Assembly (NCBI RefSeq): GCF_004103825.1
Contig: NZ_RYFI01000012.1
Span: 1 to 57,939, forward strand
Direction of reading: 5' to 3'
Origin: Hansschlegelia zhihuaiae
GTDB taxonomy: Bacteria; Pseudomonadota; Alphaproteobacteria; Rhizobiales; Methylopilaceae
DNA: 57,939 nucleotides
Below, piece after piece: positions 1-57,939 of the stretch (the first letter of the stretch is position 1; the number at the start of each line of letters is the position of its first letter). Under the pieces are notes generated by a model. It was not told the DNA's origin and made no database searches. It saw nothing but the letters and a program-made list of their open reading frames with translations. The position numbers and the translations under genes were made by a program.

Positions 1-29
1 GCAGCGTAACTTGACCCAAAACACGGAAG

Positions 30-52
30 ATGCCCCGATCGAGTCCGGGCAT
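30..52 (-). terminator. Hairpin after apaG, possible weak terminator
   Basis: ATGCCC (30-35) pairs with GGGCAT (47-52), extended by GA/TC across one C-C mismatch. It lies just past the apaG stop. There is no long U run, so termination is uncertain. Confidence 0.35.
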
Positions 53-69
53 GGCGCCCCGCCGCCGCG

Positions 70-501
70 TCAATGCAGCGTGCGGACCGTGTGCGGGCTT
101 TCGAGCGCGAAGGCCGGGATCGCGACGTCGAAGGGCTGACCGGCGTCCGTCATCATGTGGTAGTCGCCGACCATGATGCCGGACGGCGTCGGCAATGGCG
201 CGCCGCTTGTATAGGTGAAGGATTGGCCCGGGCCGAGGGTCGGCTGCTCGCCCACCACGCCCGGCCCCCTCACCTCTTCGGTGCGGCCGCGGCCGTCCGT
301 GATCCGCCAGTGCCGCGCGATGAGCCGAACCGTCTCCTCGCCCTCGTTCACGATCTCGACCGTGTATGCAAAGACGTATCGGTCTTCCTCAGGATCGGAT
401 TCAGCAGCGAGGTAGCGCGGCGTGACGGTGACGCGGATCGCGCGCGTCACTGCGGTCCAGCAGGGGCCCTCGTCGGCCGTCTCGGCGCTCGCTTCGGTCA
501 T
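70..501 (-). CDS. apaG: ApaG family protein
   Basis: The 143-residue product is a single ApaG/DUF525 beta-sandwich domain. The core motifs are visible: YTVEIVNEGEETVRLIARHW, then ITDGRGR, then the VVGEQPTLGPGQSFTY segment, and GIMVGDYHMM near the C-terminus. ApaG is a small soluble protein linked in enterobacteria to diadenosine tetraphosphate and cobalt/magnesium phenotypes; its molecular role is not settled. It is slightly longer than the usual 125-130 residues because of an N-terminal extension. In many Rhizobiales apaG follows argD-argF-hslO; here a TRAP operon lies between hslO and apaG. The family call is secure, the function is not. Confidence 0.93.
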   Translation of the reverse strand: MTEASAETADEGPCWTAVTRAIRVTVTPRYLAAESDPEEDRYVFAYTVEIVNEGEETVRLIARHWRITDGRGRTEEVRGPGVVGEQPTLGPGQSFTYTSGAPLPTPSGIMVGDYHMMTDAGQPFDVAIPAFALESPHTVRTLH

Positions 502-783
502 GATCCTTGAAGCTTAAGCGCCCGAAGCTCCGGAGCGTCAAGGGCGACGAGAGGCGCGGCCGGCCGTCGGGCGCCGCAGACGTGAACTGTTGCGGCGCGG
601 AAATGGCTTGGCGCCCCAGAATCGTCTTGATCACGACCGGGCGGTCGAATTAACTCCAGACGGAGCCTGGACGAACCAAAATCAAGAAGGGCTCGGGAAA
701 CGCCAGCGCGTTCGAAAAGAAGACGCGCGTCAGATTCGGCCTGCGGCGCCCGCCGTCCGTTCGGCCGACAAGGGGAGACTTCC

Positions 784-1920
784 GTGAAGAAATCGCCTGA
801 CACGCTTGCGGACGGAGGCGAGGCCAGCAGCCCCGCCCGACGCCGCTTCCTCGCCGGCGCGGCGGTCGCGACCGCCGCCACCGTCGCCGCGCCCGCCGTG
901 GTGCGGGCGCAGGCCGCGGTTCGTCTGAAGTTCCAGTCGACCTGGCCCAACAAAGACATCTTCCACGAATTCGCATCCGATTTCGTGAAGCGCGTGAATG
1001 AAATGGGCGCCGGCCGCATTCAGATCGAGCTGCTGCAGGCGGGCGCCGTCGTCCCGGCCTTCCAGCTCCTCGACGCGGTCTCGACCGGCGTCCTGGACGG
1101 CGGCCACGGCGTCTCGGCCTACTGGTACGGCAAGAACAAGGCCTTCTCGCTGTTCGGAACCGCGCCGCCCTTCGGCTGGAACGCCAACCAGCTGCTGTCC
1201 TGGGTGAAGTATGGCGGCGGCCAGGCGCTCTATGACGAGCTCACCCAGCAGGTTCTGAAGCTCAACGTCGTCGGCCTCCTCACCGGGCCGATGCCGACGC
1301 AGCCTTTCGGTTGGTTCAAGAAGGAGATCGCCGGGCCGGACGCGATCAAGGGCCTCAAGTACCGCACGGTCGGCCTCGGCGCCGACCTCGGCAAGGAAAT
1401 GGGCATGGCCGTCACGATCCTGCCCGGCGGCGAGATCGTGCCCGCGATCGACCGCGGCCTGATCGACGGCGCGGAGTTCAACAACCCCTCGTCCGACAAG
1501 ATCCTGGGCTTCCCGGACGTCTCGAAGATCTACATGGTCCAGAGCTACCATCAGACGCTGGAGTGCTTCGAGATCCTGTTCAACAAGCGGAAGTTCGAGG
1601 GCCTGCCGGCGGAAGTGCAGGCGATCGTCAGATACGCCTCCGAGGCCGCCTCGGCCGACATGTCCTGGAAGGCGCAGGACCGCTACTCGAAGGATCTCGA
1701 GGCCATCAAGGCCGCGGGGGTCAAGGTGATCGAGACGCCGAAGTCGATCCTGGAGGCGCAGCTCGCCGCCTGGGACAAGGTGATCGCGGCCAACCCGGAC
1801 CCCTTCTTCCAGAAGGTCATCGAGAGCCAGAAATCCTTCGCCAAGCGCGTCGTCGGCATGACGCGCGAGATGGAGGCGCCGCGCGACCTCGCCTACGAGC
1901 ACTTCTTCAAGCAAGCGTAA
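784..1920 (+). CDS. dctP: TRAP transporter substrate-binding protein, Tat-exported
   Basis: This is the periplasmic solute receptor of a tripartite ATP-independent (TRAP) transporter, 378 residues. It has a twin-arginine signal (RRRFLAG at residues 19-25) with likely cleavage after an RAQ near residue 43. The mature part has the DctP fold, including the YWYGK...LFGT segment and the conserved arginine in KGLKYRTVGLG that usually binds the substrate carboxylate. The start is GTG at 784, preceded by AAGGGGAG. It is followed by dctQ and dctM. A Tat-exported receptor of this type suggests a carboxylate or keto-acid substrate, but the exact ligand cannot be read from the sequence. Confidence 0.92.
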   Translation: MKKSPDTLADGGEASSPARRRFLAGAAVATAATVAAPAVVRAQAAVRLKFQSTWPNKDIFHEFASDFVKRVNEMGAGRIQIELLQAGAVVPAFQLLDAVSTGVLDGGHGVSAYWYGKNKAFSLFGTAPPFGWNANQLLSWVKYGGGQALYDELTQQVLKLNVVGLLTGPMPTQPFGWFKKEIAGPDAIKGLKYRTVGLGADLGKEMGMAVTILPGGEIVPAIDRGLIDGAEFNNPSSDKILGFPDVSKIYMVQSYHQTLECFEILFNKRKFEGLPAEVQAIVRYASEAASADMSWKAQDRYSKDLEAIKAAGVKVIETPKSILEAQLAAWDKVIAANPDPFFQKVIESQKSFAKRVVGMTREMEAPRDLAYEHFFKQA

Positions 1921-1926
1921 AGCGAC

Positions 1927-1956
1927 GGGCGGCCGGCTCCTCGGGGCCGGCCGCCC
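1927..1956 (+). promoter_or_regulatory. Strong hairpin between dctP and dctQ
   Basis: GGGCGGCCGG (1927-1936) pairs perfectly with CCGGCCGCCC (1947-1956) around a 10-nt loop. It lies 6 nt after the dctP stop and no U run follows. It is therefore better read as a 3' stabiliser or partial terminator that raises binding-protein mRNA above permease mRNA. The role is inferred from position. Confidence 0.6.
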
Positions 1957-2064
1957 GCCGAACAAGTCGCGAAGCCTCGGTCACTTTCAGCGTTTCGCCG
2001 TAATATCGGCCGGACGTAGCCGCGGGCGAGGCGGCCAATTCAGCGTCAGAGTCCCGGGGGCCGG

Positions 2065-2679
2065 ATGCAGTCCTATCTTCTCGCGGTCGACCGCTTCAAT
2101 TCCGCGATCGGCAAGATTTTCGCGTGGTCGATCGTCGTCCTGACGCTGGTCATCACCTTCGAGGTCATCTCGCGCCGCGTCATGGGCGCGCCGACCACCT
2201 GGGCGTTCGACGCGAGCTACATGCTCTACGGGCTGCTCTTCATGTCGGCCGGGGCCTACACGCTGTCGCGCAACGGGCATGTGCGGGGCGACTTCCTCTA
2301 CCGCCAATGGGCGCCCAGGACCCAGGCCTGGCTCGACCTGGTGCTCTACATCTTCTTCTTCTTTCCCGGCATCCTGGCGCTGGTCTACGCCGGCTACGTG
2401 TTCTTCGACCTCTCCTACCAGACCAAGGAGACGAGCTCGTTCTCGCCCGACGGCCTGCTGCTCTGGCCGTTCAAGATGATCATCCCGATCACCGGCGTGC
2501 TGATGGCGATGCAGGGCGTGGTCGAGGTGCTGCGCTGCGTGATCTGCATCCGCACCGGCGAGTGGCCGCAGCGCCAGAGCGACGTCGAGGAGACCGAGCA
2601 TCTGATCCTCGCCGAAGCCGAGGCCAACAAGGTCGACGTCGACCGCTCCCAGATCTCCGTCGACGAGGCCAAGCTGTGA
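2065..2679 (+). CDS. dctQ: TRAP transporter small permease DctQ
   Basis: A 204-residue inner-membrane protein with four predicted transmembrane segments, at roughly residues 15-35, 50-70, 88-110 and 135-155. The typical DctQ motif ITFEVISRRVMGAPTTW follows the first segment. The C-terminus is a charged cytosolic tail (SDVEETEHLILAEAE). It acts with DctM as the sodium-coupled membrane component. It starts 144 bp after dctP and its stop overlaps the dctM start (GTGA), so translation of the two permease subunits is probably coupled. Confidence 0.92.
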   Translation: MQSYLLAVDRFNSAIGKIFAWSIVVLTLVITFEVISRRVMGAPTTWAFDASYMLYGLLFMSAGAYTLSRNGHVRGDFLYRQWAPRTQAWLDLVLYIFFFFPGILALVYAGYVFFDLSYQTKETSSFSPDGLLLWPFKMIIPITGVLMAMQGVVEVLRCVICIRTGEWPQRQSDVEETEHLILAEAEANKVDVDRSQISVDEAKL

Positions 2680-4019
2680 GCGCCTACATCTCCGATCCCG
2701 CGATGGGCGTCATCATGCTCGCCCTGTTCGTGGGGCTGCTGCTGCTCGGCTTCCCGATCGCCTTCACGCTGATGGCCCTCGGCGTGGGCTTCGGCTACTA
2801 CGCCATGGGCGACACGGTGTTCCAGCTGTTCGTCCAGCGCACCTACAGCGTGATGTCCTCGGACGTGCTGATCTCGGTGCCGCTGTTCCTGTTCATGGGC
2901 TATCTGGTCGAGCGCGCCAACATCCTCGACCGGCTGTTCAAGTCGATCCAGCTCGCGGCCGGCGGCCTTCCGGGCTCGCTCGCGCTCGCCACGCTCGCGA
3001 CCTGCGCGCTGTTCGCGACCGCGACCGGGATCGTGGGCGCGGTCGTCACGCTGATGGGCCTGCTCGCCTTCCCGGCGATGCTGCGCGCCGGCTACGACAC
3101 GCGGCTGTCGGCCGGCGTCGTTTGCGCCGGCGGCTGCCTCGGCATTCTGATCCCGCCAAGCGTGATGCTGATCCTCTATGGCGCGACCGCGGGCGTTTCG
3201 GTCGTCAAGCTCTACGCCGCCGCCTTCTTCCCCGGGCTGATGCTCGCCACGCTCTACATGGCCTATGTCATCATCCGCGTGCTGCTGAACCCGTCGCTCG
3301 CGCCGAAGCTGCCGCCCTCGGAGCGCGCGTCGTCCTATTTCGCGGTGCTGTGGGCGCTCGCGACCTCGTTCCTGCCGCTCGCCTTGCTGATCTCCGGCGT
3401 GCTCGGCGCCATCATCGGCGGCTACGCGACGCCGTCCGAAGCCGCGGCCGTCGGCGCGATGGGCGCGTTCCTGCTCGCGGTCGCCTACCGGCAGCTGACC
3501 TTCGAGAAGCTGAGGGAGAGCGTCTATCTCACCGCCCGCGCCTCCGCGATGGTGTGCTGGCTGTTCGTCGGCTCCTTCGTGTTCTCGGCCGTATTCGCCT
3601 ATCTGGGCGGCCAGTCGGTCGTCGAGAACTTCATCATCGGGCTCGACCTGACCCCGATCCAGTTCCTGATCCTGACCCAGATCATCATCTTCGTGCTGGG
3701 CTGGCCGCTCGAATGGACCGAGATCATCGTCATCTTCCTGCCGATCTTTCTGCCGCTGCTGAGCCACTTCAACATCGACCCGCTGTTCTTCGGCATCCTG
3801 GTGGCACTGAACATCCAGACGTCGTTCCTGTCGCCGCCGGTCGCGATGGCGCCGTTCTACCTGAAGGGCGTGGCGCCCAAGCATGTCTCGATCAACGAGA
3901 TCTTCGCCGGGGTGATGCCCTTCCTGTTCATCGTGATCTTCTCGATGGCGCTGTACTACGCCTTTCCGGCGATCGGCCTCTGGCTGCCGAACTACATGTA
4001 TGGCGGCGGGGCGCAATAG
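2676..4019 (+). CDS. dctM: TRAP transporter large permease DctM
   Basis: The large permease subunit, 447 residues from GTG 2676, which overlaps the dctQ stop by 4 nt. An ATG at 2703 is an alternative that would shorten the protein by nine residues. The protein is hydrophobic throughout with about 12 membrane segments. It has the DctM motifs VPLFLFMGYLVERANI, a glycine/alanine-rich transport region, GCLGILIPPSVMLILYG, and GYATPSEAAAVG. It completes the dctPQM operon. The plus-strand operon is embedded among minus-strand genes (apaG, hslO). Confidence 0.93.
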   Translation: MSAYISDPAMGVIMLALFVGLLLLGFPIAFTLMALGVGFGYYAMGDTVFQLFVQRTYSVMSSDVLISVPLFLFMGYLVERANILDRLFKSIQLAAGGLPGSLALATLATCALFATATGIVGAVVTLMGLLAFPAMLRAGYDTRLSAGVVCAGGCLGILIPPSVMLILYGATAGVSVVKLYAAAFFPGLMLATLYMAYVIIRVLLNPSLAPKLPPSERASSYFAVLWALATSFLPLALLISGVLGAIIGGYATPSEAAAVGAMGAFLLAVAYRQLTFEKLRESVYLTARASAMVCWLFVGSFVFSAVFAYLGGQSVVENFIIGLDLTPIQFLILTQIIIFVLGWPLEWTEIIVIFLPIFLPLLSHFNIDPLFFGILVALNIQTSFLSPPVAMAPFYLKGVAPKHVSINEIFAGVMPFLFIVIFSMALYYAFPAIGLWLPNYMYGGGAQ

Positions 4020-4028
4020 CGGGGACGA

Positions 4029-4133
4029 CCGTCATCCCGGACGGCCGTAAGGCCGATCCGGGATCGTCCTCAGGACAAGGCGCGCTTCGGGGGCCGATCC
4101 CGTCTCCGCTCTTCGCTCGAGGCGGGATGACGG
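4029..4133. repeat. Intergenic palindromic element with outer inverted repeats
   Basis: The outer arms are CCGTCATCCCG (4029-4039) and CGGGATGACGG (4123-4133). Inside is a perfect-ended hairpin with arms ATCCCGGA (4034-4041) and TCCGGGAT (4057-4064) plus a GGCC/GGCC inner stem, and a second ATCCCG/CGGGAT pair (4097-4102 with 4123-4128). This composition matches the GTCATCCCGG class of short palindromic intergenic repeats common in alphaproteobacteria. It sits between the convergent dctM and hslO and may act as a bidirectional terminator. Confidence 0.7.
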
Positions 4134-4146
4134 CCCTGCAGCCGCG

Positions 4147-5136
4147 TCAGGCCTCGCCTTCCGTGGAGGCGTCCAACTCCGCCGCCTCCTCGGCCGAGAA
4201 GGCGTATTTCGTCGAGCAGAAGTCGCACGTCACCTCGATCGAGCCGTCGTCGGCGCGCATGTCGCGGCGGTCGTCGGCCGTGAAGCTCTTCAGCATGCCG
4301 AGCACGCGCTCGCGCGAGCAGCGGCAGGCCTCGCGAACCCCGCGGCTTTCGAACACCCGGATCTCGCGCTCGTTGAACAGGCGGATCAGCAGCCGCTCGG
4401 GTTCCAGCGTCGGGTCGATCAGCTCGTGGTCCTCGACGGTCGAGACCAGCGTCTGGGCCTCGACCCAGGCGTCGTCCTCGGCGCTCTCGGGGATTTCGGC
4501 GCCGTCCGGCGCGTCGCCGGGATCGAGGTCGGGCGTGCGCATGCGCTCCGGCGCCTCGGGCAGGAACTGCACCAGCAGCCCGCCGGCGCGCCAGGAATGG
4601 CTCGCACCGGGCGACAGCGTCTCGGCGACCGCGAGCCGCACCTTGGTCGGGATCTGCTCGGACTGCCGGAAGTAGGCGTGCGCCGCCTCCTCGAGGCCGC
4701 CGCCTTCGAGCGCGACCACGCCCTGATAGCGCGACATGTCCGGCCCCTGGTCGATGGTCAGCGCCATATGGCCGTAGCCGAGCAGCGCCCCGGAGCCGCG
4801 GACGTCGTAGAGCCGGTCCTTGTCGAAGCGGGCGCAGGCCCGGACCCTGTCCGGGGCCTCGAAGTCGACCACCAGCATGCCGACCGGGCCGTCGGAACGG
4901 GTCTGGAGCTGAAAGCGGCCGTCGATCTTGAGCGCCGAGCCGAGCAGAACGGTGAGCGCCACCGCCTCGCCGAGCAGCTTCGAGACCGAGGGCGGATAGG
5001 CGTGACGCTCGATCACGGCGTCGATCGAGGGCCCGAGCCGCACCACGCGGCCGCGGACGTCGAGCGCCTCGATCTGGAACGGCAGGATGCGGTCGTCGCC
5101 GTCCTCGCGGAGGGCGGATGGGGCGTGGTCTGTCAT
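4147..5136 (-). CDS. hslO: Hsp33 redox-activated chaperone
   Basis: A 329-residue cytosolic holdase. In this family oxidation releases zinc from four cysteines and activates the chaperone. The four ligands are visible at the C-terminus: CRC at about residues 271-273 and CDFC at about 304-307. N-terminal Hsp33 features include the PSVSKLLGEAVALTVLLGS helix and the GPVGMLVVDFEAPDRVRA strand. Length is slightly above the usual 290-300 because of an acidic stretch (DLDPGDAPDGAEIPESAEDD) in the middle. In Rhizobiales it usually lies next to argF; here an HdeD-like gene lies between. Confidence 0.95.
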   Translation of the reverse strand: MTDHAPSALREDGDDRILPFQIEALDVRGRVVRLGPSIDAVIERHAYPPSVSKLLGEAVALTVLLGSALKIDGRFQLQTRSDGPVGMLVVDFEAPDRVRACARFDKDRLYDVRGSGALLGYGHMALTIDQGPDMSRYQGVVALEGGGLEEAAHAYFRQSEQIPTKVRLAVAETLSPGASHSWRAGGLLVQFLPEAPERMRTPDLDPGDAPDGAEIPESAEDDAWVEAQTLVSTVEDHELIDPTLEPERLLIRLFNEREIRVFESRGVREACRCSRERVLGMLKSFTADDRRDMRADDGSIEVTCDFCSTKYAFSAEEAAELDASTEGEA

Positions 5137-5199
5137 GATGGGGCATATTTAGGCCCCACGGCGCCCAAACGGAAGATAGCGAGCCTGACGGCGCTCCCT

Positions 5200-5775
5200 T
5201 TAGCCCTTGAGCCGGCGCGACCGTAGCCGGTACGCCATTGCGAACAGCGCGCCGCTCAGGATCAGCGCGTACACGCCGATCCACCATGTCAGCACGACTG
5301 CGCCAAGGAGCGGCGCGACCACGAGCGCGAGCCCGAACAGGATGGATGCGACCCCCGCCAGGATGAACCAGACTTTGCCATGGCTTGCGTCGAGCCGGAA
5401 CGCGGATGCGATCATCATAACGCCCGAGACGAACGACCAGGCCGCAAGCAGCAGAACGAAGACGATCGCGGTGAGGCCCGGCCACAGCAACGCGACGACC
5501 GCGGCCGCGATGCTGGCGAGCCCGCCGACCAGCAGCGGGAGCCAACGGCGCCACCCGGCGCGAACGCACTGGGCCGCGAGGAAGAGCTCGGCCACCCCGT
5601 CCACGAAGGCGTAGGCCGCAAACAGCAGCACCAGCGACAGGATGGTCGCGCCCGGCGCCAATAGCGCGATCATGCCGAACAGCAGGGCGAAAAGGCCCCG
5701 CAGGGCCACCACCCACCAACGCTGGGCGAACGGAAGGGCGATGGACTCCGCCCATTTGTGCGCGAAATCGGACAT
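5200..5775 (-). CDS. HdeD/DUF308 family membrane protein
   Basis: A 191-residue protein with six predicted transmembrane helices, arranged as three similar helix pairs typical of DUF308/HdeD. Each repeat carries a G/A-rich helix, for example GLFALLFGMIALLAPGATI, GLASIAAAVVALLWPG and GVASILFGLALVVAPLLG. HdeD is associated with acid resistance in E. coli, but most family members are uncharacterised. It is transcribed in the same direction as argD-argF and hslO with gaps of 107 and 63 bp. A palindrome lies 17 bp before the start codon. Confidence 0.85.
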   Translation of the reverse strand: MSDFAHKWAESIALPFAQRWWVVALRGLFALLFGMIALLAPGATILSLVLLFAAYAFVDGVAELFLAAQCVRAGWRRWLPLLVGGLASIAAAVVALLWPGLTAIVFVLLLAAWSFVSGVMMIASAFRLDASHGKVWFILAGVASILFGLALVVAPLLGAVVLTWWIGVYALILSGALFAMAYRLRSRRLKG

Positions 5776-5791
5776 TGGCCGTCTCCCCAGC

Positions 5792-5809
5792 TGATCGCTC
5801 CAGCGATCA
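5792..5809. promoter_or_regulatory. Palindrome upstream of the HdeD-like gene
   Basis: TGATCGCT-CC-AGCGATCA is a perfect 8-bp inverted repeat lying 17 bp before the start codon of the HdeD-like gene and about 75 bp after argF. No U run follows on either strand, so an operator is as likely as an RNA hairpin. Confidence 0.4.
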
Positions 5810-5882
5810 ACGCCAGTCTAGCGATTTTCGCGCTGGAATTCAGCCGTCATGCCTGACGGCGACCACGCGCGGCGGGGCGCCC

Positions 5883-6818
5883 CTACTGGCCGACCGCCCC
5901 GAAGCACCAGGCCAGCACGCCCTTCTGGGCGTGGAGGCGGTTCTCTGCCTCGTCGAACACCGCCGATTGCGGGCCGTCGATCACCTCGTCGGTGACCTCC
6001 TCGCCGCGATGCGCCGGCAGGCAGTGCAGGAAGATCGCGTCCGGCGCCGCGCGCTTCATCAGCGCGGCGTTGACCTGGAAGGGCTTCAGCAGATTGTGGC
6101 GGCGCTCGCCGTCGGCGTCGCCCATGGAGACCCAGCTGTCGGAGATCACGGCGTCCGCGCCCTCGACCGCGGCCTCGGCCCTGTGGCCGAGATCGAGCCG
6201 CGCGCCCTCGTCCTTCGCCCAGCGGATCAGGTCTTCGCGCGGCGCGAGCTCCGGCGGCGTCGCGATCGCGAGCTCGAAGTCGAAACGCGCCGCGGCGTGA
6301 ATCCAGGAGGCCAGCACATTGTTAAAATCGCCCGTCCAGGCGACCCGCCGCCCCGCGATGGGCCCCTTGCGCTCCTCGAAGGTCATGAGGTCGGCCATCA
6401 CCTGACAGGGATGCGAGCGCTTGGTCAGGCCGTTGATGACCGGCACCGTGGCGTGGCGCGCGAGCTCCGCGAGCTGGTCGTGGTTCAGCATGCGGATCAT
6501 GATGGCGTCGACGAAGCGCGACAGGACGCGGGCGGTGTCGGCGATCGCCTCGCGCTCGCCGAGCTCGATCTCCTTGCCCGTCACCATCACGCTCTCGCCG
6601 CCGAGCTCGCGGATGCCGACGTCGAACGACATGCGGGTCCGCAAGGACGGTTGTTCGAACACCATGGCCACGACCTTGCCGGCGAGCGGCCTGTCGTCCG
6701 CGGCCTCAGCGGTCCGGCGGCGCGCCTTCATCGCGCAGCCGGCGTCGAGCATCGCGCGCAGCGTCGGCGTCGCGAAATCCGACAGGTCGAGGAAATGGCG
6801 GAGACCGTTCGCGCTCAT
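5883..6818 (-). CDS. argF: Ornithine carbamoyltransferase
   Basis: Transfers the carbamoyl group from carbamoyl phosphate to ornithine to give citrulline in arginine synthesis. The 311-residue protein has the carbamoyl-phosphate motif SLRTRMSF near residue 58 (usually STRTR; the second position is Leu here), HPCQ, the ornithine loop [10 protein letters not shown], and the catalytic [11 protein letters not shown] near the C-terminus. Its ATG overlaps the argD stop by 4 nt, so argD and argF form one translationally coupled unit. Confidence 0.97.
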
Positions 6819-8026
6819 TCCGCGGCGCTCCGCGCGGAAGCCGGCAGCTTCGCCTCGACCGCCGACAGTCCGCGATCGAGGCGCTCCATGGCCTCGTCGA
6901 GCTCGGCCTCGGTGACGATCAAGGGGGGGATCAGCCGCACGACGTTGTCCCCCGCGCCGACGGTCAGCAGCTTGGCGTCGCGCAGCGCCGCGACGACCTC
7001 CGTGTTGGGGACCTTGCAGCGCAGGCCGGTCAGCAGGCCCTCGCCCCGGACCTCGGCGACCACGTCCGAATGGCCGTCGGCGACGCCCGCGAGCTTCTGC
7101 TTGAGCAGCAGGCCCATGCGCCGGACATGCTCCAGGAAGCCGGGCGCCAGAACCACGTCGAGCACGGCGTTGCCGACCGCCATGGCGAGCGGGTTGCCGC
7201 CGAAGGTCGAGCCGTGGACGCCGGCCGTCATGCCGTCCGCGGCCTCGCGGGTCGCGAGGCAGGCGCCCATCGGGAAGCCGCCGCCGATGCCCTTGGCGAT
7301 CGCCATGACGTCGGGCCGGATCCCGGAATGCTCATAGGCGAACAGCGTCCCGGTGCGACCGACGCCGGTCTGGACCTCGTCGACGACGAGCAGCAGACCC
7401 TCGGCGTCGCAGATCTCGCGGATCGCCCTCAGCGTCGAGGGCGGCAGGGAGCGCACCCCGCCCTCGCCCTGCAGCGGCTCGACCAGCACGCCGGCGGTCT
7501 CAGGCCCGATCGCGGCCTTCAGCGCATCGAGATCGCCGAACGGCACCTGGTCGAAGCCCTCGACCTTCGGGCCGAAGCCCTCGAGATATTTCTGCTGCCC
7601 GCCGGCCGCGATGGTCGCGAGCGTGCGGCCGTGGAACGCGCCCTCGAAGGTGATCAGCCGGTAGCGCTCGGGCTCGCCCTTGGCGTGGAAATGCTTGCGC
7701 GCGAGCTTGATCGAGGCTTCGAGCGCCTCGGCTCCCGAATTGCAGAAGAACACGACGTCGGCGAAGGAGGCGTCCGCAAGCCGCCCGGCGAGCCGCTCGG
7801 CCTCAGGGACCGTGTACAGGTTGGAGACGTGCCACAGCGTCTCGGCCTGGCGCTTCAGCGCCTCGACGAGATGCGGATGGGCGTGGCCGAGCGAATTCAC
7901 CGCGACGCCCGACGCGAAATCCAGATAGCGCTCGCCCTTGTCCGAGATCAGCCAGCAGCCTTCGCCGCGCTCGAAGGCGACGCCGGCGCGGGCGAAGACA
8001 GGCATCAGCGCGGAAGGGGGAGACAC
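6815..8026 (-). CDS. argD: Acetylornithine/succinyldiaminopimelate aminotransferase
   Basis: A class III PLP-dependent aminotransferase of 403 residues, converting N-acetylglutamate semialdehyde to N-acetylornithine and possibly also serving lysine synthesis. Visible motifs are [26 protein letters not shown], the PLP-pocket [11 protein letters not shown], and the Schiff-base lysine in [11 protein letters not shown]. It is the first gene of an argD-argF unit. A good sigma-70 promoter and a hairpin with a U tract lie just upstream (8072-8145). Confidence 0.97.
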
Positions 8027-8071
8027 GGGTCAGTTCCTTGCAAGCGTCTGCGCCGGGCGATCCCGGCGATG

Positions 8072-8106
8072 AAAAAAGAAAAGAGCCGCTCCAGCCGGGC
8101 GGCCCT
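8072..8106 (-). terminator. Terminator-like hairpin in the argD leader
   Basis: On the minus strand AGGGCCGC pairs with GCGGCTCT (one G-U pair) around a 9-nt loop and is followed by UUUUCUUUUUU. It lies 46 nt before the argD start and only about 5 nt after the predicted transcription start. It resembles an attenuator or a 5' protective hairpin. Confidence 0.55.
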
Positions 8107-8117
8107 CCACTGGCGGG

Positions 8118-8145
8118 ATAATATGAGCGACCGACGCCCTGTCAA
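8118..8145 (-). promoter_or_regulatory. Sigma-70 promoter of argD-argF
   Basis: On the minus strand a perfect TTGACA (8145-8140) is followed by a 16-nt spacer and TATTAT (8123-8118). The expected transcription start is near 8111. It is one of the best-matching promoter pairs in the window. Confidence 0.75.
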
Positions 8146-8250
8146 TCGTTGCGACTGCTCGAAATCTTGACGGTTCCGCCGCTTCCGGCCAGCCCCGGGG
8201 TGGGGACGGCCGGCCGAGATGCTTGGGGAAAACCCCACTGTTGCATTCCG

Positions 8251-8268
8251 GACTCTTTACGCTGAGTC
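8251..8268. promoter_or_regulatory. Pair of GANTC (CcrM) sites upstream of gcrA
   Basis: GACTC (8251-8255) and GAGTC (8264-8268) lie 13 bp apart, about 170 bp before the gcrA start. GANTC is the CcrM methylation site, and GcrA is known to act at methylated promoters. The remaining bases between argD and gcrA (8146-8432) show no gene. Confidence 0.5.
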
Positions 8269-8432
8269 GCTGCATATCGTAATTTACCCCTCGTTAAGCA
8301 CGACATGTCGTGCGCGTTCGTTTCCAAGCGGATTACGGCGGCGGCGACGCCAAGGCGCTCCCAAGCGCGCTTTGGCGAAGGGTTCCGGATTCCGCGCATG
8401 GCACGCCGCAAGGCCAAGTCCTGGAGGACCCG

Positions 8433-8975
8433 ATGGGATGGACCGATGAGCGCGTCGAGCTTCTCAAGAAGCGGTGGGGGGACGGCCTGAGCGCCAGCCA
8501 GATCGCCGCGGAGCTCGGCGGCGTCACGCGCAACGCCGTCATCGGCAAGGTGCACCGCCTCGGCCTGTCGGGGCGCGCCAAGTCGGCGACCTCTTCGGTC
8601 TCGCGCATGCGCGCCAAGCCCGCCGGCCAGCCGCGCCGCCCGGCGCCCACGGCGGCGCCGCGGCAGCCGAGCTTCGCGACACGCGGCAACGCCGCGCTCG
8701 CGGTGAGCCACGCGCCGGCGCCGCGGCCGACGCCGGCCCCGCGCATCGTGCCGATCGAGGTGGTGGAGACCGCGCTGGTCTGCGAGCGCGTGACCATCAT
8801 GGAGCTCCGCGAGAACATGTGCCGCTGGCCGCTGGGCGACCCGAGCCAGCCGGAGTTCCGCTTCTGCGGCGGCCGTTCGACGCCCGGCGCGGCCTATTGC
8901 CCGCACCACTCACAGGTCGCCTACCAGCCGGCGAACGACCGCCGGAACCGGCGGATCAGCGCGCCGGCGCATTGA
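8433..8975 (+). CDS. gcrA: GcrA cell-cycle regulator
   Basis: GcrA is an alphaproteobacterial sigma-70 cofactor that binds RNA polymerase and CcrM-methylated promoters. The 180-residue protein begins MGWTDERVELLKKRWGDGLS and continues SASQIAAELGG with the DNA-contact helix VTRNAVIGKVHRLGL, all diagnostic of the family. A proline/alanine-rich linker (about residues 60-120) leads to the C-terminal sigma-binding part, CRWPLGDP...FRFCGG...YCPHH. ATG 8433 is chosen because GGAGGA lies 5 nt before it and the family starts at this methionine; the open frame extends further upstream. Confidence 0.95.
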   Translation: MGWTDERVELLKKRWGDGLSASQIAAELGGVTRNAVIGKVHRLGLSGRAKSATSSVSRMRAKPAGQPRRPAPTAAPRQPSFATRGNAALAVSHAPAPRPTPAPRIVPIEVVETALVCERVTIMELRENMCRWPLGDPSQPEFRFCGGRSTPGAAYCPHHSQVAYQPANDRRNRRISAPAH

Positions 8976-8988
8976 GCAAGCCGCTCAT

Positions 8989-9100
8989 GTCCCGGTCCTG
9001 AGCCGGGACCCCTTAAGCGCCGCGCGACCCAGGAACAGGGTCGCGCGTTCCGTCGCCTTCGGGGCCGTCGAGCCGGATGGGTCCGGCTCAGGGCCGGGAC
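8989..9100. terminator. Three hairpins between gcrA and phoB
   Basis: Three stems lie between these convergent genes: GTCCCGG/CCGGGAC (8989-9009), the 10-bp CGCGCGACCC/GGGTCGCGCG (9021-9047), and GAGCCGG/CCGGCTC (9070-9089). None has a strong U run. They probably form a bidirectional termination zone. Confidence 0.5.
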
Positions 9101-9130
9101 ATCGCGGCGGCGCTCGCCGCGCCTGGTCCG

Positions 9131-9829
9131 TCAGGCCCGGGCGAAGGTCTCGTCGAAGGAGTAGCCCGAGCCGCGCACGGTGCGGATCGGGTCGGGCTTG
9201 CGGCCGCGGTTGATCGCCTTGCGGAGCCGGCCGACATGGACGTCCACCGTGCGCTCGTCGATATAGACGTCGCGGCCCCAGACCCCGTCGAGCAGCTGCT
9301 CGCGGGTGAAGACGCGGCCCGCCGACTGCATCAGGAATTCGAGCAGGCGGAACTCGGTCGGGCCCAGATGGATCTCGCGCGACTGACGGCGGACGCGACG
9401 GTTGACGCGGTCGACCTCGATGTCGCCGGCCTTGAGCGTCTGGGCGACGTGTTCGGGCTTGGTGCGGCGGAGCAGCGCGCGCACCCGCGCCACCAGTTCG
9501 GGGACCGAGAACGGCTTCACCACATAGTCGTCCGCGCCGGTCGCGAGGCCGCGGATGCGCTCGGCCTCCTCGCCGCGGGCGGTCAGCATGATGATCGGCA
9601 GCCGCTGGGTCTCGGGACGCGCCCGTAGCCTGCGGCAGAGCTCGATCCCCGAGACCCCAGGCAGCATCCAGTCCAGGAGGACCAGGTCGGGAGTGGCCTC
9701 GGACAGCCGGATCTCAGCCTCGTCGCCCCGCGCGACGGCGTCGACCTGATAGCCTTCAGCCTCGAGATTGTAGCGGAGCAGCATGGTGAGCGGCTCCTCG
9801 TCCTCGACGATCATCACGCGAGGGCTCAT
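9131..9829 (-). CDS. phoB: Phosphate regulon response regulator PhoB
   Basis: An OmpR/PhoB-type response regulator of 232 residues. The receiver domain has the acidic pair ED at residues 9-11, the phosphoacceptor Asp53 in LVLLDWMLPG, and Lys in VVKPFSVPEL. The C-terminal winged helix contains the recognition region TREQLLDGVWGRDVYIDERTVDVHVGRLRKAI. Phosphorylated PhoB binds Pho boxes, such as the array before pstS. It is the last gene of the phoR-pstSCAB-phoU-phoB order, 13 bp after phoU. Confidence 0.97.
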   Translation of the reverse strand: MSPRVMIVEDEEPLTMLLRYNLEAEGYQVDAVARGDEAEIRLSEATPDLVLLDWMLPGVSGIELCRRLRARPETQRLPIIMLTARGEEAERIRGLATGADDYVVKPFSVPELVARVRALLRRTKPEHVAQTLKAGDIEVDRVNRRVRRQSREIHLGPTEFRLLEFLMQSAGRVFTREQLLDGVWGRDVYIDERTVDVHVGRLRKAINRGRKPDPIRTVRGSGYSFDETFARA

Positions 9830-9842
9830 CGCCTGCTCTCCG

Positions 9843-10556
9843 TCAATCGCCGAGTTCGGCGCTCATCAGTTCGGCCTTCGGCCGATCCTCGGTCAGCGCC
9901 GTGCCGTGGACCACGTAGTAGACGGTCTCGGCCACGTTGGTGGCGTGGTCGCCGATCCGCTCGATGTTCTTGGCGCAAAACAGGAGGTGGGCGCAGAACC
10001 CGATATTGCGCGGATCCTCCATCATGTAGGTCAGCAGTTCGCGGAACAGCGAATTGTAAAGCGCGTCGATCTCGCCGTCCTGGCTCCAGACCTCGAGCGC
10101 CCGCTTGTCGTCGCGCCGCGTGTAGGCGTCGAGCACCTCCTTGAGCTGCGCGAGCGTGAGGTCGGCGATATGCGCCACTCCGGCCGCAAGCTTCGGCGGC
10201 TGGAACGCGCCGTCGAGCGCGACGACGCGCTTCGCGATGTTCTTGGCGAGGTCGCCGATCCGCTCGAGGTCGTTGGCGATGCGCAGCGCCGCCACCACCT
10301 GGCGGAGGTCGATCGCGACCGGGGCTCGCTTGGCGATGGTGAGGATGCCATGCTCCTCGATCTCGTGCTGCAGCCGGTCGATCTGACGGTCCCAGTCGAT
10401 CACGCGCCGCGCGAGCGGGATGTCGCGGCGGATCAGGGCGTCGACCGACTCCCCGACCAGCTTCTCGCAGAGCCCGCCCATCTCGGCGAGCTTGTCGGAG
10501 AGCTCGTTCAGGTCGTCGTCGAAGGACGAGACGATGTGGTTGTCGGCGAGAGTCAT
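9843..10556 (-). CDS. phoU: Phosphate signalling protein PhoU
   Basis: A 237-residue soluble protein made of two three-helix PhoU bundles. The metal-cluster E/DxxxD motifs are visible: ERIGDLAKNIAKR in the first half and ERIGDHATNVAE in the second. PhoU links the Pst transporter to PhoR and keeps the regulon off when phosphate is plentiful. It follows pstB by 17 bp and precedes phoB by 13 bp, consistent with one operon. Confidence 0.97.
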   Translation of the reverse strand: MTLADNHIVSSFDDDLNELSDKLAEMGGLCEKLVGESVDALIRRDIPLARRVIDWDRQIDRLQHEIEEHGILTIAKRAPVAIDLRQVVAALRIANDLERIGDLAKNIAKRVVALDGAFQPPKLAAGVAHIADLTLAQLKEVLDAYTRRDDKRALEVWSQDGEIDALYNSLFRELLTYMMEDPRNIGFCAHLLFCAKNIERIGDHATNVAETVYYVVHGTALTEDRPKAELMSAELGD

Positions 10557-10573
10557 GTTCGCGCCCTCCTCGC

Positions 10574-11404
10574 TCAGCCGAAGCGTCCGGTGATGTAGTC
10601 CTGGGTCCGCTTGTCCTCGGGACTGGTGAAGATCTTCTCGGTCTGACCGGTCTCGACCAGAACGCCGAGATGGAAGAAGGCGACGCGCTGCGAGACGCGC
10701 GCGGCCTGCTGCATAGAATGCGTCACGATGACGATCGTGTAATTGCGGCGGATCTCTTCGATCAGTTCCTCGACGCGTGCCGTCGCGATCGGGTCGAGCG
10801 CCGAACAGGGCTCGTCCATGAGAATGATTTCCGGGCTCACAGCGATCGCGCGGGCGATGCAGAGCCGCTGCTGCTGGCCGCCCGAAAGGCCCGTTCCGGT
10901 GTCGCCCAACCGGTCCTTCACCTCGTTCCAGAGGCTCGCCTTCTTGAGCGAGCTCTCGACGATCTCGTCGAGCTCGGCCTTCGAGCGCGCGAGGCCGTGG
11001 ATGCGCGGCCCGTAGGCGACGTTCTCGTAGATCGACTTCGGGAACGGGTTCGGCTTCTGGAACACCATCCCCACGCGGGCCCGGAGCTGCACCACGTCGA
11101 GAGACGGATCGTAGATGTCCTGGTCGTCGATCTGGATCAGGCCGGTGACCCGCGCGGAAGCGACGGTGTCGTTCATCCGGTTGATGCAGCGCAGGAAGGT
11201 CGACTTTCCGCAGCCCGAGGGCCCGATGAAGGCCATCACCGCCTTCTCCGGAACGTCGACGGTGACGTTCTTCAGCGCGTGCTTCTCGCCATAATACACG
11301 TTGACGTCGCGCGCGATGATCTTGGGGTCGGGAGAGACGCCGGGCTGGCCGGCGACCGCCCGTCCCGGCGCGGATTTCGCGACGGAGGCTGCGGACACGT
11401 CCAT
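10574..11404 (-). CDS. pstB: Phosphate ABC transporter ATP-binding protein PstB
   Basis: The 276-residue ATPase of the high-affinity phosphate importer. It has Walker [10 protein letters not shown] (about 61-69), the signature LSGGQQQRL, Walker B ILMDEP, and the switch histidine in [14 protein letters not shown] 11404 is chosen because AGAGGAG lies 7 nt before it; the open frame extends upstream into the pstA gene in another frame. The first 25 residues are an extension relative to most PstB proteins. It is 23 bp downstream of pstA. Confidence 0.97.
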
Positions 11405-11427
11405 GGAAAAACTCCTCTGGGCCTCGC

Positions 11428-13272
11428 TCACCAGCGCCGCTCGAAGCGCTTGCGGAGCAGGATCGCGAGCCCGTTCATGGCGAACAGGAACATCAGCAGC
11501 ACAAGGATCGCGGCCGAGGTCTTGGCCTGGAACGCGACCTCGGGCAGGTCGGACCACAGGTAGATCTGGACCGGCAGCGCGGTCGCGGCCGAGGTGAAGC
11601 CGCCCGGCACGTCGACGATGAACGCCACCATGCCGATCAGCAGCAGCGGCGCCGTCTCGCCGAGGGCGTGCGCCATGCCGATGATCGTACCGGTCATGAT
11701 GCCGGGCATCGCGAGCGGCAGCGTGTGGTGGAACACCGCCTGCTGGTGCGACGCGCCGACGCCGAGCGCAGCCTCGCGGATCGAGGGCGGCACGGCCTTG
11801 AGAGCGGCGCGCGACGCAATGATTATGGTGGGCAGCACCAGCAAAGCTAGCACGAAGCCGCCGACCAGCGCCGAGGACCGCGGCATGCCGAAGAAGTTGA
11901 GGAACACCGCAAGTCCGAGCAGGCCGTAGACGATCGAGGGCACCGCCGCGAGGTTGTTGATGTTGATCTCGATGATGTCGGTCCAGCGGTTCTTCGGCGC
12001 GAACTCCTCGAGATAGATCGCGGCGCCGACGCCGACCGGCAGACAGAAGACCAGCGTCACGAACATCGTCAGGAGCGAGCCGACAAGGGCGCCGAGGATG
12101 CCGGCCTGCTCGGCCTCGCGCGAGTCCCCGCCGGTGAAGAATCCGGTGTTGAACGAGGTCTCGACCAACCCTTTGGCCTTGAGCGTTTCGAGCCAGGCGA
12201 TCTGCTGGTCGCCGACCCGCCGCTCGGACTCGGGCGTTTCGAAGGTCAGGACCTTCCACTGTCCGGCCTGCGCCGCCTGCTGGCCTTCGAGCGGCGTCAG
12301 AGCGACGCCCTCGACGCGGTTCGCCGCGAGGCTCGTGACCTTCACGAGGCCGCCATTGATGGCGACGATGACGCTCGGCAGCTTCTCGTCGAGCTTTTCC
12401 GCGCCGGAAGAATCCCTGAAGCGGTTTTCGAAGTCGGCGGCCTCGCCGGCGAGCGTCTGCATCTGGTTGTCGAGGCTCGAGACGTCGCTTTCGACCTTGG
12501 AAAGCGCGTTCTGCGCGACCGCGATTCTGGCTGGGTCGCCGGTGCCCTGGGCGGCCTTCAGTTCCGTCTCCGCCGCCGGGCGGTCGGCAAGGAAGCCGTC
12601 GCGCAGCGACTTCAGGCGCTCGACGGTGAAACGGCGCTCGCGGGCCTTCTCCGAGAGGTCGGCTTTGATCTCCTCGAGATCGCTCTGGAAGGCAGGGTTC
12701 GAGGTCTCGATCACGAGGTCGCCGGAGATCGCGCTCGGCGTCGCCACGCCTTCGCCGGTCTCTTCCTCGACCGAGGTGACCGACCCCTTGAGATAGAGAT
12801 CGGCGTCGTCCGAGAATTGCGCGCGCGTCTGGACCGCGCGACCGATCAGGCTCGGATCCGCCATCACCTTGTCGCGCAGATCGTCCGCGGCGCCGCTCGA
12901 CAGCAGGCCGTTGAGCTCGCGCCGCTCGGCGCGCGCCCTCACCTGCGGGAACAGCGCCTGATAGGCGTCCCGCAGCGGCTTCGCATAGTCGCCGCGGGCG
13001 AGCGAGGCCGGCTGCTTCGAGCCGTCGGGATCCACTTCCTCGGCCGACGGCGTGACGGTCAACGCGAGATGCGTCGTGGTGAAGGCCGGCCAGGCCTTGC
13101 CGACGATGTCGGCCATAAGCACCACCAGGAAAGCCGCCGCGAAGGCGATGGCGCCGATCCCGTAGGCCTTGAAGCGGGCTTCCGCGCGGTAGCGCTTCCT
13201 GATGCGGGCGCGGGCTGCGTCCGTTTCGAGGCTGCGGGCCGAGGCGAGGCCGTTGGCGGTCGCGTCAGTCAT
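11428..13272 (-). CDS. pstA: Phosphate permease PstA with a large extracytoplasmic coiled-coil insertion
   Basis: PstA forms half of the phosphate channel. The C-terminal third (about residues 393-614) is an ordinary MetI-type permease with the EAA-like loop [22 protein letters not shown]. The N-terminal part is far longer than usual: one membrane helix at 38-56, then about 335 residues before the core. Within it, residues about 193-292 are highly charged and predicted helical ([19 protein letters not shown], later [20 protein letters not shown]), which suggests a coiled coil. Alphaproteobacterial PstA proteins often carry an N-terminal DUF3333 region, but as I recall are nearer 430-450 residues. 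The ATG overlaps the end of pstC by 8 nt. Confidence 0.93.
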
Positions 13273-14644
13273 ACTGTTCCCGATATCTCTGGACGATCCG
13301 GAGCGCGATGAAGTTCAGCACCAGCGTGAAGAAGAAGAGCACGAAGCCGAGCGCGAACGCGGACAGCGTCTTGGCGCTGTCGAATTCCTGATCGCCGACC
13401 AGCAGCGTCTTGATCTGCACGGTGACGGTGGTGACCGCCTCAAGCGGATTGAAGGTGAGGTTGCCGGCGAGGCCCGCGGCCATCACCACGATCATGGTCT
13501 CGCCGACGGCCCGCGAGATCGCCAGCATGAAGGCCGAGACGATGCCGGGCAGCGCCGCCGGAAGGATCACCCGCTTGATGGTCTCCGACTTGGTCGCGCC
13601 CATGCCGTAGGAGCCGTCGCGCAGCGACTGCGGCACCGCGTTGATGACGTCGTCGGAGAGCGACGACACGAAGGGGATGATCATCACGCCCATCACGAGG
13701 CCCGCGGCGAGCGCGCTCTCTGAGGCGACGTTGAGCCCGAGAGACTCGCCGGTCGAGCGGATGAAAGGCGCGACGGTGAGCGCCGCGAAGAAGCCGAACA
13801 CCACGGTCGGCACGCCGGCCAGCACCTCGAGCACCGGCTTGGCGACGGCCCGCACCTTGGGCGAGGCGTATTCGGCCATGTAGATCGCCGCGAACAGGCC
13901 GACGGGACCGGCCACCAGCATGGCGATCAGCATGATCAGCGTGGTGCCGGCGAACAGCGGCACAGCGCCGAACGCGCCCGACGAGCCGATCTGGTCGGCG
14001 CGGATCGCGGTCTGGGGCGACCACTGGAGGCCGAACAGGAACTCGTACCACGGCACCTTGGAAAAGAAGCGCAGCGTCTCGAACAGCACCGAAAACACGA
14101 TGCCGACCGTGGTCAGCACCGCGACCGAGGCGCAGGCGATCAGCATCACCTTGACCCACCGCTCGACGCCGTTGCGGGCGCGGAACTCGGGGGAAAGCTG
14201 GCGGGCGCCCCAGAAGAACCCGAGCACGGCGAGCGCGAAGCCGACGATCAGCAGCGCCCAGTCGGCGACCGTGCGCCAGAGGTCGAGCGTCTCGCCGGCC
14301 GCGACCACGCCTGGCTCGAGCCCTTGCGTCGAGCCGGAGGCCGCCTGGTAGATCTCGCGCATGCGCGCGCCGTAGGTCAGCGGATCGACGGGCGTCAGAT
14401 TGTCCGGCAGCGCCGCGATCGCCTGGGCGTCGACGATGCGGTGCGCGGCGAACAGCCAGACGATGAGCCAGACCAGCATCGGCGCGACGGCGGCGAGCGC
14501 GACGTAGAAGCCGTGATAGCTCGGCAGCGAATGGAGCCGCGCGAGGCCGCCGCCGGCGACCGCGAAGCTCGCGCTGCGCTGGCGCCCGGCCATATAGGCG
14601 CCGGCGGCGACGAGCAGCATGCCGATGACGTAGATGAGCATCAT
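13265..14644 (-). CDS. pstC: Phosphate permease PstC
   Basis: The partner permease of PstA, 459 residues. The start is taken at the ATGATG pair (14644/14641) so that the protein begins MMLIYVIGMLLVAAGAYMAG, a good first membrane helix. The open frame continues to 14836, but that part runs through an intergenic palindrome and is low in family-like sequence. A periplasmic stretch of roughly 60 residues (DAQAIAALPDNLTPVDPLTYG) follows the second helix. The MetI core has the EAA loop DGSYGMGATKSETIKRVILPAA. Many alphaproteobacterial PstC proteins have this extended N-terminus. Confidence 0.95.
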   Translation of the reverse strand: MMLIYVIGMLLVAAGAYMAGRQRSASFAVAGGGLARLHSLPSYHGFYVALAAVAPMLVWLIVWLFAAHRIVDAQAIAALPDNLTPVDPLTYGARMREIYQAASGSTQGLEPGVVAAGETLDLWRTVADWALLIVGFALAVLGFFWGARQLSPEFRARNGVERWVKVMLIACASVAVLTTVGIVFSVLFETLRFFSKVPWYEFLFGLQWSPQTAIRADQIGSSGAFGAVPLFAGTTLIMLIAMLVAGPVGLFAAIYMAEYASPKVRAVAKPVLEVLAGVPTVVFGFFAALTVAPFIRSTGESLGLNVASESALAAGLVMGVMIIPFVSSLSDDVINAVPQSLRDGSYGMGATKSETIKRVILPAALPGIVSAFMLAISRAVGETMIVVMAAGLAGNLTFNPLEAVTTVTVQIKTLLVGDQEFDSAKTLSAFALGFVLFFFTLVLNFIALRIVQRYREQYD

Positions 14645-14705
14645 GGAGAGGAACGCTCCGATCGGCGCTCGAGAAAACCGTAGACGGGTGGCGGACGCCG
14701 CCTGC

Positions 14706-14832
14706 GTGCTTCGAGACGCTCCGGCAAGAGCCGGAGCTCCCCGGCATGAGGCAGGTTCGGCCTGGCGGAGAGCGCGAAGCTCCCGCCAACGCTCCTCATG
14801 CCGAGGAGGCCCGAAGGGCCGTCCCGAAGCAC
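14706..14832. repeat. Large inverted-repeat element between pstS and pstC
   Basis: The left arm (14706-14751) begins GTGCTTCGAGACG and ends CCGGCATGAGG. The right arm (14794-14832) begins CCTCATGCCGAGGAGG and ends GTCCCGAAGCAC. The outer ends are complementary. Each arm has its own hairpin (GCTCCGGC/GCCGGAGC on the left, GGCCC/GGGCC on the right), and the centre has a GGCGG-GAGC/GCTC-CCGCC stem with one bulge. It matches a widespread Rhizobiales intergenic palindrome. Lying between pstS and pstC, it may lower permease expression relative to the binding protein. Confidence 0.75.
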
Positions 14833-14875
14833 GCAATGCGCGTTCCGGGCGGCCCTTTCAAGGCTTCGCTGGACC

Positions 14876-15934
14876 TTACGACGCCGGGGCGTCGATGGTC
14901 TTGAGCGATTTCGCGGCGTCCTCGGCCTTCTTGGCCTCGGCGGCGGGAAGCGGCACCAGTCCCTTCTCGGCCAGGTAGCCCTCTTCGCCCATCGCCTTGT
15001 CGGAGGCGTACTCAGCGAGGAACTCCTTGAGGCCCGGGATCACGCCGACATGCTGCTTCTTGAAGTAGACGAACAGCGGACGGGAGACCTTGTAGGAGCC
15101 GTCGGCGATCGCCTCGAAGGTCGGAGCCTTGCCCTCGACGTTCGCGCCCTTGATCCGCGAGGCGTTCTCCTCGAGGAACGAGTAGCCGAAGATGCCGACG
15201 GCCTTCGGGTTGGCCTCGAGCTTCTGGACGATCAGGTTGTCGTTCTCGCCGGCGTCGATATAGGCGCCGTCCTCGCGCAGCGTCTTCCAGACCTTCTCGA
15301 AGCCCTTGGCGTCGGCCTTCTTCAGCGCGGCGACGGCCTCGACCTTCTCGGCGCCCTTCTCCATCACGAGCTCGAGGAAGGCGTCGCGGGTGCCGGAGGT
15401 CGGGGGCGGGCCGAGCACTTCGATCTTCTCGGCCGGCAGCGACGGGTCGATGTCGTTCCAGCTCTTGTAGGGGTTGGCGGCGAGCTTGCCGTCCTTGCCC
15501 GGCACTTCCTTGGCGAGCGCCAGGAAGAGCTGCTGGCGGGTGACCTTGAAGTCGGGACCCTTCTTGGAGTTCGCGATCACGATGCCGTCGAAGCCGACCT
15601 TGAGCTCGACGATGTCGGTCACGCCGTTCTTCTTGCAGTCGTCGTATTCGCTCTTCTTGATCGCGCGCGAGGCGTTCGAGGCGTCGGGATGGCCCGCGCC
15701 GACGCCGGCGCAGAACAGCTTGAAGCCGCCGCCGGTGCCGGTCGACTCGACGACCGGCGTCTTGAACTGACCGCCCTTGCCGAACTGCTCGGCGGCCGCG
15801 GTGGTGAACGGATAGACGGTCGAGGAGCCGACGATGCGGATCTGGTCGCGCGACTGCGCGTTCGCGGCGCCGGACGTCAGCATGCCGCACGCGAGCGCGA
15901 GCGCGGCGACGCTGGTGAGCGTGAGGGATTTCAC
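14876..15934 (-). CDS. pstS: Phosphate-binding protein PstS
   Basis: The periplasmic high-affinity phosphate receptor, 352 residues, with a Sec signal peptide (cleavage near the ANA-QS at residues 26-27). Phosphate-contact motifs are present: GSSTVYPFTTAAAEQF, ESTGTGGGFKLFCAG, DASNASRAI, and GPPPTSGTRDAFLE. The start codon is GTG at 15934 with AGGAGA upstream. It is preceded by the Pho-box array at 16055-16093 and is the first gene of the pst operon. An inverted-repeat element separates it from pstC. Confidence 0.97.
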   Translation of the reverse strand: MKSLTLTSVAALALACGMLTSGAANAQSRDQIRIVGSSTVYPFTTAAAEQFGKGGQFKTPVVESTGTGGGFKLFCAGVGAGHPDASNASRAIKKSEYDDCKKNGVTDIVELKVGFDGIVIANSKKGPDFKVTRQQLFLALAKEVPGKDGKLAANPYKSWNDIDPSLPAEKIEVLGPPPTSGTRDAFLELVMEKGAEKVEAVAALKKADAKGFEKVWKTLREDGAYIDAGENDNLIVQKLEANPKAVGIFGYSFLEENASRIKGANVEGKAPTFEAIADGSYKVSRPLFVYFKKQHVGVIPGLKEFLAEYASDKAMGEEGYLAEKGLVPLPAAEAKKAEDAAKSLKTIDAPAS

Positions 15935-16054
15935 GGTTGTCTCTCCTGTTTGAGACTGTCTTGTCGGTCATGCGCCGCACGCCTCGGGCGGCCATGAAGA
16001 AGCTCGAGCTCGCTCTTCGCGGCGGGTCACGCGGCGAAACCTATCGGCCCGCGG

Positions 16055-16093
16055 ATGACCTTCTATGACGCCTCCATGACAGTTGGATGACTG
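16055..16093 (-). promoter_or_regulatory. Array of four PhoB half-sites before pstS
   Basis: On the minus strand four 7-bp units follow each other: CAGTCAT, CTGTCAT, GCGTCAT and AGGTCAT. The core ATGAC on the plus strand begins at 16055, 16065, 16076 and 16087, so the spacing is 11, 11 and 10 bp. The first two form a near-consensus Pho box (7 bp, 4-bp spacer, 7 bp). A GATAGGT about 10 bp downstream could be the -10 element. Confidence 0.85.
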
Positions 16094-16116
16094 CGCTTCG
16101 CCGCTGATTTCGCGGG

Positions 16117-17403
16117 TCAACCTACCCGACGCAATGGCTCGCCGTCGGCCTCGGCGCCGTCGAGCACGACCGTGAAGGTCGCGCCCTCGCCCGCCGCGCT
16201 GTCGATCGATAGCCGTCCCCCGTGGCGCTGGACGACGTGCTTGACCAGCGCGAGCCCGAGTCCGGTGCCGCCCTTGTCGCGGCTGTCGGAGACGTCGACC
16301 CGGTAGAAACGTTCGGTGAGCCGCGGCAGGTGCTCGGGCGCGACGCCCGGCCCGTAGTCGCGGACGACGAGGCGGGCCGCCTCCTCGCCCGTCCCGCCGC
16401 TGACCGTGACGTCGACCCGCCCGCCGGACTGGCCGTATTTGATCGCGTTCTCGATCAGGTTCTCGGCGACGCGGATGAGTTCGTCGCGATCACCGCGCAC
16501 CAGCACGGGCGGCTCGCCGGCTCCGACCTTGATCTCGACGGCGCGCTCGTGGGCGAGCGGCCCGAGCGCGTCGACGACGCCGCTCACGACCGCCGTGAGG
16601 TCGACGACCGCGCGCGGCCGAACATGCGCCTTCAGCTCGATGCGCGACAACGACAGCAGGTCGTCGATCAGCCGCGACATCCGGTTGGCCTGGGCGCGCA
16701 TGATTTCGAGGAAACGGTCGCGCGCGCCGGGGTCGTTGCGCGCCGGGCCCTGCAGCGTCTCGATGAAGCCGAGCAGGGAGGCGAGCGGCGTCCTGAGCTC
16801 GTGGCTGGCGTTCGCGACGAAATCGCCGCGCATCCGCTCGGAGCGGCGCTGCTCCGTCAGGTCGCGAAGCCCGATCACGATCGCCTCGGGCCCTTCGGGC
16901 GTCAGCTTCACGCGGGCCACATGCGCCTCGCGCCAGCGTTCGACCGGCACGCGCTCGACATAAAGGACGGTGCGCGGGACGGCCCCCGCACCGCGGACCG
17001 CCGCCAGCACCTCGGGCGCGCGAAGCGCGAATGAGACCGGCTCGCCGACCTTGATCTCGCCGAGCACGGCGAGCGCCTGTTCGTTGAAGGCCGCGACCGC
17101 GCCGCGGCGGTCGAGCACCAGAACGGGATCGGGAAGGCCGGACAGGATGGGCGTGACGACCGTCGAGAGCGCCGCGCCGCCGGCCGAGTCTTCCTTCGAC
17201 ACGTGAGGGCGCGGCGCCACGATCACGGCGAGCGCGATCAGCGCCGCGGCGAGCGCGCCCTCGCCCGGCCCGATGCGGCCGGCCCCGACGAAAACGAGCA
17301 GCACGAAAGCCGCGGCGCCGAGCGGCCATCTGAGCTCGTGAAACCGCGTCCGCGCCTCTCTCAGCGCGTTCGGCTTACGTTCCGGACCCTCGGCATCTGG
17401 CAT
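16117..17403 (-). CDS. phoR: Phosphate regulon sensor kinase PhoR
   Basis: A membrane-bound histidine kinase of 428 residues that phosphorylates PhoB when phosphate is low. Two closely spaced helices (about 26-42 and 47-64) leave almost no periplasmic domain, as usual for PhoR, which senses through Pst/PhoU. A PAS domain covers about 85-190. The phosphoacceptor is His201 in NASHELRTPLAS. The ATPase domain has NLIENAIKYG, DYGPGV and GGTGLGLALVKH. ATG 17403 is chosen over the longer open frame because the sequence upstream of it lacks family character. It is read separately from pstS, with a 182-bp gap. Confidence 0.95.
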   Translation of the reverse strand: MPDAEGPERKPNALREARTRFHELRWPLGAAAFVLLVFVGAGRIGPGEGALAAALIALAVIVAPRPHVSKEDSAGGAALSTVVTPILSGLPDPVLVLDRRGAVAAFNEQALAVLGEIKVGEPVSFALRAPEVLAAVRGAGAVPRTVLYVERVPVERWREAHVARVKLTPEGPEAIVIGLRDLTEQRRSERMRGDFVANASHELRTPLASLLGFIETLQGPARNDPGARDRFLEIMRAQANRMSRLIDDLLSLSRIELKAHVRPRAVVDLTAVVSGVVDALGPLAHERAVEIKVGAGEPPVLVRGDRDELIRVAENLIENAIKYGQSGGRVDVTVSGGTGEEAARLVVRDYGPGVAPEHLPRLTERFYRVDVSDSRDKGGTGLGLALVKHVVQRHGGRLSIDSAAGEGATFTVVLDGAEADGEPLRRVG

Positions 17404-17461
17404 GACGGCCGCTTCGCGCCCCCTCGACGAATCTCTGGACTGGCCAGTTGACGCCCCCTTG

Positions 17462-17479
17462 GTGACAAGGCGGAGACAA
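17462..17479 (-). promoter_or_regulatory. Possible weak Pho box upstream of phoR
   Basis: On the minus strand TTGTCTC and TTGTCAC are 11 bp apart, each matching five of seven bases of the half-site CTGTCAT. They lie about 60-75 bp before the phoR start. The match is modest. Confidence 0.3.
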
Positions 17480-17625
17480 TTCGGAGCGCTATAATGGCTG
17501 AAAAGACCGGCGCCGCGAAGCCGGAGCGGGGCCCGGCCCGCGGTCGCGCCCGAAGGCATATGGCGGACGGGCCTGCGGTCACGATCGCCGCGCCCGCCTT
17601 CATCTCCGAGGGAGGCGAGAGCTGA

Positions 17626-18510
17626 TCATCCCCAGCTCCGACCGGCCCGCCTGAACGACCCTCTGGCGAGCGCGCTCCAGTCCTTGGCCCCGTCGCCGGA
17701 GGCGATCGCCTCGATGAAGGCGTCGCGCAGCAGGGAGGCGATCGGCAGCGGCGTCCCGCCGGCCTCGCCGGCGGCGAGCGCGAGCCGCACGTCCTTGAGC
17801 CCGAGCGGCATCTTGAAGCCGGCCGGCTCGAACGCCTTATCGGCAATCAGCCCCGCATAGGTCTTGTAGGCCGGCGACGCGAACACTGAATTGGTCATCA
17901 CCTCGTAGAGCGCAGCCGGCGGCACGCCGTGGCCGTCGACCAGCGCGCCGGCCTCGCCCAGCGTCTCGATCATGCTGGCGAGCGCGAAATTGGCGGCGAT
18001 TTTGACGACGTTGGCGCGCTTCGCCTCGTCGCCGAGCGGCCAGACCTTCTTGGAGAAGGTCTCCAGGATCGGCATCGCCTTCGCCACCGCCTCAGGCGCG
18101 CCGGCGCACATCACATTGAGCTGGCCGGCCGCGGCCACGTCGGGACGCCCAAGGACCGGCGCGGCAACATAGAAGAGGCCGCGCTCCCTGTGCACCCGCT
18201 CCATGCGGTCCGCGAAGGCGACCGAGACGGTCGAGAGATTGACGTGGACGACGCCGTTGCGCGCGAGGTCGAGCGCCCCCGACGAGACGACGACCTCCTC
18301 GATGACGTCGTCCTGGCTCAGCATCGACAAGGTGACGTCGGCGTCGAGCGCTTCGGCGGGGTCGGCCGCTGCTTCCGCTCCCTCGGCGACCAGCGCCTCG
18401 ACCGGCCCGGTCGACCGGTTCCAAACCTTGAGCTTGTACTCGCCGCCCTTGAGCAGGGTTCGGGCGACGCCCGCGCCCATGCCGCCCAGTCCGATGAATC
18501 CGACGATCAT
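17626..18510 (-). CDS. NAD(P)-dependent beta-hydroxyacid dehydrogenase family protein
   Basis: A 294-residue member of the 3-hydroxyisobutyrate dehydrogenase/6-phosphogluconate-type family. The N-terminal Rossmann motif is GFIGLGGMGAGVA (residues 4-16). The substrate-site motif HVNLSTVS and the catalytic lysine region ANVVKIAANF are present. The C-terminal domain includes GLKDVRLALAAGEAGGTPLP. It could reduce or oxidise a small 3-hydroxyacid or semialdehyde. No neighbour fixes the substrate. It is 31 bp downstream of the antiporter gene and may be cotranscribed with it. Confidence 0.85.
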   Translation of the reverse strand: MIVGFIGLGGMGAGVARTLLKGGEYKLKVWNRSTGPVEALVAEGAEAAADPAEALDADVTLSMLSQDDVIEEVVVSSGALDLARNGVVHVNLSTVSVAFADRMERVHRERGLFYVAAPVLGRPDVAAAGQLNVMCAGAPEAVAKAMPILETFSKKVWPLGDEAKRANVVKIAANFALASMIETLGEAGALVDGHGVPPAALYEVMTNSVFASPAYKTYAGLIADKAFEPAGFKMPLGLKDVRLALAAGEAGGTPLPIASLLRDAFIEAIASGDGAKDWSALARGSFRRAGRSWG

Positions 18511-18541
18511 GTGAGGTCTCCCCGCGCATTGGCTCGCGCCA

Positions 18542-20479
18542 TCAACGCGCCGGGTCCTCCTCCGTTCGCGCAGTTTCGGCTTGCGGCGACGCAGGGTCGG
18601 CCGGCGGAGACGGCTCTTCTGGCGAGACCTTGGCCGGCGCGGCGCCGGCGCCGGCGCCGGCGGGATTTCGCGTCACGAACTCGACCATTCCGAGCGCGAT
18701 CTCACGCTCGCCCATGATCACCTCGTCTGCGCCGAGCTTCGTCAGATGCTCGATCTCGGCGTCCGAATGGGCGCGCGCCACGACCACGATGGTGGGGTTC
18801 AGGGCCTTGGCCTGCTCGACCGCCTGCCCGGCCTCGAAGGCCTCGGGGATCGCGACCAGCAGCGCCTTGGCCTTGGCGAGATTGGCGAGCTTCAGGACGT
18901 CGCCGCTCGCGGCGTTGCCCACGATGGTCTCGACGCCCTCGGCGCGTAGCGCCGCGACTCGGGTATCGGCGTCCTCGATGACGAGGTAGGGGCGCCCCGC
19001 AGCCTTCAGCTCCTGACCGACGACGCTCCCGACGCGGCCGTAGCCCACGACCACGATGTGATCGACGAGCTCGGTCGGGCGGACATCGCCGTCCTCCTCG
19101 GCCTTCCTCGGCTCGGCGGCGGGCTCGGGTTCGGCCTGCTGCTGGGCCGAGGCGGCGGGAATCTCGGCCGGGGGGATCGTGCGGTCGACCGCGAGTTCGT
19201 GGGGCTCGTCGGTCGGCTCAGCGGCGGCCTGCGGCGCGCGCCGTAGCAGCCGCGCCTCGAGTCCCGGCTTGATGCGCTCGGCCGCCATGAAGACCAGCGG
19301 GTTCAGGATGATCGAGATCAGCGCGCCGGCCAGGATCAGGTCGCGGCCGGCCTCGGGCAGCAGCTTCAGCCCGACGCCGAGCTCGGCCAGAATGAAGGAG
19401 AACTCGCCGATCTGCGCGAGGCTCGCCGAGATCGTCAACGCCGTGCCGACCGTTCGTCTGAAGACGAGCGTGATCAGGAAGGCCGCGACCGACTTGCCGA
19501 TCACGATGATGAACACCGTCGCGATGACCGGCCCCGGATCGCGCAGCAGCACGGTCGGGTCGAACAGCATGCCGACCGAGACGAAGAACAGCACCGCGAA
19601 GGCGTCACGGAGCGGCAGGCTTTCCTGCGCGGCGCGGTGGCTGAGCTCGCTCTCCGACAGGATCATCCCGGCGAAGAAGGCCCCCAGCGCGAGCGACACG
19701 CCGAACAGCTTCGCCGAACCGAACGCGACGCCGAGGGCGATCGCCAGCACGCCGAGCCGGAACAGCTCGCGCGAGCCGGTATGCGCGATGAAATGCAGCA
19801 GCATCGGGATCAGCCGTCGGCCCACCGCCATCATCAGGCCCACGAAGATCGCGACCTTGAGCAGCGTGACGCCGACAAGGCCCGCGACCCCGAGTTCCAG
19901 GCCGAGAGCCTCGGCGACCATGGCGGCGACGGGATCGGGACCGTGAGCCCCACCGGCCGCGCCTGCGACCGCCGGGATCAGCACCAGCGCCAGGACCATC
20001 GCGAGGTCCTCGACGATCAGCCAGCCGACCGCGATCCGGCCACGCTCGCTGTCGATCATCCGGCGCTCCTGCAGCGCCTTCAGCAGCACGACCGTTGAGG
20101 CGACGGAGAGCGCAAGGCCGAACACCAGCCCGCCGCCGTCGGTCCAGCCCATCAGCCGCCCGAGGCCCCAGCCGAGCGCCGTCGCGCAGGCCATCTGGAC
20201 GACGGCGCCCGGGATCGCGACTCCGCGGACCGAGAGCAGATCCTTGACCGAGAAGTGCAGCCCGACGCCGAACATCAGCAGGATCACGCCGATCTCGGCG
20301 AGCTCCGGCGCGAGCTGCTGGTCGGCGACGTAGCCCGGGGTGTGGGGCCCCACCAGCACGCCGGCGATGAGATAGCCCACAAGGGGCGGCAGCCGCAGTC
20401 GATGGGCGATCGCCCCGAGGATGAAGGCCAGCACCAATCCCGCGACGATGGTCGAGATCAGCGGCGTGGCGTGCGGCAT
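18542..20479 (-). CDS. CPA2 family cation:proton antiporter, KefB/YbaL type
   Basis: A 645-residue inner-membrane protein. Residues 1 to about 385 form 12 or 13 membrane helices of the CPA2 exchanger fold, with LGFVLGAIAHRLRLPPLVGYL-like and SLALGAFFAGMILSES signatures. A charged linker (about 395-455) leads to a RCK/TrkA-N domain that starts DHIVVVGYGRVGSVVG and would bind a nucleotide. The C-terminus is proline/glutamate rich. YbaL and KefB relatives move potassium or sodium against protons, often under thiol or nucleotide control. ATG 20479 is used; a TTG at 20482 is also in frame. Confidence 0.92.
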   Translation of the reverse strand: MPHATPLISTIVAGLVLAFILGAIAHRLRLPPLVGYLIAGVLVGPHTPGYVADQQLAPELAEIGVILLMFGVGLHFSVKDLLSVRGVAIPGAVVQMACATALGWGLGRLMGWTDGGGLVFGLALSVASTVVLLKALQERRMIDSERGRIAVGWLIVEDLAMVLALVLIPAVAGAAGGAHGPDPVAAMVAEALGLELGVAGLVGVTLLKVAIFVGLMMAVGRRLIPMLLHFIAHTGSRELFRLGVLAIALGVAFGSAKLFGVSLALGAFFAGMILSESELSHRAAQESLPLRDAFAVLFFVSVGMLFDPTVLLRDPGPVIATVFIIVIGKSVAAFLITLVFRRTVGTALTISASLAQIGEFSFILAELGVGLKLLPEAGRDLILAGALISIILNPLVFMAAERIKPGLEARLLRRAPQAAAEPTDEPHELAVDRTIPPAEIPAASAQQQAEPEPAAEPRKAEEDGDVRPTELVDHIVVVGYGRVGSVVGQELKAAGRPYLVIEDADTRVAALRAEGVETIVGNAASGDVLKLANLAKAKALLVAIPEAFEAGQAVEQAKALNPTIVVVARAHSDAEIEHLTKLGADEVIMGEREIALGMVEFVTRNPAGAGAGAAPAKVSPEEPSPPADPASPQAETARTEEDPAR

Positions 20480-20638
20480 CAAGCGGTCCAGACGTTCTCA
20501 GAGGCGCGGGGAGCCGTCCGGGGACGGCGGAGCCCATTAAAGCCGCTCAAGACCCTCGGCGGACAGCAAAAATTGATCGGCCGCCGGTCAAGCTTTCGGC
20601 GCCGAGGTCCGCGGGCGGAGAAGTCGCGTCGGAGCAGC

Positions 20639-20669
20639 CTATCCCTCCCCTTGCAAAGGGGAGGGATAG
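20639..20669 (-). terminator. Intergenic hairpin after the M48 protease gene
   Basis: CTATCCCTCCCCTT (20639-20652) pairs with AAGGGGAGGGATAG (20656-20669) across a GCA loop. It lies 8 nt past the M48 stop and is a good candidate terminator. Similar CCCTCCCC/GGGGAGGG palindromes are frequent in alphaproteobacterial intergenic DNA. Confidence 0.6.
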
Positions 20670-20676
20670 AGGCGCC

Positions 20677-22161
20677 TTACTCGTCGATGACCTTGACCTT
20701 GAGCCCCTGCGGCAGGGACTCGCCGGGCGCGAAGCCGTTGAGCACCGAGAAGCGCTCGACCGCGCGGTCGGACACCGCCATGCGGGCCGCGACCGACTCC
20801 TCGGTGTCGCCGTCGCGGACGCGCTCGATCGAGAGCCTGAGCGGGCGCGCGGCGTTGATCTCTTCCTGGGAGAGCCGCCGGAAGCTCAGGAGCGAGTCGC
20901 GGAATCCGCGGTCGATCTCGGGCGTGAGGTCGCGGGCCGCGAAGATCAGGCGATAGATATCCGGCCCGAAGCGGATCGCCGCGAAGCGAAACGTCCATTC
21001 GCGCCCTTTGGCGAGCAGCGTCACGGCCTCCATGCCGTTGAGGTTGAGGCGCTCGACCTCGCCGGGCTCGGTGCCGTCGATCCAGTTCTCCGAGACGTAT
21101 TTTTCGAGCGACTGCCCCGGCGCGAGCTTGGCCGCGTCCATTCGGAGCGCCCGCCCGTCCGGCGCGACGCCGAGCAGCGCCTCGGTCCCGTTGTCGAACG
21201 CGAAGCCCTCCGGCGCCTCGAACGAGAAGCCGAGCCGCGGATGCAGGAACCGCCGGCCGCGCGCAAAACCCTGGCTTGGATCGTCGCCATAGGTCATGCC
21301 GTCGATCGCGTCGAGAAAGCCGTCGCGGTCGCGGTCGCCGAGGCCCGGCGCCGCGACCTGGCGCGCGGCGGCGACGGAAAGCTGAACGCGCTCCGGCGTC
21401 GACGGGTGCGTGGACAGGAAGTCGAGGCCCGGCTGCGACGGCTTCTGGCCGAGCGCCGCGATCCTGAGATCCGCCTGGCGTCCCATCGACAGCAGGAAGC
21501 GCGAGGCGCCGTAGGGGTCGAAGCCGGCGCGCGCGACGTTCTGGACGCCGATCCGGTCGGCCTCGAGCTCCTGCGCCCGCGAGAAGCTCGCGAGCGAGAG
21601 CTTGCCCTTGGCGAGCGCGACCTGGCCGGCCTGCTGGTCCTGCAGCACGTCCGACACGACGCGGCTGACGAGCAGCGCCTTGCGCTCCTCGTCGGCGCGC
21701 TGGATGGCGTGGCGCGCGGTGACATGCGCCATCTCGTGGGCGAGCACGGCCGCGACCTCGGACGAGTCGTTCGCGACCGCGAGCAGCCCGCGCGTGACGT
21801 AGAGATTGCCGTTCGGCAACGCGAAGGCGTTGACCAGCGGCGAGTTGAGCAGCGTGACGCGGTAGCGCAGGTCCGGGCGCTCGGAGGCCGTGGCGAGCCG
21901 GTCGGCGATCCGGTTGAGATGCGCGGTCAGGAGCGGCTTGTCGTAGATGCCGCCATAGGCGCCGGCGATGCGCGCCTGCTCCTGGGTGACGGCGCTCGGC
22001 GGCGGCGGGGCGACCTTTGGGGCCGCCGGCGGCGCGGCCGCCGTGGTCTCGGGCGCGGCGCGCTCCTGCTGGGTCACGCTGGCGCAGCCGGCGAGCGCCG
22101 CCATGCCGCCCGCCGCCGCGAGCCGCAAACCCCACCGAGACAACGCGAACAGCTTCCGCAT
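20677..22161 (-). CDS. M48 family metalloprotease, lipoprotein
   Basis: A 494-residue putative periplasmic zinc protease. It starts with a signal peptide ending in a lipobox LAGC (Cys near 26). The zinc site is HEMAH in AVLAHEMAHVTARHAI, with a downstream glutamate in ELEADRIG. This matches the BepA/LoiP-like M48 branch involved in outer-membrane protein quality control. The C-terminal part beyond the peptidase domain (about 290-494) ends in a LysM-like segment (DTEESVAARM...LPQGLKVKVI). Its ATG overlaps the TGA of the upstream nuclease-like gene (TGATG), so the two are translationally coupled. Confidence 0.92.
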   Translation of the reverse strand: MRKLFALSRWGLRLAAAGGMAALAGCASVTQQERAAPETTAAAPPAAPKVAPPPPSAVTQEQARIAGAYGGIYDKPLLTAHLNRIADRLATASERPDLRYRVTLLNSPLVNAFALPNGNLYVTRGLLAVANDSSEVAAVLAHEMAHVTARHAIQRADEERKALLVSRVVSDVLQDQQAGQVALAKGKLSLASFSRAQELEADRIGVQNVARAGFDPYGASRFLLSMGRQADLRIAALGQKPSQPGLDFLSTHPSTPERVQLSVAAARQVAAPGLGDRDRDGFLDAIDGMTYGDDPSQGFARGRRFLHPRLGFSFEAPEGFAFDNGTEALLGVAPDGRALRMDAAKLAPGQSLEKYVSENWIDGTEPGEVERLNLNGMEAVTLLAKGREWTFRFAAIRFGPDIYRLIFAARDLTPEIDRGFRDSLLSFRRLSQEEINAARPLRLSIERVRDGDTEESVAARMAVSDRAVERFSVLNGFAPGESLPQGLKVKVIDE

Positions 22162-22997
22162 CACCGCTTCCGACCGTCGAGGCTTTCGACCTGGGCGGCG
22201 TCCGTCACATAGATCACTGGGCCGCGCCGGATCTCGACGACGCCTCTCGCCCTGACCAGCATGCCCGATCTGACGCCCAGACGCTCGAATCCGCCAAGCT
22301 TGCGCAGGGCCGCCTCCGAGAGGGACAGCGACAGCGCCTCGCGCCAGCGCCTCCCGAAATTGACATAGGCCCGCCCGGCCGACGTCCTCACGCTCGCCAC
22401 GCGGCCCTCCGCGACGACGAACCGCCCGGAGAGCGAAGCCAGCGCCGCGCCGTCATGAGCGTTCCGGACCTCGTAATACGGATCGGACCACAAACCAAGG
22501 CGCGCGCCGAGCGCCGCGCTCTCCGCCTGCGCGAGCGTGGCGCCGCAGTCACGCCCTGCGGCGTCGGCCAGGACCCTGAGATGGCCCAGCGCCAACAGTC
22601 TGACCGCAAGACCCGCATGGTCGCGTTCGTCGATCTCGGCCAGATAGCCGACGGCGCGGCCGTGGCGGTCGGGCGAGGCCGACGCGAGCCTGAGCTCGAG
22701 CACGCGCCCCCCCGCCTGCGCTTCGAGCGCCTCACGCGCGGCGGCCGCGATCGGCCAGTCGTCATCTCTCGTTCCGAGCGGCGCCTTGGGCGCGGCCACC
22801 CCTGCGAGGCGGACCTCGCGTCCGTCGTCCAGCCGGACCGTGTCGCCGTCGAGCGCCCGCTCGACCGCAACCGCCTCGGGCGCGGCGGCGAGCGAACAGG
22901 GCGCGGCGTGCGCCGGCGCCGCGGCGAGCGCCGCGAGCGTCGAGCATGTCCATATGCGAAGGCCGAGGGCCATCCGGGCGACCCGATGAGCGCCCAT
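22161..22997 (-). CDS. Exported thermonuclease-like (SNase) protein
   Basis: A 278-residue protein with an N-terminal signal peptide (cleavage near AHA-AP at residue 31) and a staphylococcal nuclease-like domain from about 40 to 170. Catalytic-type residues are partly visible: DGDTVRL, VRLAGVAAP and DRHGRAVGYL. The usual arginine of the RLxGIDxPE motif is preserved in VRLAG, but the DxPE part is degraded to AAPK, so activity is uncertain. The C-terminal half is a second domain seen in alphaproteobacterial relatives. It is coupled to the M48 protease gene downstream. Confidence 0.8.
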   Translation of the reverse strand: MGAHRVARMALGLRIWTCSTLAALAAAPAHAAPCSLAAAPEAVAVERALDGDTVRLDDGREVRLAGVAAPKAPLGTRDDDWPIAAAAREALEAQAGGRVLELRLASASPDRHGRAVGYLAEIDERDHAGLAVRLLALGHLRVLADAAGRDCGATLAQAESAALGARLGLWSDPYYEVRNAHDGAALASLSGRFVVAEGRVASVRTSAGRAYVNFGRRWREALSLSLSEAALRKLGGFERLGVRSGMLVRARGVVEIRRGPVIYVTDAAQVESLDGRKR

Positions 22998-23050
22998 CCG
23001 GCGCCGCCCGATGGTGACGGGCCTATGGTGGACGAGCGGTTAAGCGCCGG

Positions 23051-23938
23051 TCACAGAACCACGATGCCGGCGTGCTTGGCCTTGTCGTCCGGTTCGACAT
23101 GGATGGTGACGACCATGTCGCCGTCCTCGTCCTGGAGCGCGCGCTCGATCCGGTCGCAGATGTCGTGGGCGGCCGAGACCCGCATGTCGCCCGGCACCAC
23201 GAGATGAAAGTCGAGGAAGGTGAGGCGGCCGGCGTTGCGGGTCCTGAGATCGTGCGCCTCGATCGCGCCGTCGGCGTTGACCGCGATCACCTCGCGGATG
23301 CGATCGAGCGTCTCGGGAGCCGCGGCCTCGTCCATCAGTCCGCCGACCGAGCTGCGCACCAGCACGGCGCCGGACCACAGCACGTTGATCGCGACGAGGC
23401 AGGCGAGCGCGGGGTCGAGCCACTGCAGGCCGGTGACCGCGACCGCGCCGACGCCCGCGAGCACGCCCGCCGAGGACACGACGTCGGTCATGAGATGACG
23501 TCCGTCGGCGACCAGCGCAGGCGAGCGCAGCGTACGACCCTTACGGAACAGCACGAGGCACCACAGCCCGTTGATCGCGCTCGCCGCGACGTTCGCGCCG
23601 ATCCCGAGCGGCGTCAGGGCGAGCTCTCGCGGATTTTGGAAGGCGTCCCAGGCCTCGTGGAGGATCGCCGCCGCGGCCACGATGATGAGCGCGCCCTCGA
23701 CCACGGCGGAGACATACTCCGCCTTGTGGTGACCGTAGGGGTGGTTGCGGTCCGGCGGGGCGGCGGCGAGCCGGACGGCCATGAAGGCGGCGGCGGCGGC
23801 GGCGACGTTCACGATGCTCTCGGCGGCGTCAGAATAGAGCGCGACCGAGCCGGTAAGCAGGAAGGCCGCGGTCTTCAGGGCCAGCACCACGAGACCGACC
23901 GCGACGCTGCCCAGCGCGATCCTCTGCGCGCCGTCCAT
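23051..23938 (-). CDS. Cation diffusion facilitator family transporter
   Basis: A 295-residue CDF metal/proton antiporter. It has six predicted membrane helices over about residues 10-200 and a cytosolic ferredoxin-like domain at the C-terminus (DFHLVVPGDMRVSAAHDICDRIE). The transport-site motifs are YSDAAES in helix II and HLMTDVVSS (HxxxD) in helix V. The first position is an aromatic-Ser-Asp set rather than HxxxD, which is seen in iron/manganese-type CDF proteins. It exports a divalent metal such as Zn, Fe, Mn or Co; the exact ion is not determined. It is not adjacent to the cobalt region. Confidence 0.9.
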   Translation of the reverse strand: MDGAQRIALGSVAVGLVVLALKTAAFLLTGSVALYSDAAESIVNVAAAAAAFMAVRLAAAPPDRNHPYGHHKAEYVSAVVEGALIIVAAAAILHEAWDAFQNPRELALTPLGIGANVAASAINGLWCLVLFRKGRTLRSPALVADGRHLMTDVVSSAGVLAGVGAVAVTGLQWLDPALACLVAINVLWSGAVLVRSSVGGLMDEAAAPETLDRIREVIAVNADGAIEAHDLRTRNAGRLTFLDFHLVVPGDMRVSAAHDICDRIERALQDEDGDMVVTIHVEPDDKAKHAGIVVL

Positions 23939-24128
23939 GCTCCACCTCGCGAGCCGAAATCCCCGTCGGCCGTGCGACTAGCGGGCCGGAACGCCCCCGG
24001 CAACCGATATCTTCGCGGCTGAGAGGCGTTCGCAATTGAGGCGCGCCTGCGCTTGGAGCGGGAGGCGAGCCATGATAGGTCAGCGACGGCCTTCAGGGCC
24101 TACGCCCCACGGGGCCGACGGCTCCAGT

Positions 24129-24205
<77 letters not shown>

Positions 24206-24369
24206 AGACTTTCCTGGCGTCATGGTTTCGGCTCAAAGGCCGAAAATCGCTCTGGGGCGGGAAACGGCCTGGCTTTGGAAATCCTTCCGCCATTTCCCCG
24301 GCGATCCTTTGCGGGCCGCGGCCGCAGTCGCGCCGGACGTCAAGATCGTGGGGGAGGTTCAAGACCGGT

Positions 24370-25275
24370 TCAGCGGTCGGCGCCGTTTCTTGCCGCCCAA
24401 TCGCCTCTGCGAAGCCAATTGCAGAAGGATCGCGCCGCAGGATCGTCGGCGCGGGCGTCCGGCACATAGGCGAAATAGCTCCTGGCGGGCAGCGCCGGCC
24501 CCTCGAACGGGAAGACCAGACGGCCGGCCTTGACGTCGTCCTCGGTGAGGGCCGTCGGACCCATGGCGACCCCTATGCCGTCGAGAGCCGCCTGCAGCGT
24601 CAGGTAGAAGTGCTCGAACGTCACGGAGCCGGCCGTCGTCAGGTCGGGAACGCGCGCGGCCACAAGCCATTGCGACCACACGTCCGGCAGCGTGGCGGCG
24701 TGCAGCAGAGTGTGTCGCCTGAGATCGTGGAGGGTCGTCAGCGGCAGACGCTCCAGCAGCCCGGGACTGCAGACGGGTATGCGGGTTTCCGACAGGAACG
24801 GGTGGGCGACGTGGCCGGGGATTTGTTCGGGCCCGCCGCGGATGGCCACGTCGTAAGGATCGTTCAGATCACGGATTGGCGCGTTCGAGGTCGTCAGCCG
24901 GATCTCGATGCTCGGATGCGCGAGCTGGAACGCCGAAAGGCGCGGGATCAGCCAGCGCAGCGTGAACGTCGCGAGGGCGTTCACATGCAGCACGCGACGG
25001 GAGCGCTGCTCGATCTGCCGCGCGGTCGCGGCGGCGATCCGATCGAGCGCGGCGCCGATCTCGGCGAGATAGGCGACGCCGCTCTCGGTCAGCGTGACGC
25101 GCCGATGGCTGCGGACGAACAGCGGTCGTCCGAACCAGTCCTCGAGCGCCCGGATCTGTCGGCTGACGGCGCCATGCGTGAGGTTCAGCTCCCGCGCCGC
25201 CAGGGTGAAGCTCTGGCGCCGGCCGGCGGCTTCGAAAACGCGAAGGGCGTTCAGCGGCGGGAGGCGGCGGTCCAT
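24370..25275 (-). CDS. LysR family regulator, GcvA-like
   Basis: A 301-residue LysR-type regulator. The N-terminal helix-turn-helix reads LNALRVFEAAGRRQSFTLAA and ARELNLTHGAVSRQIRALED, typical of the GcvA/AmpR branch. The remainder is the periplasmic-binding-like effector domain. It is divergent from the MFS gene at 25375, with 99 bp between them that contain a 13-bp palindrome, so it probably controls that transporter. The effector is unknown. Confidence 0.92.
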   Translation of the reverse strand: MDRRLPPLNALRVFEAAGRRQSFTLAARELNLTHGAVSRQIRALEDWFGRPLFVRSHRRVTLTESGVAYLAEIGAALDRIAAATARQIEQRSRRVLHVNALATFTLRWLIPRLSAFQLAHPSIEIRLTTSNAPIRDLNDPYDVAIRGGPEQIPGHVAHPFLSETRIPVCSPGLLERLPLTTLHDLRRHTLLHAATLPDVWSQWLVAARVPDLTTAGSVTFEHFYLTLQAALDGIGVAMGPTALTEDDVKAGRLVFPFEGPALPARSYFAYVPDARADDPAARSFCNWLRRGDWAARNGADR

Positions 25276-25346
25276 CTGCGTCAGCTTTTCTCACGCATTG
25301 GGTCAGAATTCATCGTTTGTCCGAGGCTCGGGCGCAGCGCATCGTG

Positions 25347-25359
25347 TGACGAATCGTCA
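25347..25359. promoter_or_regulatory. Palindrome between LysR and MFS genes
   Basis: TGACGA-A-TCGTCA is a perfect 6+1+6 inverted repeat, 15 bp before the MFS start. It is a candidate operator for the divergent LysR protein. Confidence 0.45.
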
Positions 25360-25374
25360 TCGCAGTTGAAGCCC

Positions 25375-26589
25375 ATGACCCTGCCCCTGTCGACCGCCGG
25401 CGCGCCGCGGCGGCGAGACGCGAGTCGCACGCTGGTCGTGGCGGGCCTCGTGCACGCCCTGCACGACGGCTACACGGACCTGATCTACGTCCTCCTGCCG
25501 GTCTGGCAGGCCGAGTTCGGGCTGAGCTACAGCCTGCTCGCGCTGCTTCGGGGCCTTTATGCGGGCGCGATGGCGCTGCTCCAGGTGCCGGCGGCGCGGC
25601 TCTCGGAGCGGTTCGGCGGCCGCGCCATTCTCGCGGCCGGCACGATCCTGGCGGCTCTCGGATACATGCTCGCGGGCCTGTCCGGCGGGGCGATCGGGCT
25701 CTGCGCAAGTCTGGCGCTCTCCGGAGCGGGGTCGAGCGCGCAGCATCCCATCGCGTCCGCCGCGGTGTCGCGCGCCTATGGGGGAGCGGCGGCTCGCGGA
25801 CCGATCGGGACCTACAATTTCAGCGGAGATCTCGGCAAGGCGGCGCTGCCGGCGCTGACCGCCCTGCTGGTCACGCTGACGCCGTGGCGGCATGCGCTCT
25901 GGCTGATTGGCGTGCTCGGGCTGATCGCGGCCGCCGCCATCGCCTTCATGCCGGCCATTCGCTCCACCGGCGGCGAAACCTCCACGTCTTCTCAGGGCGG
26001 CGTCGAGGTCCGGGGCGGCTTCGCGCTTCTCTGCTTCATCGGCTCGCTCGACACCGCCGCGCGAATGGGCTTCCTGACTTTCCTGCCGTTCATGCTCCAG
26101 TCGAAGGGCGCGACGCTGCCGACCATCGGGGCCGCGTTCACGGCGGTGTTCATCGGCGGCGCGCTCGGCAAATTCGCCTGCGGCTGGCTCGGGGCGCGCC
26201 TCGGCGTCACGCGCACCGTGCTGCTGACCGAAGGCGCGACGGTGGTCCTGATATTCGCCGCCATGGCCCTGCCTCTGGCGCCGTCGCTTTTCCTGCTGCC
26301 GGTGGTCGGCGTCGCGCTGAACGGGACGTCGTCGGTCCTCTACGGCGCCGTGCCCGAGCTTTCGCCGGCCGGGCGGGTCGAGAACGCCTTTGCGGTCTTC
26401 TACACGGCCGTCATCGGCGCGGGCGCGCTCGCGCCGGTGCTCTTCGGCGTGGTCGGCGACGCCGGCGGTTGGGGCTGGGGCATGGCCTGCGCAGGCGGAA
26501 CCGCGCTGCTGACATTGCCCGCAGCTCTCATGCTCGGAGGAACGATCGCCACGATCTCGAAGCCGGCGGCGCCGAAAAGCCGGCAATGA
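25375..26589 (+). CDS. MFS efflux transporter, fosmidomycin-resistance (Fsr) type
   Basis: A 404-residue major facilitator with 12 predicted helices. The N-terminal motif LVHALHDGYTDLIYVLLPVWQAEFGLSY matches Fsr-type exporters, followed by the loop motif RLSERFGGR. Fsr relatives export antibiotics such as fosmidomycin, but relatives with other substrates exist. ATG 25375 is chosen because the family begins shortly before the first helix; the long open frame upstream overlaps the LysR gene. Regulation by the divergent LysR gene is likely. Confidence 0.88.
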   Translation: MTLPLSTAGAPRRRDASRTLVVAGLVHALHDGYTDLIYVLLPVWQAEFGLSYSLLALLRGLYAGAMALLQVPAARLSERFGGRAILAAGTILAALGYMLAGLSGGAIGLCASLALSGAGSSAQHPIASAAVSRAYGGAAARGPIGTYNFSGDLGKAALPALTALLVTLTPWRHALWLIGVLGLIAAAAIAFMPAIRSTGGETSTSSQGGVEVRGGFALLCFIGSLDTAARMGFLTFLPFMLQSKGATLPTIGAAFTAVFIGGALGKFACGWLGARLGVTRTVLLTEGATVVLIFAAMALPLAPSLFLLPVVGVALNGTSSVLYGAVPELSPAGRVENAFAVFYTAVIGAGALAPVLFGVVGDAGGWGWGMACAGGTALLTLPAALMLGGTIATISKPAAPKSRQ

Positions 26590-26639
26590 GCCGCCGGCAT
26601 TCAGCCAGTCGTCCCCCCAACCGCACGAAGGTTCGCTAG

Positions 26640-27401
26640 ATGAACACCGTCCCGGAGGCGCCGCTCATTCTGATCACGGGCGGAGGTCGTGGCGTCGGCG
26701 CGGCGACTGCGCGGCTCGCCGCCGCACGAGGTTACGACGTGGCGATCAGCTTCGTCTCCAACGAGTCCGCCGCCCTTGCGGTGGCGGCAGATGTGGAGGC
26801 TGTCGGGCGCCGGGCGTTGGCCGTGCGCGCAGACAGCGCGGATCCGGAGCAGGTCGCCCAGTTGTTCGCCGCGATCGACCGGACGTTCGGCCGGATCGAC
26901 GTGCTGGTGAACAACGCGGCGATAATCGCACGGCAGTCCCGGCTGGAAGATCTCGAATTCGAGCGGTTGCAGCGCATCTTCGCGGTCAACGCGATCGGCC
27001 CCATCCTCTGTGCGCAGCAGGCGGCGAAGCGCATGTCGTATCGTCACAACGGGCGGGGCGGCGTCGTGATCAACATCTCCTCGGCGTCGGCCCGGCTCGG
27101 CAGTCCGAACGAATATGTCGACTACGCCGCCTCGAAGGGCGCCCTTGAGACATTCTCTGTCGGCTTCGCCAAGGAAGTCGCGCGGGAGGGGATACGCGTC
27201 GCCTGCATTCGCCCTGGGCACATCTACACCGACATGCATGCGAGCGGCGGAGAGCCGGGACGGGTGGATCGCATCAAGGACTCGATCCCCATGGGAAGAG
27301 GCGGTCAGCCTGTAGAGGTAGCGCGCGCGATCCTGTGGCTGGCGAGCGCCGAGGCTTCGTTCGTCACCAACACGTTCCTCGATGTCACCGGCGGCAAGTG
27401 A
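26640..27401 (+). CDS. SDR family oxidoreductase
   Basis: A classical short-chain dehydrogenase of 253 residues. The cofactor motif TGGGRGVG spans residues 13-20, NNAA lies near 91, and the catalytic Tyr162-x3-Lys166 sits in DYAASKG. The sequence resembles glucose-1-dehydrogenase/3-ketoacyl reductase-type enzymes. The substrate is unknown. It is 50 bp after the MFS gene on the same strand and may be cotranscribed with it. Confidence 0.9.
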   Translation: MNTVPEAPLILITGGGRGVGAATARLAAARGYDVAISFVSNESAALAVAADVEAVGRRALAVRADSADPEQVAQLFAAIDRTFGRIDVLVNNAAIIARQSRLEDLEFERLQRIFAVNAIGPILCAQQAAKRMSYRHNGRGGVVINISSASARLGSPNEYVDYAASKGALETFSVGFAKEVAREGIRVACIRPGHIYTDMHASGGEPGRVDRIKDSIPMGRGGQPVEVARAILWLASAEASFVTNTFLDVTGGK

Positions 27402-27438
27402 GCGACAGCGGCCAACAGACTTGATCGGACGGCGATCT

Positions 27439-28173
27439 CTAGAGACCGAGCAGCTTCATCAGCGGCGCGGCGATCAGCGCGGTCAGGACCGCGTTCAGCG
27501 CCATGGCGAGCCCCGCAAAGGCGCCAGCAGCGTCGTTCACCAGGAACGCGCGCGCCGTGCCGATGCCGTGCGAGGCGAGCCCCGCCGCAAAGCCCCGGGC
27601 CGCGAAGTCCTTGATCCGGAGCGCGTTCATCAACGGCGTCACGATGATCGCTCCCGTGACGCCGGTCGAGATCGCGAAGACGGCCGTGAGGCCCGGATCC
27701 GCCCGGATCTGCTCCGCGATTCCGAGCGCGATGCTGACCGTCACGGACTTGGGCGCAAGCGCCGCCACGATGCCGGCGTCGAGGCCACAGAGCGTGGCGA
27801 GCCCGATCACGGACAGGCACGCGACCGGCGCGCCGACCAGCAGCGCCGCTGCGATCGGAAGCGCGTCGCGCCGCACCAGATGGCGGTTGCGGTAGAGCGA
27901 GACGCCCAGCGCGACAGTCGCGGGGCCGAGCGCGAAATGCACGAACTGCGCGCCTTCGAAATAGGTCCGGTAGTCCGTCTCGGTGAGCCGCAGCACGATG
28001 ACGATCGCGATGATCGACAGCAGCACCGGATTGACGAGCGGATTGAAGCGCGCGAGCGCCGCGAGCCGCTGGGCGGCCAGGAACACCCCGATCGTGACGG
28101 TGAGCCACAGCAGCGGGTTCGTGGAGAGGAAGACCCACAGCTCGAAGAACCGCTCCGGGGTCGGGCTCGTCAT
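27439..28173 (-). CDS. lrgB: LrgB family protein
   Basis: A 244-residue membrane protein with about seven or eight helices, belonging to LrgB/CidB (YohK-like). Typical sequences include LLSIIAIVIVLRLT, ALAPKSVTVSIALGIAEQI and ISTGVTGAIIVTPLMNALRI. Family members work with LrgA in murein hydrolase control or in metabolite export such as glycolate or pyruvate. Its ATG overlaps the lrgA stop by 4 nt. It converges with the SDR gene across 37 bp. Confidence 0.92.
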   Translation of the reverse strand: MTSPTPERFFELWVFLSTNPLLWLTVTIGVFLAAQRLAALARFNPLVNPVLLSIIAIVIVLRLTETDYRTYFEGAQFVHFALGPATVALGVSLYRNRHLVRRDALPIAAALLVGAPVACLSVIGLATLCGLDAGIVAALAPKSVTVSIALGIAEQIRADPGLTAVFAISTGVTGAIIVTPLMNALRIKDFAARGFAAGLASHGIGTARAFLVNDAAGAFAGLAMALNAVLTALIAAPLMKLLGL

Positions 28174-28565
28174 GGGCGCCCGTCCTTGTGCAGGCGCCGC
28201 GCCACCAGCCGGAAGGTCGCGACCGTGACGATGAGGGTGATGACCGTAGAGCCGACCAGCGCGGCCGCCACCGCGATCAGTTGGCCGTCGAGCGCCTGAT
28301 AGCTCTGCGCGATCCCGACGCCAGCGGGCACGAACAGCAAACCGAGATGACGCAGCAACCCGTCCGCGGCCTCGCCCACCGCGCCCTGGCGATCATCGGC
28401 GACGGTCTCGTCGTCACGGCCACGGACAAGACGGTTTCGGACGAACAGGGCCGACAGCAGCAGCAGAACGCCAATCACCGGCCCTGGAACCGGCAGGCCA
28501 AGGGCGCGCGCGGCCGCCTCGCCTATGAGCTGACAGAAAAGAAGGAGAAACAGACCCAGAAGCAC
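28170..28565 (-). CDS. lrgA: CidA/LrgA family protein
   Basis: A 131-residue holin-like membrane protein with four predicted helices. The family motif GLPVPGPVIGVLLLLSALF lies near residues 23-41 and LLFVPAGVGI near 75. It partners with LrgB, to which it is translationally coupled. It is upstream of lrgB and downstream of fmdA on the same strand, with a 180-bp gap that shows no clear gene. Confidence 0.9.
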   Translation of the reverse strand: MLLGLFLLLFCQLIGEAAARALGLPVPGPVIGVLLLLSALFVRNRLVRGRDDETVADDRQGAVGEAADGLLRHLGLLFVPAGVGIAQSYQALDGQLIAVAAALVGSTVITLIVTVATFRLVARRLHKDGRP

Positions 28566-28745
28566 GAACGACCTGCATGTCGCAGTTTCGAATAGGTAAG
28601 CTAGCGCTCAAAGGGCTACCGAAGCGCGACCGCCATGCAAAGCGCCGAGCATGCCGATCGCTCGGCGGCTCGGCAGCGCAGTTTCTCTGTCAGCATGGGC
28701 TTTGCCGCCTGGGCCGAGGAGCCCTCGCCGACGCTGTTCGACGTT

Positions 28746-29735
28746 CTAAACCAGCAAGGTTTTTGATACGGAAGCGCCCAAAGTGTATTTGGGATCCACC
28801 ATGTTCCCGACACGCAGCTTACCGGCCTGGGTGAGCAGCATATAGGCGTCCAGTTCGTCATACCCGTAATCGGCCGCCATCCAACGGACGAGCTCGCGGT
28901 AGGCGATTCTTGCGGCGTCCTCCATCGGGCGGGCTGATCCGATCGTCATGATCGATCCTTCGGTTTCGAGCCGTGGCCAACGAAACGTCCAGTTCTTGAT
29001 GAGGTCGATCTGGATTGTGGTTACGGTCGGGTGCTCGATTGCGAAACCGCAGATTTCGCCGTCGCCCTGCGTTGCGTGGCAGTCGCCGAGGTAGAGCAAC
29101 CCGCCTGGCGCGTGGACTGGAAGATAGATGACCGCGCCCGGCGCGACGTCCGGCAGGTCCATGTTGCCGCCGTAATAGTCCGGGACGAGCGACGAGATCG
29201 CCTCGATCTCAGGCGAAGTCCCGATCGTCCCGATGAAGGGCTGGTATGGTAGGGTGATCTTTTCGTTCCACACCACGCCCCTCTCCGTCGTGACCTCGAC
29301 CTTCTTCACGATCTCGGGCAGCGGCGGGTTGAGGATCGCCGTGTCGCCAGTGCCGACGAGGCCGCCGAACTCCGGCATGATGCATGTCGTGCCGACAGGC
29401 TGCGGACCGCGGGGGATGATCTTCTGGATGTGGACCGCGAGGCAGTCGCCCTTCTCGGCGCCGTTGACGTGGATCGGACCGTTCTGCGGATTGAGGAAGG
29501 GGAAGTTCAGGATCGCGCTCGGGCTGTCGCTCTCTGTCTTGATCCGCCCTTCCATGGCGTCGTGGGTTTCAGCGGAAACCACCGCTCCCGGATCAACCCG
29601 CAGCACGGGCTCCACGTAGGGGCCGTAGACGTAATGGTATTTGCCCTGTGAGGTCTCCGTGATTGAAAAGCTCTGACCGGGCTGTCCCTTGGCCAGGCCG
29701 CGCTTGGTCATGATCGATGTTTCAAGCCAGTTCAT
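28746..29735 (-). CDS. fmdA: Acetamidase/formamidase
   Basis: A 329-residue enzyme of the FmdA/AmdA family, which hydrolyses short amides such as formamide or acetamide to acid and ammonia. The family blocks are NPQNGPIHVNGAEKGD, FGGLVGTGD, GTIGTSPE near the middle, and LYLGDCHATQGDGE, which contains conserved His and Asp. Tail motifs include YDELDAYMLLTQAGKLRVGNMVDP. It is the third gene of a leftward amiC-amiR-fmdA unit, 125 bp after amiR, and faces a nitrile hydratase operon. It could consume the amide made by that hydratase; its exact substrate is inferred. Confidence 0.92.
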   Translation of the reverse strand: MNWLETSIMTKRGLAKGQPGQSFSITETSQGKYHYVYGPYVEPVLRVDPGAVVSAETHDAMEGRIKTESDSPSAILNFPFLNPQNGPIHVNGAEKGDCLAVHIQKIIPRGPQPVGTTCIMPEFGGLVGTGDTAILNPPLPEIVKKVEVTTERGVVWNEKITLPYQPFIGTIGTSPEIEAISSLVPDYYGGNMDLPDVAPGAVIYLPVHAPGGLLYLGDCHATQGDGEICGFAIEHPTVTTIQIDLIKNWTFRWPRLETEGSIMTIGSARPMEDAARIAYRELVRWMAADYGYDELDAYMLLTQAGKLRVGNMVDPKYTLGASVSKTLLV

Positions 29736-29860
29736 TTGACCGGTCTCCTGTTGGGGAGGGCGGGCTGGCGTCGGTGGCAGCCGTCGTCCTTGAAGCGCAA
29801 GAACGCCGCCCCGTGCGGACCACGGGCGTCAGGCGACTGCGTCGTCGTTTTCGGTGAACG

Positions 29861-30508
29861 TCAGCGCCGCGCGAGCGTCGGTTCGTCGGCGTCCGGGGCA
29901 GTTCCGGTCGGCTCTGATCGGCAGGCGAGATGCTGTTCGCAGTAGTCCTCGAGACTGAGACGGCTCCGCATGCTGTCCCGTCTCAGGATCGCGTACGCCT
30001 CGTCGTCGTCGACGGCGCGCAACTCCATGATCCGGACGATCGTCTTGATCACCAACCGGCGCCGTCGGCGCCGATCCCGATGCTCGCCGAGCTGGTCCAG
30101 GACGGTCTTGCGCTGAAGGAACTGGTTCACGCCGAGAAAGAGCGTGGTGTAGACAGCGCCGGCATAGACCGGTTTGCGCAGGAAGGCGGTCGCGCCTTGG
30201 TTCATTAGCGCCTTCAGGCGGCTCGGGGCTTCGACGCCCACAAGTCCAATGACGGCCGCGGGCGGCAGCCCGTTGACGAACCGGTCCGGCGACAGCACCG
30301 CGGCGAGATCGCCGTCGATGAAAAGAACGTCACGATCGAACGCGAAGTCCGCGACGCGCACGGCGCCCTCGACCGAAGGAAGCGCCGGCCCGTGTACGAC
30401 AAGGCCGAGCTTCGTCAGCACGGACGCCAGGGTGTCGATTCCGCCTTCGCGAGACGCGAAGATGGTGGCGTTCATGCCGCGAAAATTCTGGAGAAGCGCC
30501 GGGGTCAT
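29861..30508 (-). CDS. amiR: ANTAR-domain antiterminator AmiR
   Basis: A 215-residue RNA-binding regulator. The N-terminal half is a receiver-like domain that probably lacks phosphotransfer function, as in Pseudomonas AmiR. A coiled-coil helix (about 125-150) leads to a C-terminal ANTAR domain: VIKTIVRIMELRAVDDDEAYAILRRDSM. ANTAR proteins bind paired hairpins in leader RNA and prevent termination. ATG 30508 overlaps the amiC stop (ATGA), as in other amiCR operons. Two matching leader RNAs lie at 31675-31790 and 31922-32013. Confidence 0.92.
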   Translation of the reverse strand: MTPALLQNFRGMNATIFASREGGIDTLASVLTKLGLVVHGPALPSVEGAVRVADFAFDRDVLFIDGDLAAVLSPDRFVNGLPPAAVIGLVGVEAPSRLKALMNQGATAFLRKPVYAGAVYTTLFLGVNQFLQRKTVLDQLGEHRDRRRRRRLVIKTIVRIMELRAVDDDEAYAILRRDSMRSRLSLEDYCEQHLACRSEPTGTAPDADEPTLARR

Positions 30509-31674
30509 GAGCTCACCACCCGCAGGCGGGACGCGGGCGCGCCCCATGCGTCTGTCGCGTTGAACCGGACAAGGTACGGGTCCGGTCGGATCGCTATGGG
30601 CTGCTGCCTGATCACGTCGAAGGTCGCGTCGGAGCGCGAACGACCAATTCTGGGCGTCAGGTGGAGGTGCATCGTTTCGCCATCGACGAGAACTTCGCCC
30701 TGTGGCGCATTGAGACGCTGGCTCGCCAGGGCCCGGCGCACCGGTCCGACTTCGTCGGAGCCGGCTTGCGCCACCGCCGCCGCGAGGAGCTTCACCGCGA
30801 TGTACGAGGCTTCGCCGTCAGCCGACGTCCATGGCTTGTCCGGATAGGCGGCGGCGTAGTTCGCGACGAACGCGTCGTTCTCCGGGGTCGCCAGCGACGA
30901 GAAATAGACGCTTGAGCTGATATGGCCGTCCATCGCTCCGAGGCCGATATCGATGAGATCCGGCTCGGAGAGGTTGCAGCTCGCGATCGGCATGACCGAC
31001 GGCTGGTCGATCCCCTGGGCAAGGCAGGCCTCGCGGAGCCTGCGGATGAAAACGTAATTGCTTACGCCGATCAGGGACGAGAACACGAAGCTCGGCCGGG
31101 CCGCCAGGATCGCATCGACAGTCTTGTCGAAATCAGTCTCGCCGACCGACAGATAGCGCTCCGCCACCACGACGCCGCCTCGGGCGGCGACGACCTCACG
31201 CAGGATCCGGTTGTTTTCCCAAGCCCAGATATAGTTCGAGCCGACGCAGAAGGCCCGGTCCCCGAAAGACGACATCAAATGATCGATTAGCGGCAGGATG
31301 TGCTGATTCGGCGCTGCGCCCGTGTAGACGACATTGTCCGAGCTCTCGAACCCCTCGTAATGAGACGGGTACCAGAGCATTCCATCGTGCTTCTCGAAGA
31401 CGGGGATGACTTCCTTCCGGCTCGACGAGGTGTAGCAGCCGACGACTTGACGGATGCCGCCTGTCAGGAGCTTCGAACTCAGAGATCCGTAGCGCGCGAG
31501 GTCGCCTTCCGGATTGACGATCTCCGGTTCAAGCCGGACGCCGCCGCCCCTGTTGACTTCGGAGACCGCGAGCAACGCCCCGTTCAGCATCGAGCACGCC
31601 ACGGTGCTGTAAGGCCCGGTCGTCGAGAACATCAGACCGATGCGGAACGTCGGGTTTGTCATTGCGCGTCGCAC
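30505..31674 (-). CDS. amiC: AmiC-like amide sensor, periplasmic-binding-protein fold
   Basis: A 389-residue member of the AmiC/UrtA-like type I binding-protein family (FRIGLMFSTTGPYSTVACSMLNG, YWYPSHYEGFESSDNVVYTGAAPNQ-like, NYIWAWENNRIL). There is no signal peptide, so it is cytosolic, as AmiC is. AmiC sequesters AmiR until an amide binds. The start is GTG 31674, which directly follows the U tract of the leader terminator and has GAGGG in the terminator stem as a ribosome site. ATG 31662 is an alternative without a visible ribosome site. Confidence 0.92.
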   Translation of the reverse strand: MRRAMTNPTFRIGLMFSTTGPYSTVACSMLNGALLAVSEVNRGGGVRLEPEIVNPEGDLARYGSLSSKLLTGGIRQVVGCYTSSSRKEVIPVFEKHDGMLWYPSHYEGFESSDNVVYTGAAPNQHILPLIDHLMSSFGDRAFCVGSNYIWAWENNRILREVVAARGGVVVAERYLSVGETDFDKTVDAILAARPSFVFSSLIGVSNYVFIRRLREACLAQGIDQPSVMPIASCNLSEPDLIDIGLGAMDGHISSSVYFSSLATPENDAFVANYAAAYPDKPWTSADGEASYIAVKLLAAAVAQAGSDEVGPVRRALASQRLNAPQGEVLVDGETMHLHLTPRIGRSRSDATFDVIRQQPIAIRPDPYLVRFNATDAWGAPASRLRVVSS

Positions 31675-31707
31675 AAAAAAGCCCTCGAGCCGGTGAGGCT
31701 TGAGGGC
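31675..31707 (-). terminator. Leader terminator before amiC
   Basis: On the minus strand GCCCTC-A-AGCC pairs with GGCT-C-GAGGGC around TCACC, then six U residues. The U run ends at the base before the amiC GTG. The 5' arm GCCC is also the 3' side of the P2 hairpin, so the two structures exclude each other. Confidence 0.85.
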
Positions 31708-31790
31708 GTCGCTGCCTAACGCGAGCAGAAGCTCGCGCCGATGATATTCTCGAAGAATTGGCGCTCATTTGAGCAGCTTTGCTCTGCGCC
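31675..31790 (-). ncRNA. ANTAR-type antitermination leader of amiC-amiR-fmdA
   Basis: P1 (31790-31760) has outer stem GGCGC/GCGCC, inner stem GAGC/GCTC and hexaloop AAAGCT. P2 (31716-31705) is GGC/GCC with hexaloop AGCGAC. Both loops have A at position 1 and G at position 4, the known ANTAR signature. An extra CGCGAGC/GCTCGCG hairpin (31737-31720) lies in the linker and would bring P1 and P2 together. The terminator at 31707-31675 shares bases with P2. Confidence 0.82.
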
Positions 31791-31798
31791 TAACACTT

Positions 31799-31827
31799 AG
31801 GCTCCACCCACGCGTTCGACTTGTCAA
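31799..31827 (-). promoter_or_regulatory. Promoter of the amiC leader
   Basis: TTGACA (31827-31822, minus strand) is followed by 17 nt and a poor -10 (GAGCCT). The expected start near 31792 is directly before P1. The -35 is perfect, the -10 is weak. Confidence 0.5.
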
Positions 31828-31830
31828 GCG

Positions 31831-31870
31831 CCGATCGCGCCGACAGACGACAAGGTCCTGCGCAGATCGG
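31831..31870. promoter_or_regulatory. Inverted repeat between the divergent promoters
   Basis: CCGATCGCGC (31831-31840) and GCGC-A-GATCGG (31860-31870) are complementary except for one extra base. They lie between the two -35 boxes and might bind an activator of both operons. No known consensus was recognised. Confidence 0.4.
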
Positions 31871-31884
31871 GTTAAAATATGTGC

Positions 31885-31913
31885 TTGACAGTTTTTTGAG
31901 CCGCCGCCAATCT
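31885..31913 (+). promoter_or_regulatory. Promoter of the nitrile hydratase leader
   Basis: TTGACA (31885-31890), 17-nt spacer, then a weak -10 (CAATCT, 31908-31913). The start would fall near 31920, directly before P1. The -35 to P1 distance is 31 nt, the same as on the opposite strand. Confidence 0.55.
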
Positions 31914-31921
31914 CATTTCAT

Positions 31922-32013
31922 GCGTCGAGCAAGGCTGCTCATGTAGACGCAAGTCATGCTCATCATAGGAATTCGGCACAGTCGCCCGCAGCTAGATGCT
32001 GACGGGCTTTTTT
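31922..32013 (+). ncRNA. ANTAR-type antitermination leader of the nitrile hydratase operon
   Basis: P1 (31922-31950) has outer stem GCGTC/GACGC, inner stem GAGC/GCTC and hexaloop AAGGCT, with a 5-nt bulge on the 3' side. P2 (31975-31986) is GGC/GCC with hexaloop ACAGTC. Both loops keep A1 and G4. P2 shares GCC with the 5' arm of the following terminator. The layout mirrors the amiC leader, and the encoded AmiR is the natural ligand. Confidence 0.83.
31984..32013 (+). terminator. Leader terminator before nitrile hydratase
   Basis: GCCCG-CAGC pairs with GCTG-A-CGGGC around TAGAT, with one bulged A, followed by six T residues (32008-32013). It is 163 bp before the first structural gene and no gene lies between, which fits attenuation. 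Confidence 0.87.
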
Positions 32014-32175
32014 GCGTCTGACGGTCGCAAGCACCGCCGCAAGAGAGCCGGGCATCTTGGATTTTACTCGCCTGCGTCCGGCAGCGCCCAATGCGCTCGG
32101 CCGCAGTCCTGTTTCAAGTGAGGCGGCGGCTCCGGTGGGATCCGTTCAGCGCCGATCGACCGCGGAGGCTACAGC

Positions 32176-32850
32176 GTGAAAATCCAGCATTTCCTTGGGG
32201 GCATCGAAAACCTCGGACCCGTCTCTGTCGAAAAACGCGTGTTCGTGGAGCCCTGGGAGGCCCAGCTCTTCGCGGTCCACACGACCATGATGGGCACGGG
32301 CATCTGGGCTTGGCCCGACCTGCGCGTCCTGGCGGAATCGATGAATCCGCTCGATTACTTCAAGTATCGCTATTATATCAAATGGCTGGGCGGCATGTGC
32401 CACTTCCTCGTCTCCAAAAACTATATCTCGGAGAAGGAGCTCGAGGAAAAAACGAAATACTATCTGGACAATCCAGAGGCGAAGCAGCCGAACGCCGGAA
32501 ATGGCGATATCACCGAGAAGGTGATCAATTACTTCTATACGGGCGCCAACCCCTATCGCGACGTCGCGGTGAACCCGATCTTCAAGGTCGGCGACACTGT
32601 GCGGGTCAAGGACATGCCGCCGGTCGTGCACACCCGGCTGCCCGGCTACCTCCGCAACAAGGTCGGCGTCGTCGAGACCGTCTACAAAGGCGCGTATCTC
32701 TACGCGGACAATGTGCCCACCGACGGCATCTGCACCGCCCAGCCGGTCTATCTCATCAAGTTCAAGACCCGCGACCTGTGGAACGACATCCCGGACAAGG
32801 GGGACGTTCTCTACAACGACTGCTTCGAGGTCTACCTCGAGGCGGCGTAA
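32176..32850 (+). CDS. nthB: Nitrile hydratase beta subunit
   Basis: A 224-residue beta subunit of nitrile hydratase, which converts nitriles to amides together with the alpha subunit. Family features include the N-terminal GGIENLGPV, WEAQLFAVHTTMMGTGIW, YYIKWLGG, and the C-terminal barrel with FKVGDTVRVKDMPPVVHTRLPGYLRNKVG. The N-terminal part is also found in the accessory protein encoded at 33554. The order beta-alpha-accessory is the one typical of cobalt-type enzymes. It follows the leader RNA at 31922-32013. Thiocyanate hydrolase is a related alternative, but its beta and alpha parts differ. Confidence 0.93.
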   Translation: MKIQHFLGGIENLGPVSVEKRVFVEPWEAQLFAVHTTMMGTGIWAWPDLRVLAESMNPLDYFKYRYYIKWLGGMCHFLVSKNYISEKELEEKTKYYLDNPEAKQPNAGNGDITEKVINYFYTGANPYRDVAVNPIFKVGDTVRVKDMPPVVHTRLPGYLRNKVGVVETVYKGAYLYADNVPTDGICTAQPVYLIKFKTRDLWNDIPDKGDVLYNDCFEVYLEAA

Positions 32851-32918
32851 CCGGTCCCCTTACATCACCTCATCCAGTGAACGCAGGCGGATACTATCCG
32901 TCGAACAAGGCCAGATCC

Positions 32919-33539
32919 ATGAGTGACGATCACGACCACGACCACCATCACCACCTTCGCGAAAGCGAGAGCTACTACGCCGCGCGCACCAAGGCGCTGG
33001 AGTCCCTGTTCCGTGAGAAGGGGCTCATCGGGACCGACACTGTCGACCGGGTCATCAACTTCTTCGAACACGAAATGGGGCCGTTCAACGGCGCCAAGGT
33101 CGTGGCCAAGGCCTGGACCGATCCGGCCTTCAAGGGCCGCCTGCTCGCCGACGCCAACAAGGCGATCGCGGAGCTCGGCATGCGCGACGGCATCGAGGGA
33201 GAGAACCTCAAGGTCGTCGAGAACAAGCCGGGCACGCATAACGTGGTCTGCTGCACGCTGTGCTCCTGCTGGCCATGGCCGCTGCTCGGCCTTCCGCCTT
33301 ACTGGTTCAAGGATCCGGTGTTCCGCGCCCGCGTCGTCCGCGAGCCGCGCGGCGTCCTGTCCGACTTCGGCGTGACGCTGCCGGACGACCACAAGATCGA
33401 GATCTGGGATTCGAGCGCGCAGGTCCGTTATTTCGTGATCCCGGAGCGTCCCGCCGGCACTGAAGGCTGGACCGAGGAGAAGCTCGCCGCCCTGGTCTCG
33501 ACCGAGGCCATGCAGGGTCTCGGCCTGGCGACGGCCTGA
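32919..33539 (+). CDS. nthA: Nitrile hydratase alpha subunit, cobalt type
   Basis: The 206-residue alpha subunit that carries the metal. The claw motif is C112-T-L-C115-S-C117, the cobalt form (Thr after the first Cys; iron forms have Ser). Trp118 stands where cobalt enzymes usually have Tyr, and an additional Cys111 precedes the motif. The N-terminus is strikingly histidine rich (six His among residues 5-12), perhaps for metal delivery. Typical downstream motifs are WPWPLLGLPPYW and VVREPRGVLSDFG. It starts 68 bp after the beta gene and 14 bp before the accessory gene. Confidence 0.95.
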   Translation: MSDDHDHDHHHHLRESESYYAARTKALESLFREKGLIGTDTVDRVINFFEHEMGPFNGAKVVAKAWTDPAFKGRLLADANKAIAELGMRDGIEGENLKVVENKPGTHNVVCCTLCSCWPWPLLGLPPYWFKDPVFRARVVREPRGVLSDFGVTLPDDHKIEIWDSSAQVRYFVIPERPAGTEGWTEEKLAALVSTEAMQGLGLATA

Positions 33540-33553
33540 CGGGAGGAACAGTC

Positions 33554-33892
33554 ATGGACGCCTATGTCGACGAGCTCACCGGCCGCGAGGCCATTCCGCG
33601 GAACTGCGAGAGCCTGAAGTTCGACGAGCCGTGGCAGGGCCGCGCCTTCGGCATGGTGCTCGCGCTCGCGGAGGCCAAGTCCTACCCGTACGAAGACTTC
33701 CGCCAGAGCCTGATCAGCACGATCGGCGATTGGGACAAAACCCATGAGCCCGGCGACGAGACCTGGAGCTACTACCAGCAGTGGCTCGCGGCGTTCGAGA
33801 AGCTCGCGCTCGACAAGGGCCTGATCAATTCCGACGAGCTTGATCGCCGGACCGAAGAGTTCCTGCGCCGGACCCGCGACGAAGTGATCTGA
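33554..33892 (+). CDS. Nitrile hydratase accessory protein
   Basis: A 112-residue protein of the nitrile hydratase activator/NHase beta N-terminal-like family (P14K/NhlE type). It has FDEPWQGRAFGMVLALAE, which mirrors the N-terminal domain of the beta subunit, and the WSYYQQWLAAFEKLALDKG helix. These proteins help insert cobalt and allow cysteine oxidation in the alpha subunit. It lacks the long charged tail of some activators. It is the third gene of the operon. Two GC-rich hairpins follow it. Confidence 0.9.
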   Translation: MDAYVDELTGREAIPRNCESLKFDEPWQGRAFGMVLALAEAKSYPYEDFRQSLISTIGDWDKTHEPGDETWSYYQQWLAAFEKLALDKGLINSDELDRRTEEFLRRTRDEVI

Positions 33893-33897
33893 ACCGA

Positions 33898-33949
33898 CCG
33901 GAGCTCGGCGCTCCGGCTTCTTCCAACCGGCGCGCCGCGCGCGCGCCGG
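33898..33949. terminator. Two hairpins after the nitrile hydratase genes
   Basis: CCGGAGC/GCTCCGG (33898-33916) is followed by CTTCTTCC, and CCGGCGCGC/GCGCGCCGG (33927-33949) follows. They separate the hydratase genes from the cobalt-region genes. Only the first has a partial U run, so read-through into the cobalt genes remains possible. Confidence 0.5.
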
Positions 33950-33994
33950 AACGGGAGCACCTTGCCCTCTCGCAGCCTGGAAAGGCGCACCGCA

Positions 33995-34516
33995 ATGATC
34001 ATTCCTCTCGCCATCAGCGTGGGCCTGCTCGGGGGCGTCTGCACCTGGCTGTTCCTCGCGACCGACGCCTTCCTCATCTGGGCGGCCTTCGCGGCCTGGG
34101 CGTGTTTCTATCATTCGGGCGGCGACGCCGCGGCGTTCCGGACGACCATCGTCTCGAACCTCTTCGGCGTATTCATCGCCTGGGCGGCCGGACTGGTTCT
34201 TGCGACGGTCGCCCCGGGGCCTGCGCTCGGCGCGACGATCGTCGCCGCCTCGATCGCGATCTACATCCTCGCCGCCTATATCCCCGCGTTCTCGTCGATA
34301 CCGGCCGTGACCTACGGCTACGCCTGCACGTTCTCGTTTCTCACGCAGAACGCCGACGCCTTCACGCCTGCCGTCATGCTTTCGGCTTCCGGCCGGAACG
34401 CGCTGCTGATCGTGCCCTTCTCCATGATCATCGGGGCCTGCTTCGCCTACGCCTCGGCCCTCCTCGCCGCGAAGATCCACCAGTTCGCGCCGAAGGGAAC
34501 CGCCGGCGCCTCCTGA
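33995..34516 (+). CDS. DUF1097 membrane protein
   Basis: A 173-residue protein with about five membrane helices and the DUF1097 pattern: WLFLATDAFLIWAAFAAWACFYHSGGD, then TTIVSNLFGVFIAWAAG, then SSIPAVTYGYACTFSF. Function is unknown; relatives such as YcdZ are inner-membrane proteins. ATG 33995 is preferred over the TTG at 33962 because GGAAAGG lies upstream and the membrane domain begins at once. It lies between the hydratase accessory gene and cbtB, which suggests a role with nitriles, amides or cobalt, but this is inferred from position only. Confidence 0.8.
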   Translation: MIIPLAISVGLLGGVCTWLFLATDAFLIWAAFAAWACFYHSGGDAAAFRTTIVSNLFGVFIAWAAGLVLATVAPGPALGATIVAASIAIYILAAYIPAFSSIPAVTYGYACTFSFLTQNADAFTPAVMLSASGRNALLIVPFSMIIGACFAYASALLAAKIHQFAPKGTAGAS

Positions 34517-34587
34517 CGCAAAACTCGCGTCGCCCACCGGCGCGAGCTCGCGTGGTCACCTGCAACGCAACATTCCGGAGTTCGACA

Positions 34588-34809
34588 ATGAGCAACGCCG
34601 CATTCGCAACCACCGCGCCGGCGACGTCCCGCGCAGAGCCGATCCCTGTCGGAACGATCCTGCCCTGGGCGGTCTTCGCCAGTCTCATGCTTCTCCTCGC
34701 CGTCTACTTCGTCGGCGCCGAGGAAGGCGCGACGTCGCTGATCGGCGGATCCTACGTGCACGAATTCGTGCACGACGGCCGCCACCTCCTCGGCTTCCCC
34801 TGTCACTGA
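34588..34809 (+). CDS. cbtB: Cobalt transporter subunit CbtB
   Basis: A 73-residue small membrane protein with one helix (about 24-43) and the CbtB signature HEFVHDGRHLLGFPCH at the C-terminus, which is rich in potential metal ligands. CbtB works with CbtA in proposed cobalt import. Many cbtAB genes sit behind cobalamin riboswitches, but only 71 bp lie before this gene and no such element is visible. Its place after a cobalt-type nitrile hydratase suggests cobalt supply for that enzyme. It is 11 bp before cbtA. Confidence 0.88.
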   Translation: MSNAAFATTAPATSRAEPIPVGTILPWAVFASLMLLLAVYFVGAEEGATSLIGGSYVHEFVHDGRHLLGFPCH

Positions 34810-34820
34810 AGGAGGGCGAG

Positions 34821-35573
34821 ATGGTCGGCAATCTCCTGCTAAGGGGCATGATGATCGGCGTGCTCGCCGGCCTTCTCGCCTTCTGCTTCGCAAAGACCTT
34901 CGGCGAACCGTGGGTCGACTACGCGATCGCCTTCGAGGAGCACCCGAGCCACGCCGCGGCTGGCGCGGCCGAAGAGCCCGAGATCGTGAGCCGGCAGACC
35001 CAGGCGGGCTTCGGGCTCCTGACCGGCCTGCTCGTCTACGGCGCAGCGATCGGGGGCCTGTTGGCGCTCGCCTTCGCCTTCGCCGACGGGCGGCTCGGGC
35101 GGCTCAGCTCGCGGTCCGTCGCGGCCGTCATCGCAGCGCTTGGGTATGTGGCGATCGTGCTCGTCCCCCAGCTCAAATATCCGGCCAATCCGCCGGCGGT
35201 CGGCAGCGCCGACACCATCGTCGCGCGCACGGAGCTCTTCTTCGTGATGCTCGCCTTTTCGGTCGCGCTGATGATCGCGGCGGCGATGTTCGGCCGGCGC
35301 CTTTCGGAACGCTTCGGCGGATGGAACGGCGCCACGGTGGCGGCGGGCGTCTACCTCGCCATCATGACCGTGATGTTCGCCGCCCTTCCGAACATCGAGG
35401 AGATCCCGGCGTCTTTCTCGCCCGGGGCGCTCTGGAACTTCCGGGTGGCGTCGATCGGCGTCCAGACGGTGCTCTGGGCGTCCATCGGGCTTGGCTTTGG
35501 CGCGGTCGCCGAGTTCAGCGCCCGTCACAGAAGCGTTCCGGGCAAGGTCGTCGGAGCGGCCGCCTCGCGATGA
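34821..35573 (+). CDS. cbtA: Cobalt transporter CbtA
   Basis: A 250-residue membrane protein with about six helices. The N-terminal GNLLLRGMMIGVLAGLLAFCFAKTFGEP and the SRQTQAGFGLLTGLLVYGAAIGG segment match CbtA. A loop with PQLKYPANPPAVG precedes the fourth helix. It is a predicted cobalt permease; biochemical proof for the family is limited. GGAGGG lies before the start. Its stop overlaps the next gene by 4 nt. Confidence 0.9.
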   Translation: MVGNLLLRGMMIGVLAGLLAFCFAKTFGEPWVDYAIAFEEHPSHAAAGAAEEPEIVSRQTQAGFGLLTGLLVYGAAIGGLLALAFAFADGRLGRLSSRSVAAVIAALGYVAIVLVPQLKYPANPPAVGSADTIVARTELFFVMLAFSVALMIAAAMFGRRLSERFGGWNGATVAAGVYLAIMTVMFAALPNIEEIPASFSPGALWNFRVASIGVQTVLWASIGLGFGAVAEFSARHRSVPGKVVGAAASR

Positions 35574-36241
35574 CGACCGGTTCGATCCTCAGCGGGCTGT
35601 TCAAACGGCCTGAGCGTCTGGCTCAGGTCGTCGCGCTCGTTCTGTCGCTGACGGCTCCGACATTCGCGCTCGCCCATTCGGGCGGCGCGTCGCCGGCGGG
35701 AGGAGCGGGGCTGGCGATCGCCGCGATCTCTCATGGCGAGATGGCGCTGATCGACGAGCACCTGCAGGAGATCGTCTCGCTTGCGAAGGTCCAGACCGCG
35801 AGCGACGGGCCGGTCCGGCGGCTCCTCAATTACTACAACGTCCAGCTCGCCTACTGTTTCTGGGGGCTGGCGCCCGGCGGCGTCTTGCGCGAGGAGAGCC
35901 CGTTCAACCCCTGCGCTCACGCCTATCTCGCCGCCGCAAAGGCGCTGCTCCTAATGATGGCCAAGGAACCGGCGAGCCAGGGGCCGGCGGCCGACATTCT
36001 TTCGCGCCTCGAACAGCGCCGACAGGCCATGCCGGAAGCCGGCGCGATCTGTTCGTCGAGCGACCAAGGCTTCAACACGTCGGCGATCGTCAGGCCGGCC
36101 TTCTCGGACGTCGTCGCGGATCCGGCGACCCGCTTCGTCGGAGCGGGAGGGCTCCTGGCCATGCTTGGGCTGGGCTTGGCCTTCACCGCCACCCGACGGA
36201 AGACGAGCCGGAGCAAGGAGCGGCAGTTCCGACCATCGTAA
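35570..36241 (+). CDS. Exported single-helix protein of unknown function in the cobalt region
   Basis: I do not recognise this 223-residue protein. It has a signal peptide (cleavage after ALA near residue 35), an alpha-helical middle with C96, C115, C161, H55, H64 and H117, and a C-terminal membrane helix (about 189-207) followed by a basic tail. This gives a type I topology with the main domain outside. It overlaps cbtA by 4 nt (ATGA), so it is translated with it. Cys and His residues could bind metal, but this is inference. Confidence 0.7.
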   Translation: MTTGSILSGLFKRPERLAQVVALVLSLTAPTFALAHSGGASPAGGAGLAIAAISHGEMALIDEHLQEIVSLAKVQTASDGPVRRLLNYYNVQLAYCFWGLAPGGVLREESPFNPCAHAYLAAAKALLLMMAKEPASQGPAADILSRLEQRRQAMPEAGAICSSSDQGFNTSAIVRPAFSDVVADPATRFVGAGGLLAMLGLGLAFTATRRKTSRSKERQFRPS

Positions 36242-36266
36242 CCAGGCCGCTCGACGCAAGGTCGGC

Positions 36267-36872
36267 ATGGCCCGAACATTCGGCTCGATGCACAGGCTCA
36301 CACTTATCTGCGCCGCCAGGCTGCGGCGTCCGGTGTTCCCCGGCGCCGAAAGTCTGGACGAGACCGCCATCGCGCGCATCGGCGTCGCAGACCCGCGTCT
36401 CCGGGCGGCGGATCGGACATGGTGCGGGCCCGACGCGATGACGCGAAGGAGCGCGGCTGCGCTCGGCCTCGACCCAACGCTTCAGCAGGCGCTCGCCGAG
36501 GTCGACTACGGCTCGTGGCGTGGACGTTCGTTGGACGACCTCGCCACCTCCCAACCGGATGCGGTCCAGCTGTGGGTCGACGACCCGTTTTCTGCTCCCC
36601 ACGGCGGCGAAACTATCGCGCATCTGCTCAATCGAGTCGGCAATTGGCTCACCGAAATCCGCGCGCTGAGGGGAATGTCGGTCGCTGTCGCGCCGGCGTC
36701 ATTCGTCAAGGCCAGCCTCATTGCAGTCCTTGGGGCCCCGGCCACCTCGTTCGGTCGTGTCGACGCAACCGCCCTGGGAGCGTCGCAGTTCGTCGCCGAC
36801 GGTCGACGCTGGATTTTGCGGTCATTCAATGAGCGACATCTTGGCGACAAGAGCGAGCACCCGCGGCGGTAG
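36267..36872 (+). CDS. Histidine-phosphatase-like protein lacking the catalytic histidines
   Basis: A 201-residue protein of the phosphoglycerate-mutase/histidine-phosphatase superfamily. Recognisable parts are the start HRLTLICAARL, WCGPDAMTRRSAAALGL, LAEVDYGSWRGRSLDDLA, and PHGGETIAHLLNRV. The RHG-type catalytic motif after the first strand is replaced by CAAR, and the second histidine (VTHAA in relatives) is replaced by VAPAS, so it is probably not an active phosphatase. Relatives occur near cbtAB in other Rhizobiales. ATG 36267 or 36288 may be the start. Confidence 0.7.
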   Translation: MARTFGSMHRLTLICAARLRRPVFPGAESLDETAIARIGVADPRLRAADRTWCGPDAMTRRSAAALGLDPTLQQALAEVDYGSWRGRSLDDLATSQPDAVQLWVDDPFSAPHGGETIAHLLNRVGNWLTEIRALRGMSVAVAPASFVKASLIAVLGAPATSFGRVDATALGASQFVADGRRWILRSFNERHLGDKSEHPRR

Positions 36873-36959
36873 GGACCGTCGGAGCCGGGATCGAGCTCAT
36901 GACCGCTACGGGTCGGCCTGCGACTGAGCTGACTGCCGCCTTGCGACGGCATGGGACGC

Positions 36960-37715
36960 TCACGTGGTCAGAAGCCCGCCGTCGACCGGCAGCACGGCGC
37001 CGGTGATGAAGCTCGCGCGATCGGAGGCAAGGAACGCCACCGCGTCCGCGATGTCCGACGGCGTCGCCAGGCGCCGCAGCGGCACGCGCGCGACGATGCG
37101 CGCCCGCGTCTCCTCGGTCAGGCTCTCACGCGTCATCGCGGTTTCGGCGATGGCGGGCGCGATCGCGTTCACGGTCACGCCGGATGGGCCGAACTCGCGG
37201 GCGAGCCCGAGCGTCAACGCCACGACGCCCGCCTTGCTCGTCCCGTAGAGCACGTTGCCGACCGAACCGCCGCCCCGCGCCGCGGAGATCGACGCTATAT
37301 TGACGATGCGACCCCGGCCCGCGGCCAGCATCGGCCTGGAGGCGGCGCGGCAGCAATTCAACACGCCCGTGAGGTTGACGGCCGAGACCGCCTCCCAGTC
37401 CGCGGCGGACGACTCCACGAAGCTCTGCGTGCGCAGCACGCCGGCATTGCAGACCACGACGTCGAGCCGCTTCTCTGCGCGCAGGATCTCCTGAAACGCC
37501 TCCTCCACGCCGACCGCTTCGGCGACGTCGAGCCGGACGGCCCGGTCAGAGGTTCCGTCGGGCAGGGCGGCGGCGGTCCGACCGGCGGCGTCGAAATCCC
37601 GGTCCGCGATCCAGACCCGGCAGCCTTCCAGAGCCAGCGTCTCCGCGATCGCGGCGCCGATGCCGGCAGCGCCGCCGGTGACGACGGCGACGCGATCCTT
37701 CAATCCGAGATCCAC
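36960..37715 (-). CDS. SDR family oxidoreductase
   Basis: A 251-residue classical short-chain dehydrogenase. It starts with GTG 37715, 2 nt after the stop of the MFS gene. Motifs are TGGAAGIG (residues 14-21), NAGV near 92, the catalytic serine in NIASIS, YGTSK, and the C-terminal LPVDGG. It is the last gene of a five-gene minus-strand run (biotin carboxylase to SDR), so it may act on the same substrate. The substrate is unknown. Confidence 0.9.
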   Translation of the reverse strand: MDLGLKDRVAVVTGGAAGIGAAIAETLALEGCRVWIADRDFDAAGRTAAALPDGTSDRAVRLDVAEAVGVEEAFQEILRAEKRLDVVVCNAGVLRTQSFVESSAADWEAVSAVNLTGVLNCCRAASRPMLAAGRGRIVNIASISAARGGGSVGNVLYGTSKAGVVALTLGLAREFGPSGVTVNAIAPAIAETAMTRESLTEETRARIVARVPLRRLATPSDIADAVAFLASDRASFITGAVLPVDGGLLTT

Positions 37716-37717
37716 GC

Positions 37718-39058
37718 CTAAGAACCCGGCGCGCCGCCGGGCGCGGCGCGAGCGTCGTCGACCGCCATGTCGCGCCGGTGCGTCTCCTGCATCATGAAGA
37801 CGCAGACCGCGCTGACGAGGCTCACGCCCAGCACGTAAGAGCAGATGAGCCAGGGCTGCTTGTCGCCGACGCGCAGAAGCTCCGTCGCGATGAGGGGGGT
37901 CAGTCCGCTCGCGAAGATTCCGGAGAACTGGTAGACGAACGACACGCCGCTGTAGCGCACCCGCGTGTCGAACAGCTCCGAGAACAGCGCCGCCTGAGGC
38001 CCGTAGACGAGCGGGTAGCAGAACGCGAAGGGCAGCGCGATCGCGAGCCAGATCATCTCCGGCTCTCTGGTCTGCATCAGCCAGAAGGCCGGGAAGGTCA
38101 GCGCCCCGATCGAGAGCGAGCCGGCGATGAAGACCGCGCGGCGGCCGAAGCGGTCGGACAGCAGGCCGCAGATCGGCAGCATGACAATCATCAGGGCGGA
38201 GGCGATGATGACGCCGAGCAGCGCGGTCTGCCGCGGCAGGGCGAGCGCGGTCGTGACATAGGCGATGATGAAGACGCCGAAGATGTTGAACGTGACGCCC
38301 TCGATGTAGCGGGCGCCGAGGCCGAGCAGCACGTTGCGCGGATGATGCTTGAGCAGCGCGAGGAACGGCACGGCCGCCTCTTCGCCCCGCTCCTTGATCC
38401 GCGCGAAGGCGGGGGTTTCGAGCACCTTGAGCCGGACATAGAGGCCGACCGCGAGCAGCGCCGCGCTGATCAGAAAGGCGACGCGCCACCCCCAGCTCAA
38501 GAACTGCTCGTCGGGCAGGAAGGACAGCAGCGAGACCGCGCCGGCGCTGAGCAGCAGGCCCGCCGGCACGCCGATCTGCGGCCAGCTGCCGTAGAAGCCG
38601 CGGCGGTTCTCGGGCGCGTGCTCGACCGCCATCAGCACAGCGCCGCCCCATTCGCCGCCGATGCCGAGGCCCTGGAAGATGCGCAGAAGCAGCAGCAGCG
38701 CCGGCGCCCAGACGCCGATCGACTCGTAGGTCGGCAGCACGCCGATCAGGCAGGTCGCGACGCCCATGATCAGCAGCGTCAGCACGAGCACGTTCTTGCG
38801 CCCGAAACGGTCGCCGAAATGGCCGAAGATGACGCCGCCGACGGGACGCGACACGAAGCCGACGAAGAAGGTCGTGTAGGCCAGCATCGTCCCGACGACC
38901 GGATCGAAGTTCGGAAAGAACAGCTTGTTGAAGACGAGCGGCGTCACCACGCCATAGAGGAAGAAATCGTACCACTCGATGGTCGCGCCGATCGCGCTCG
39001 CGAAGGCGACCTTCCTGATCGAAGGCGGGGCCTCGTCCATCTCGCTCGCGTCGCTCAT
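37718..39058 (-). CDS. MFS permease of the metabolite:H+ symporter (MHS) type
   Basis: A 446-residue transporter with 12 helices. It has MHS signatures: FASAIGATIEWYDFFLYG at the N-terminus, FVSRPVGGVIFGHFGDRFGRK, and GIGGEWGGAVLMAVEHAPENRRG. Family members import carboxylates such as shikimate, alpha-ketoglutarate, citrate or proline. It is downstream of the BKACE gene (22 bp) and probably brings in the substrate of the cluster. Confidence 0.93.
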   Translation of the reverse strand: MSDASEMDEAPPSIRKVAFASAIGATIEWYDFFLYGVVTPLVFNKLFFPNFDPVVGTMLAYTTFFVGFVSRPVGGVIFGHFGDRFGRKNVLVLTLLIMGVATCLIGVLPTYESIGVWAPALLLLLRIFQGLGIGGEWGGAVLMAVEHAPENRRGFYGSWPQIGVPAGLLLSAGAVSLLSFLPDEQFLSWGWRVAFLISAALLAVGLYVRLKVLETPAFARIKERGEEAAVPFLALLKHHPRNVLLGLGARYIEGVTFNIFGVFIIAYVTTALALPRQTALLGVIIASALMIVMLPICGLLSDRFGRRAVFIAGSLSIGALTFPAFWLMQTREPEMIWLAIALPFAFCYPLVYGPQAALFSELFDTRVRYSGVSFVYQFSGIFASGLTPLIATELLRVGDKQPWLICSYVLGVSLVSAVCVFMMQETHRRDMAVDDARAAPGGAPGS

Positions 39059-39080
39059 CGGCTGCTCCCCCGATCTTTGT

Positions 39081-39908
39081 CTATGCCGCGAGCGACAGAA
39101 TCCGCCGCGCCTCCTGGGGCGTCGCCGGCCGGCGACCGAAGCGCGCCGACATCTCGGCGACGCGCGCGACCAGCTCCGCGTTGCTCTTGGCGAGACGATT
39201 CTTGTCGAAGCGCAGATTGTCTTCGAGCCCGGTGCGGCAGTGGCCGCCGAGCTCGAGGCACCATTCGTTCATCTCGAGCTGGTGGCGGCCGATTCCCGCG
39301 CCCGTCCAGGTTGCGTCAGGCATCAGCTCCTTGAGCTCGGAGACGAGGAATTCGAGCATCCTGCGTCGGGCGGGCAGCGCGTTCGGCACGCCCATCACGA
39401 ACTGGACATGGGGCGGCGCCTTCAGCAGGCCGCGGTCGAGGAGGTTCTTGGCGTTGTAGAGCATCGCCGAGTCGAACACCTCGATCTCGGGCTTCACGCC
39501 ATGATCGAGCATGCTCTGGGCGAGGCCTTCCACCAGCTGCGGCGGGTTCTCGTAGATCTGGTTCGGGAAGTTGACCGAGCCGGTCGACAGCGACGCCATG
39601 TCGGGCTTCAGCGCGACGCAGCGGCCGCGCTCGCGCTGCTCGCGGCCGCGCCCGCCGGTCGAGTGCTGGACGATCATGCCCGGGCAATGCTTGCGCACGC
39701 CCTCCTGCACGGCGGCGAACAGGTCCGGGTCCGAGCTCGGATTCTGGTTGGCGTCGCGCACATGGATGTGGGCGAGCGTCGCGCCCGCCTCGTAGGCCTC
39801 ATGGGTCGACTCGATCTGCTCGCTCGGCGTCACCGGGACCGCGGGGGAGTCGATCTTCCGCGGCAGCGCGCCGGTGATCGCGACGGTGATGATGACGGGC
39901 TCGCTCAT
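39081..39908 (-). CDS. BKACE family (beta-keto acid cleavage) enzyme
   Basis: A 275-residue member of the DUF849/BKACE family. These zinc-dependent enzymes condense a beta-keto acid with acetyl-CoA to yield acetoacetate and a new acyl-CoA; 3-keto-5-aminohexanoate cleavage enzyme is the founding member. The metal/substrate motif HIHVRD is at residues 47-52, HSTGG lies near 83, and LTGSVNFP-like and GAGIGRHQLEMN segments follow. It is 19 bp after the carboxyltransferase gene. The context suggests that the carboxylase makes a beta-keto acid. Confidence 0.92.
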   Translation of the reverse strand: MSEPVIITVAITGALPRKIDSPAVPVTPSEQIESTHEAYEAGATLAHIHVRDANQNPSSDPDLFAAVQEGVRKHCPGMIVQHSTGGRGREQRERGRCVALKPDMASLSTGSVNFPNQIYENPPQLVEGLAQSMLDHGVKPEIEVFDSAMLYNAKNLLDRGLLKAPPHVQFVMGVPNALPARRRMLEFLVSELKELMPDATWTGAGIGRHQLEMNEWCLELGGHCRTGLEDNLRFDKNRLAKSNAELVARVAEMSARFGRRPATPQEARRILSLAA

Positions 39909-39927
39909 GTCGTGACCTTTGACGGGC

Positions 39928-41370
39928 TCACGCGGCCCGTTCGATGAGATGGAAGGAGGCGATGTCGGGCCGCAGCGCGATCTCCTTCAGGAGCGTCGCG
40001 AGCGGCGTCTCGGCGAGCGGATAGTCGGTCCTGATCGGGCCGGCGGCGCGCAGCGCCTTGACCTCGCTTTCCGCGTAGAACGCGGCGAGCAGGAGGTCGT
40101 CGTCGGACGCGAAGGGGCCGCGCTCGCGCTTCAGCCGCGGGATCGCAGGCTCGAGCAGGTCGCCGGGACGCTCCGTGTTCGGCGCCTCGCCCCGCGTGAC
40201 GCGGTCGAACACGTTCTGGTCCACAGGCCCGGCGATCTCGCCATAATGGCCGAGCACGTATTTTCGCACCTCGTCGGGGACGGTCGCGTAACGCTCCTTG
40301 CCCATGACGTTCAGCACCGACTGGGTCATGACGAACTGGGCGAAGGGGCTGACGATGATCGGGTAGCCAAGCTCGGCCCTGACCCGAGCGGCCTCTTCGA
40401 GCACGGCCGGCAGCTTGTTCTCGAGCCCGATGGCCGCGAGCTGCGACTTGATGTTCGAGATCATGCCGCCGGGCATCTGATGCTCGTAGTGGAAGGCGTC
40501 GTACTCGACGATGTCGCCAAGCGGCTTGTCCTCGCGCCGAGCGATGTAGCGCAAGCGCTCGGCGACCTCCTCGACCGCCGTCAGATCGATCGGAACGTCG
40601 AAGCCGCGCCGGCGGGCGTTCGCCACGAAATGCTCGGTCGCGGGATGCGAGGCGCCGTTGGCGAGCGTCGAGGTCGCGGTGTGGACGACGTCGACGCCGA
40701 GCTCGACGGCGCGCGTCACGACATAGGGCGCGAGCCCGGTCAGGCAGTGCGTGTGGATCTGCAGCGGCAGCTCCCCGCAGACGCGTTTGATCGCGGGCGC
40801 GAGCGTCTCGATGCGCTCGGGAGTGAGCAGGCCGCTTGCGTCCTTGATGTAGATGGCGTCGACGCCGAGAGCGATCAGCTCTTTGGTTTTTCTTGCGAAA
40901 TACTCGTCGGTGTGGACGGGGCTCAGCGTGTAGACGACGCCTCCCGCCACATAAAGCCCGACCTGCTTCGCCGCGCGGACAGGCACCTGCATGTTCCGCA
41001 TGTCGTTCAGCGCGTCGTAGGGGGTGTGGTAGCGCACCCCGTTCGCGAAGATCCGCTCGGCGGTCAGCGCCACGATGTCGTCGGGGAAGAATTCGAAGGT
41101 GAAGAGGCTCTGGCTGCGCGTCATCACAATCAGCGGGGTCCGCGTGACCCACTGGCTGAGGATGCGCATGCGCTCCCACGGGTCCTCGCGCAGGTAGCGG
41201 ACGCAGACGTCGAACACCGCGCCGCCCGCGAGGTCGATCGCCTCGAAGCCCGCCCGGTCGAGCCGCGGCGCGATGTCGGCCATCATCGCGGTCGTCATGC
41301 GCGTCGCCCAGAGGCACTGATGCGCGTCGCGCAGCGTGACGTCGATCAGCCTGACGGTTTTCTGGCTCAC
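39928..41370 (-). CDS. Carboxyltransferase subunit, pyruvate carboxylase B/oxaloacetate decarboxylase alpha type
   Basis: A 480-residue HMGL-like TIM barrel plus the conserved C-terminal carboxylase domain. It starts with IDVTLRDAHQCLWATRM, has FEAIDLAGGAVFDVCVRYL, IKDASGLL (catalytic lysine region), QIHTHCLTGLAPY, and the PGGMISN loop. It lacks the biotinyl domain, which is encoded separately at 43699. It uses carboxybiotin to carboxylate, or decarboxylate, a 2-oxo or keto acid. Its ATG overlaps the biotin carboxylase stop by 4 nt. Confidence 0.92.
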   Translation of the reverse strand: MSQKTVRLIDVTLRDAHQCLWATRMTTAMMADIAPRLDRAGFEAIDLAGGAVFDVCVRYLREDPWERMRILSQWVTRTPLIVMTRSQSLFTFEFFPDDIVALTAERIFANGVRYHTPYDALNDMRNMQVPVRAAKQVGLYVAGGVVYTLSPVHTDEYFARKTKELIALGVDAIYIKDASGLLTPERIETLAPAIKRVCGELPLQIHTHCLTGLAPYVVTRAVELGVDVVHTATSTLANGASHPATEHFVANARRRGFDVPIDLTAVEEVAERLRYIARREDKPLGDIVEYDAFHYEHQMPGGMISNIKSQLAAIGLENKLPAVLEEAARVRAELGYPIIVSPFAQFVMTQSVLNVMGKERYATVPDEVRKYVLGHYGEIAGPVDQNVFDRVTRGEAPNTERPGDLLEPAIPRLKRERGPFASDDDLLLAAFYAESEVKALRAAGPIRTDYPLAETPLATLLKEIALRPDIASFHLIERAA

Positions 41371-42725
41371 GCGGCCGCCTCCATGGTCTGGAATTCGGTC
41401 TCGACCCAGCGCGTATGGACCGTCGCCTCGGCGAAGGCGCGTGTTCCGATGAGCGCGGCGTGGAACGGGATCGTGGTCGGCGCGCCCGCGACCTCGAAGC
41501 GCGCCAGCGCGCCGCGCGCGGTCTCGATCGCCCTGGCCCGGCTCTCGGCCGTCACGATCAGCTTGCCGAGCATCGAGTCGTAGAAGGGCGGGATGCGATA
41601 GGTCTCGTAGACATGGCTGTCGAGCCGCACGCCGGCGCCGGTCGGAGGCCGCCAGCGCGTCAGGGTCCCGGGAGCCGGCTGGAAGTTGCGGGCGGCGTCC
41701 TCGGCGTTGATGCGGAACTCGATCGCGTAGCGGCCGTCCGGTTCGGGGAAGGCTCCGAACGACAGCGGCTCGCCGGCGGCGACGCGGAACTGCTCGGCCA
41801 CGAGGTCGGTCCCGGTCAGCATCTCGGTCACCGGATGCTCGACCTGGATGCGGGTGTTCATCTCGATGAAGAAGAACTCAGCCGTCTCGACGTCGTAGAT
41901 GAATTCGACCGTCCCGGCCCCCTCGTAACGGAGCGCCCGGACCAGCGAAAGCGCGGCGTCCGCCATGCGGCGGCGCGTCTCCGGGCGCAGCGCCGGGGAC
42001 GGTGCCTCCTCCACGAGCTTCTGATGTCGGCGCTGGACGCTGCAATCGCGCTCCCACAGATGCACGGCGGCGCCGTGGCGGTCGCCGAAGATCTGGATCT
42101 CGATGTGCCGGACGCGCGGGAAGAAGCGCTCGAGATAGACGTCCGCCTGGCCAAAGGCCGCGTCGGCCTCGGCGGTCGCCTGCTCGAACTGGGCGCGGAA
42201 CTCCCCGGCGTGGGCTGCGACCCGCATGCCGCGCCCGCCGCCGCCGCCGCTCGCCTTGAGGAGCAGCGGAAAACCGATCTCGAGCGCGAGCGGTTCGGCG
42301 TCCTCGGCACGCACGAAGCCGGTCTCCGAGCCGGGGACCACGGGGACGCCGAGCGCCGCCGCGGCGCGTCGCGCCGCGACCTTGTCGCCCATCGTGGCGA
42401 TCGCCTCGGCGCTCGGGCCGACGAAGACGACGCCCGCATCGGCGCAGGCGACCGCGAAGTCGGCCTTCTCGGACAGGAACCCGTATCCCGGATAGACCGC
42501 GTCGCATCCGGTCGCCCGCGCCACTTCGAGCAGCGCGTCGGACTTGAGATAGCTCGCCTTCGGGGGCGGAGGACCGATGCACACCGCCCGGTCGGCCGCC
42601 CAGACATGCGGCGCGTTGACGTCGGCGGACGAATAGACCGCGACGCTCTCCAGTCCGAGCTTGCGGCAGGTCCTGGCCGCCCTGAGCGCGATCTCGCCCC
42701 GGTTTGCGATGAGGACGCGTTTCAC
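41367..42725 (-). CDS. accC: Biotin carboxylase subunit
   Basis: A 452-residue ATP-grasp biotin carboxylase. GTG 42725 starts KRVLIANRGEIALRAARTCRKLG directly and fits the usual 450-residue length; the upstream open frame runs past the divergent IclR gene. Motifs are KASGGGGGRGM, ERDCSVQRRHQKLVEEAPSP, FIEMNTRIQVEHPVTE, and EFRINAEDAARNF. It carboxylates biotin on the BCCP encoded at 43699, on the opposite strand. Since it is paired with a carboxyltransferase of PC type and not AccA/AccD, it is probably not the fatty-acid acetyl-CoA carboxylase. Confidence 0.93.
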   Translation of the reverse strand: MKRVLIANRGEIALRAARTCRKLGLESVAVYSSADVNAPHVWAADRAVCIGPPPPKASYLKSDALLEVARATGCDAVYPGYGFLSEKADFAVACADAGVVFVGPSAEAIATMGDKVAARRAAAALGVPVVPGSETGFVRAEDAEPLALEIGFPLLLKASGGGGGRGMRVAAHAGEFRAQFEQATAEADAAFGQADVYLERFFPRVRHIEIQIFGDRHGAAVHLWERDCSVQRRHQKLVEEAPSPALRPETRRRMADAALSLVRALRYEGAGTVEFIYDVETAEFFFIEMNTRIQVEHPVTEMLTGTDLVAEQFRVAAGEPLSFGAFPEPDGRYAIEFRINAEDAARNFQPAPGTLTRWRPPTGAGVRLDSHVYETYRIPPFYDSMLGKLIVTAESRARAIETARGALARFEVAGAPTTIPFHAALIGTRAFAEATVHTRWVETEFQTMEAAA

Positions 42726-42766
42726 TCCCTCGGGCCTCTTTTCGAGCCAGTTCACTCTTTCATTAT

Positions 42767-42801
42767 GATCCGAAAATTCATATTGGAAGTTTTTTCGTAT
42801 C
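42767..42801. promoter_or_regulatory. Inverted repeat between the biotin carboxylase and IclR genes
   Basis: GATCCGAAAA (42767-42776) and TTTTCGTATC (42792-42801) match as GATNCGAAAA arms with a 15-nt spacer in an otherwise AT-rich 92-bp gap. It is a candidate operator for the IclR regulator. Confidence 0.55.
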
Positions 42802-42817
42802 GGCATTTGATAGTTTG

Positions 42818-43702
42818 ATGGCGAAACGCGGCGCATCCCAACCCACCGATCCCGAGCCCGCCGCCGCGAAGGGCGGCTCCGTCGTGCGCCTCGACGAGGC
42901 GCTCGGCGGCGCGACGGCGTTGAAGCATTTCGCGTTTCTCGAATGCATCGCCCAGGTGGAGCGGCCCCTGAGCGTCTCCGAACTGAGCGCGCTCCTGAAC
43001 GTCCCCCAACCGACCGCGCACCGCATCGTCCACATGCTCGAGAGCGAGGGCTTTCTTCAGCGCGAGCCGGGCGTCCGGAAGTATGCGCCCGGCGAGCGGC
43101 TCGTGCGGCTCGGCTTCGGCGTGGTGGCGATCTCGGCCCGGACCGCGCCACGCCGCGCGATCCTCGAGGCTGTCTCGAAGGAGATCGGCGAGACCTGCAA
43201 TTTCGGCATCCGGGTCGGCGGCCACCTGATGTATCTCGACCGCGTCGAGGCCAAGTGGCCGTTCGGGCTGCGCTTCGAGCCGGGCTCGCGCGTGCCGCTT
43301 CACTGCACCTCGATGGGCAAGCTGTTCCTGAGCGCGACGCCTACCGCCCAGCGCCGCCGATTGCTCAGCCTCACGTCGCTGCACCGCTACACCGAGAACA
43401 CCGTCACCGATCCGGCCGCGCTCGAGGACGAACTCGCGCGCATCCGGGCCGAGGACCTCTCGATCGACAATCAGGAGTTCCTGGCCGGCGTGGTGTGCGC
43501 CGCGGTGCCGGTCCGCACGCCGAACGGCAAGGTCGTCGCCGGGCTTGCGGTGTCCGCCCCGGTGGCGCGCATGTCGATCGAACAGGCTCGCGGCTGCGCG
43601 CCGCTGCTGCGCGAAGCCGCGGCGCAGCTTGGCGCGACCTTCGGGGACTGGACCGCGCAGGGCGCCAACGAACGTAAGAAGCGTCGGGGAGGCGAAGAAT
43701 GA
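42818..43702 (+). CDS. IclR family regulator
   Basis: A 294-residue regulator with an N-terminal winged helix (about 35-95: LKHFAFLECIAQVERPLSVSELSALLNVPQPTAHRIVHMLE) and a C-terminal effector domain (about 115-280) with GETCNFGIRVGGHLMYLDRVE and the CTSMGKLFL motif. It is divergent from the carboxylase operon and its stop overlaps the BCCP start by 4 nt. It probably controls both sides through the palindrome at 42767-42801. The inducer is unknown. ATG 42818 is chosen; a TTG lies 3 nt earlier. Confidence 0.93.
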   Translation: MAKRGASQPTDPEPAAAKGGSVVRLDEALGGATALKHFAFLECIAQVERPLSVSELSALLNVPQPTAHRIVHMLESEGFLQREPGVRKYAPGERLVRLGFGVVAISARTAPRRAILEAVSKEIGETCNFGIRVGGHLMYLDRVEAKWPFGLRFEPGSRVPLHCTSMGKLFLSATPTAQRRRLLSLTSLHRYTENTVTDPAALEDELARIRAEDLSIDNQEFLAGVVCAAVPVRTPNGKVVAGLAVSAPVARMSIEQARGCAPLLREAAAQLGATFGDWTAQGANERKKRRGGEE

Positions 43703-44187
43703 GCCTGCGCTACGACCAGGTCGCGGAACTGATCAAGATCATCGACGCCAGCGCGTGCGACGATTTCGTGCTGGAGACCGCCGAGCTCAAGCTGTCGCTG
43801 AGGCGTCGTGGAGCGGGAGACGCCGCCCTATCCGCGCGGCCGGCCGAGCCGGCCCGCCAGGCCGCAGTCGCTCAGGCGCCCGCCAGCGGCGAGCCTTCGC
43901 CGGCGGCCCCGCCTGGCGCTCCAGCAGCCGCGGGCGGCGCGGGTCGCGAGATGCGCGCTCCGATGGTCGGAACGTTCTATCGGGCCCCGTCACCGGAGGC
44001 GCCGCCTTTCGTCGATCTCGGCGATCGGGTCACGGTGGGCCAGCCGCTCTGCGTGATCGAGGTGATGAAGCTCTTCACCACGCTGCATGCGGAAGTCGCA
44101 GGCACGATCGCCGAGATCGGCGCCGCCAATGGCGAGCTCGTCGAATACGGCGCCGTGCTGTTCGTCATCGAGCCGGAAGGAGCCTGA
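43699..44187 (+). CDS. accB: Biotin carboxyl carrier protein
   Basis: A 162-residue carrier. The C-terminal biotinyl domain (about 85-162) contains EVMKL with biotin attached at Lys124, preceded by PMVGTFYRAPSPEAPPFV, the typical AccB lead. An alanine/proline-rich linker (about 38-82) joins it to a short N-terminal helix. It is cotranslated with the IclR gene but should serve the carboxylase subunits encoded on the opposite strand. Confidence 0.93.
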   Translation: MSLRYDQVAELIKIIDASACDDFVLETAELKLSLRRRGAGDAALSARPAEPARQAAVAQAPASGEPSPAAPPGAPAAAGGAGREMRAPMVGTFYRAPSPEAPPFVDLGDRVTVGQPLCVIEVMKLFTTLHAEVAGTIAEIGAANGELVEYGAVLFVIEPEGA

Positions 44188-44251
44188 TCCGAAAGCCTGG
44201 ATCGCATGACCGCCAACGAAAACAAGATCATGTCGCCGGGAGGAAACGGGG

Positions 44252-45529
44252 ATGACCCATCATGTTCGCCGCGCGGTCCTGGCCGCGCTCATAGCGTTCA
44301 GCTTCGCCGGCGCGTTCGCCGCGCCGGCCGTCGCGCAGGGCGGCGGCTTCACGCAATGGGGCTGGCCGCAGCCCTATGAGAAGGTCTCACAGAAGTCGGT
44401 CGACTGGCTGAAGGAGAAGGGCTGGTGGCCGCTGACCTTCGGCTGGCAGGGCCCGTTCTCGGGCCAGAACACGATCAACGTCGTGCTGTCGAAGACCGAC
44501 ATGCTGCAGAAACGCGGCCTCGAGACCAAGTTCCAGGCCTTCGCGTCCGGCCCGGACGTCAATGAGGCGGTCGCGTCCGGCCGCGTCCAGGTGGGCAATG
44601 GCGGCAATTTCCCGTTCACGTCGCTGATCGACCGCGGCTTGCCGGTCAAGGCGCTCGCGGTCGTCGCGCCTAACCTGAAGCACTCGACCGTCGCGCCGAA
44701 AGACAGCCCGCTGAAATCGCTGGCCGACCTCAAAGGCAGCAATCCGCCGGCGGTGATCGGCATCGTCACCGGCTCGTCGAGCGAGTTCTACTTCACGCAG
44801 GCCGCCGAGACGGTCGGGCTGAAGATCGGCACGGACGTCGTGCTGAAGAACATGCCGCCCTCCGAGCAGATCACGCTGCCGCGCGGCGTCGCGGCGGTCG
44901 CGCCCTGGGAGCCGACGGTCACCATCATCACCGAGGAGCGCAAGGCCGGGAAGGAGATCGACACGATCTTCCCATACAATTTCTACGAGGGGCGCTTTTA
45001 CGTACGGCAGGAGATCATCGACGAGGCGCCCGACGTCGCGCAGGCGATCAGCGACGCCTTCATGGAGGCCTCGCTCTGGATCCGTCTCAAGCCCGACGAG
45101 GCGGCCGACATGCTGGCCGCCGAGCCGCTGCTCAAGAATTACGGGCGTGACCTGCTGGTGAAACAGGTCAGGACCTACAACAACCTCTACAAGCCGACCT
45201 ACAGCTTCCCGCACGCGAAGTTCTGGGGCGAGGAGGACGCCCGCATCGCCAAGTGGCTGAAGGACCGCAACCGCATCCGGCGGCCCCTGACCGCCGAGGA
45301 CTACGCGAACTCGTTCGACGACCGCTTCATGCGCAAGACGTATGAGAAGCTGGGCTGGACCATCCCCAAGGCGCCGCCGTTCATCCCGGCGGACTGGAAA
45401 GGCGAGATCGGCAAGCTTCCTTATCCGCCCTATCCCAATGCCGAGACGCTGAAAGAGCCTCAGATCTGGCCGGAAGCCGGCGATCTGACGCGGGCATGGT
45501 CATTCGACGGCAAGTCCTTCGCTCCATGA
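44252..45529 (+). CDS. ABC substrate-binding protein, NitT/TauT type
   Basis: A 425-residue periplasmic receptor of the NMT1/SsuA-like group. The signal peptide ends near AVAQ (residue 29). The fold is shown by NTINVVLSKTDMLQKRGLETKFQAFASG and VASGRVQVGNGGNFPFTSLI, then DLKGSNPPAVIGIVTGSSSEFYF. The C-terminal 60 residues go beyond the usual length for this family. It starts 64 bp after accB and may belong to that transcript. Sulfonates, nitrate or small organic acids are typical ligands; the ligand here is unknown. Confidence 0.88.
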   Translation: MTHHVRRAVLAALIAFSFAGAFAAPAVAQGGGFTQWGWPQPYEKVSQKSVDWLKEKGWWPLTFGWQGPFSGQNTINVVLSKTDMLQKRGLETKFQAFASGPDVNEAVASGRVQVGNGGNFPFTSLIDRGLPVKALAVVAPNLKHSTVAPKDSPLKSLADLKGSNPPAVIGIVTGSSSEFYFTQAAETVGLKIGTDVVLKNMPPSEQITLPRGVAAVAPWEPTVTIITEERKAGKEIDTIFPYNFYEGRFYVRQEIIDEAPDVAQAISDAFMEASLWIRLKPDEAADMLAAEPLLKNYGRDLLVKQVRTYNNLYKPTYSFPHAKFWGEEDARIAKWLKDRNRIRRPLTAEDYANSFDDRFMRKTYEKLGWTIPKAPPFIPADWKGEIGKLPYPPYPNAETLKEPQIWPEAGDLTRAWSFDGKSFAP

Positions 45530-45569
45530 GGCGCGCCCCCTTCCAGCCGCCCTCGCCGGGCCGTCCGTC

Positions 45570-46376
45570 GTGACGGCGCCCGATCCGGCGAGGCATTGGC
45601 TTCTCCGGGCGCTGTTCCGGTTGCCGAACCTCGCGGCGCTCGTCGGACTGATCCTGCTCTGGGAGTTCGTGGCGAGCGTCTGGCTGCCGCGTTCCGATCC
45701 CTACCTGGCGACGCTGATGCCGCCGCCGACGCAGGTGTTCACGACCGCGGTCGAACTCATCCGGTCGGGCGAGCTCGGCTTCCATCTGCTCGCCAGCCTG
45801 AAGCGCGAGGCGGTCGCGTTCCTGTTCGCGCTCGCGGCCGTTCCTCTCGGACTGCTGATGGGCTGGTTTCGACCGATCCACGCCCAGCTCGACCCCATCG
45901 TCGAGGTGCTGCGGCCGATCCCGCCGCTCGCCTGGATCCCGCTCAGCATCCTGTGGTTCGGCATCGGCGACGCGCAGAACCAGTTCATCATCTTTCTCGG
46001 CATGTTCTTCCCGATCCTGATCAACACGATCGACGGGGTCGCCAAGGTCGAGCCGGTGCTCGTGCGCGCGGCGCGGAGTCTGGGGGCCGGCGAGTGGAAG
46101 GTCATCAAGCGCGTCGTCCTCAAGGCCGCGCTGCCGCAGATCGTGACCGGGGTGCGGGTCGGCCTCGGCGTCGGCTGGATGGCGCTGGTCGCCGCCGAGC
46201 TCGTCGGCGCGAGCTCCGGTCTCGGCTTCATGATCAACGACGCGCGGAGCGTGCTCAGGACCGACATCATCGTGGTCGGCATGATCACGATCGGCTTCGT
46301 CGGACTTGTCATCGACATGCTGCTGCGGTTCGCGACCCGGAAGCTGCTGCCGTGGTCGGTTTCGAACGCCAAGTGA
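45570..46376 (+). CDS. ABC permease, NitT/TauT type
   Basis: A 268-residue BPD-type permease with six helices. The EAA motif is [38 protein letters not shown]. Preceding helices include [20 protein letters not shown]. It pairs with the receptor at 44252 and the ATPase at 46399. Confidence 0.93.
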
Positions 46377-46398
46377 AGCGCCAAGCGAGGCCGGCCCC

Positions 46399-47166
46399 AT
46401 GGGACGACTATCGATCGAAAACGTCAGCAAGATCTACGGCGACCCGGCGTCGGAGGGCGCCGTGGTGGCGCTCCGGGACGTCAGCCTCGACATTCCGGAC
46501 CACGCCTTCTGCGCCATTCTCGGCCATTCCGGCTGCGGCAAGACCACGCTTCTCAACATGGTCGCCGGCTTCGAGCGCCCGACCTTCGGCGAGGTGTCGA
46601 TCGGAGGCGAGCCGGTGTCGCGGCCGGGCTGGCGCAACACCATGATCTTCCAGGAATATGCGCTGTTCCCCTGGATGAACGTGGCCGAGAACATCGAGTT
46701 CGGCCTCGAGATGAAGAAGCTGCCCCAGCAGGAGCGCGAGGAGGCGCGGCGGACCTATGTCGACCTCGTCGGCTTGCAGGGCTTCGAGACCAAGTATCCG
46801 CGCCAACTCTCCGGCGGCATGCGCCAGCGCGTCGCCATCGCCCGGGCGCTCGCGGTGTGTCCCGAGGTCTTGCTGATGGACGAGCCCTTCGCGGCGCTCG
46901 ACGCCCAGACGCGCGGCGCGATGCAGGACGAACTGGTGCGCATCTGGCGGCGCGAGCCCAAGACCGTGATGCTGGTCACCCACAGCATCGACGAGGCGAT
47001 CAAGCTCGCCGACAAGGTGGTCGTGCTGTCGCGCCGGCCCGGCCGCGTGAAAGACGTCGTCGAGATCGGGCTCGAGCGGCCGCGCGACGAGGACCACGCC
47101 GACTACATCGCTCTCAGACGGCGGCTCCGCGAGCTGATCTACGACGACTTTGACGAGCGCTCCTGA
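46399..47166 (+). CDS. ABC ATP-binding protein, NitT/TauT type
   Basis: A 255-residue ATPase with Walker [10 protein letters not shown], signature [16 protein letters not shown], Walker [12 protein letters not shown] and switch His in [12 protein letters not shown] 46399 starts [13 protein letters not shown]. It ends a three-gene ABC unit (receptor, permease, ATPase). The following 188 bp to the convergent ATPase gene contain a GATTC/GAATC hairpin but no gene. Confidence 0.94.
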
Positions 47167-47354
47167 GCCGCGGGAGCAAGGGACGCCGGAAATGGGCCTC
47201 AAGGGCAGGACCGCGGTCGCCGGACGGCGATCTCGAACAGCCCGCGCAGGAGGTCGCCTCATGGAAGCGGTGGTCGCGATTCTTCGAGAACGTGGAATCG
47301 GCGCGTAGATGCGGCTGACTGAGTGGTGCGCCGCTCCCCACAGGGCTGGGCGGC

Positions 47355-48230
47355 CTACTTGGAGCCAGCGGTCACCGCTTCTTTGGAAGCGCGCTCACGA
47401 AACGCGCCTCGAAATGACTTCATCGCCTCCTCGTGGAGAACTTCGATCGCCTCGCGCTTGATGTCGTTCGCCCGGTCATCCTCGTAGAGCGTGGCGACCG
47501 TGCGAGGACGAGGCAGGTCGATCTCCACCAACCATCGCACGCGCGCCGGCACGTTCGACAGGATGATCAAACGATCCGCGATGAGGATCGCTTCGTCGAT
47601 CTCGGTGGTGACGAACACGACGGTGCGCGGATTGTCGGCGTAAAGCCGCAGGAAATACTCCTGCATCAGCCCCCTCGTCATGGCGTCGAGGCCGCGGAAC
47701 GGCTCGTCCAGCAGCATCACGGCGGGATCGTTGATCAAGGCGCGCGCGAGCTCGACGCGGCGCTGCATGCCGCCGGAGAGCTGGCCCGGATATTTCTCCT
47801 TGAACGCCGCGAGGCCGACCCGCTCCAGAACGTCCTTCGCGAGCGGCGCGATATCGCGGGAGCCACGGCCGGCCGCGCGCAGCGCGAAGGCGACGTTCTC
47901 GTAAACCGTCATCCAGTCGAACAGCGCGGATTCTTGGAAGACCATGAGCCGGTCGGACGCCGGTCCGCGGACCGGCGAGCCGTCAGCCGTGACGGCGCCA
48001 GCGTCCGGCTGGTCGAATCCCGCAATCAGCCGCAGCAGGGTCGACTTCCCGCAACCCGATGGCCCGATCACCACATTGAGCCGTCCGGGTTCGATCGTGA
48101 GGCTGCAGTCCTCCATGACCGTCTTGGCCAGCCGGCCCTGGCCGTAGGTCTTGGCGACGCGGTGAAGATCGATCCGGCCGCGCGGCGCGGCCGTCTGGTC
48201 CGAGGCTCTGCGTTCCGCGACGGCGCTCAT
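47355..48230 (-). CDS. ABC ATP-binding protein, second pair of the nitrilase-linked system
   Basis: A 291-residue ATPase of the NitT/TauT type. It has [35 protein letters not shown], and a Thr-Glu switch (FVTTEIDEA) where the canonical His is absent: position H is replaced by T in VTTE, which could reduce hydrolysis. ATG 48230 overlaps the upstream permease stop by 4 nt. It is the last gene in the leftward nitrilase operon. Confidence 0.9.
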   Translation of the reverse strand: MSAVAERRASDQTAAPRGRIDLHRVAKTYGQGRLAKTVMEDCSLTIEPGRLNVVIGPSGCGKSTLLRLIAGFDQPDAGAVTADGSPVRGPASDRLMVFQESALFDWMTVYENVAFALRAAGRGSRDIAPLAKDVLERVGLAAFKEKYPGQLSGGMQRRVELARALINDPAVMLLDEPFRGLDAMTRGLMQEYFLRLYADNPRTVVFVTTEIDEAILIADRLIILSNVPARVRWLVEIDLPRPRTVATLYEDDRANDIKREAIEVLHEEAMKSFRGAFRERASKEAVTAGSK

Positions 48231-49054
48231 CGCGCGTTGATCCAAGGGGTGAGGAGCGCGCCCGCCTTGCGGACCGCCGCGCTGCACAGATAGCCCGCGA
48301 TCCCGATGCTGATCATGCCCACGATGATGTCGTCGTAGGATCCGCCCAGATAGGAGGCCCAGATGAAGTGGCCGAGGCCGCCGCTGTTGGAGCCCATCGC
48401 CGAGGAGCCCGAGATGATCTCGGCGGCGACCACGACCTCCCAGGACAGGCCGATCGCGATCGACGAGGCGACCACGATCGACGGCGCCGTCGCGGGCAGC
48501 ACGATGCGGCGGAACACCGTCATGCGCGAGGCCCCAAGCGAGCGCGCCGCCTCGACAAAGCGCGGATCGATCGACAGCGCGCCCGAGAGCACGTTGATGG
48601 TGATGGTGAAGAACGCGCCCAGGAAGGTGATGAAGGTTATCGCAGCTTCCTGCGTCGGCCAGAAGATGATGGCCGCAGGCACCCAGGCGAGCGGCGGGAT
48701 CGGCCGGATCACCTCGAACACCGGAAAGGCGATCGCCCGGAAGGTTCGGTTGGTGGCGAACAGCAGGCCGAGCGGCACGGCGGCGGCGAGCGCGATCAGG
48801 AAGCCGCCCATGACGCGCACGAAGCTGAGCGCCGAGCTAATCCAGTACCCCGGCTCGACCACCACGCGGCCGGCCGCCATCGCGACCTCGACCGGCGACG
48901 GCAGCGCCCCGACGCCCGGCGCCCCGACCCCGGTCCAGTCGTCGAGGCGCGCGCCGAGCTGCCAGAGCACCGCGCAGGCGGCGAGCGCGACGACCGCGCG
49001 GCGGAGCGCGTAGGGGCTGCGGGCGACGGCGACGCCGGTGGGTCCTGCGGCCAT
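48227..49054 (-). CDS. ABC permease, second pair of the nitrilase-linked system
   Basis: A 275-residue permease with six helices and the EAA loop RFVEAARSLGASRMTVFRRIVLPATAPSIVVASSIAIG. It includes FLGAFFTITINVLSGAL and [15 protein letters not shown]. It starts 4 bp after the upstream ATPase. Together with 47355-48230 it makes a complete permease/ATPase pair without its own receptor. Confidence 0.92.
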   Translation of the reverse strand: MAAGPTGVAVARSPYALRRAVVALAACAVLWQLGARLDDWTGVGAPGVGALPSPVEVAMAAGRVVVEPGYWISSALSFVRVMGGFLIALAAAVPLGLLFATNRTFRAIAFPVFEVIRPIPPLAWVPAAIIFWPTQEAAITFITFLGAFFTITINVLSGALSIDPRFVEAARSLGASRMTVFRRIVLPATAPSIVVASSIAIGLSWEVVVAAEIISGSSAMGSNSGGLGHFIWASYLGGSYDDIIVGMISIGIAGYLCSAAVRKAGALLTPWINAR

Positions 49055-49058
49055 CGCG

Positions 49059-49928
49059 TCAGCCCTCCTTGTCGCCTGCCTGGAAGGCGGCGACCGCCTC
49101 CTGCCGCACGGCCTCGTGGGCCGCCTCCATCAGCTCGCGAAAGCGCGGGCTGGTGATGACGGAACGGTCCCGCGGGTGTGGGATGTCGACCTCAATGATG
49201 GTCTTGGGCCGGCACGGCCGGGCCGTCGAGATCACCAGCTTGTGGCCGAGAAACACCGCCTCTTCGAGGTCGTGGGTGATGAAGAAGATCGTGACCTTGT
49301 TGCGGTAGTAGAGCTCGAGCAGCGCCTCGTGCATGACCTGCTTGGTCAAGGCGTCGAGCGCGCGGTAGGGTTCGTCCAGCAGCAGCACGCGCGGCTCGTT
49401 GATGACCGCGCGGGCGATCTCCACCCGTCGCCGCATGCCGGACGAGATCTCGCCCGGGAAGCGCTCCGCGACATCGTCGAGGCCGACCTCCGCGAGCAGG
49501 CTCCGGGCTCGCGCCTTTGCGGCGGCCTCCGTCATGGTCCCCTGCATCGTGGGGCCGAAGGCGACGTTCTCGAGGTTGGTCTTCCACGGAAACAGGGCGC
49601 CGTTCTGGAACACCACGACGCGGTCCGGGCCGGGCGCGGCCATCGGGCGGTCTGGGCCGCAGATGGTCTCGCCGTCGATCAGGATCTCGCCCGACGTGAT
49701 GTCGTGGAAGCCCGCGATGGCGTTGAGCAGCGAGGTCTTTCCGCAGCCCGACGGGCCGACCACCATGCAGATCTCTCCGGCCGCGACCTCGAACGAGCAG
49801 TCGTCGACGGCCGTCACCTGCGAGGCGCCCGAGCCATAGGTCTTGACCACGTTGCGAATGCTGATGGCGCCGCGGGAGGAGGTCTGCGGGGCGCCCCGAG
49901 AGGCGGGCTCGAGAGCGAGGTCGGTCAT
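49059..49928 (-). CDS. ABC ATP-binding protein, first pair of the nitrilase-linked system
   Basis: A 289-residue NitT/TauT-type ATPase. It has GPSGCGKTS, ISSGMRRRVEIARAVI (the usual LSGG is ISSG here), VLLLDEPYRALD and FFITHDLEEA. ATG 49928 overlaps the stop of the upstream permease (ATGA). Its switch histidine is present, unlike in the second ATPase of the operon. Confidence 0.92.
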   Translation of the reverse strand: MTDLALEPASRGAPQTSSRGAISIRNVVKTYGSGASQVTAVDDCSFEVAAGEICMVVGPSGCGKTSLLNAIAGFHDITSGEILIDGETICGPDRPMAAPGPDRVVVFQNGALFPWKTNLENVAFGPTMQGTMTEAAAKARARSLLAEVGLDDVAERFPGEISSGMRRRVEIARAVINEPRVLLLDEPYRALDALTKQVMHEALLELYYRNKVTIFFITHDLEEAVFLGHKLVISTARPCRPKTIIEVDIPHPRDRSVITSPRFRELMEAAHEAVRQEAVAAFQAGDKEG

Positions 49929-50818
49929 CGCCCGACTCCGATCTCGCGCAACCGCCACGCCATCAGCCGGGCGCCGACCAACCGCACCAGCGCGGAGGAC
50001 GCATAGCCGACCGCGCCAAGCGTGATCATCCCGATGGCGATCGTCGGATACTGGATCTTGGCGTAGGCGGTGTTGATCAGATAGCCGAGCCCGAACTCGC
50101 CGGACACCATCTCGGCCGCGACCAGCGAGAACCACGACACGCCCATCGACACCTGGAGTCCCGTGAAGATGTGCGGCAGCGCGCCGGGCGCCACGATGTG
50201 GCGGAAGATCTGGCGGGGGCTGGCCCCGAGGCAGCGCGCAGCGCGCACCACCGAAGGATCGATCGACTGCACGCCCGTCATTGTGTTTAGCGTCGTGACG
50301 AAGAAGGCCGCGATGAAGGTCAGGAACACGACCGAGGTCTCGGCGCCGCTGAACAGGATGATCGAGATCGGCACCCAGGCCAGGATCGGCACCGGCCGCA
50401 GCGTCTCGAACACCGGGAAGACATACTCCCGGAACCGCTGCGACCAGCCGAGCAGCAGCCCGAGCGGCACGCCGAGCAGGGTCGCGGCCGAGAACGCCGC
50501 GACGATCCGTTTCAGGCTGACGAGGATGTGCTGGTAATATTCGGCGGTGAACAGCGAGACGCCATACATCGGGTCAGTGCTCGTCCACTCGACGAAGACC
50601 TCGACCAGGCCCGGCAGCTTCGCGAAACGCGGCAGACGCCACACCTCGACCGCCAGATGCCAGGCGAGCAGGAACGCAGCGAAGCCGACAAGGGACAACG
50701 GCAGTTTCGGCGACGCCCGAAACGGACGCCGCGCCACGGTCGTCGGAGTAGGCGGGAAGGCGCTCGCCGTCCTGACGGCGCCGTCCGCGCCCAGCGCCTT
50801 GGCGTCAATCTCGGTCAT
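49925..50818 (-). CDS. ABC permease, first pair of the nitrilase-linked system
   Basis: A 297-residue permease. The N-terminus (about 1-40) is a charged, alanine/proline-rich extension. The EAA loop is RAARCLGASPRQIFRHIVAPGALPHIFTGLQVSMGVSW, and ETLRPVPILAWVPISIILFSG precedes it. It is 69 bp after the receptor gene and overlaps the next ATPase gene by 4 nt. Confidence 0.92.
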   Translation of the reverse strand: MTEIDAKALGADGAVRTASAFPPTPTTVARRPFRASPKLPLSLVGFAAFLLAWHLAVEVWRLPRFAKLPGLVEVFVEWTSTDPMYGVSLFTAEYYQHILVSLKRIVAAFSAATLLGVPLGLLLGWSQRFREYVFPVFETLRPVPILAWVPISIILFSGAETSVVFLTFIAAFFVTTLNTMTGVQSIDPSVVRAARCLGASPRQIFRHIVAPGALPHIFTGLQVSMGVSWFSLVAAEMVSGEFGLGYLINTAYAKIQYPTIAIGMITLGAVGYASSALVRLVGARLMAWRLREIGVGR

Positions 50819-50887
50819 GCGTCATTCGATCCATGCGGGGTCTCGTAGAGCGACGGCGGACCTTCCCGCCCGCCGTCGCCCGCATCC

Positions 50888-52003
50888 TCAATTAGAGGCT
50901 GCGGCTCGCACCTCGCCCACCGGCGAGACCAAGCCGCGACCTTTCAACACTTCGGCGGTGAGGGTCGGCTCGATCGCGTCGTCGCGCAGCTTGTCGACGT
51001 TGATGACCTTGTTGGCCTTGAGGAAGGTCACGCCGCGGTCGACGAGGTCGGTGACGTCCTTGGTGATGGCGTAGGGCAGGAAGAGCCGGACGTCGCTGCC
51101 GCCCCACTCCTTCGGGTAAGCCCCGTAGATCGCGTCGTGCAGGCCCTTGTCGGTGAAGCCGTTCACGCGGCTCTTGATGATCCCGATCATCTCGCGGGCG
51201 TTCTTCACCTCCGCCATCCAGAGCTGCGCGTCGAGCTCGGCCTCGAGCCAAGCCTTCGCCACGTCGGGGCGCTGCTTGATCAGATCGGCCTGCATCACCA
51301 CGAAGCCGCCGCCCATCTCGCCGATGGTGGCGCCGGATGCGACCCGGCGGGCGAGGCCCTCAGCCACGAGATTGGACGCGTTCGGCTCCCAGACCGCAGC
51401 GGCGTCGAGCCGGCCGGATTTGAAGCCGGAGCTGATCACCTCGATGTTCTGGTTGAGGTAGGAGCTGGGCTCCGTCCCGGTCCGCTTGAACAGCTTCTGG
51501 ACGAAGTCGTCGGTGCAGCTGCCCTTGGGCGTCGCGACGGTCTTGCCGTCGACCCACTTCAGCGCCTCGTCGACCGTCTTGAACTCCGGCGCGTCCTTGC
51601 GCACCAGAAACGCGTAGCACTGGTCGTAGGCCATCGCGGTGGAGGCCACGATCCGCACATCCGCGGCTTGGGTCTTGGTGGTCGCTGTGAAGGCCGGAAG
51701 GTCGCCCATGTAGCCGACATGAGCCTTGCCGGCGAGCATCTGGTTCACGACCACCGCGCCCTGCAGTCCGACCATGTATTCGACGGTCGAGCCGGCGGGC
51801 AGATACTTTTTCCAAAGCTCCTTGCCGGCGTTGGCGAACACAGACCACACCTCGGCGTAGCAACAGGGATGCGCGACAACGAGGTGGATCGGCTCCCCGG
51901 GCTTGCCGTAGTCGAGCGCGGCGGCGGCATGCGGGAGAAGGCCGGACATCGCGGCCAGCGTCCAGGCGGCGAATTTCGTCCTCAGGCGCGTCGTCGAAGT
52001 CAT
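50888..52003 (-). CDS. ABC substrate-binding protein linked to nitrilase
   Basis: A 371-residue periplasmic receptor of the NitT/TauT/SsuA type. The signal peptide ends near AAA-LDYG (residue 29). Ligand-site segments are HLVVAHPCCYAEVW, with an unusual vicinal Cys pair, YMVGLQGAVVVNQMLAGKAHVGYMGDLPAF, and GSCTDDFVQKLFKRTGTEPSSYLNQ. It is 65 bp downstream of the nitrilase gene, so a nitrile or a related N compound is a plausible ligand. It would serve both permease pairs, as it is the only receptor in the operon. Confidence 0.9.
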   Translation of the reverse strand: MTSTTRLRTKFAAWTLAAMSGLLPHAAAALDYGKPGEPIHLVVAHPCCYAEVWSVFANAGKELWKKYLPAGSTVEYMVGLQGAVVVNQMLAGKAHVGYMGDLPAFTATTKTQAADVRIVASTAMAYDQCYAFLVRKDAPEFKTVDEALKWVDGKTVATPKGSCTDDFVQKLFKRTGTEPSSYLNQNIEVISSGFKSGRLDAAAVWEPNASNLVAEGLARRVASGATIGEMGGGFVVMQADLIKQRPDVAKAWLEAELDAQLWMAEVKNAREMIGIIKSRVNGFTDKGLHDAIYGAYPKEWGGSDVRLFLPYAITKDVTDLVDRGVTFLKANKVINVDKLRDDAIEPTLTAEVLKGRGLVSPVGEVRAAASN

Positions 52004-52068
52004 CGGTGGCGTCCCTTCATGTCCCAGTGCTCGAATGAGAGGAGCGGCGGGGTCCGGACCTTCAACGG

Positions 52069-53154
52069 TCAGGGCGCGCCGTTCAGCAGGCGTTCTGCGC
52101 CCCAGGCGCTCTCCCTGACGATCCCGCGGTCGTCCGCGAGCGGAGCGTTGTCGTGTCGTCGCGCGTCGTCGGCGTCGTCGACGCCCTCGAACCGCACCGG
52201 GCGGTTCGCGGAGCGGTCGACGGTGAGCTTGAACACGTCGAAGCGGTTATAGGCGCCGGCGAGGTCGTGGAGTTGCTTGGGCTCCACGCAGGCTTCGGTG
52301 TCGATATCGGCGTAGAGGACGCCTTCTTCATTCTGCATCGGTCCGGCGATCACCTTGCCGGTCGGCGACATCACCATCGAGACGCCGCGCGGGCTGTCCA
52401 TGAGCACCCGGCGCGCTTCCGGGTCGTCCTTGGCCATGTCCTCGATCATCGCCTCGTCCATGAAGGACGACACCACGATATTGAACACCTTGGCCTCGAG
52501 GCAGTGGGCGTTGGCCCGCACGCGGATGCCCTCGGCGACGTCGTAGGCGATCTCTTTCGGGTCGTAGGCTGGCCAGACCGGCGGATAGGAGGAGACGTGG
52601 ACCTGCTCGCCCTGCGCGATCATCGTGAAGCGGGCGAGCGGGTTGAAGTTCTCGCCGCAGATCAGCATGCCGACCTTGCCGAGGTCGGTGTCGCTCACCC
52701 TGAGGCCGGCGCCGTCGCCATTCGCCCAGGACAGCTTCTCCCAGAAGGTCGGGACCAGCTTGCGGTGGTGGTTCAGGATGGCGCCGTCCTGACCAATCAG
52801 CAGGTTCGAGTTCCAGATGCAGCCGACGCTGGCCGCCGAACCCTCGTTGATCCCGATCGAGACCATCACGTCATTGTCGCGGGCGGCCGCGCGAATCCGC
52901 GCGATCTCCGGGCCGGGGACCTCCACCACGGACGCCGCGAGCCGGCGAAACCAGGCGTGGTTGTGGATCGGCGCCCCAAAGGCGCTCCAGATCGGGAAAG
53001 CGGAGACGAAAGTCTCGGAGAACGCCACCAGCTTGGCGCCGTTATCGGCGGCCTCGCGGATCAGCGCGCAGGCCTTCGACACGGTCCGCGGCGTATCGAG
53101 GAACACCGGCGCGACATGCATCGCCGCCGCCTTGAACTGCCGGTATTTCGTCAT
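52069..53154 (-). CDS. Nitrilase family carbon-nitrogen hydrolase
   Basis: A 361-residue nitrilase-branch enzyme. The catalytic triad is visible: Glu47 (AFSETF), Lys132 (HRKLVPTFWEK) and Cys166 (LICGENFNPLARF). The EKLSWANGDG after Lys132 and CGENFNPL are typical of aliphatic/aryl nitrilases, which convert nitriles directly to acids and ammonia, and separate them from amidases and carbamoylases. ATG 53154 is chosen because the family starts a few residues before QFKAAAMHVAPVFLD. It is the first gene of a six-gene operon with an ABC importer and is divergent from a LysR gene. Confidence 0.93.
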   Translation of the reverse strand: MTKYRQFKAAAMHVAPVFLDTPRTVSKACALIREAADNGAKLVAFSETFVSAFPIWSAFGAPIHNHAWFRRLAASVVEVPGPEIARIRAAARDNDVMVSIGINEGSAASVGCIWNSNLLIGQDGAILNHHRKLVPTFWEKLSWANGDGAGLRVSDTDLGKVGMLICGENFNPLARFTMIAQGEQVHVSSYPPVWPAYDPKEIAYDVAEGIRVRANAHCLEAKVFNIVVSSFMDEAMIEDMAKDDPEARRVLMDSPRGVSMVMSPTGKVIAGPMQNEEGVLYADIDTEACVEPKQLHDLAGAYNRFDVFKLTVDRSANRPVRFEGVDDADDARRHDNAPLADDRGIVRESAWGAERLLNGAP

Positions 53155-53210
53155 CGCGGACCTCGTGCGCCTCGAACAGGAGGGCAGTCTGGAAGGCCGT
53201 CGAACCAACG

Positions 53211-53252
53211 CAAAATATTAAGTTTGGAGGTTGTCCATAGGGCCGGCCTATG
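53211..53252. promoter_or_regulatory. Two inverted repeats between nitrilase and LysR genes
   Basis: CAAA-N8-TTTG (53211-53226) surrounds an AT-rich core, and the 17-bp palindrome CATAGG-GCCGG-CCTATG covers 53236-53252. Both lie in the 127-bp divergent gap and are candidate LysR sites. Confidence 0.5.
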
Positions 53253-53281
53253 ATCGCCTCACTCGGGAGCAGGGCCTCGCC

Positions 53282-54193
53282 ATGAACTACACGCTGCGGC
53301 ATCTGAGATATTTCGTGGCGGCGGTGGAGGCGGGCTCGATCTCGCAGGCCGCCCGCGACCTCAACATCTCGCAACCGTCCGTGTCGTCCGCGATCGATCA
53401 TCTGGAGCGGGAGGTCGGCGTCGAACTGCTGCTGCGCAAGCGGCCCGTCGGCGTCGTCCCGACCGCCGCCGGGCGCGACCTGATGCGCGCCGCCCGGCTG
53501 CTGCTGAACCACGCCAAAGAGTTCGACGCCGCCGCGAGCAGCCTCGCCGACGCGATCGCAGGCGAGATCCATGTCGCGTGCTTCGTGAACATCGCCTCGG
53601 TCTATCTGGCGGCGATCCTACGCTCGTTCTACGAGCGCCATCCCAACGTTGCGGTGCGTTGCCATGTCGTCGATCAGGGCGACATCTTCGAGGGCATCGA
53701 CAGCGGCCTCTACGAGACGGCGCTGACCTTCGACCTCAACCTCACCAACGACCACTCGGTCGACATCGTTACGGAACTGCCGCCGCGGCTGGTCGTGTCG
53801 CACCGTCACCCGCTCGCGCAACGGGCGACGGCTTCGCTCGCCGACGTCGCGTCCGAGACCTTCATCTTCCTCGACCTGCCGCACAGCCGGGACTACTTCC
53901 TCTCGCTCTTCCACACGCTCGACATGCATCCCGCCCAGGTCATCCCCGTGGCGTCGTTCGAGACCATTCGCGCTTTCGCCGGCAATGGGCTTGGCTACTC
54001 GCTCCTCAACATCGAAACCCGCACGGCGATGAACTATGACGGCACGCAAATCCGTTACGTCACGCTCACCGACAAGCTGCGGCCGCTGCGCATCTGCCTG
54101 CTGACGCCGTCCGGTTCGGCGGCGCGCCGTGCGGTGAGGACGTTCAACGACCACGTGAAGTCCTTTTTCGCGAATCTGAGCCTTACGCGCTGA
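53282..54193 (+). CDS. LysR family regulator of the nitrilase operon
   Basis: A 303-residue LysR-type regulator. The N-terminal helix-turn-helix is LRHLRYFVAAVEAGSISQAARDLNISQPSVSSAIDHLE, and the rest is a binding-protein-like effector domain. ATG 53282 is chosen because LysR proteins begin close to the LRYF motif; the open frame starts 51 bp earlier. It is divergent from the nitrilase gene and probably activates it. No effector can be named. Confidence 0.93.
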   Translation: MNYTLRHLRYFVAAVEAGSISQAARDLNISQPSVSSAIDHLEREVGVELLLRKRPVGVVPTAAGRDLMRAARLLLNHAKEFDAAASSLADAIAGEIHVACFVNIASVYLAAILRSFYERHPNVAVRCHVVDQGDIFEGIDSGLYETALTFDLNLTNDHSVDIVTELPPRLVVSHRHPLAQRATASLADVASETFIFLDLPHSRDYFLSLFHTLDMHPAQVIPVASFETIRAFAGNGLGYSLLNIETRTAMNYDGTQIRYVTLTDKLRPLRICLLTPSGSAARRAVRTFNDHVKSFFANLSLTR

Positions 54194-54329
54194 GCAGTTT
54201 GAAAACCCGCTATTGGCCTGCCTCAGCCGGTCGCTGGCGTTTCGCCGACGGCGTGAGCGGGCGCGGCGACCGGAACAGGGCCGGCTTCGCATCGCAGGCG
54301 GCCCATCGGCCAGGCCGAGCGGCGGCGCG

Positions 54330-54830
54330 TCAGGCCGCGAAGGGTCGGAACCTGCGCGCGACCTCGGCGTAGATCGCGCGCTTGAACGGGACCACGAGGT
54401 CGACGGCGGTCGACAGCCGCTCCCACCGCCACTCCGAGAATTCGGGCGGCGCGCCGGGCGAGGCGCGCGACACCTCGATCTCCGAATCCTCGCCCTCGAA
54501 GCGCATCGCGTGCCAGCGCTGACGCTGGCCCCGGAACGCCGCGAGCCTGTGCGGCGGACCGGAATAAGGCGGGAAATCGTAGGTCAGCCAGTCCGGATGG
54601 GCGTCGAGAGTCCGGGCGCGCGTCACGCCGGTCTCCTCCTCGAGCTCCCGGAAGGCCGCCGCCTCGGCGTCCTCTCCTTCGTCGATCCCGCCCTGCGGCA
54701 TCTGCCATTCGAAGCCGGGGCCGATGACCTCCGGCCCATCGTCCTCAAGACGGCGCGCGATCAGCACCAGGCCGTCGCGGTTGAACAGCGCGATCCCGAC
54801 ATTCGGGCGATAGGGCAGGCTCTCGTCCAC
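54330..54830 (-). CDS. rppH: RNA pyrophosphohydrolase
   Basis: A 166-residue Nudix hydrolase that removes pyrophosphate from RNA 5' ends and dinucleoside polyphosphates. It begins LPYRPNVGIALFNRDGLVLIARR; the Nudix box is GGIDEGEDAEAAAFRELEEETGV, followed by WLTYDFP and RGQRQRWHAMRFEG. These match RppH. The start is GTG 54830 with GGGAG upstream; the long open frame upstream covers the divergent DeoR gene. It converges with the LysR gene. Confidence 0.95.
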   Translation of the reverse strand: MDESLPYRPNVGIALFNRDGLVLIARRLEDDGPEVIGPGFEWQMPQGGIDEGEDAEAAAFRELEEETGVTRARTLDAHPDWLTYDFPPYSGPPHRLAAFRGQRQRWHAMRFEGEDSEIEVSRASPGAPPEFSEWRWERLSTAVDLVVPFKRAIYAEVARRFRPFAA

Positions 54831-54921
54831 CGGTCTGGGCTCCCGCAGCGGCCGGCGCGTTCTTGCCACCGGCGCCGGCGCTCCGCAAACTGCCGGGGCC
54901 CCGTCCGAGCCCGAGCCGCCG

Positions 54922-55698
54922 ATGCCCCGCCCGATCGCCGCACGACGCCTGCACGAGATCGTCGAGAGCGTCGAGGCGGCGAAGAGCGTCAGCGTCGAGG
55001 AGCTCGCCGAGCGCTTCGGGGTGTCGCGCGAGACCATCCGGCGCGACCTCAAGGCGCTCGCGGCCCAGGGGCGGCTCGACGTGGTGCATGGCGGGGCGCT
55101 GAAGCGCGAGGTCGCCGACGCGCCCTTCGCGGAGCGCACGAAGGAGAACGCCGCCGGCAAGGCCGCGATCGGCCGGGCCGCCGCCGCGCTGGTCGAGGAC
55201 GGCATGGTGGCGCTGCTCGATTCGGGCGCGACCACGCATGAGATCGCGGTCGCGCTCGCAGGCCAGCCCCCGAAGGACCTCACCGTGCTCGCGACCTCGC
55301 TCCGCGACGCCTTGGCGCTGACGCGCGCGGGCGTCCGCGTCACGATGCTCGGCGGCGAGGTCGACCCAGACGACGAGGCCACCACCGGCCTCGACGTGAT
55401 CGCGGCGCTGCCGCGCTACCGCATCGACATCGCCTTCGTCGGAATTGGCGGGTTGACGCCCGAAGGCGACGTCACGGTGTTCTCGCGTGTCGCCGCCGAG
55501 ACCCGCGCCGTGATGCTCGACGCCGCACGCCAAGGCTTCCTTGTCGCCGACAGCTCGAAATTCGGCCGGGCGGGCCCCTCGCGCATCGCGCCGTCGCGGC
55601 CGGTCGCGGGCGTCATCGTCGACGTCGCGCCGCCCGCGAGGCTGAGGGCCGCGCTCAAGGCGCAAGGGATCGCGTGCATCGTCGCGGAGGATTTATAA
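54922..55698 (+). CDS. DeoR/GlpR family regulator
   Basis: A 258-residue regulator. The N-terminal helix-turn-helix is RRLHEIVESVEAAKSVSVEELAERFGVSRETIRRDLKAL, followed by the sugar-phosphate-isomerase-like effector domain with DGMVALLDSGATTHEIA and FVGIGGLTPEGDVTVF. It is followed after 76 bp by a dimethylglycine-dehydrogenase-like gene; TGTGG repeats between them may be its operator. Confidence 0.93.
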   Translation: MPRPIAARRLHEIVESVEAAKSVSVEELAERFGVSRETIRRDLKALAAQGRLDVVHGGALKREVADAPFAERTKENAAGKAAIGRAAAALVEDGMVALLDSGATTHEIAVALAGQPPKDLTVLATSLRDALALTRAGVRVTMLGGEVDPDDEATTGLDVIAALPRYRIDIAFVGIGGLTPEGDVTVFSRVAAETRAVMLDAARQGFLVADSSKFGRAGPSRIAPSRPVAGVIVDVAPPARLRAALKAQGIACIVAEDL

Positions 55699-55724
55699 TG
55701 TGGTTTTTTGTGGTTTTGTGATTG
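55699..55724. promoter_or_regulatory. TGTGG direct repeats downstream of the DeoR gene
   Basis: TGTGGTTTT begins at 55699 and again at 55709 (10 bp apart), with a related TGTGATTGA at 55717. DeoR-family proteins often bind tandem repeats. The T-rich run could also act in termination of the deoR transcript. Confidence 0.45.
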
Positions 55725-55774
55725 ATTTCGAGGGGAGGCAAAGCTAGGGTCCCGGCACGCTGGAGGACCCGCCA

Positions 55775-57939
55775 TGCCGTCGTCGCCCTTCCCGACACAC
55801 GCCCAGGCCGTGATCGTGGGCGGCGGCATCGTGGGCTGCTCGCTCGCCCATCACCTGACCGGCCTCGGCTGGCGCGACGTCGTGGTGCTGGAGCAGGGGC
55901 GGCTCTCCTCCGGCACGACCTGGCATGCGGCCGGCCTCGTCGGGCAGTTGCGCTCCCAGTCCAGCATGACGCGGCTGATCCGCTATTCGGCCGAGCTCTA
56001 CGCCCGGCTCGAGGCCGAGACCGGTCTCGCGACCGGCTGGAAGCAGTGTGGCTCGATCACCGTGGCGCGCACGCCGGAGCGCATGACGCAGCTCCGCCGC
56101 ATGATCGCCTCGGCCCGCGCTCAGGGCGTCGAGATCCACGAGCTTTCTCCGCACGAGGCCGGCGAGCGCTGGCCCGTGATGCGGACCGACGACCTTCTGG
56201 GCGGCGTCTGGCTGCCCGGCGACGGCAAGGCCAACCCGACCGACCTCACCCAGGCGCTCGCGCGCGGCGCGCGCGCCGGCGGCGCCAGGATCTTCGAGAA
56301 AACGAAGGTGACGGGCGTCGACATAAGCGACGGCCGCATCCGCTCGGTTTCGACCGCCCAAGGCGAGATCGCCTGCGAGACCGTCGCGATCTGCGCCGGC
56401 CAATGGTCGCGCGCCTTCGGCAGGATGTGCGGCGTCTCGATCCCGCTGCACTCGGCCGAGCACTTCTACCTCGTCACCGAAAAGATCGAGGGCGTGCGTC
56501 CCGACCTGCCGGTGATGCGCGACCCGGACGGCTACATCTATTTCAAGGAGGAGGTCGGCGGCCTGGTGATGGGCGGCTTCGAGCCCGACGCCAAGCCCTG
56601 GGGCATGGACGGCATCCCGGACAATTTCGAGTTCCAGCTGCTGGCCGACGATCACGAGCAGTTCGAGATCCTGATGGAGAACGCGCTGGTCCGCGTGCCG
56701 GCGCTCGAGACCGCGCGGATCAGGACGACGGTCAACGGCCCCGAGAGCTTCACGCCCGACAACAATTTCCTGCTCGGCGAGACCCCGGGGGTGCGCGGGC
56801 TGTTCATCGGCGCAGGCTTCAACTCGGCCGGCATCGCGTCGGCCGGCGGCGCGGGACGCGCGCTCGCCGAATGGATGGTCGCGGGCGAGCCGACGCAGGA
56901 CCTGTGGCCGGTCGACATCCGCCGCTTCGCCGCCTTCAACGCCAACCCCGCCTGGCTGAAGGCGCGGGTGAAGGAGACGCTCGGCCTGCATTACGCCATG
57001 GCCTGGCCGAACCGGGAGCTGACGACCGCCCGCCCCTTCCGCGTCTCGCCGCTCCACGAGCGGCTTGCGACCAAGGGCGCGGTGTTCGGCTCCAGGATGG
57101 GCTGGGAGCGGCCGAACTACTTTTCGACGGGCGCGCATGACCGCGAGATCGCCTACGGCTTCGGCCCGCCGAACTGGCTCGGCGCCTGCGCGGCAGAGCA
57201 GAAAGCGGCGCGCGAGGCGGTCGCTCTGTTCGACATGACGAGCCTCGCGAAGTTCCGCTTCGAGGGGCCGGACGCCGAGGCCGCGTTGCAGAAGATCTGC
57301 GCGGCCGACATGGCGCTCGCGGTCGGCGACAGCGCCTATTCGGCGATGCTGAACGCGCGCGGCGGGATCGAGGCCGAGGTCACGGTGGCGCGGCTTTCGC
57401 GCGACGCCTTCCTGATCGTCTCGGGCGCGGGCCAGGCGGTCCGCGACGCGGACTGGATCCGCCGCCATCTGGTGTCGGAGACCCGCGCGACGCTGACCGA
57501 CGTCACCTCGGCGTATTGCGTCCTCGGCCTCATGGGCCCGCGGTCCCGCGCGCTGCTGGCGGAGCTCACCGACGCCCCGCTCGACGACCGCGCCTTTCCG
57601 CCGAACGCGCTGCGCGAGGTCGCGATCGGCTACGCCACGGGCCTCGCGGCGCGCCGCTCCTATGTGGGCGAACTCGGCTACGAGCTGTTCGTGCCGACAG
57701 AGTTCGCGCTCGGGGTCTATGACGCGCTGGTCGCCGCCGGCGGTCGCCACGGCCTGAAGGACGCCGGCTATTACGCGATCGACGCCCTGCGGATCGAAAA
57801 GGGCTTTCGCGCCTGGGGCCGCGAGACCTCGCCGGATTTGACGCCCTTCGAGGCGGGGATCGACGGCGCGATCGACTTCCGCAAGGACGGCTTCATCGGC
57901 TGGGAAGCCGCGACGAGAGCGCTGGCCGCGCCGCGCACG
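55775..57939 (+). CDS. Dimethylglycine dehydrogenase-like flavoprotein, 3' end outside the window
   Basis: At least 721 residues are seen. The N-terminal FAD domain has VIVGGGIVGCSLAHHL (residues 13-28) and the SSGTTWHAAGLVG segment, in which His51 aligns with the covalent flavin histidine of dimethylglycine/sarcosine dehydrogenases. A middle FAO-type domain (about 370-425) leads to a GcvT-like folate domain from about 430 (ARPFRVSPLHERL...YFSTG...FDMTSLAKF). Such enzymes oxidise N-methyl groups and pass C1 units to tetrahydrofolate. It lies behind a DeoR gene. Confidence 0.92.

Follow-up and report, generated by a model that had tools for sequence, protein, structure and literature searches.

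The closest described systems include two in which an ANTAR protein acts on a leader RNA. In Pseudomonas aeruginosa ami, an AmiC-like sensor and an AmiR-like ANTAR protein are encoded together, and the AmiR substrate is described in passages of PMC3369931 as a short stem with a hexaloop upstream of a terminator. In Enterococcus faecalis, EutV (bound to RNA in 6ww6) recognizes dual hexaloops with A at position 1 and G at position 4 (A1 and G4), the second hairpin (P2) being embedded in the terminator; according to sections of PMC8934654, G4 is the loop base contacted specifically by EutV, and 11 EutV residues contact the RNA. The two proteins differ in how they are switched on, EutV being activated by phosphorylation (sections of PMC3369931 and PMC8934654) and AmiR by release from AmiC. 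Alphaproteobacteria also carry operons of amiC, amiR, an amide/urea ABC transporter, and an acetamidase. For nitrile hydratase, the AmiC-like proteins NhlC/NhhC of Rhodococcus rhodochrous are tied to amide induction of the enzyme. Their partner regulator is MarR-like, and we know of no ANTAR protein or leader in the regulation of that nitrile hydratase.

We analysed 57,939 nucleotides of Hansschlegelia zhihuaiae (contig NZ_RYFI01000012.1; the whole stretch is called the window), in which a nitrile hydratase operon on the plus strand diverges from amiC, amiR, and an acetamidase gene on the minus strand. Like P. aeruginosa ami, the window encodes an AmiC-like sensor together with an AmiR-like ANTAR protein and has a short stem with a hexaloop upstream of a terminator (ami leader as given in passages of PMC3369931); as for EutV, there are two A1/G4 hexaloops, with P2 embedded in the terminator (sections of PMC8934654). 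Unlike in ami, the window leaders form a divergent pair, one copy of which would serve nitrile hydratase and cobalt import. The regulator pair and acetamidase are also those of the alphaproteobacterial amide/urea operons, which, unlike the window, are colinear, include a transporter, and have neither nitrile hydratase nor a second divergent leader. By comparative analysis and analogy with the known systems, we consider it very likely that the leader on the hydratase side (N side) and a sister on the amiC side (A side) make up a divergent pair of ANTAR-type antitermination leaders under the control of the adjacent AmiC/AmiR. The features are as follows.

31885–31890, plus strand: TTGACA, likely −35 element of the nitrile hydratase promoter (perfect match read in the sequence; −10 weak)
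31922–32013, plus strand: whole N-side leader, preceding the nitrile hydratase operon
31922–31950, plus strand: N-side P1 hairpin GAGC-AAGGCT-GCTC with outer helix GCGTC/GACGC (sequence, covariation, RNAalifold)
31922–31926 and 31946–31950, plus strand: arms GCGTC and GACGC of the N-side outer helix
31927–31930 and 31937–31940, plus strand: arms GAGC and GCTC of N-side P1, enclosing the loop AAGGCT
31952–31974, plus strand: N-side linker 3' of the outer helix, with no predicted fold (0.0 kcal/mol)
31975–31986, plus strand: N-side P2 hairpin GGC-ACAGTC-GCC (GGC 31975–31977, GCC 31984–31986)
31984–32013, plus strand: N-side intrinsic terminator GCCCGCAGC-TAGAT-GCTGACGGGC-TTTTTT, its 5' arm being the 3' strand of P2
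31822–31827, minus strand: TTGACA, likely −35 element of the amiC promoter (read in the sequence)
31759–31790, minus strand: A-side P1 hairpin GAGC-AAAGCT-GCTC with outer helix GGCGC/GCGCC (sequence, scan, covariation)
31719–31738, minus strand: A-side linker hairpin, with none on the N side (linker folding; not in the RNAalifold consensus)
31705–31716, minus strand: A-side P2 hairpin GGC-AGCGAC-GCC (sequence, mechanical scan)
31675–31707, minus strand: A-side intrinsic terminator GCCCTCAAGCC-TCACC-GGCTCGAGGGC-TTTTTT (scan; −19.0 kcal/mol)
30505–31662, minus strand: AmiC-like amide sensor (PF13433, E 2.4e-125)
29861–30508, minus strand: AmiR-like ANTAR antiterminator (PF03861, 33.6 bits, cut-off 27.3)
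28746–29735, minus strand: acetamidase/formamidase (PF03069, E 8.9e-37)
32176–32850, plus strand: nitrile hydratase beta subunit (TIGR03888, 205.4 bits, cut-off 152.2)
32919–33539, plus strand: nitrile hydratase alpha subunit, with CTLCSC (TIGR01323, 283.6 bits, cut-off 249.85)
33554–33892, plus strand: nitrile hydratase accessory protein (TIGR03889, 73.5 bits, cut-off 46)
33962–34516, plus strand: DUF1097 protein (PF06496, E 7.9e-25)
34588–34809, plus strand: CbtB cobalt transporter subunit (PF09489, E 1.9e-8)
34821–35573, plus strand: CbtA cobalt transporter subunit (PF09490, E 5.2e-71)

The earlier note on this DNA had described P1, an outer stem, P2, and a terminator using the same GCC as P2, with A1 and G4 in both hexaloops; all of these elements are present where it had placed them, and the loop signature can be read directly in the N-side sequence. 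The N-side terminator is a stem-loop of nine pairs with one bulged A (31984–32007) followed by six T (32008–32013), and its predicted folding energy is −17.2 kcal/mol, against −2.8 for P2 alone. In both window leaders, P2 and terminator exclude one another, as the GCC of P2 is the 5' arm of the terminator, and both also have A1 and G4 in the P1 and P2 hexaloops, with at least 3 bp in each hairpin. The A-side leader (31790–31675, minus strand, 5' of the divergent amiC-amiR-acetamidase genes), which the earlier note had overlooked, is of like design, with P1 laid out as GGCGC-A-GAGC-AAAGCT-GCTC-AAATGA-GCGCC (loop AAAGCT). A perfect TTGACA stands 5' of each leader, so each transcript is expected to start close to P1. 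In the upstream sequences inspected, TTGAC recurs at the corresponding place 5' of the relatives' N-side leaders; a strict sigma-70 scan of the region reported no full promoter.

The CTLCSC of the alpha subunit is the motif of cobalt-type nitrile hydratases. Downstream of CbtA (35570–36872), the window encodes a protein without a Pfam match and then a histidine phosphatase, perhaps a cobalt/nitrile hydratase accessory set. The genome has a second nitrile hydratase (L113, C59:120500-130500, at 3833–5548), with beta 48% identical by tblastn and 52% in the genome search; within 10 kb, it has no amiC/amiR match and no leader-scan match, and by eye a frame 5' of its beta gene resembles the DUF1097 protein of the window operon.

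The window AmiC is homologous to P. aeruginosa AmiC (1pea, E 1.8e-65), and its gene lies directly upstream of amiR. We call the window ANTAR protein AmiR-like because its AmiR_N domain (PF21332) falls below the Pfam cut-off (20.9 versus 27 bits) although its predicted fold matches P. aeruginosa AmiR; in the relative at locus L041, AmiR_N is above the cut-off (57.5 bits). The AlphaFold model (mean pLDDT 80.6, from a ten-row alignment) has as best PDB matches EutV with RNA (6ww6, E 3.5e-9) and P. aeruginosa AmiR (1qo0, E 6e-9). Likeness to the latter is remote, with no phmmer match to 1qo0 at E 0.1 and 18% identity in the structural alignment. At the 11 EutV contact positions, placed by a phmmer alignment with an inferred 2-residue shift between chain and EutV numbering, window AmiR has six identical residues (R142, K147, Y164, R168, M172, R175), two conservative changes (K143 to R, E160 to D), and three differences (K149 to I, N173 to R, R177 to S). 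Thus, eight of the 11 positions are identical or conservative.

GTDB r220 genomes were searched with a beta-subunit alignment, which gave 152 relatives, the best 80 of which were kept. In ten of these best 80 (L033–L042; beta 68–91% identical), amiC, amiR, and acetamidase lie beside the hydratase, nine with the divergent order of the window and one colinear (L041, Hongsoonwoonella). The P1/P2/terminator layout, which the earlier note had suggested looking for in related genomes, was found as a leader pair in nine of the ten; L041 has amiC-amiR and no canonical leader before beta. The window and these nine loci provide 20 leaders, from Methylopila, Hansschlegelia, Ancylobacter, Xanthobacter, Kaistia, Azospirillum, and other genera, seven of which were missed by the mechanical scan described below and located by eye (L033 N; L037 A; L038 A; L040 N and A; L042 N and A). 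One more genome (G215, locus L004, beta 92%) has both leaders, the N-side one found by eye, and was left out of the alignments. Among the 20 leaders, the T-run is absent in L040 N and displaced in L040 A; the L040 N-side leader (4418–4511) keeps both hexaloops and has a weak terminator stem. At L043 (Paracoccus homiensis), the beta match is limited to residues 1–170, and the examined DNA has neither an alpha nor an amiC/amiR match; the locus is perhaps a remnant.

A broader sample of 297 genomes of the order contained 141 with a beta-like match and 77 with an AmiR-profile match at E 1e-12. The two matches lie within ~4 kb of each other in at least eight genomes (G000, G111, G215, G170, G293, G081, G142, and G269), and in G142 and G269, the AmiR match is beside a different hydratase. 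In G311, the ANTAR match on contig C359 (31264 bases) was set aside as unrelated since the hydratase (L053) is on another contig (27981).

P1 and its outer helix align without gaps over 32 columns in 20 rows (18 distinct). In this structure, 91.1% of 180 cells are paired, versus 28.9–46.7% when the partner is slid by 1–3 columns. Eighteen cells are changed on both sides versus 6.5 (sd 2.3) in shuffles, a count that none of 500 shuffles reached, though the rows come from two groups of related leaders and cells are therefore not independent events. The covariation score was likewise reached by none of 500 shuffles. Two of the five shuffle measures were unremarkable: pairs with changes on both sides (5; 65 of 500 shuffles) and further pair types (11; 283 of 500). 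Compensatory examples include GAGC/GCTC and GGGC/GCCC in P1 and C-G, U-A, and A-U at columns 5/27. The P2 stem is GGC/GCC in all 19 rows of its alignment, an invariance that is partly by construction as P2 was located by the pattern GGC-N6-GCC; a mechanical scan allowing any stem again gave GGC/GCC in all 13 leader matches. The earlier note had staked its reading in part on covariation of both hairpins: P1 with its outer helix does covary, and P2, whose stem is invariant, probably because the terminator needs its strand as well, speaks neither for nor against. Given no structure, RNAalifold on 8 of 10 leaders per side recovered the terminator, P1, and its outer helix in both sets and closed the P1 loop with one further A-U pair; neither the A-side linker hairpin nor a separate P2 hairpin appeared in its output.

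G4 is present in 20/20 P1 loops and 19/20 P2 loops, and A1 in 18/20 of each (the N-side P2 of L038, outside the alignment, was read from the sequence); these counts are not independent of the searches, which sought A1/G4 loops, a bias that is limited because P1 aligns without gaps, a terminator adjoins P2, and non-conforming loops were retained. Five of the 40 loops break the A1/G4 rule: position 1 is G in two P1 loops (L033 N, L042 N) and two P2 loops (L037 A, L038 A), and position 4 is T in the P2 loop of L042 A. L037 and L038 are near-identical Xanthobacter loci, and the linker of their A-side leader (9453–9559, minus strand) holds a hairpin CGGG-ACAGAC-CCCG, whose hexaloop has A1 and G4 and which is followed by the P2 with G1. 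This hairpin may be an additional, third ANTAR site, or it may stand in for P2.

These data bear on whether the N-side element could be a plain attenuator or protective terminator that sets a fixed basal level, its leader unbound by AmiR and the hydratase under a DNA-binding regulator. Such a reading would be consistent with the strong terminator fold (−17.2 kcal/mol), and AmiR binding is so far predicted; however, P1, for which a simple attenuator has no use, is preserved through compensatory changes, a G occupies one gap-free column in 20/20 rows, and one design is common to the N and A sides. We therefore regard a plain attenuator as improbable.

The leader could also be a genuine ANTAR target whose partner is a NasT-like response regulator, in which case the operon would answer nitrate rather than amide. 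NasS-NasT pairs combine a receiver-like stretch with an NMT1-like neighbor. Besides window AmiR, the genome assembly has one other ANTAR match, a NasT-like protein (C1:469741, 70.9 bits) with just such a receiver-like stretch and an NMT1-like neighbor. Against this partner, the survey of 80 nitrile hydratase loci gave the leader pair only where amiC-amiR adjoins the hydratase; in addition, the sister leader precedes amiC-amiR, and a like leader precedes amiC in a Methylobacterium operon without hydratase. Control by NasT thus appears more doubtful still. In the other 69 loci (L044–L112, up to 10 kb on each side and less in some), tblastn with window AmiR at E 1e-3 gave no match, a blunt test that also missed the ANTAR gene of L188, a locus with another nitrile hydratase, and the sole amiC match was a short one at the edge of L061. 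A more sensitive profile, which also included the ANTAR genes of L188, L189, and L001, found a frame in one of the 69 loci, L093 (Streptomyces; 1369–2187, ~4 kb from beta, E 2.1e-6), which is either a chance neighbor or another pairing.

The mechanical scan required, for P1, a stem of at least 4 bp with the loop ANNGNN and, for P2, at least 3 bp, the loop ANNGNN, and a 3' strand running into a hairpin plus TTTT. Applied to the window and the 80 nitrile hydratase loci (3.08 Mb over both strands), it gave 15 matches: seven N-side and six A-side leaders, window included, and two elsewhere, at L095 (~1.3 kb upstream of beta, same strand) and L097, which we take as chance. Within the window, the two leaders were the only matches. 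First-order Markov copies of the scanned sequences gave 4, 2, and 2 matches. It is barely credible that these are chance hairpins in a GC-rich intergenic region: the folding energy of the whole region does equal that of shuffled sequence (z = −0.14, an uninformative measure), but 13 of the 15 scan matches are these leaders, versus 2–4 matches of any kind per Markov copy, and they are kept across several genera. Rfam at the gathering threshold reported no family at the leader, which is no evidence against the reading since Rfam may hold no ANTAR family.

In the window, P1 and P2 are 34 nt apart in the N-side leader and 54 nt apart in the A-side leader. These long linkers count against the ANTAR reading because a 20-nt linker extension is reported to abolish EutV antitermination (sections of PMC8934654). 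We folded nine linkers per side, leaving out L038 as near-identical to L037. Past the outer helix, N-side linkers are 21–23 nt in 8/9 (L042: 43), with no predicted fold in 6/9, and A-side linkers are 41–43 nt in 6/9 (L037, 32; L040, 38; L042, 74). Every A-side linker has a predicted hairpin close to P2, with folding only moderately better than in dinucleotide shuffles (2 to 109 of 500 shuffles reach each). Without this hairpin, A-side linkers are 21–24 nt in 6/9 (L037, 18; L040, 15), near the N-side length. Given the EutV result (sections of PMC8934654), the A-side hairpin may hide the extra length, as judged from this small set. The leader pairs offer a natural test of ANTAR spacing, the window linkers differing by 20 nt, approximately the length of the one-sided hairpin.

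A putative leader of this kind is also found outside the hydratase clade. Plasmids of Methylobacterium, Skermanella, Paracoccus aminophilus, and Rhizobium encode AmiR relatives in operons that combine amiC and amiR with an ABC transporter and an acetamidase and lack nitrile hydratase; we examined four of the 92 plasmid records matching AmiR. R1, a P1 model whose training rows all come from the nitrile hydratase clade (its E-values are rough), finds P1 before amiC in Methylobacterium aquaticum pMaq22A_2p (L190, E 2.1e-9), where GGC-AATGTA-GCC and a terminator follow, and a weak P1 before amiC in Rhizobium WL3 (L193, E 0.0079). It finds no P1 before amiC in the Skermanella and Paracoccus operons (L191, L192), where P2-like or P1-like hairpins are seen by eye only. 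In eight of eight more distant chromosomal AmiR loci (L155–L162), R1 gave no convincing P1. A looser scan of these loci found a canonical leader before amiC in L157 and three further matches away from amiC; in the loci other than L157, nothing convincing stands before amiC by eye.

Single R1 matches prove nothing. Over 385 genomes of the class, R1 has matches in 17 genomes (its own included) at E up to 0.01, and the best foreign one (G699, 35.8 bits, E 3.8e-6), which we reject, runs antisense within a 427-residue open frame. In the own genome, the two window leaders, both training rows, rank first, with A-side P1 second; the next matches have E 0.083, inside long open frames, and E 0.58.

Since a model built from the hydratase clade alone finds P1 in an operon without nitrile hydratase, the leader would be older than its pairing with the enzyme. 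We infer that it is probably an older amide-operon switch, of which the hydratase clade bears a second copy, the hydratase operon having replaced the transporter. Two congeners (L188 and L189) have another nitrile hydratase (alpha 48–51%, beta 27–33% identical) beside amiC and an ANTAR gene, in divergent order with CbtA in L188 and colinear in L189, where the ANTAR match falls slightly short of the Pfam cut-off (24.3 versus 27.3). In L189, a window-like terminator lies 5' of alpha, with GGC-AGCGTT-GCC (loop AGCGTT) upstream, and the P2 loop CGAAAA breaks the A1/G4 rule. In L188, the scan gave no match, and inspection by eye showed nothing convincing as a leader upstream of amiC or beta. The pairing in these two loci suggests, as far as gene neighborhoods can tell, that nitrile hydratase came under AmiR control on more than one occasion. 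The beta match of this second hydratase type in L189 (11926–12579) has one in-frame TAA in the aligned stretch. In L188, a match to the Pfam-less protein of the window follows CbtA, and a similar phosphatase-like frame lies just 5' of amiC by eye. Nitrile hydratases on plasmids (137 records) are all <60% identical.

We computed the anatomy and conservation of both leaders, the covariation of P1 and the outer helix, the identity of AmiC/AmiR, and the gene neighborhood, and the conservation, the covariation, and the adjacent AmiC/AmiR genes support the proposal of the earlier note that a putative ANTAR antitermination leader precedes the nitrile hydratase operon. For amide sensing, AmiR release, RNA binding, and antitermination, we rely on the example of P. 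aeruginosa AmiC/AmiR and E. faecalis EutV. By that analogy, AmiR would be held by AmiC when no amide is present, and both transcripts would stop at their terminators. Amide supplied from outside, or made in the cell by nitrile hydratase, would cause AmiC to free AmiR, which would then capture both hexaloops, those of P1 and P2, in each leader as it is transcribed. P2 would thereby retain the GCC needed by the terminator, so we propose that RNA polymerase reads on, reaching the genes for nitrile hydratase and cobalt import from the N-side leader and those for amiC, amiR, and acetamidase from the A-side leader. A wider scenario, which we put forward tentatively and at slightly below even confidence, is positive feedback by product sensing: amide made by the hydratase would be sensed by AmiC, and AmiR would antiterminate both divergent leaders, for enzyme plus cobalt importer and for sensor plus amidase. 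It would have arisen when a nitrile hydratase operon with a second leader replaced the amide transporter of an ancestral AmiR-controlled operon, the inducer then being made from nitriles rather than imported.

The earlier note had considered AmiR-type control of nitrile hydratase to be undescribed. Searches of an open-access collection likewise gave, among the matches listed, no paper that connects nitrile hydratase with ANTAR or AmiR, which is no proof of absence as most subscription papers were outside this scope; in the portions of PMC3557214 and PMC11857848 concerned, antitermination wording occurs in places unrelated to nitrile hydratase. This seems to be a known mechanism on an unreported target, well supported by comparative sequence analysis. 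Nitrile hydratase, an industrial enzyme for acrylamide and nicotinamide, is one metabolic step from amidase, the classic AmiR target. If the reading is correct, nitrile hydratase would be subject to control by amide at the RNA level, through a switch whose molecular logic is known, and import of its cobalt cofactor would be coupled to the same switch.
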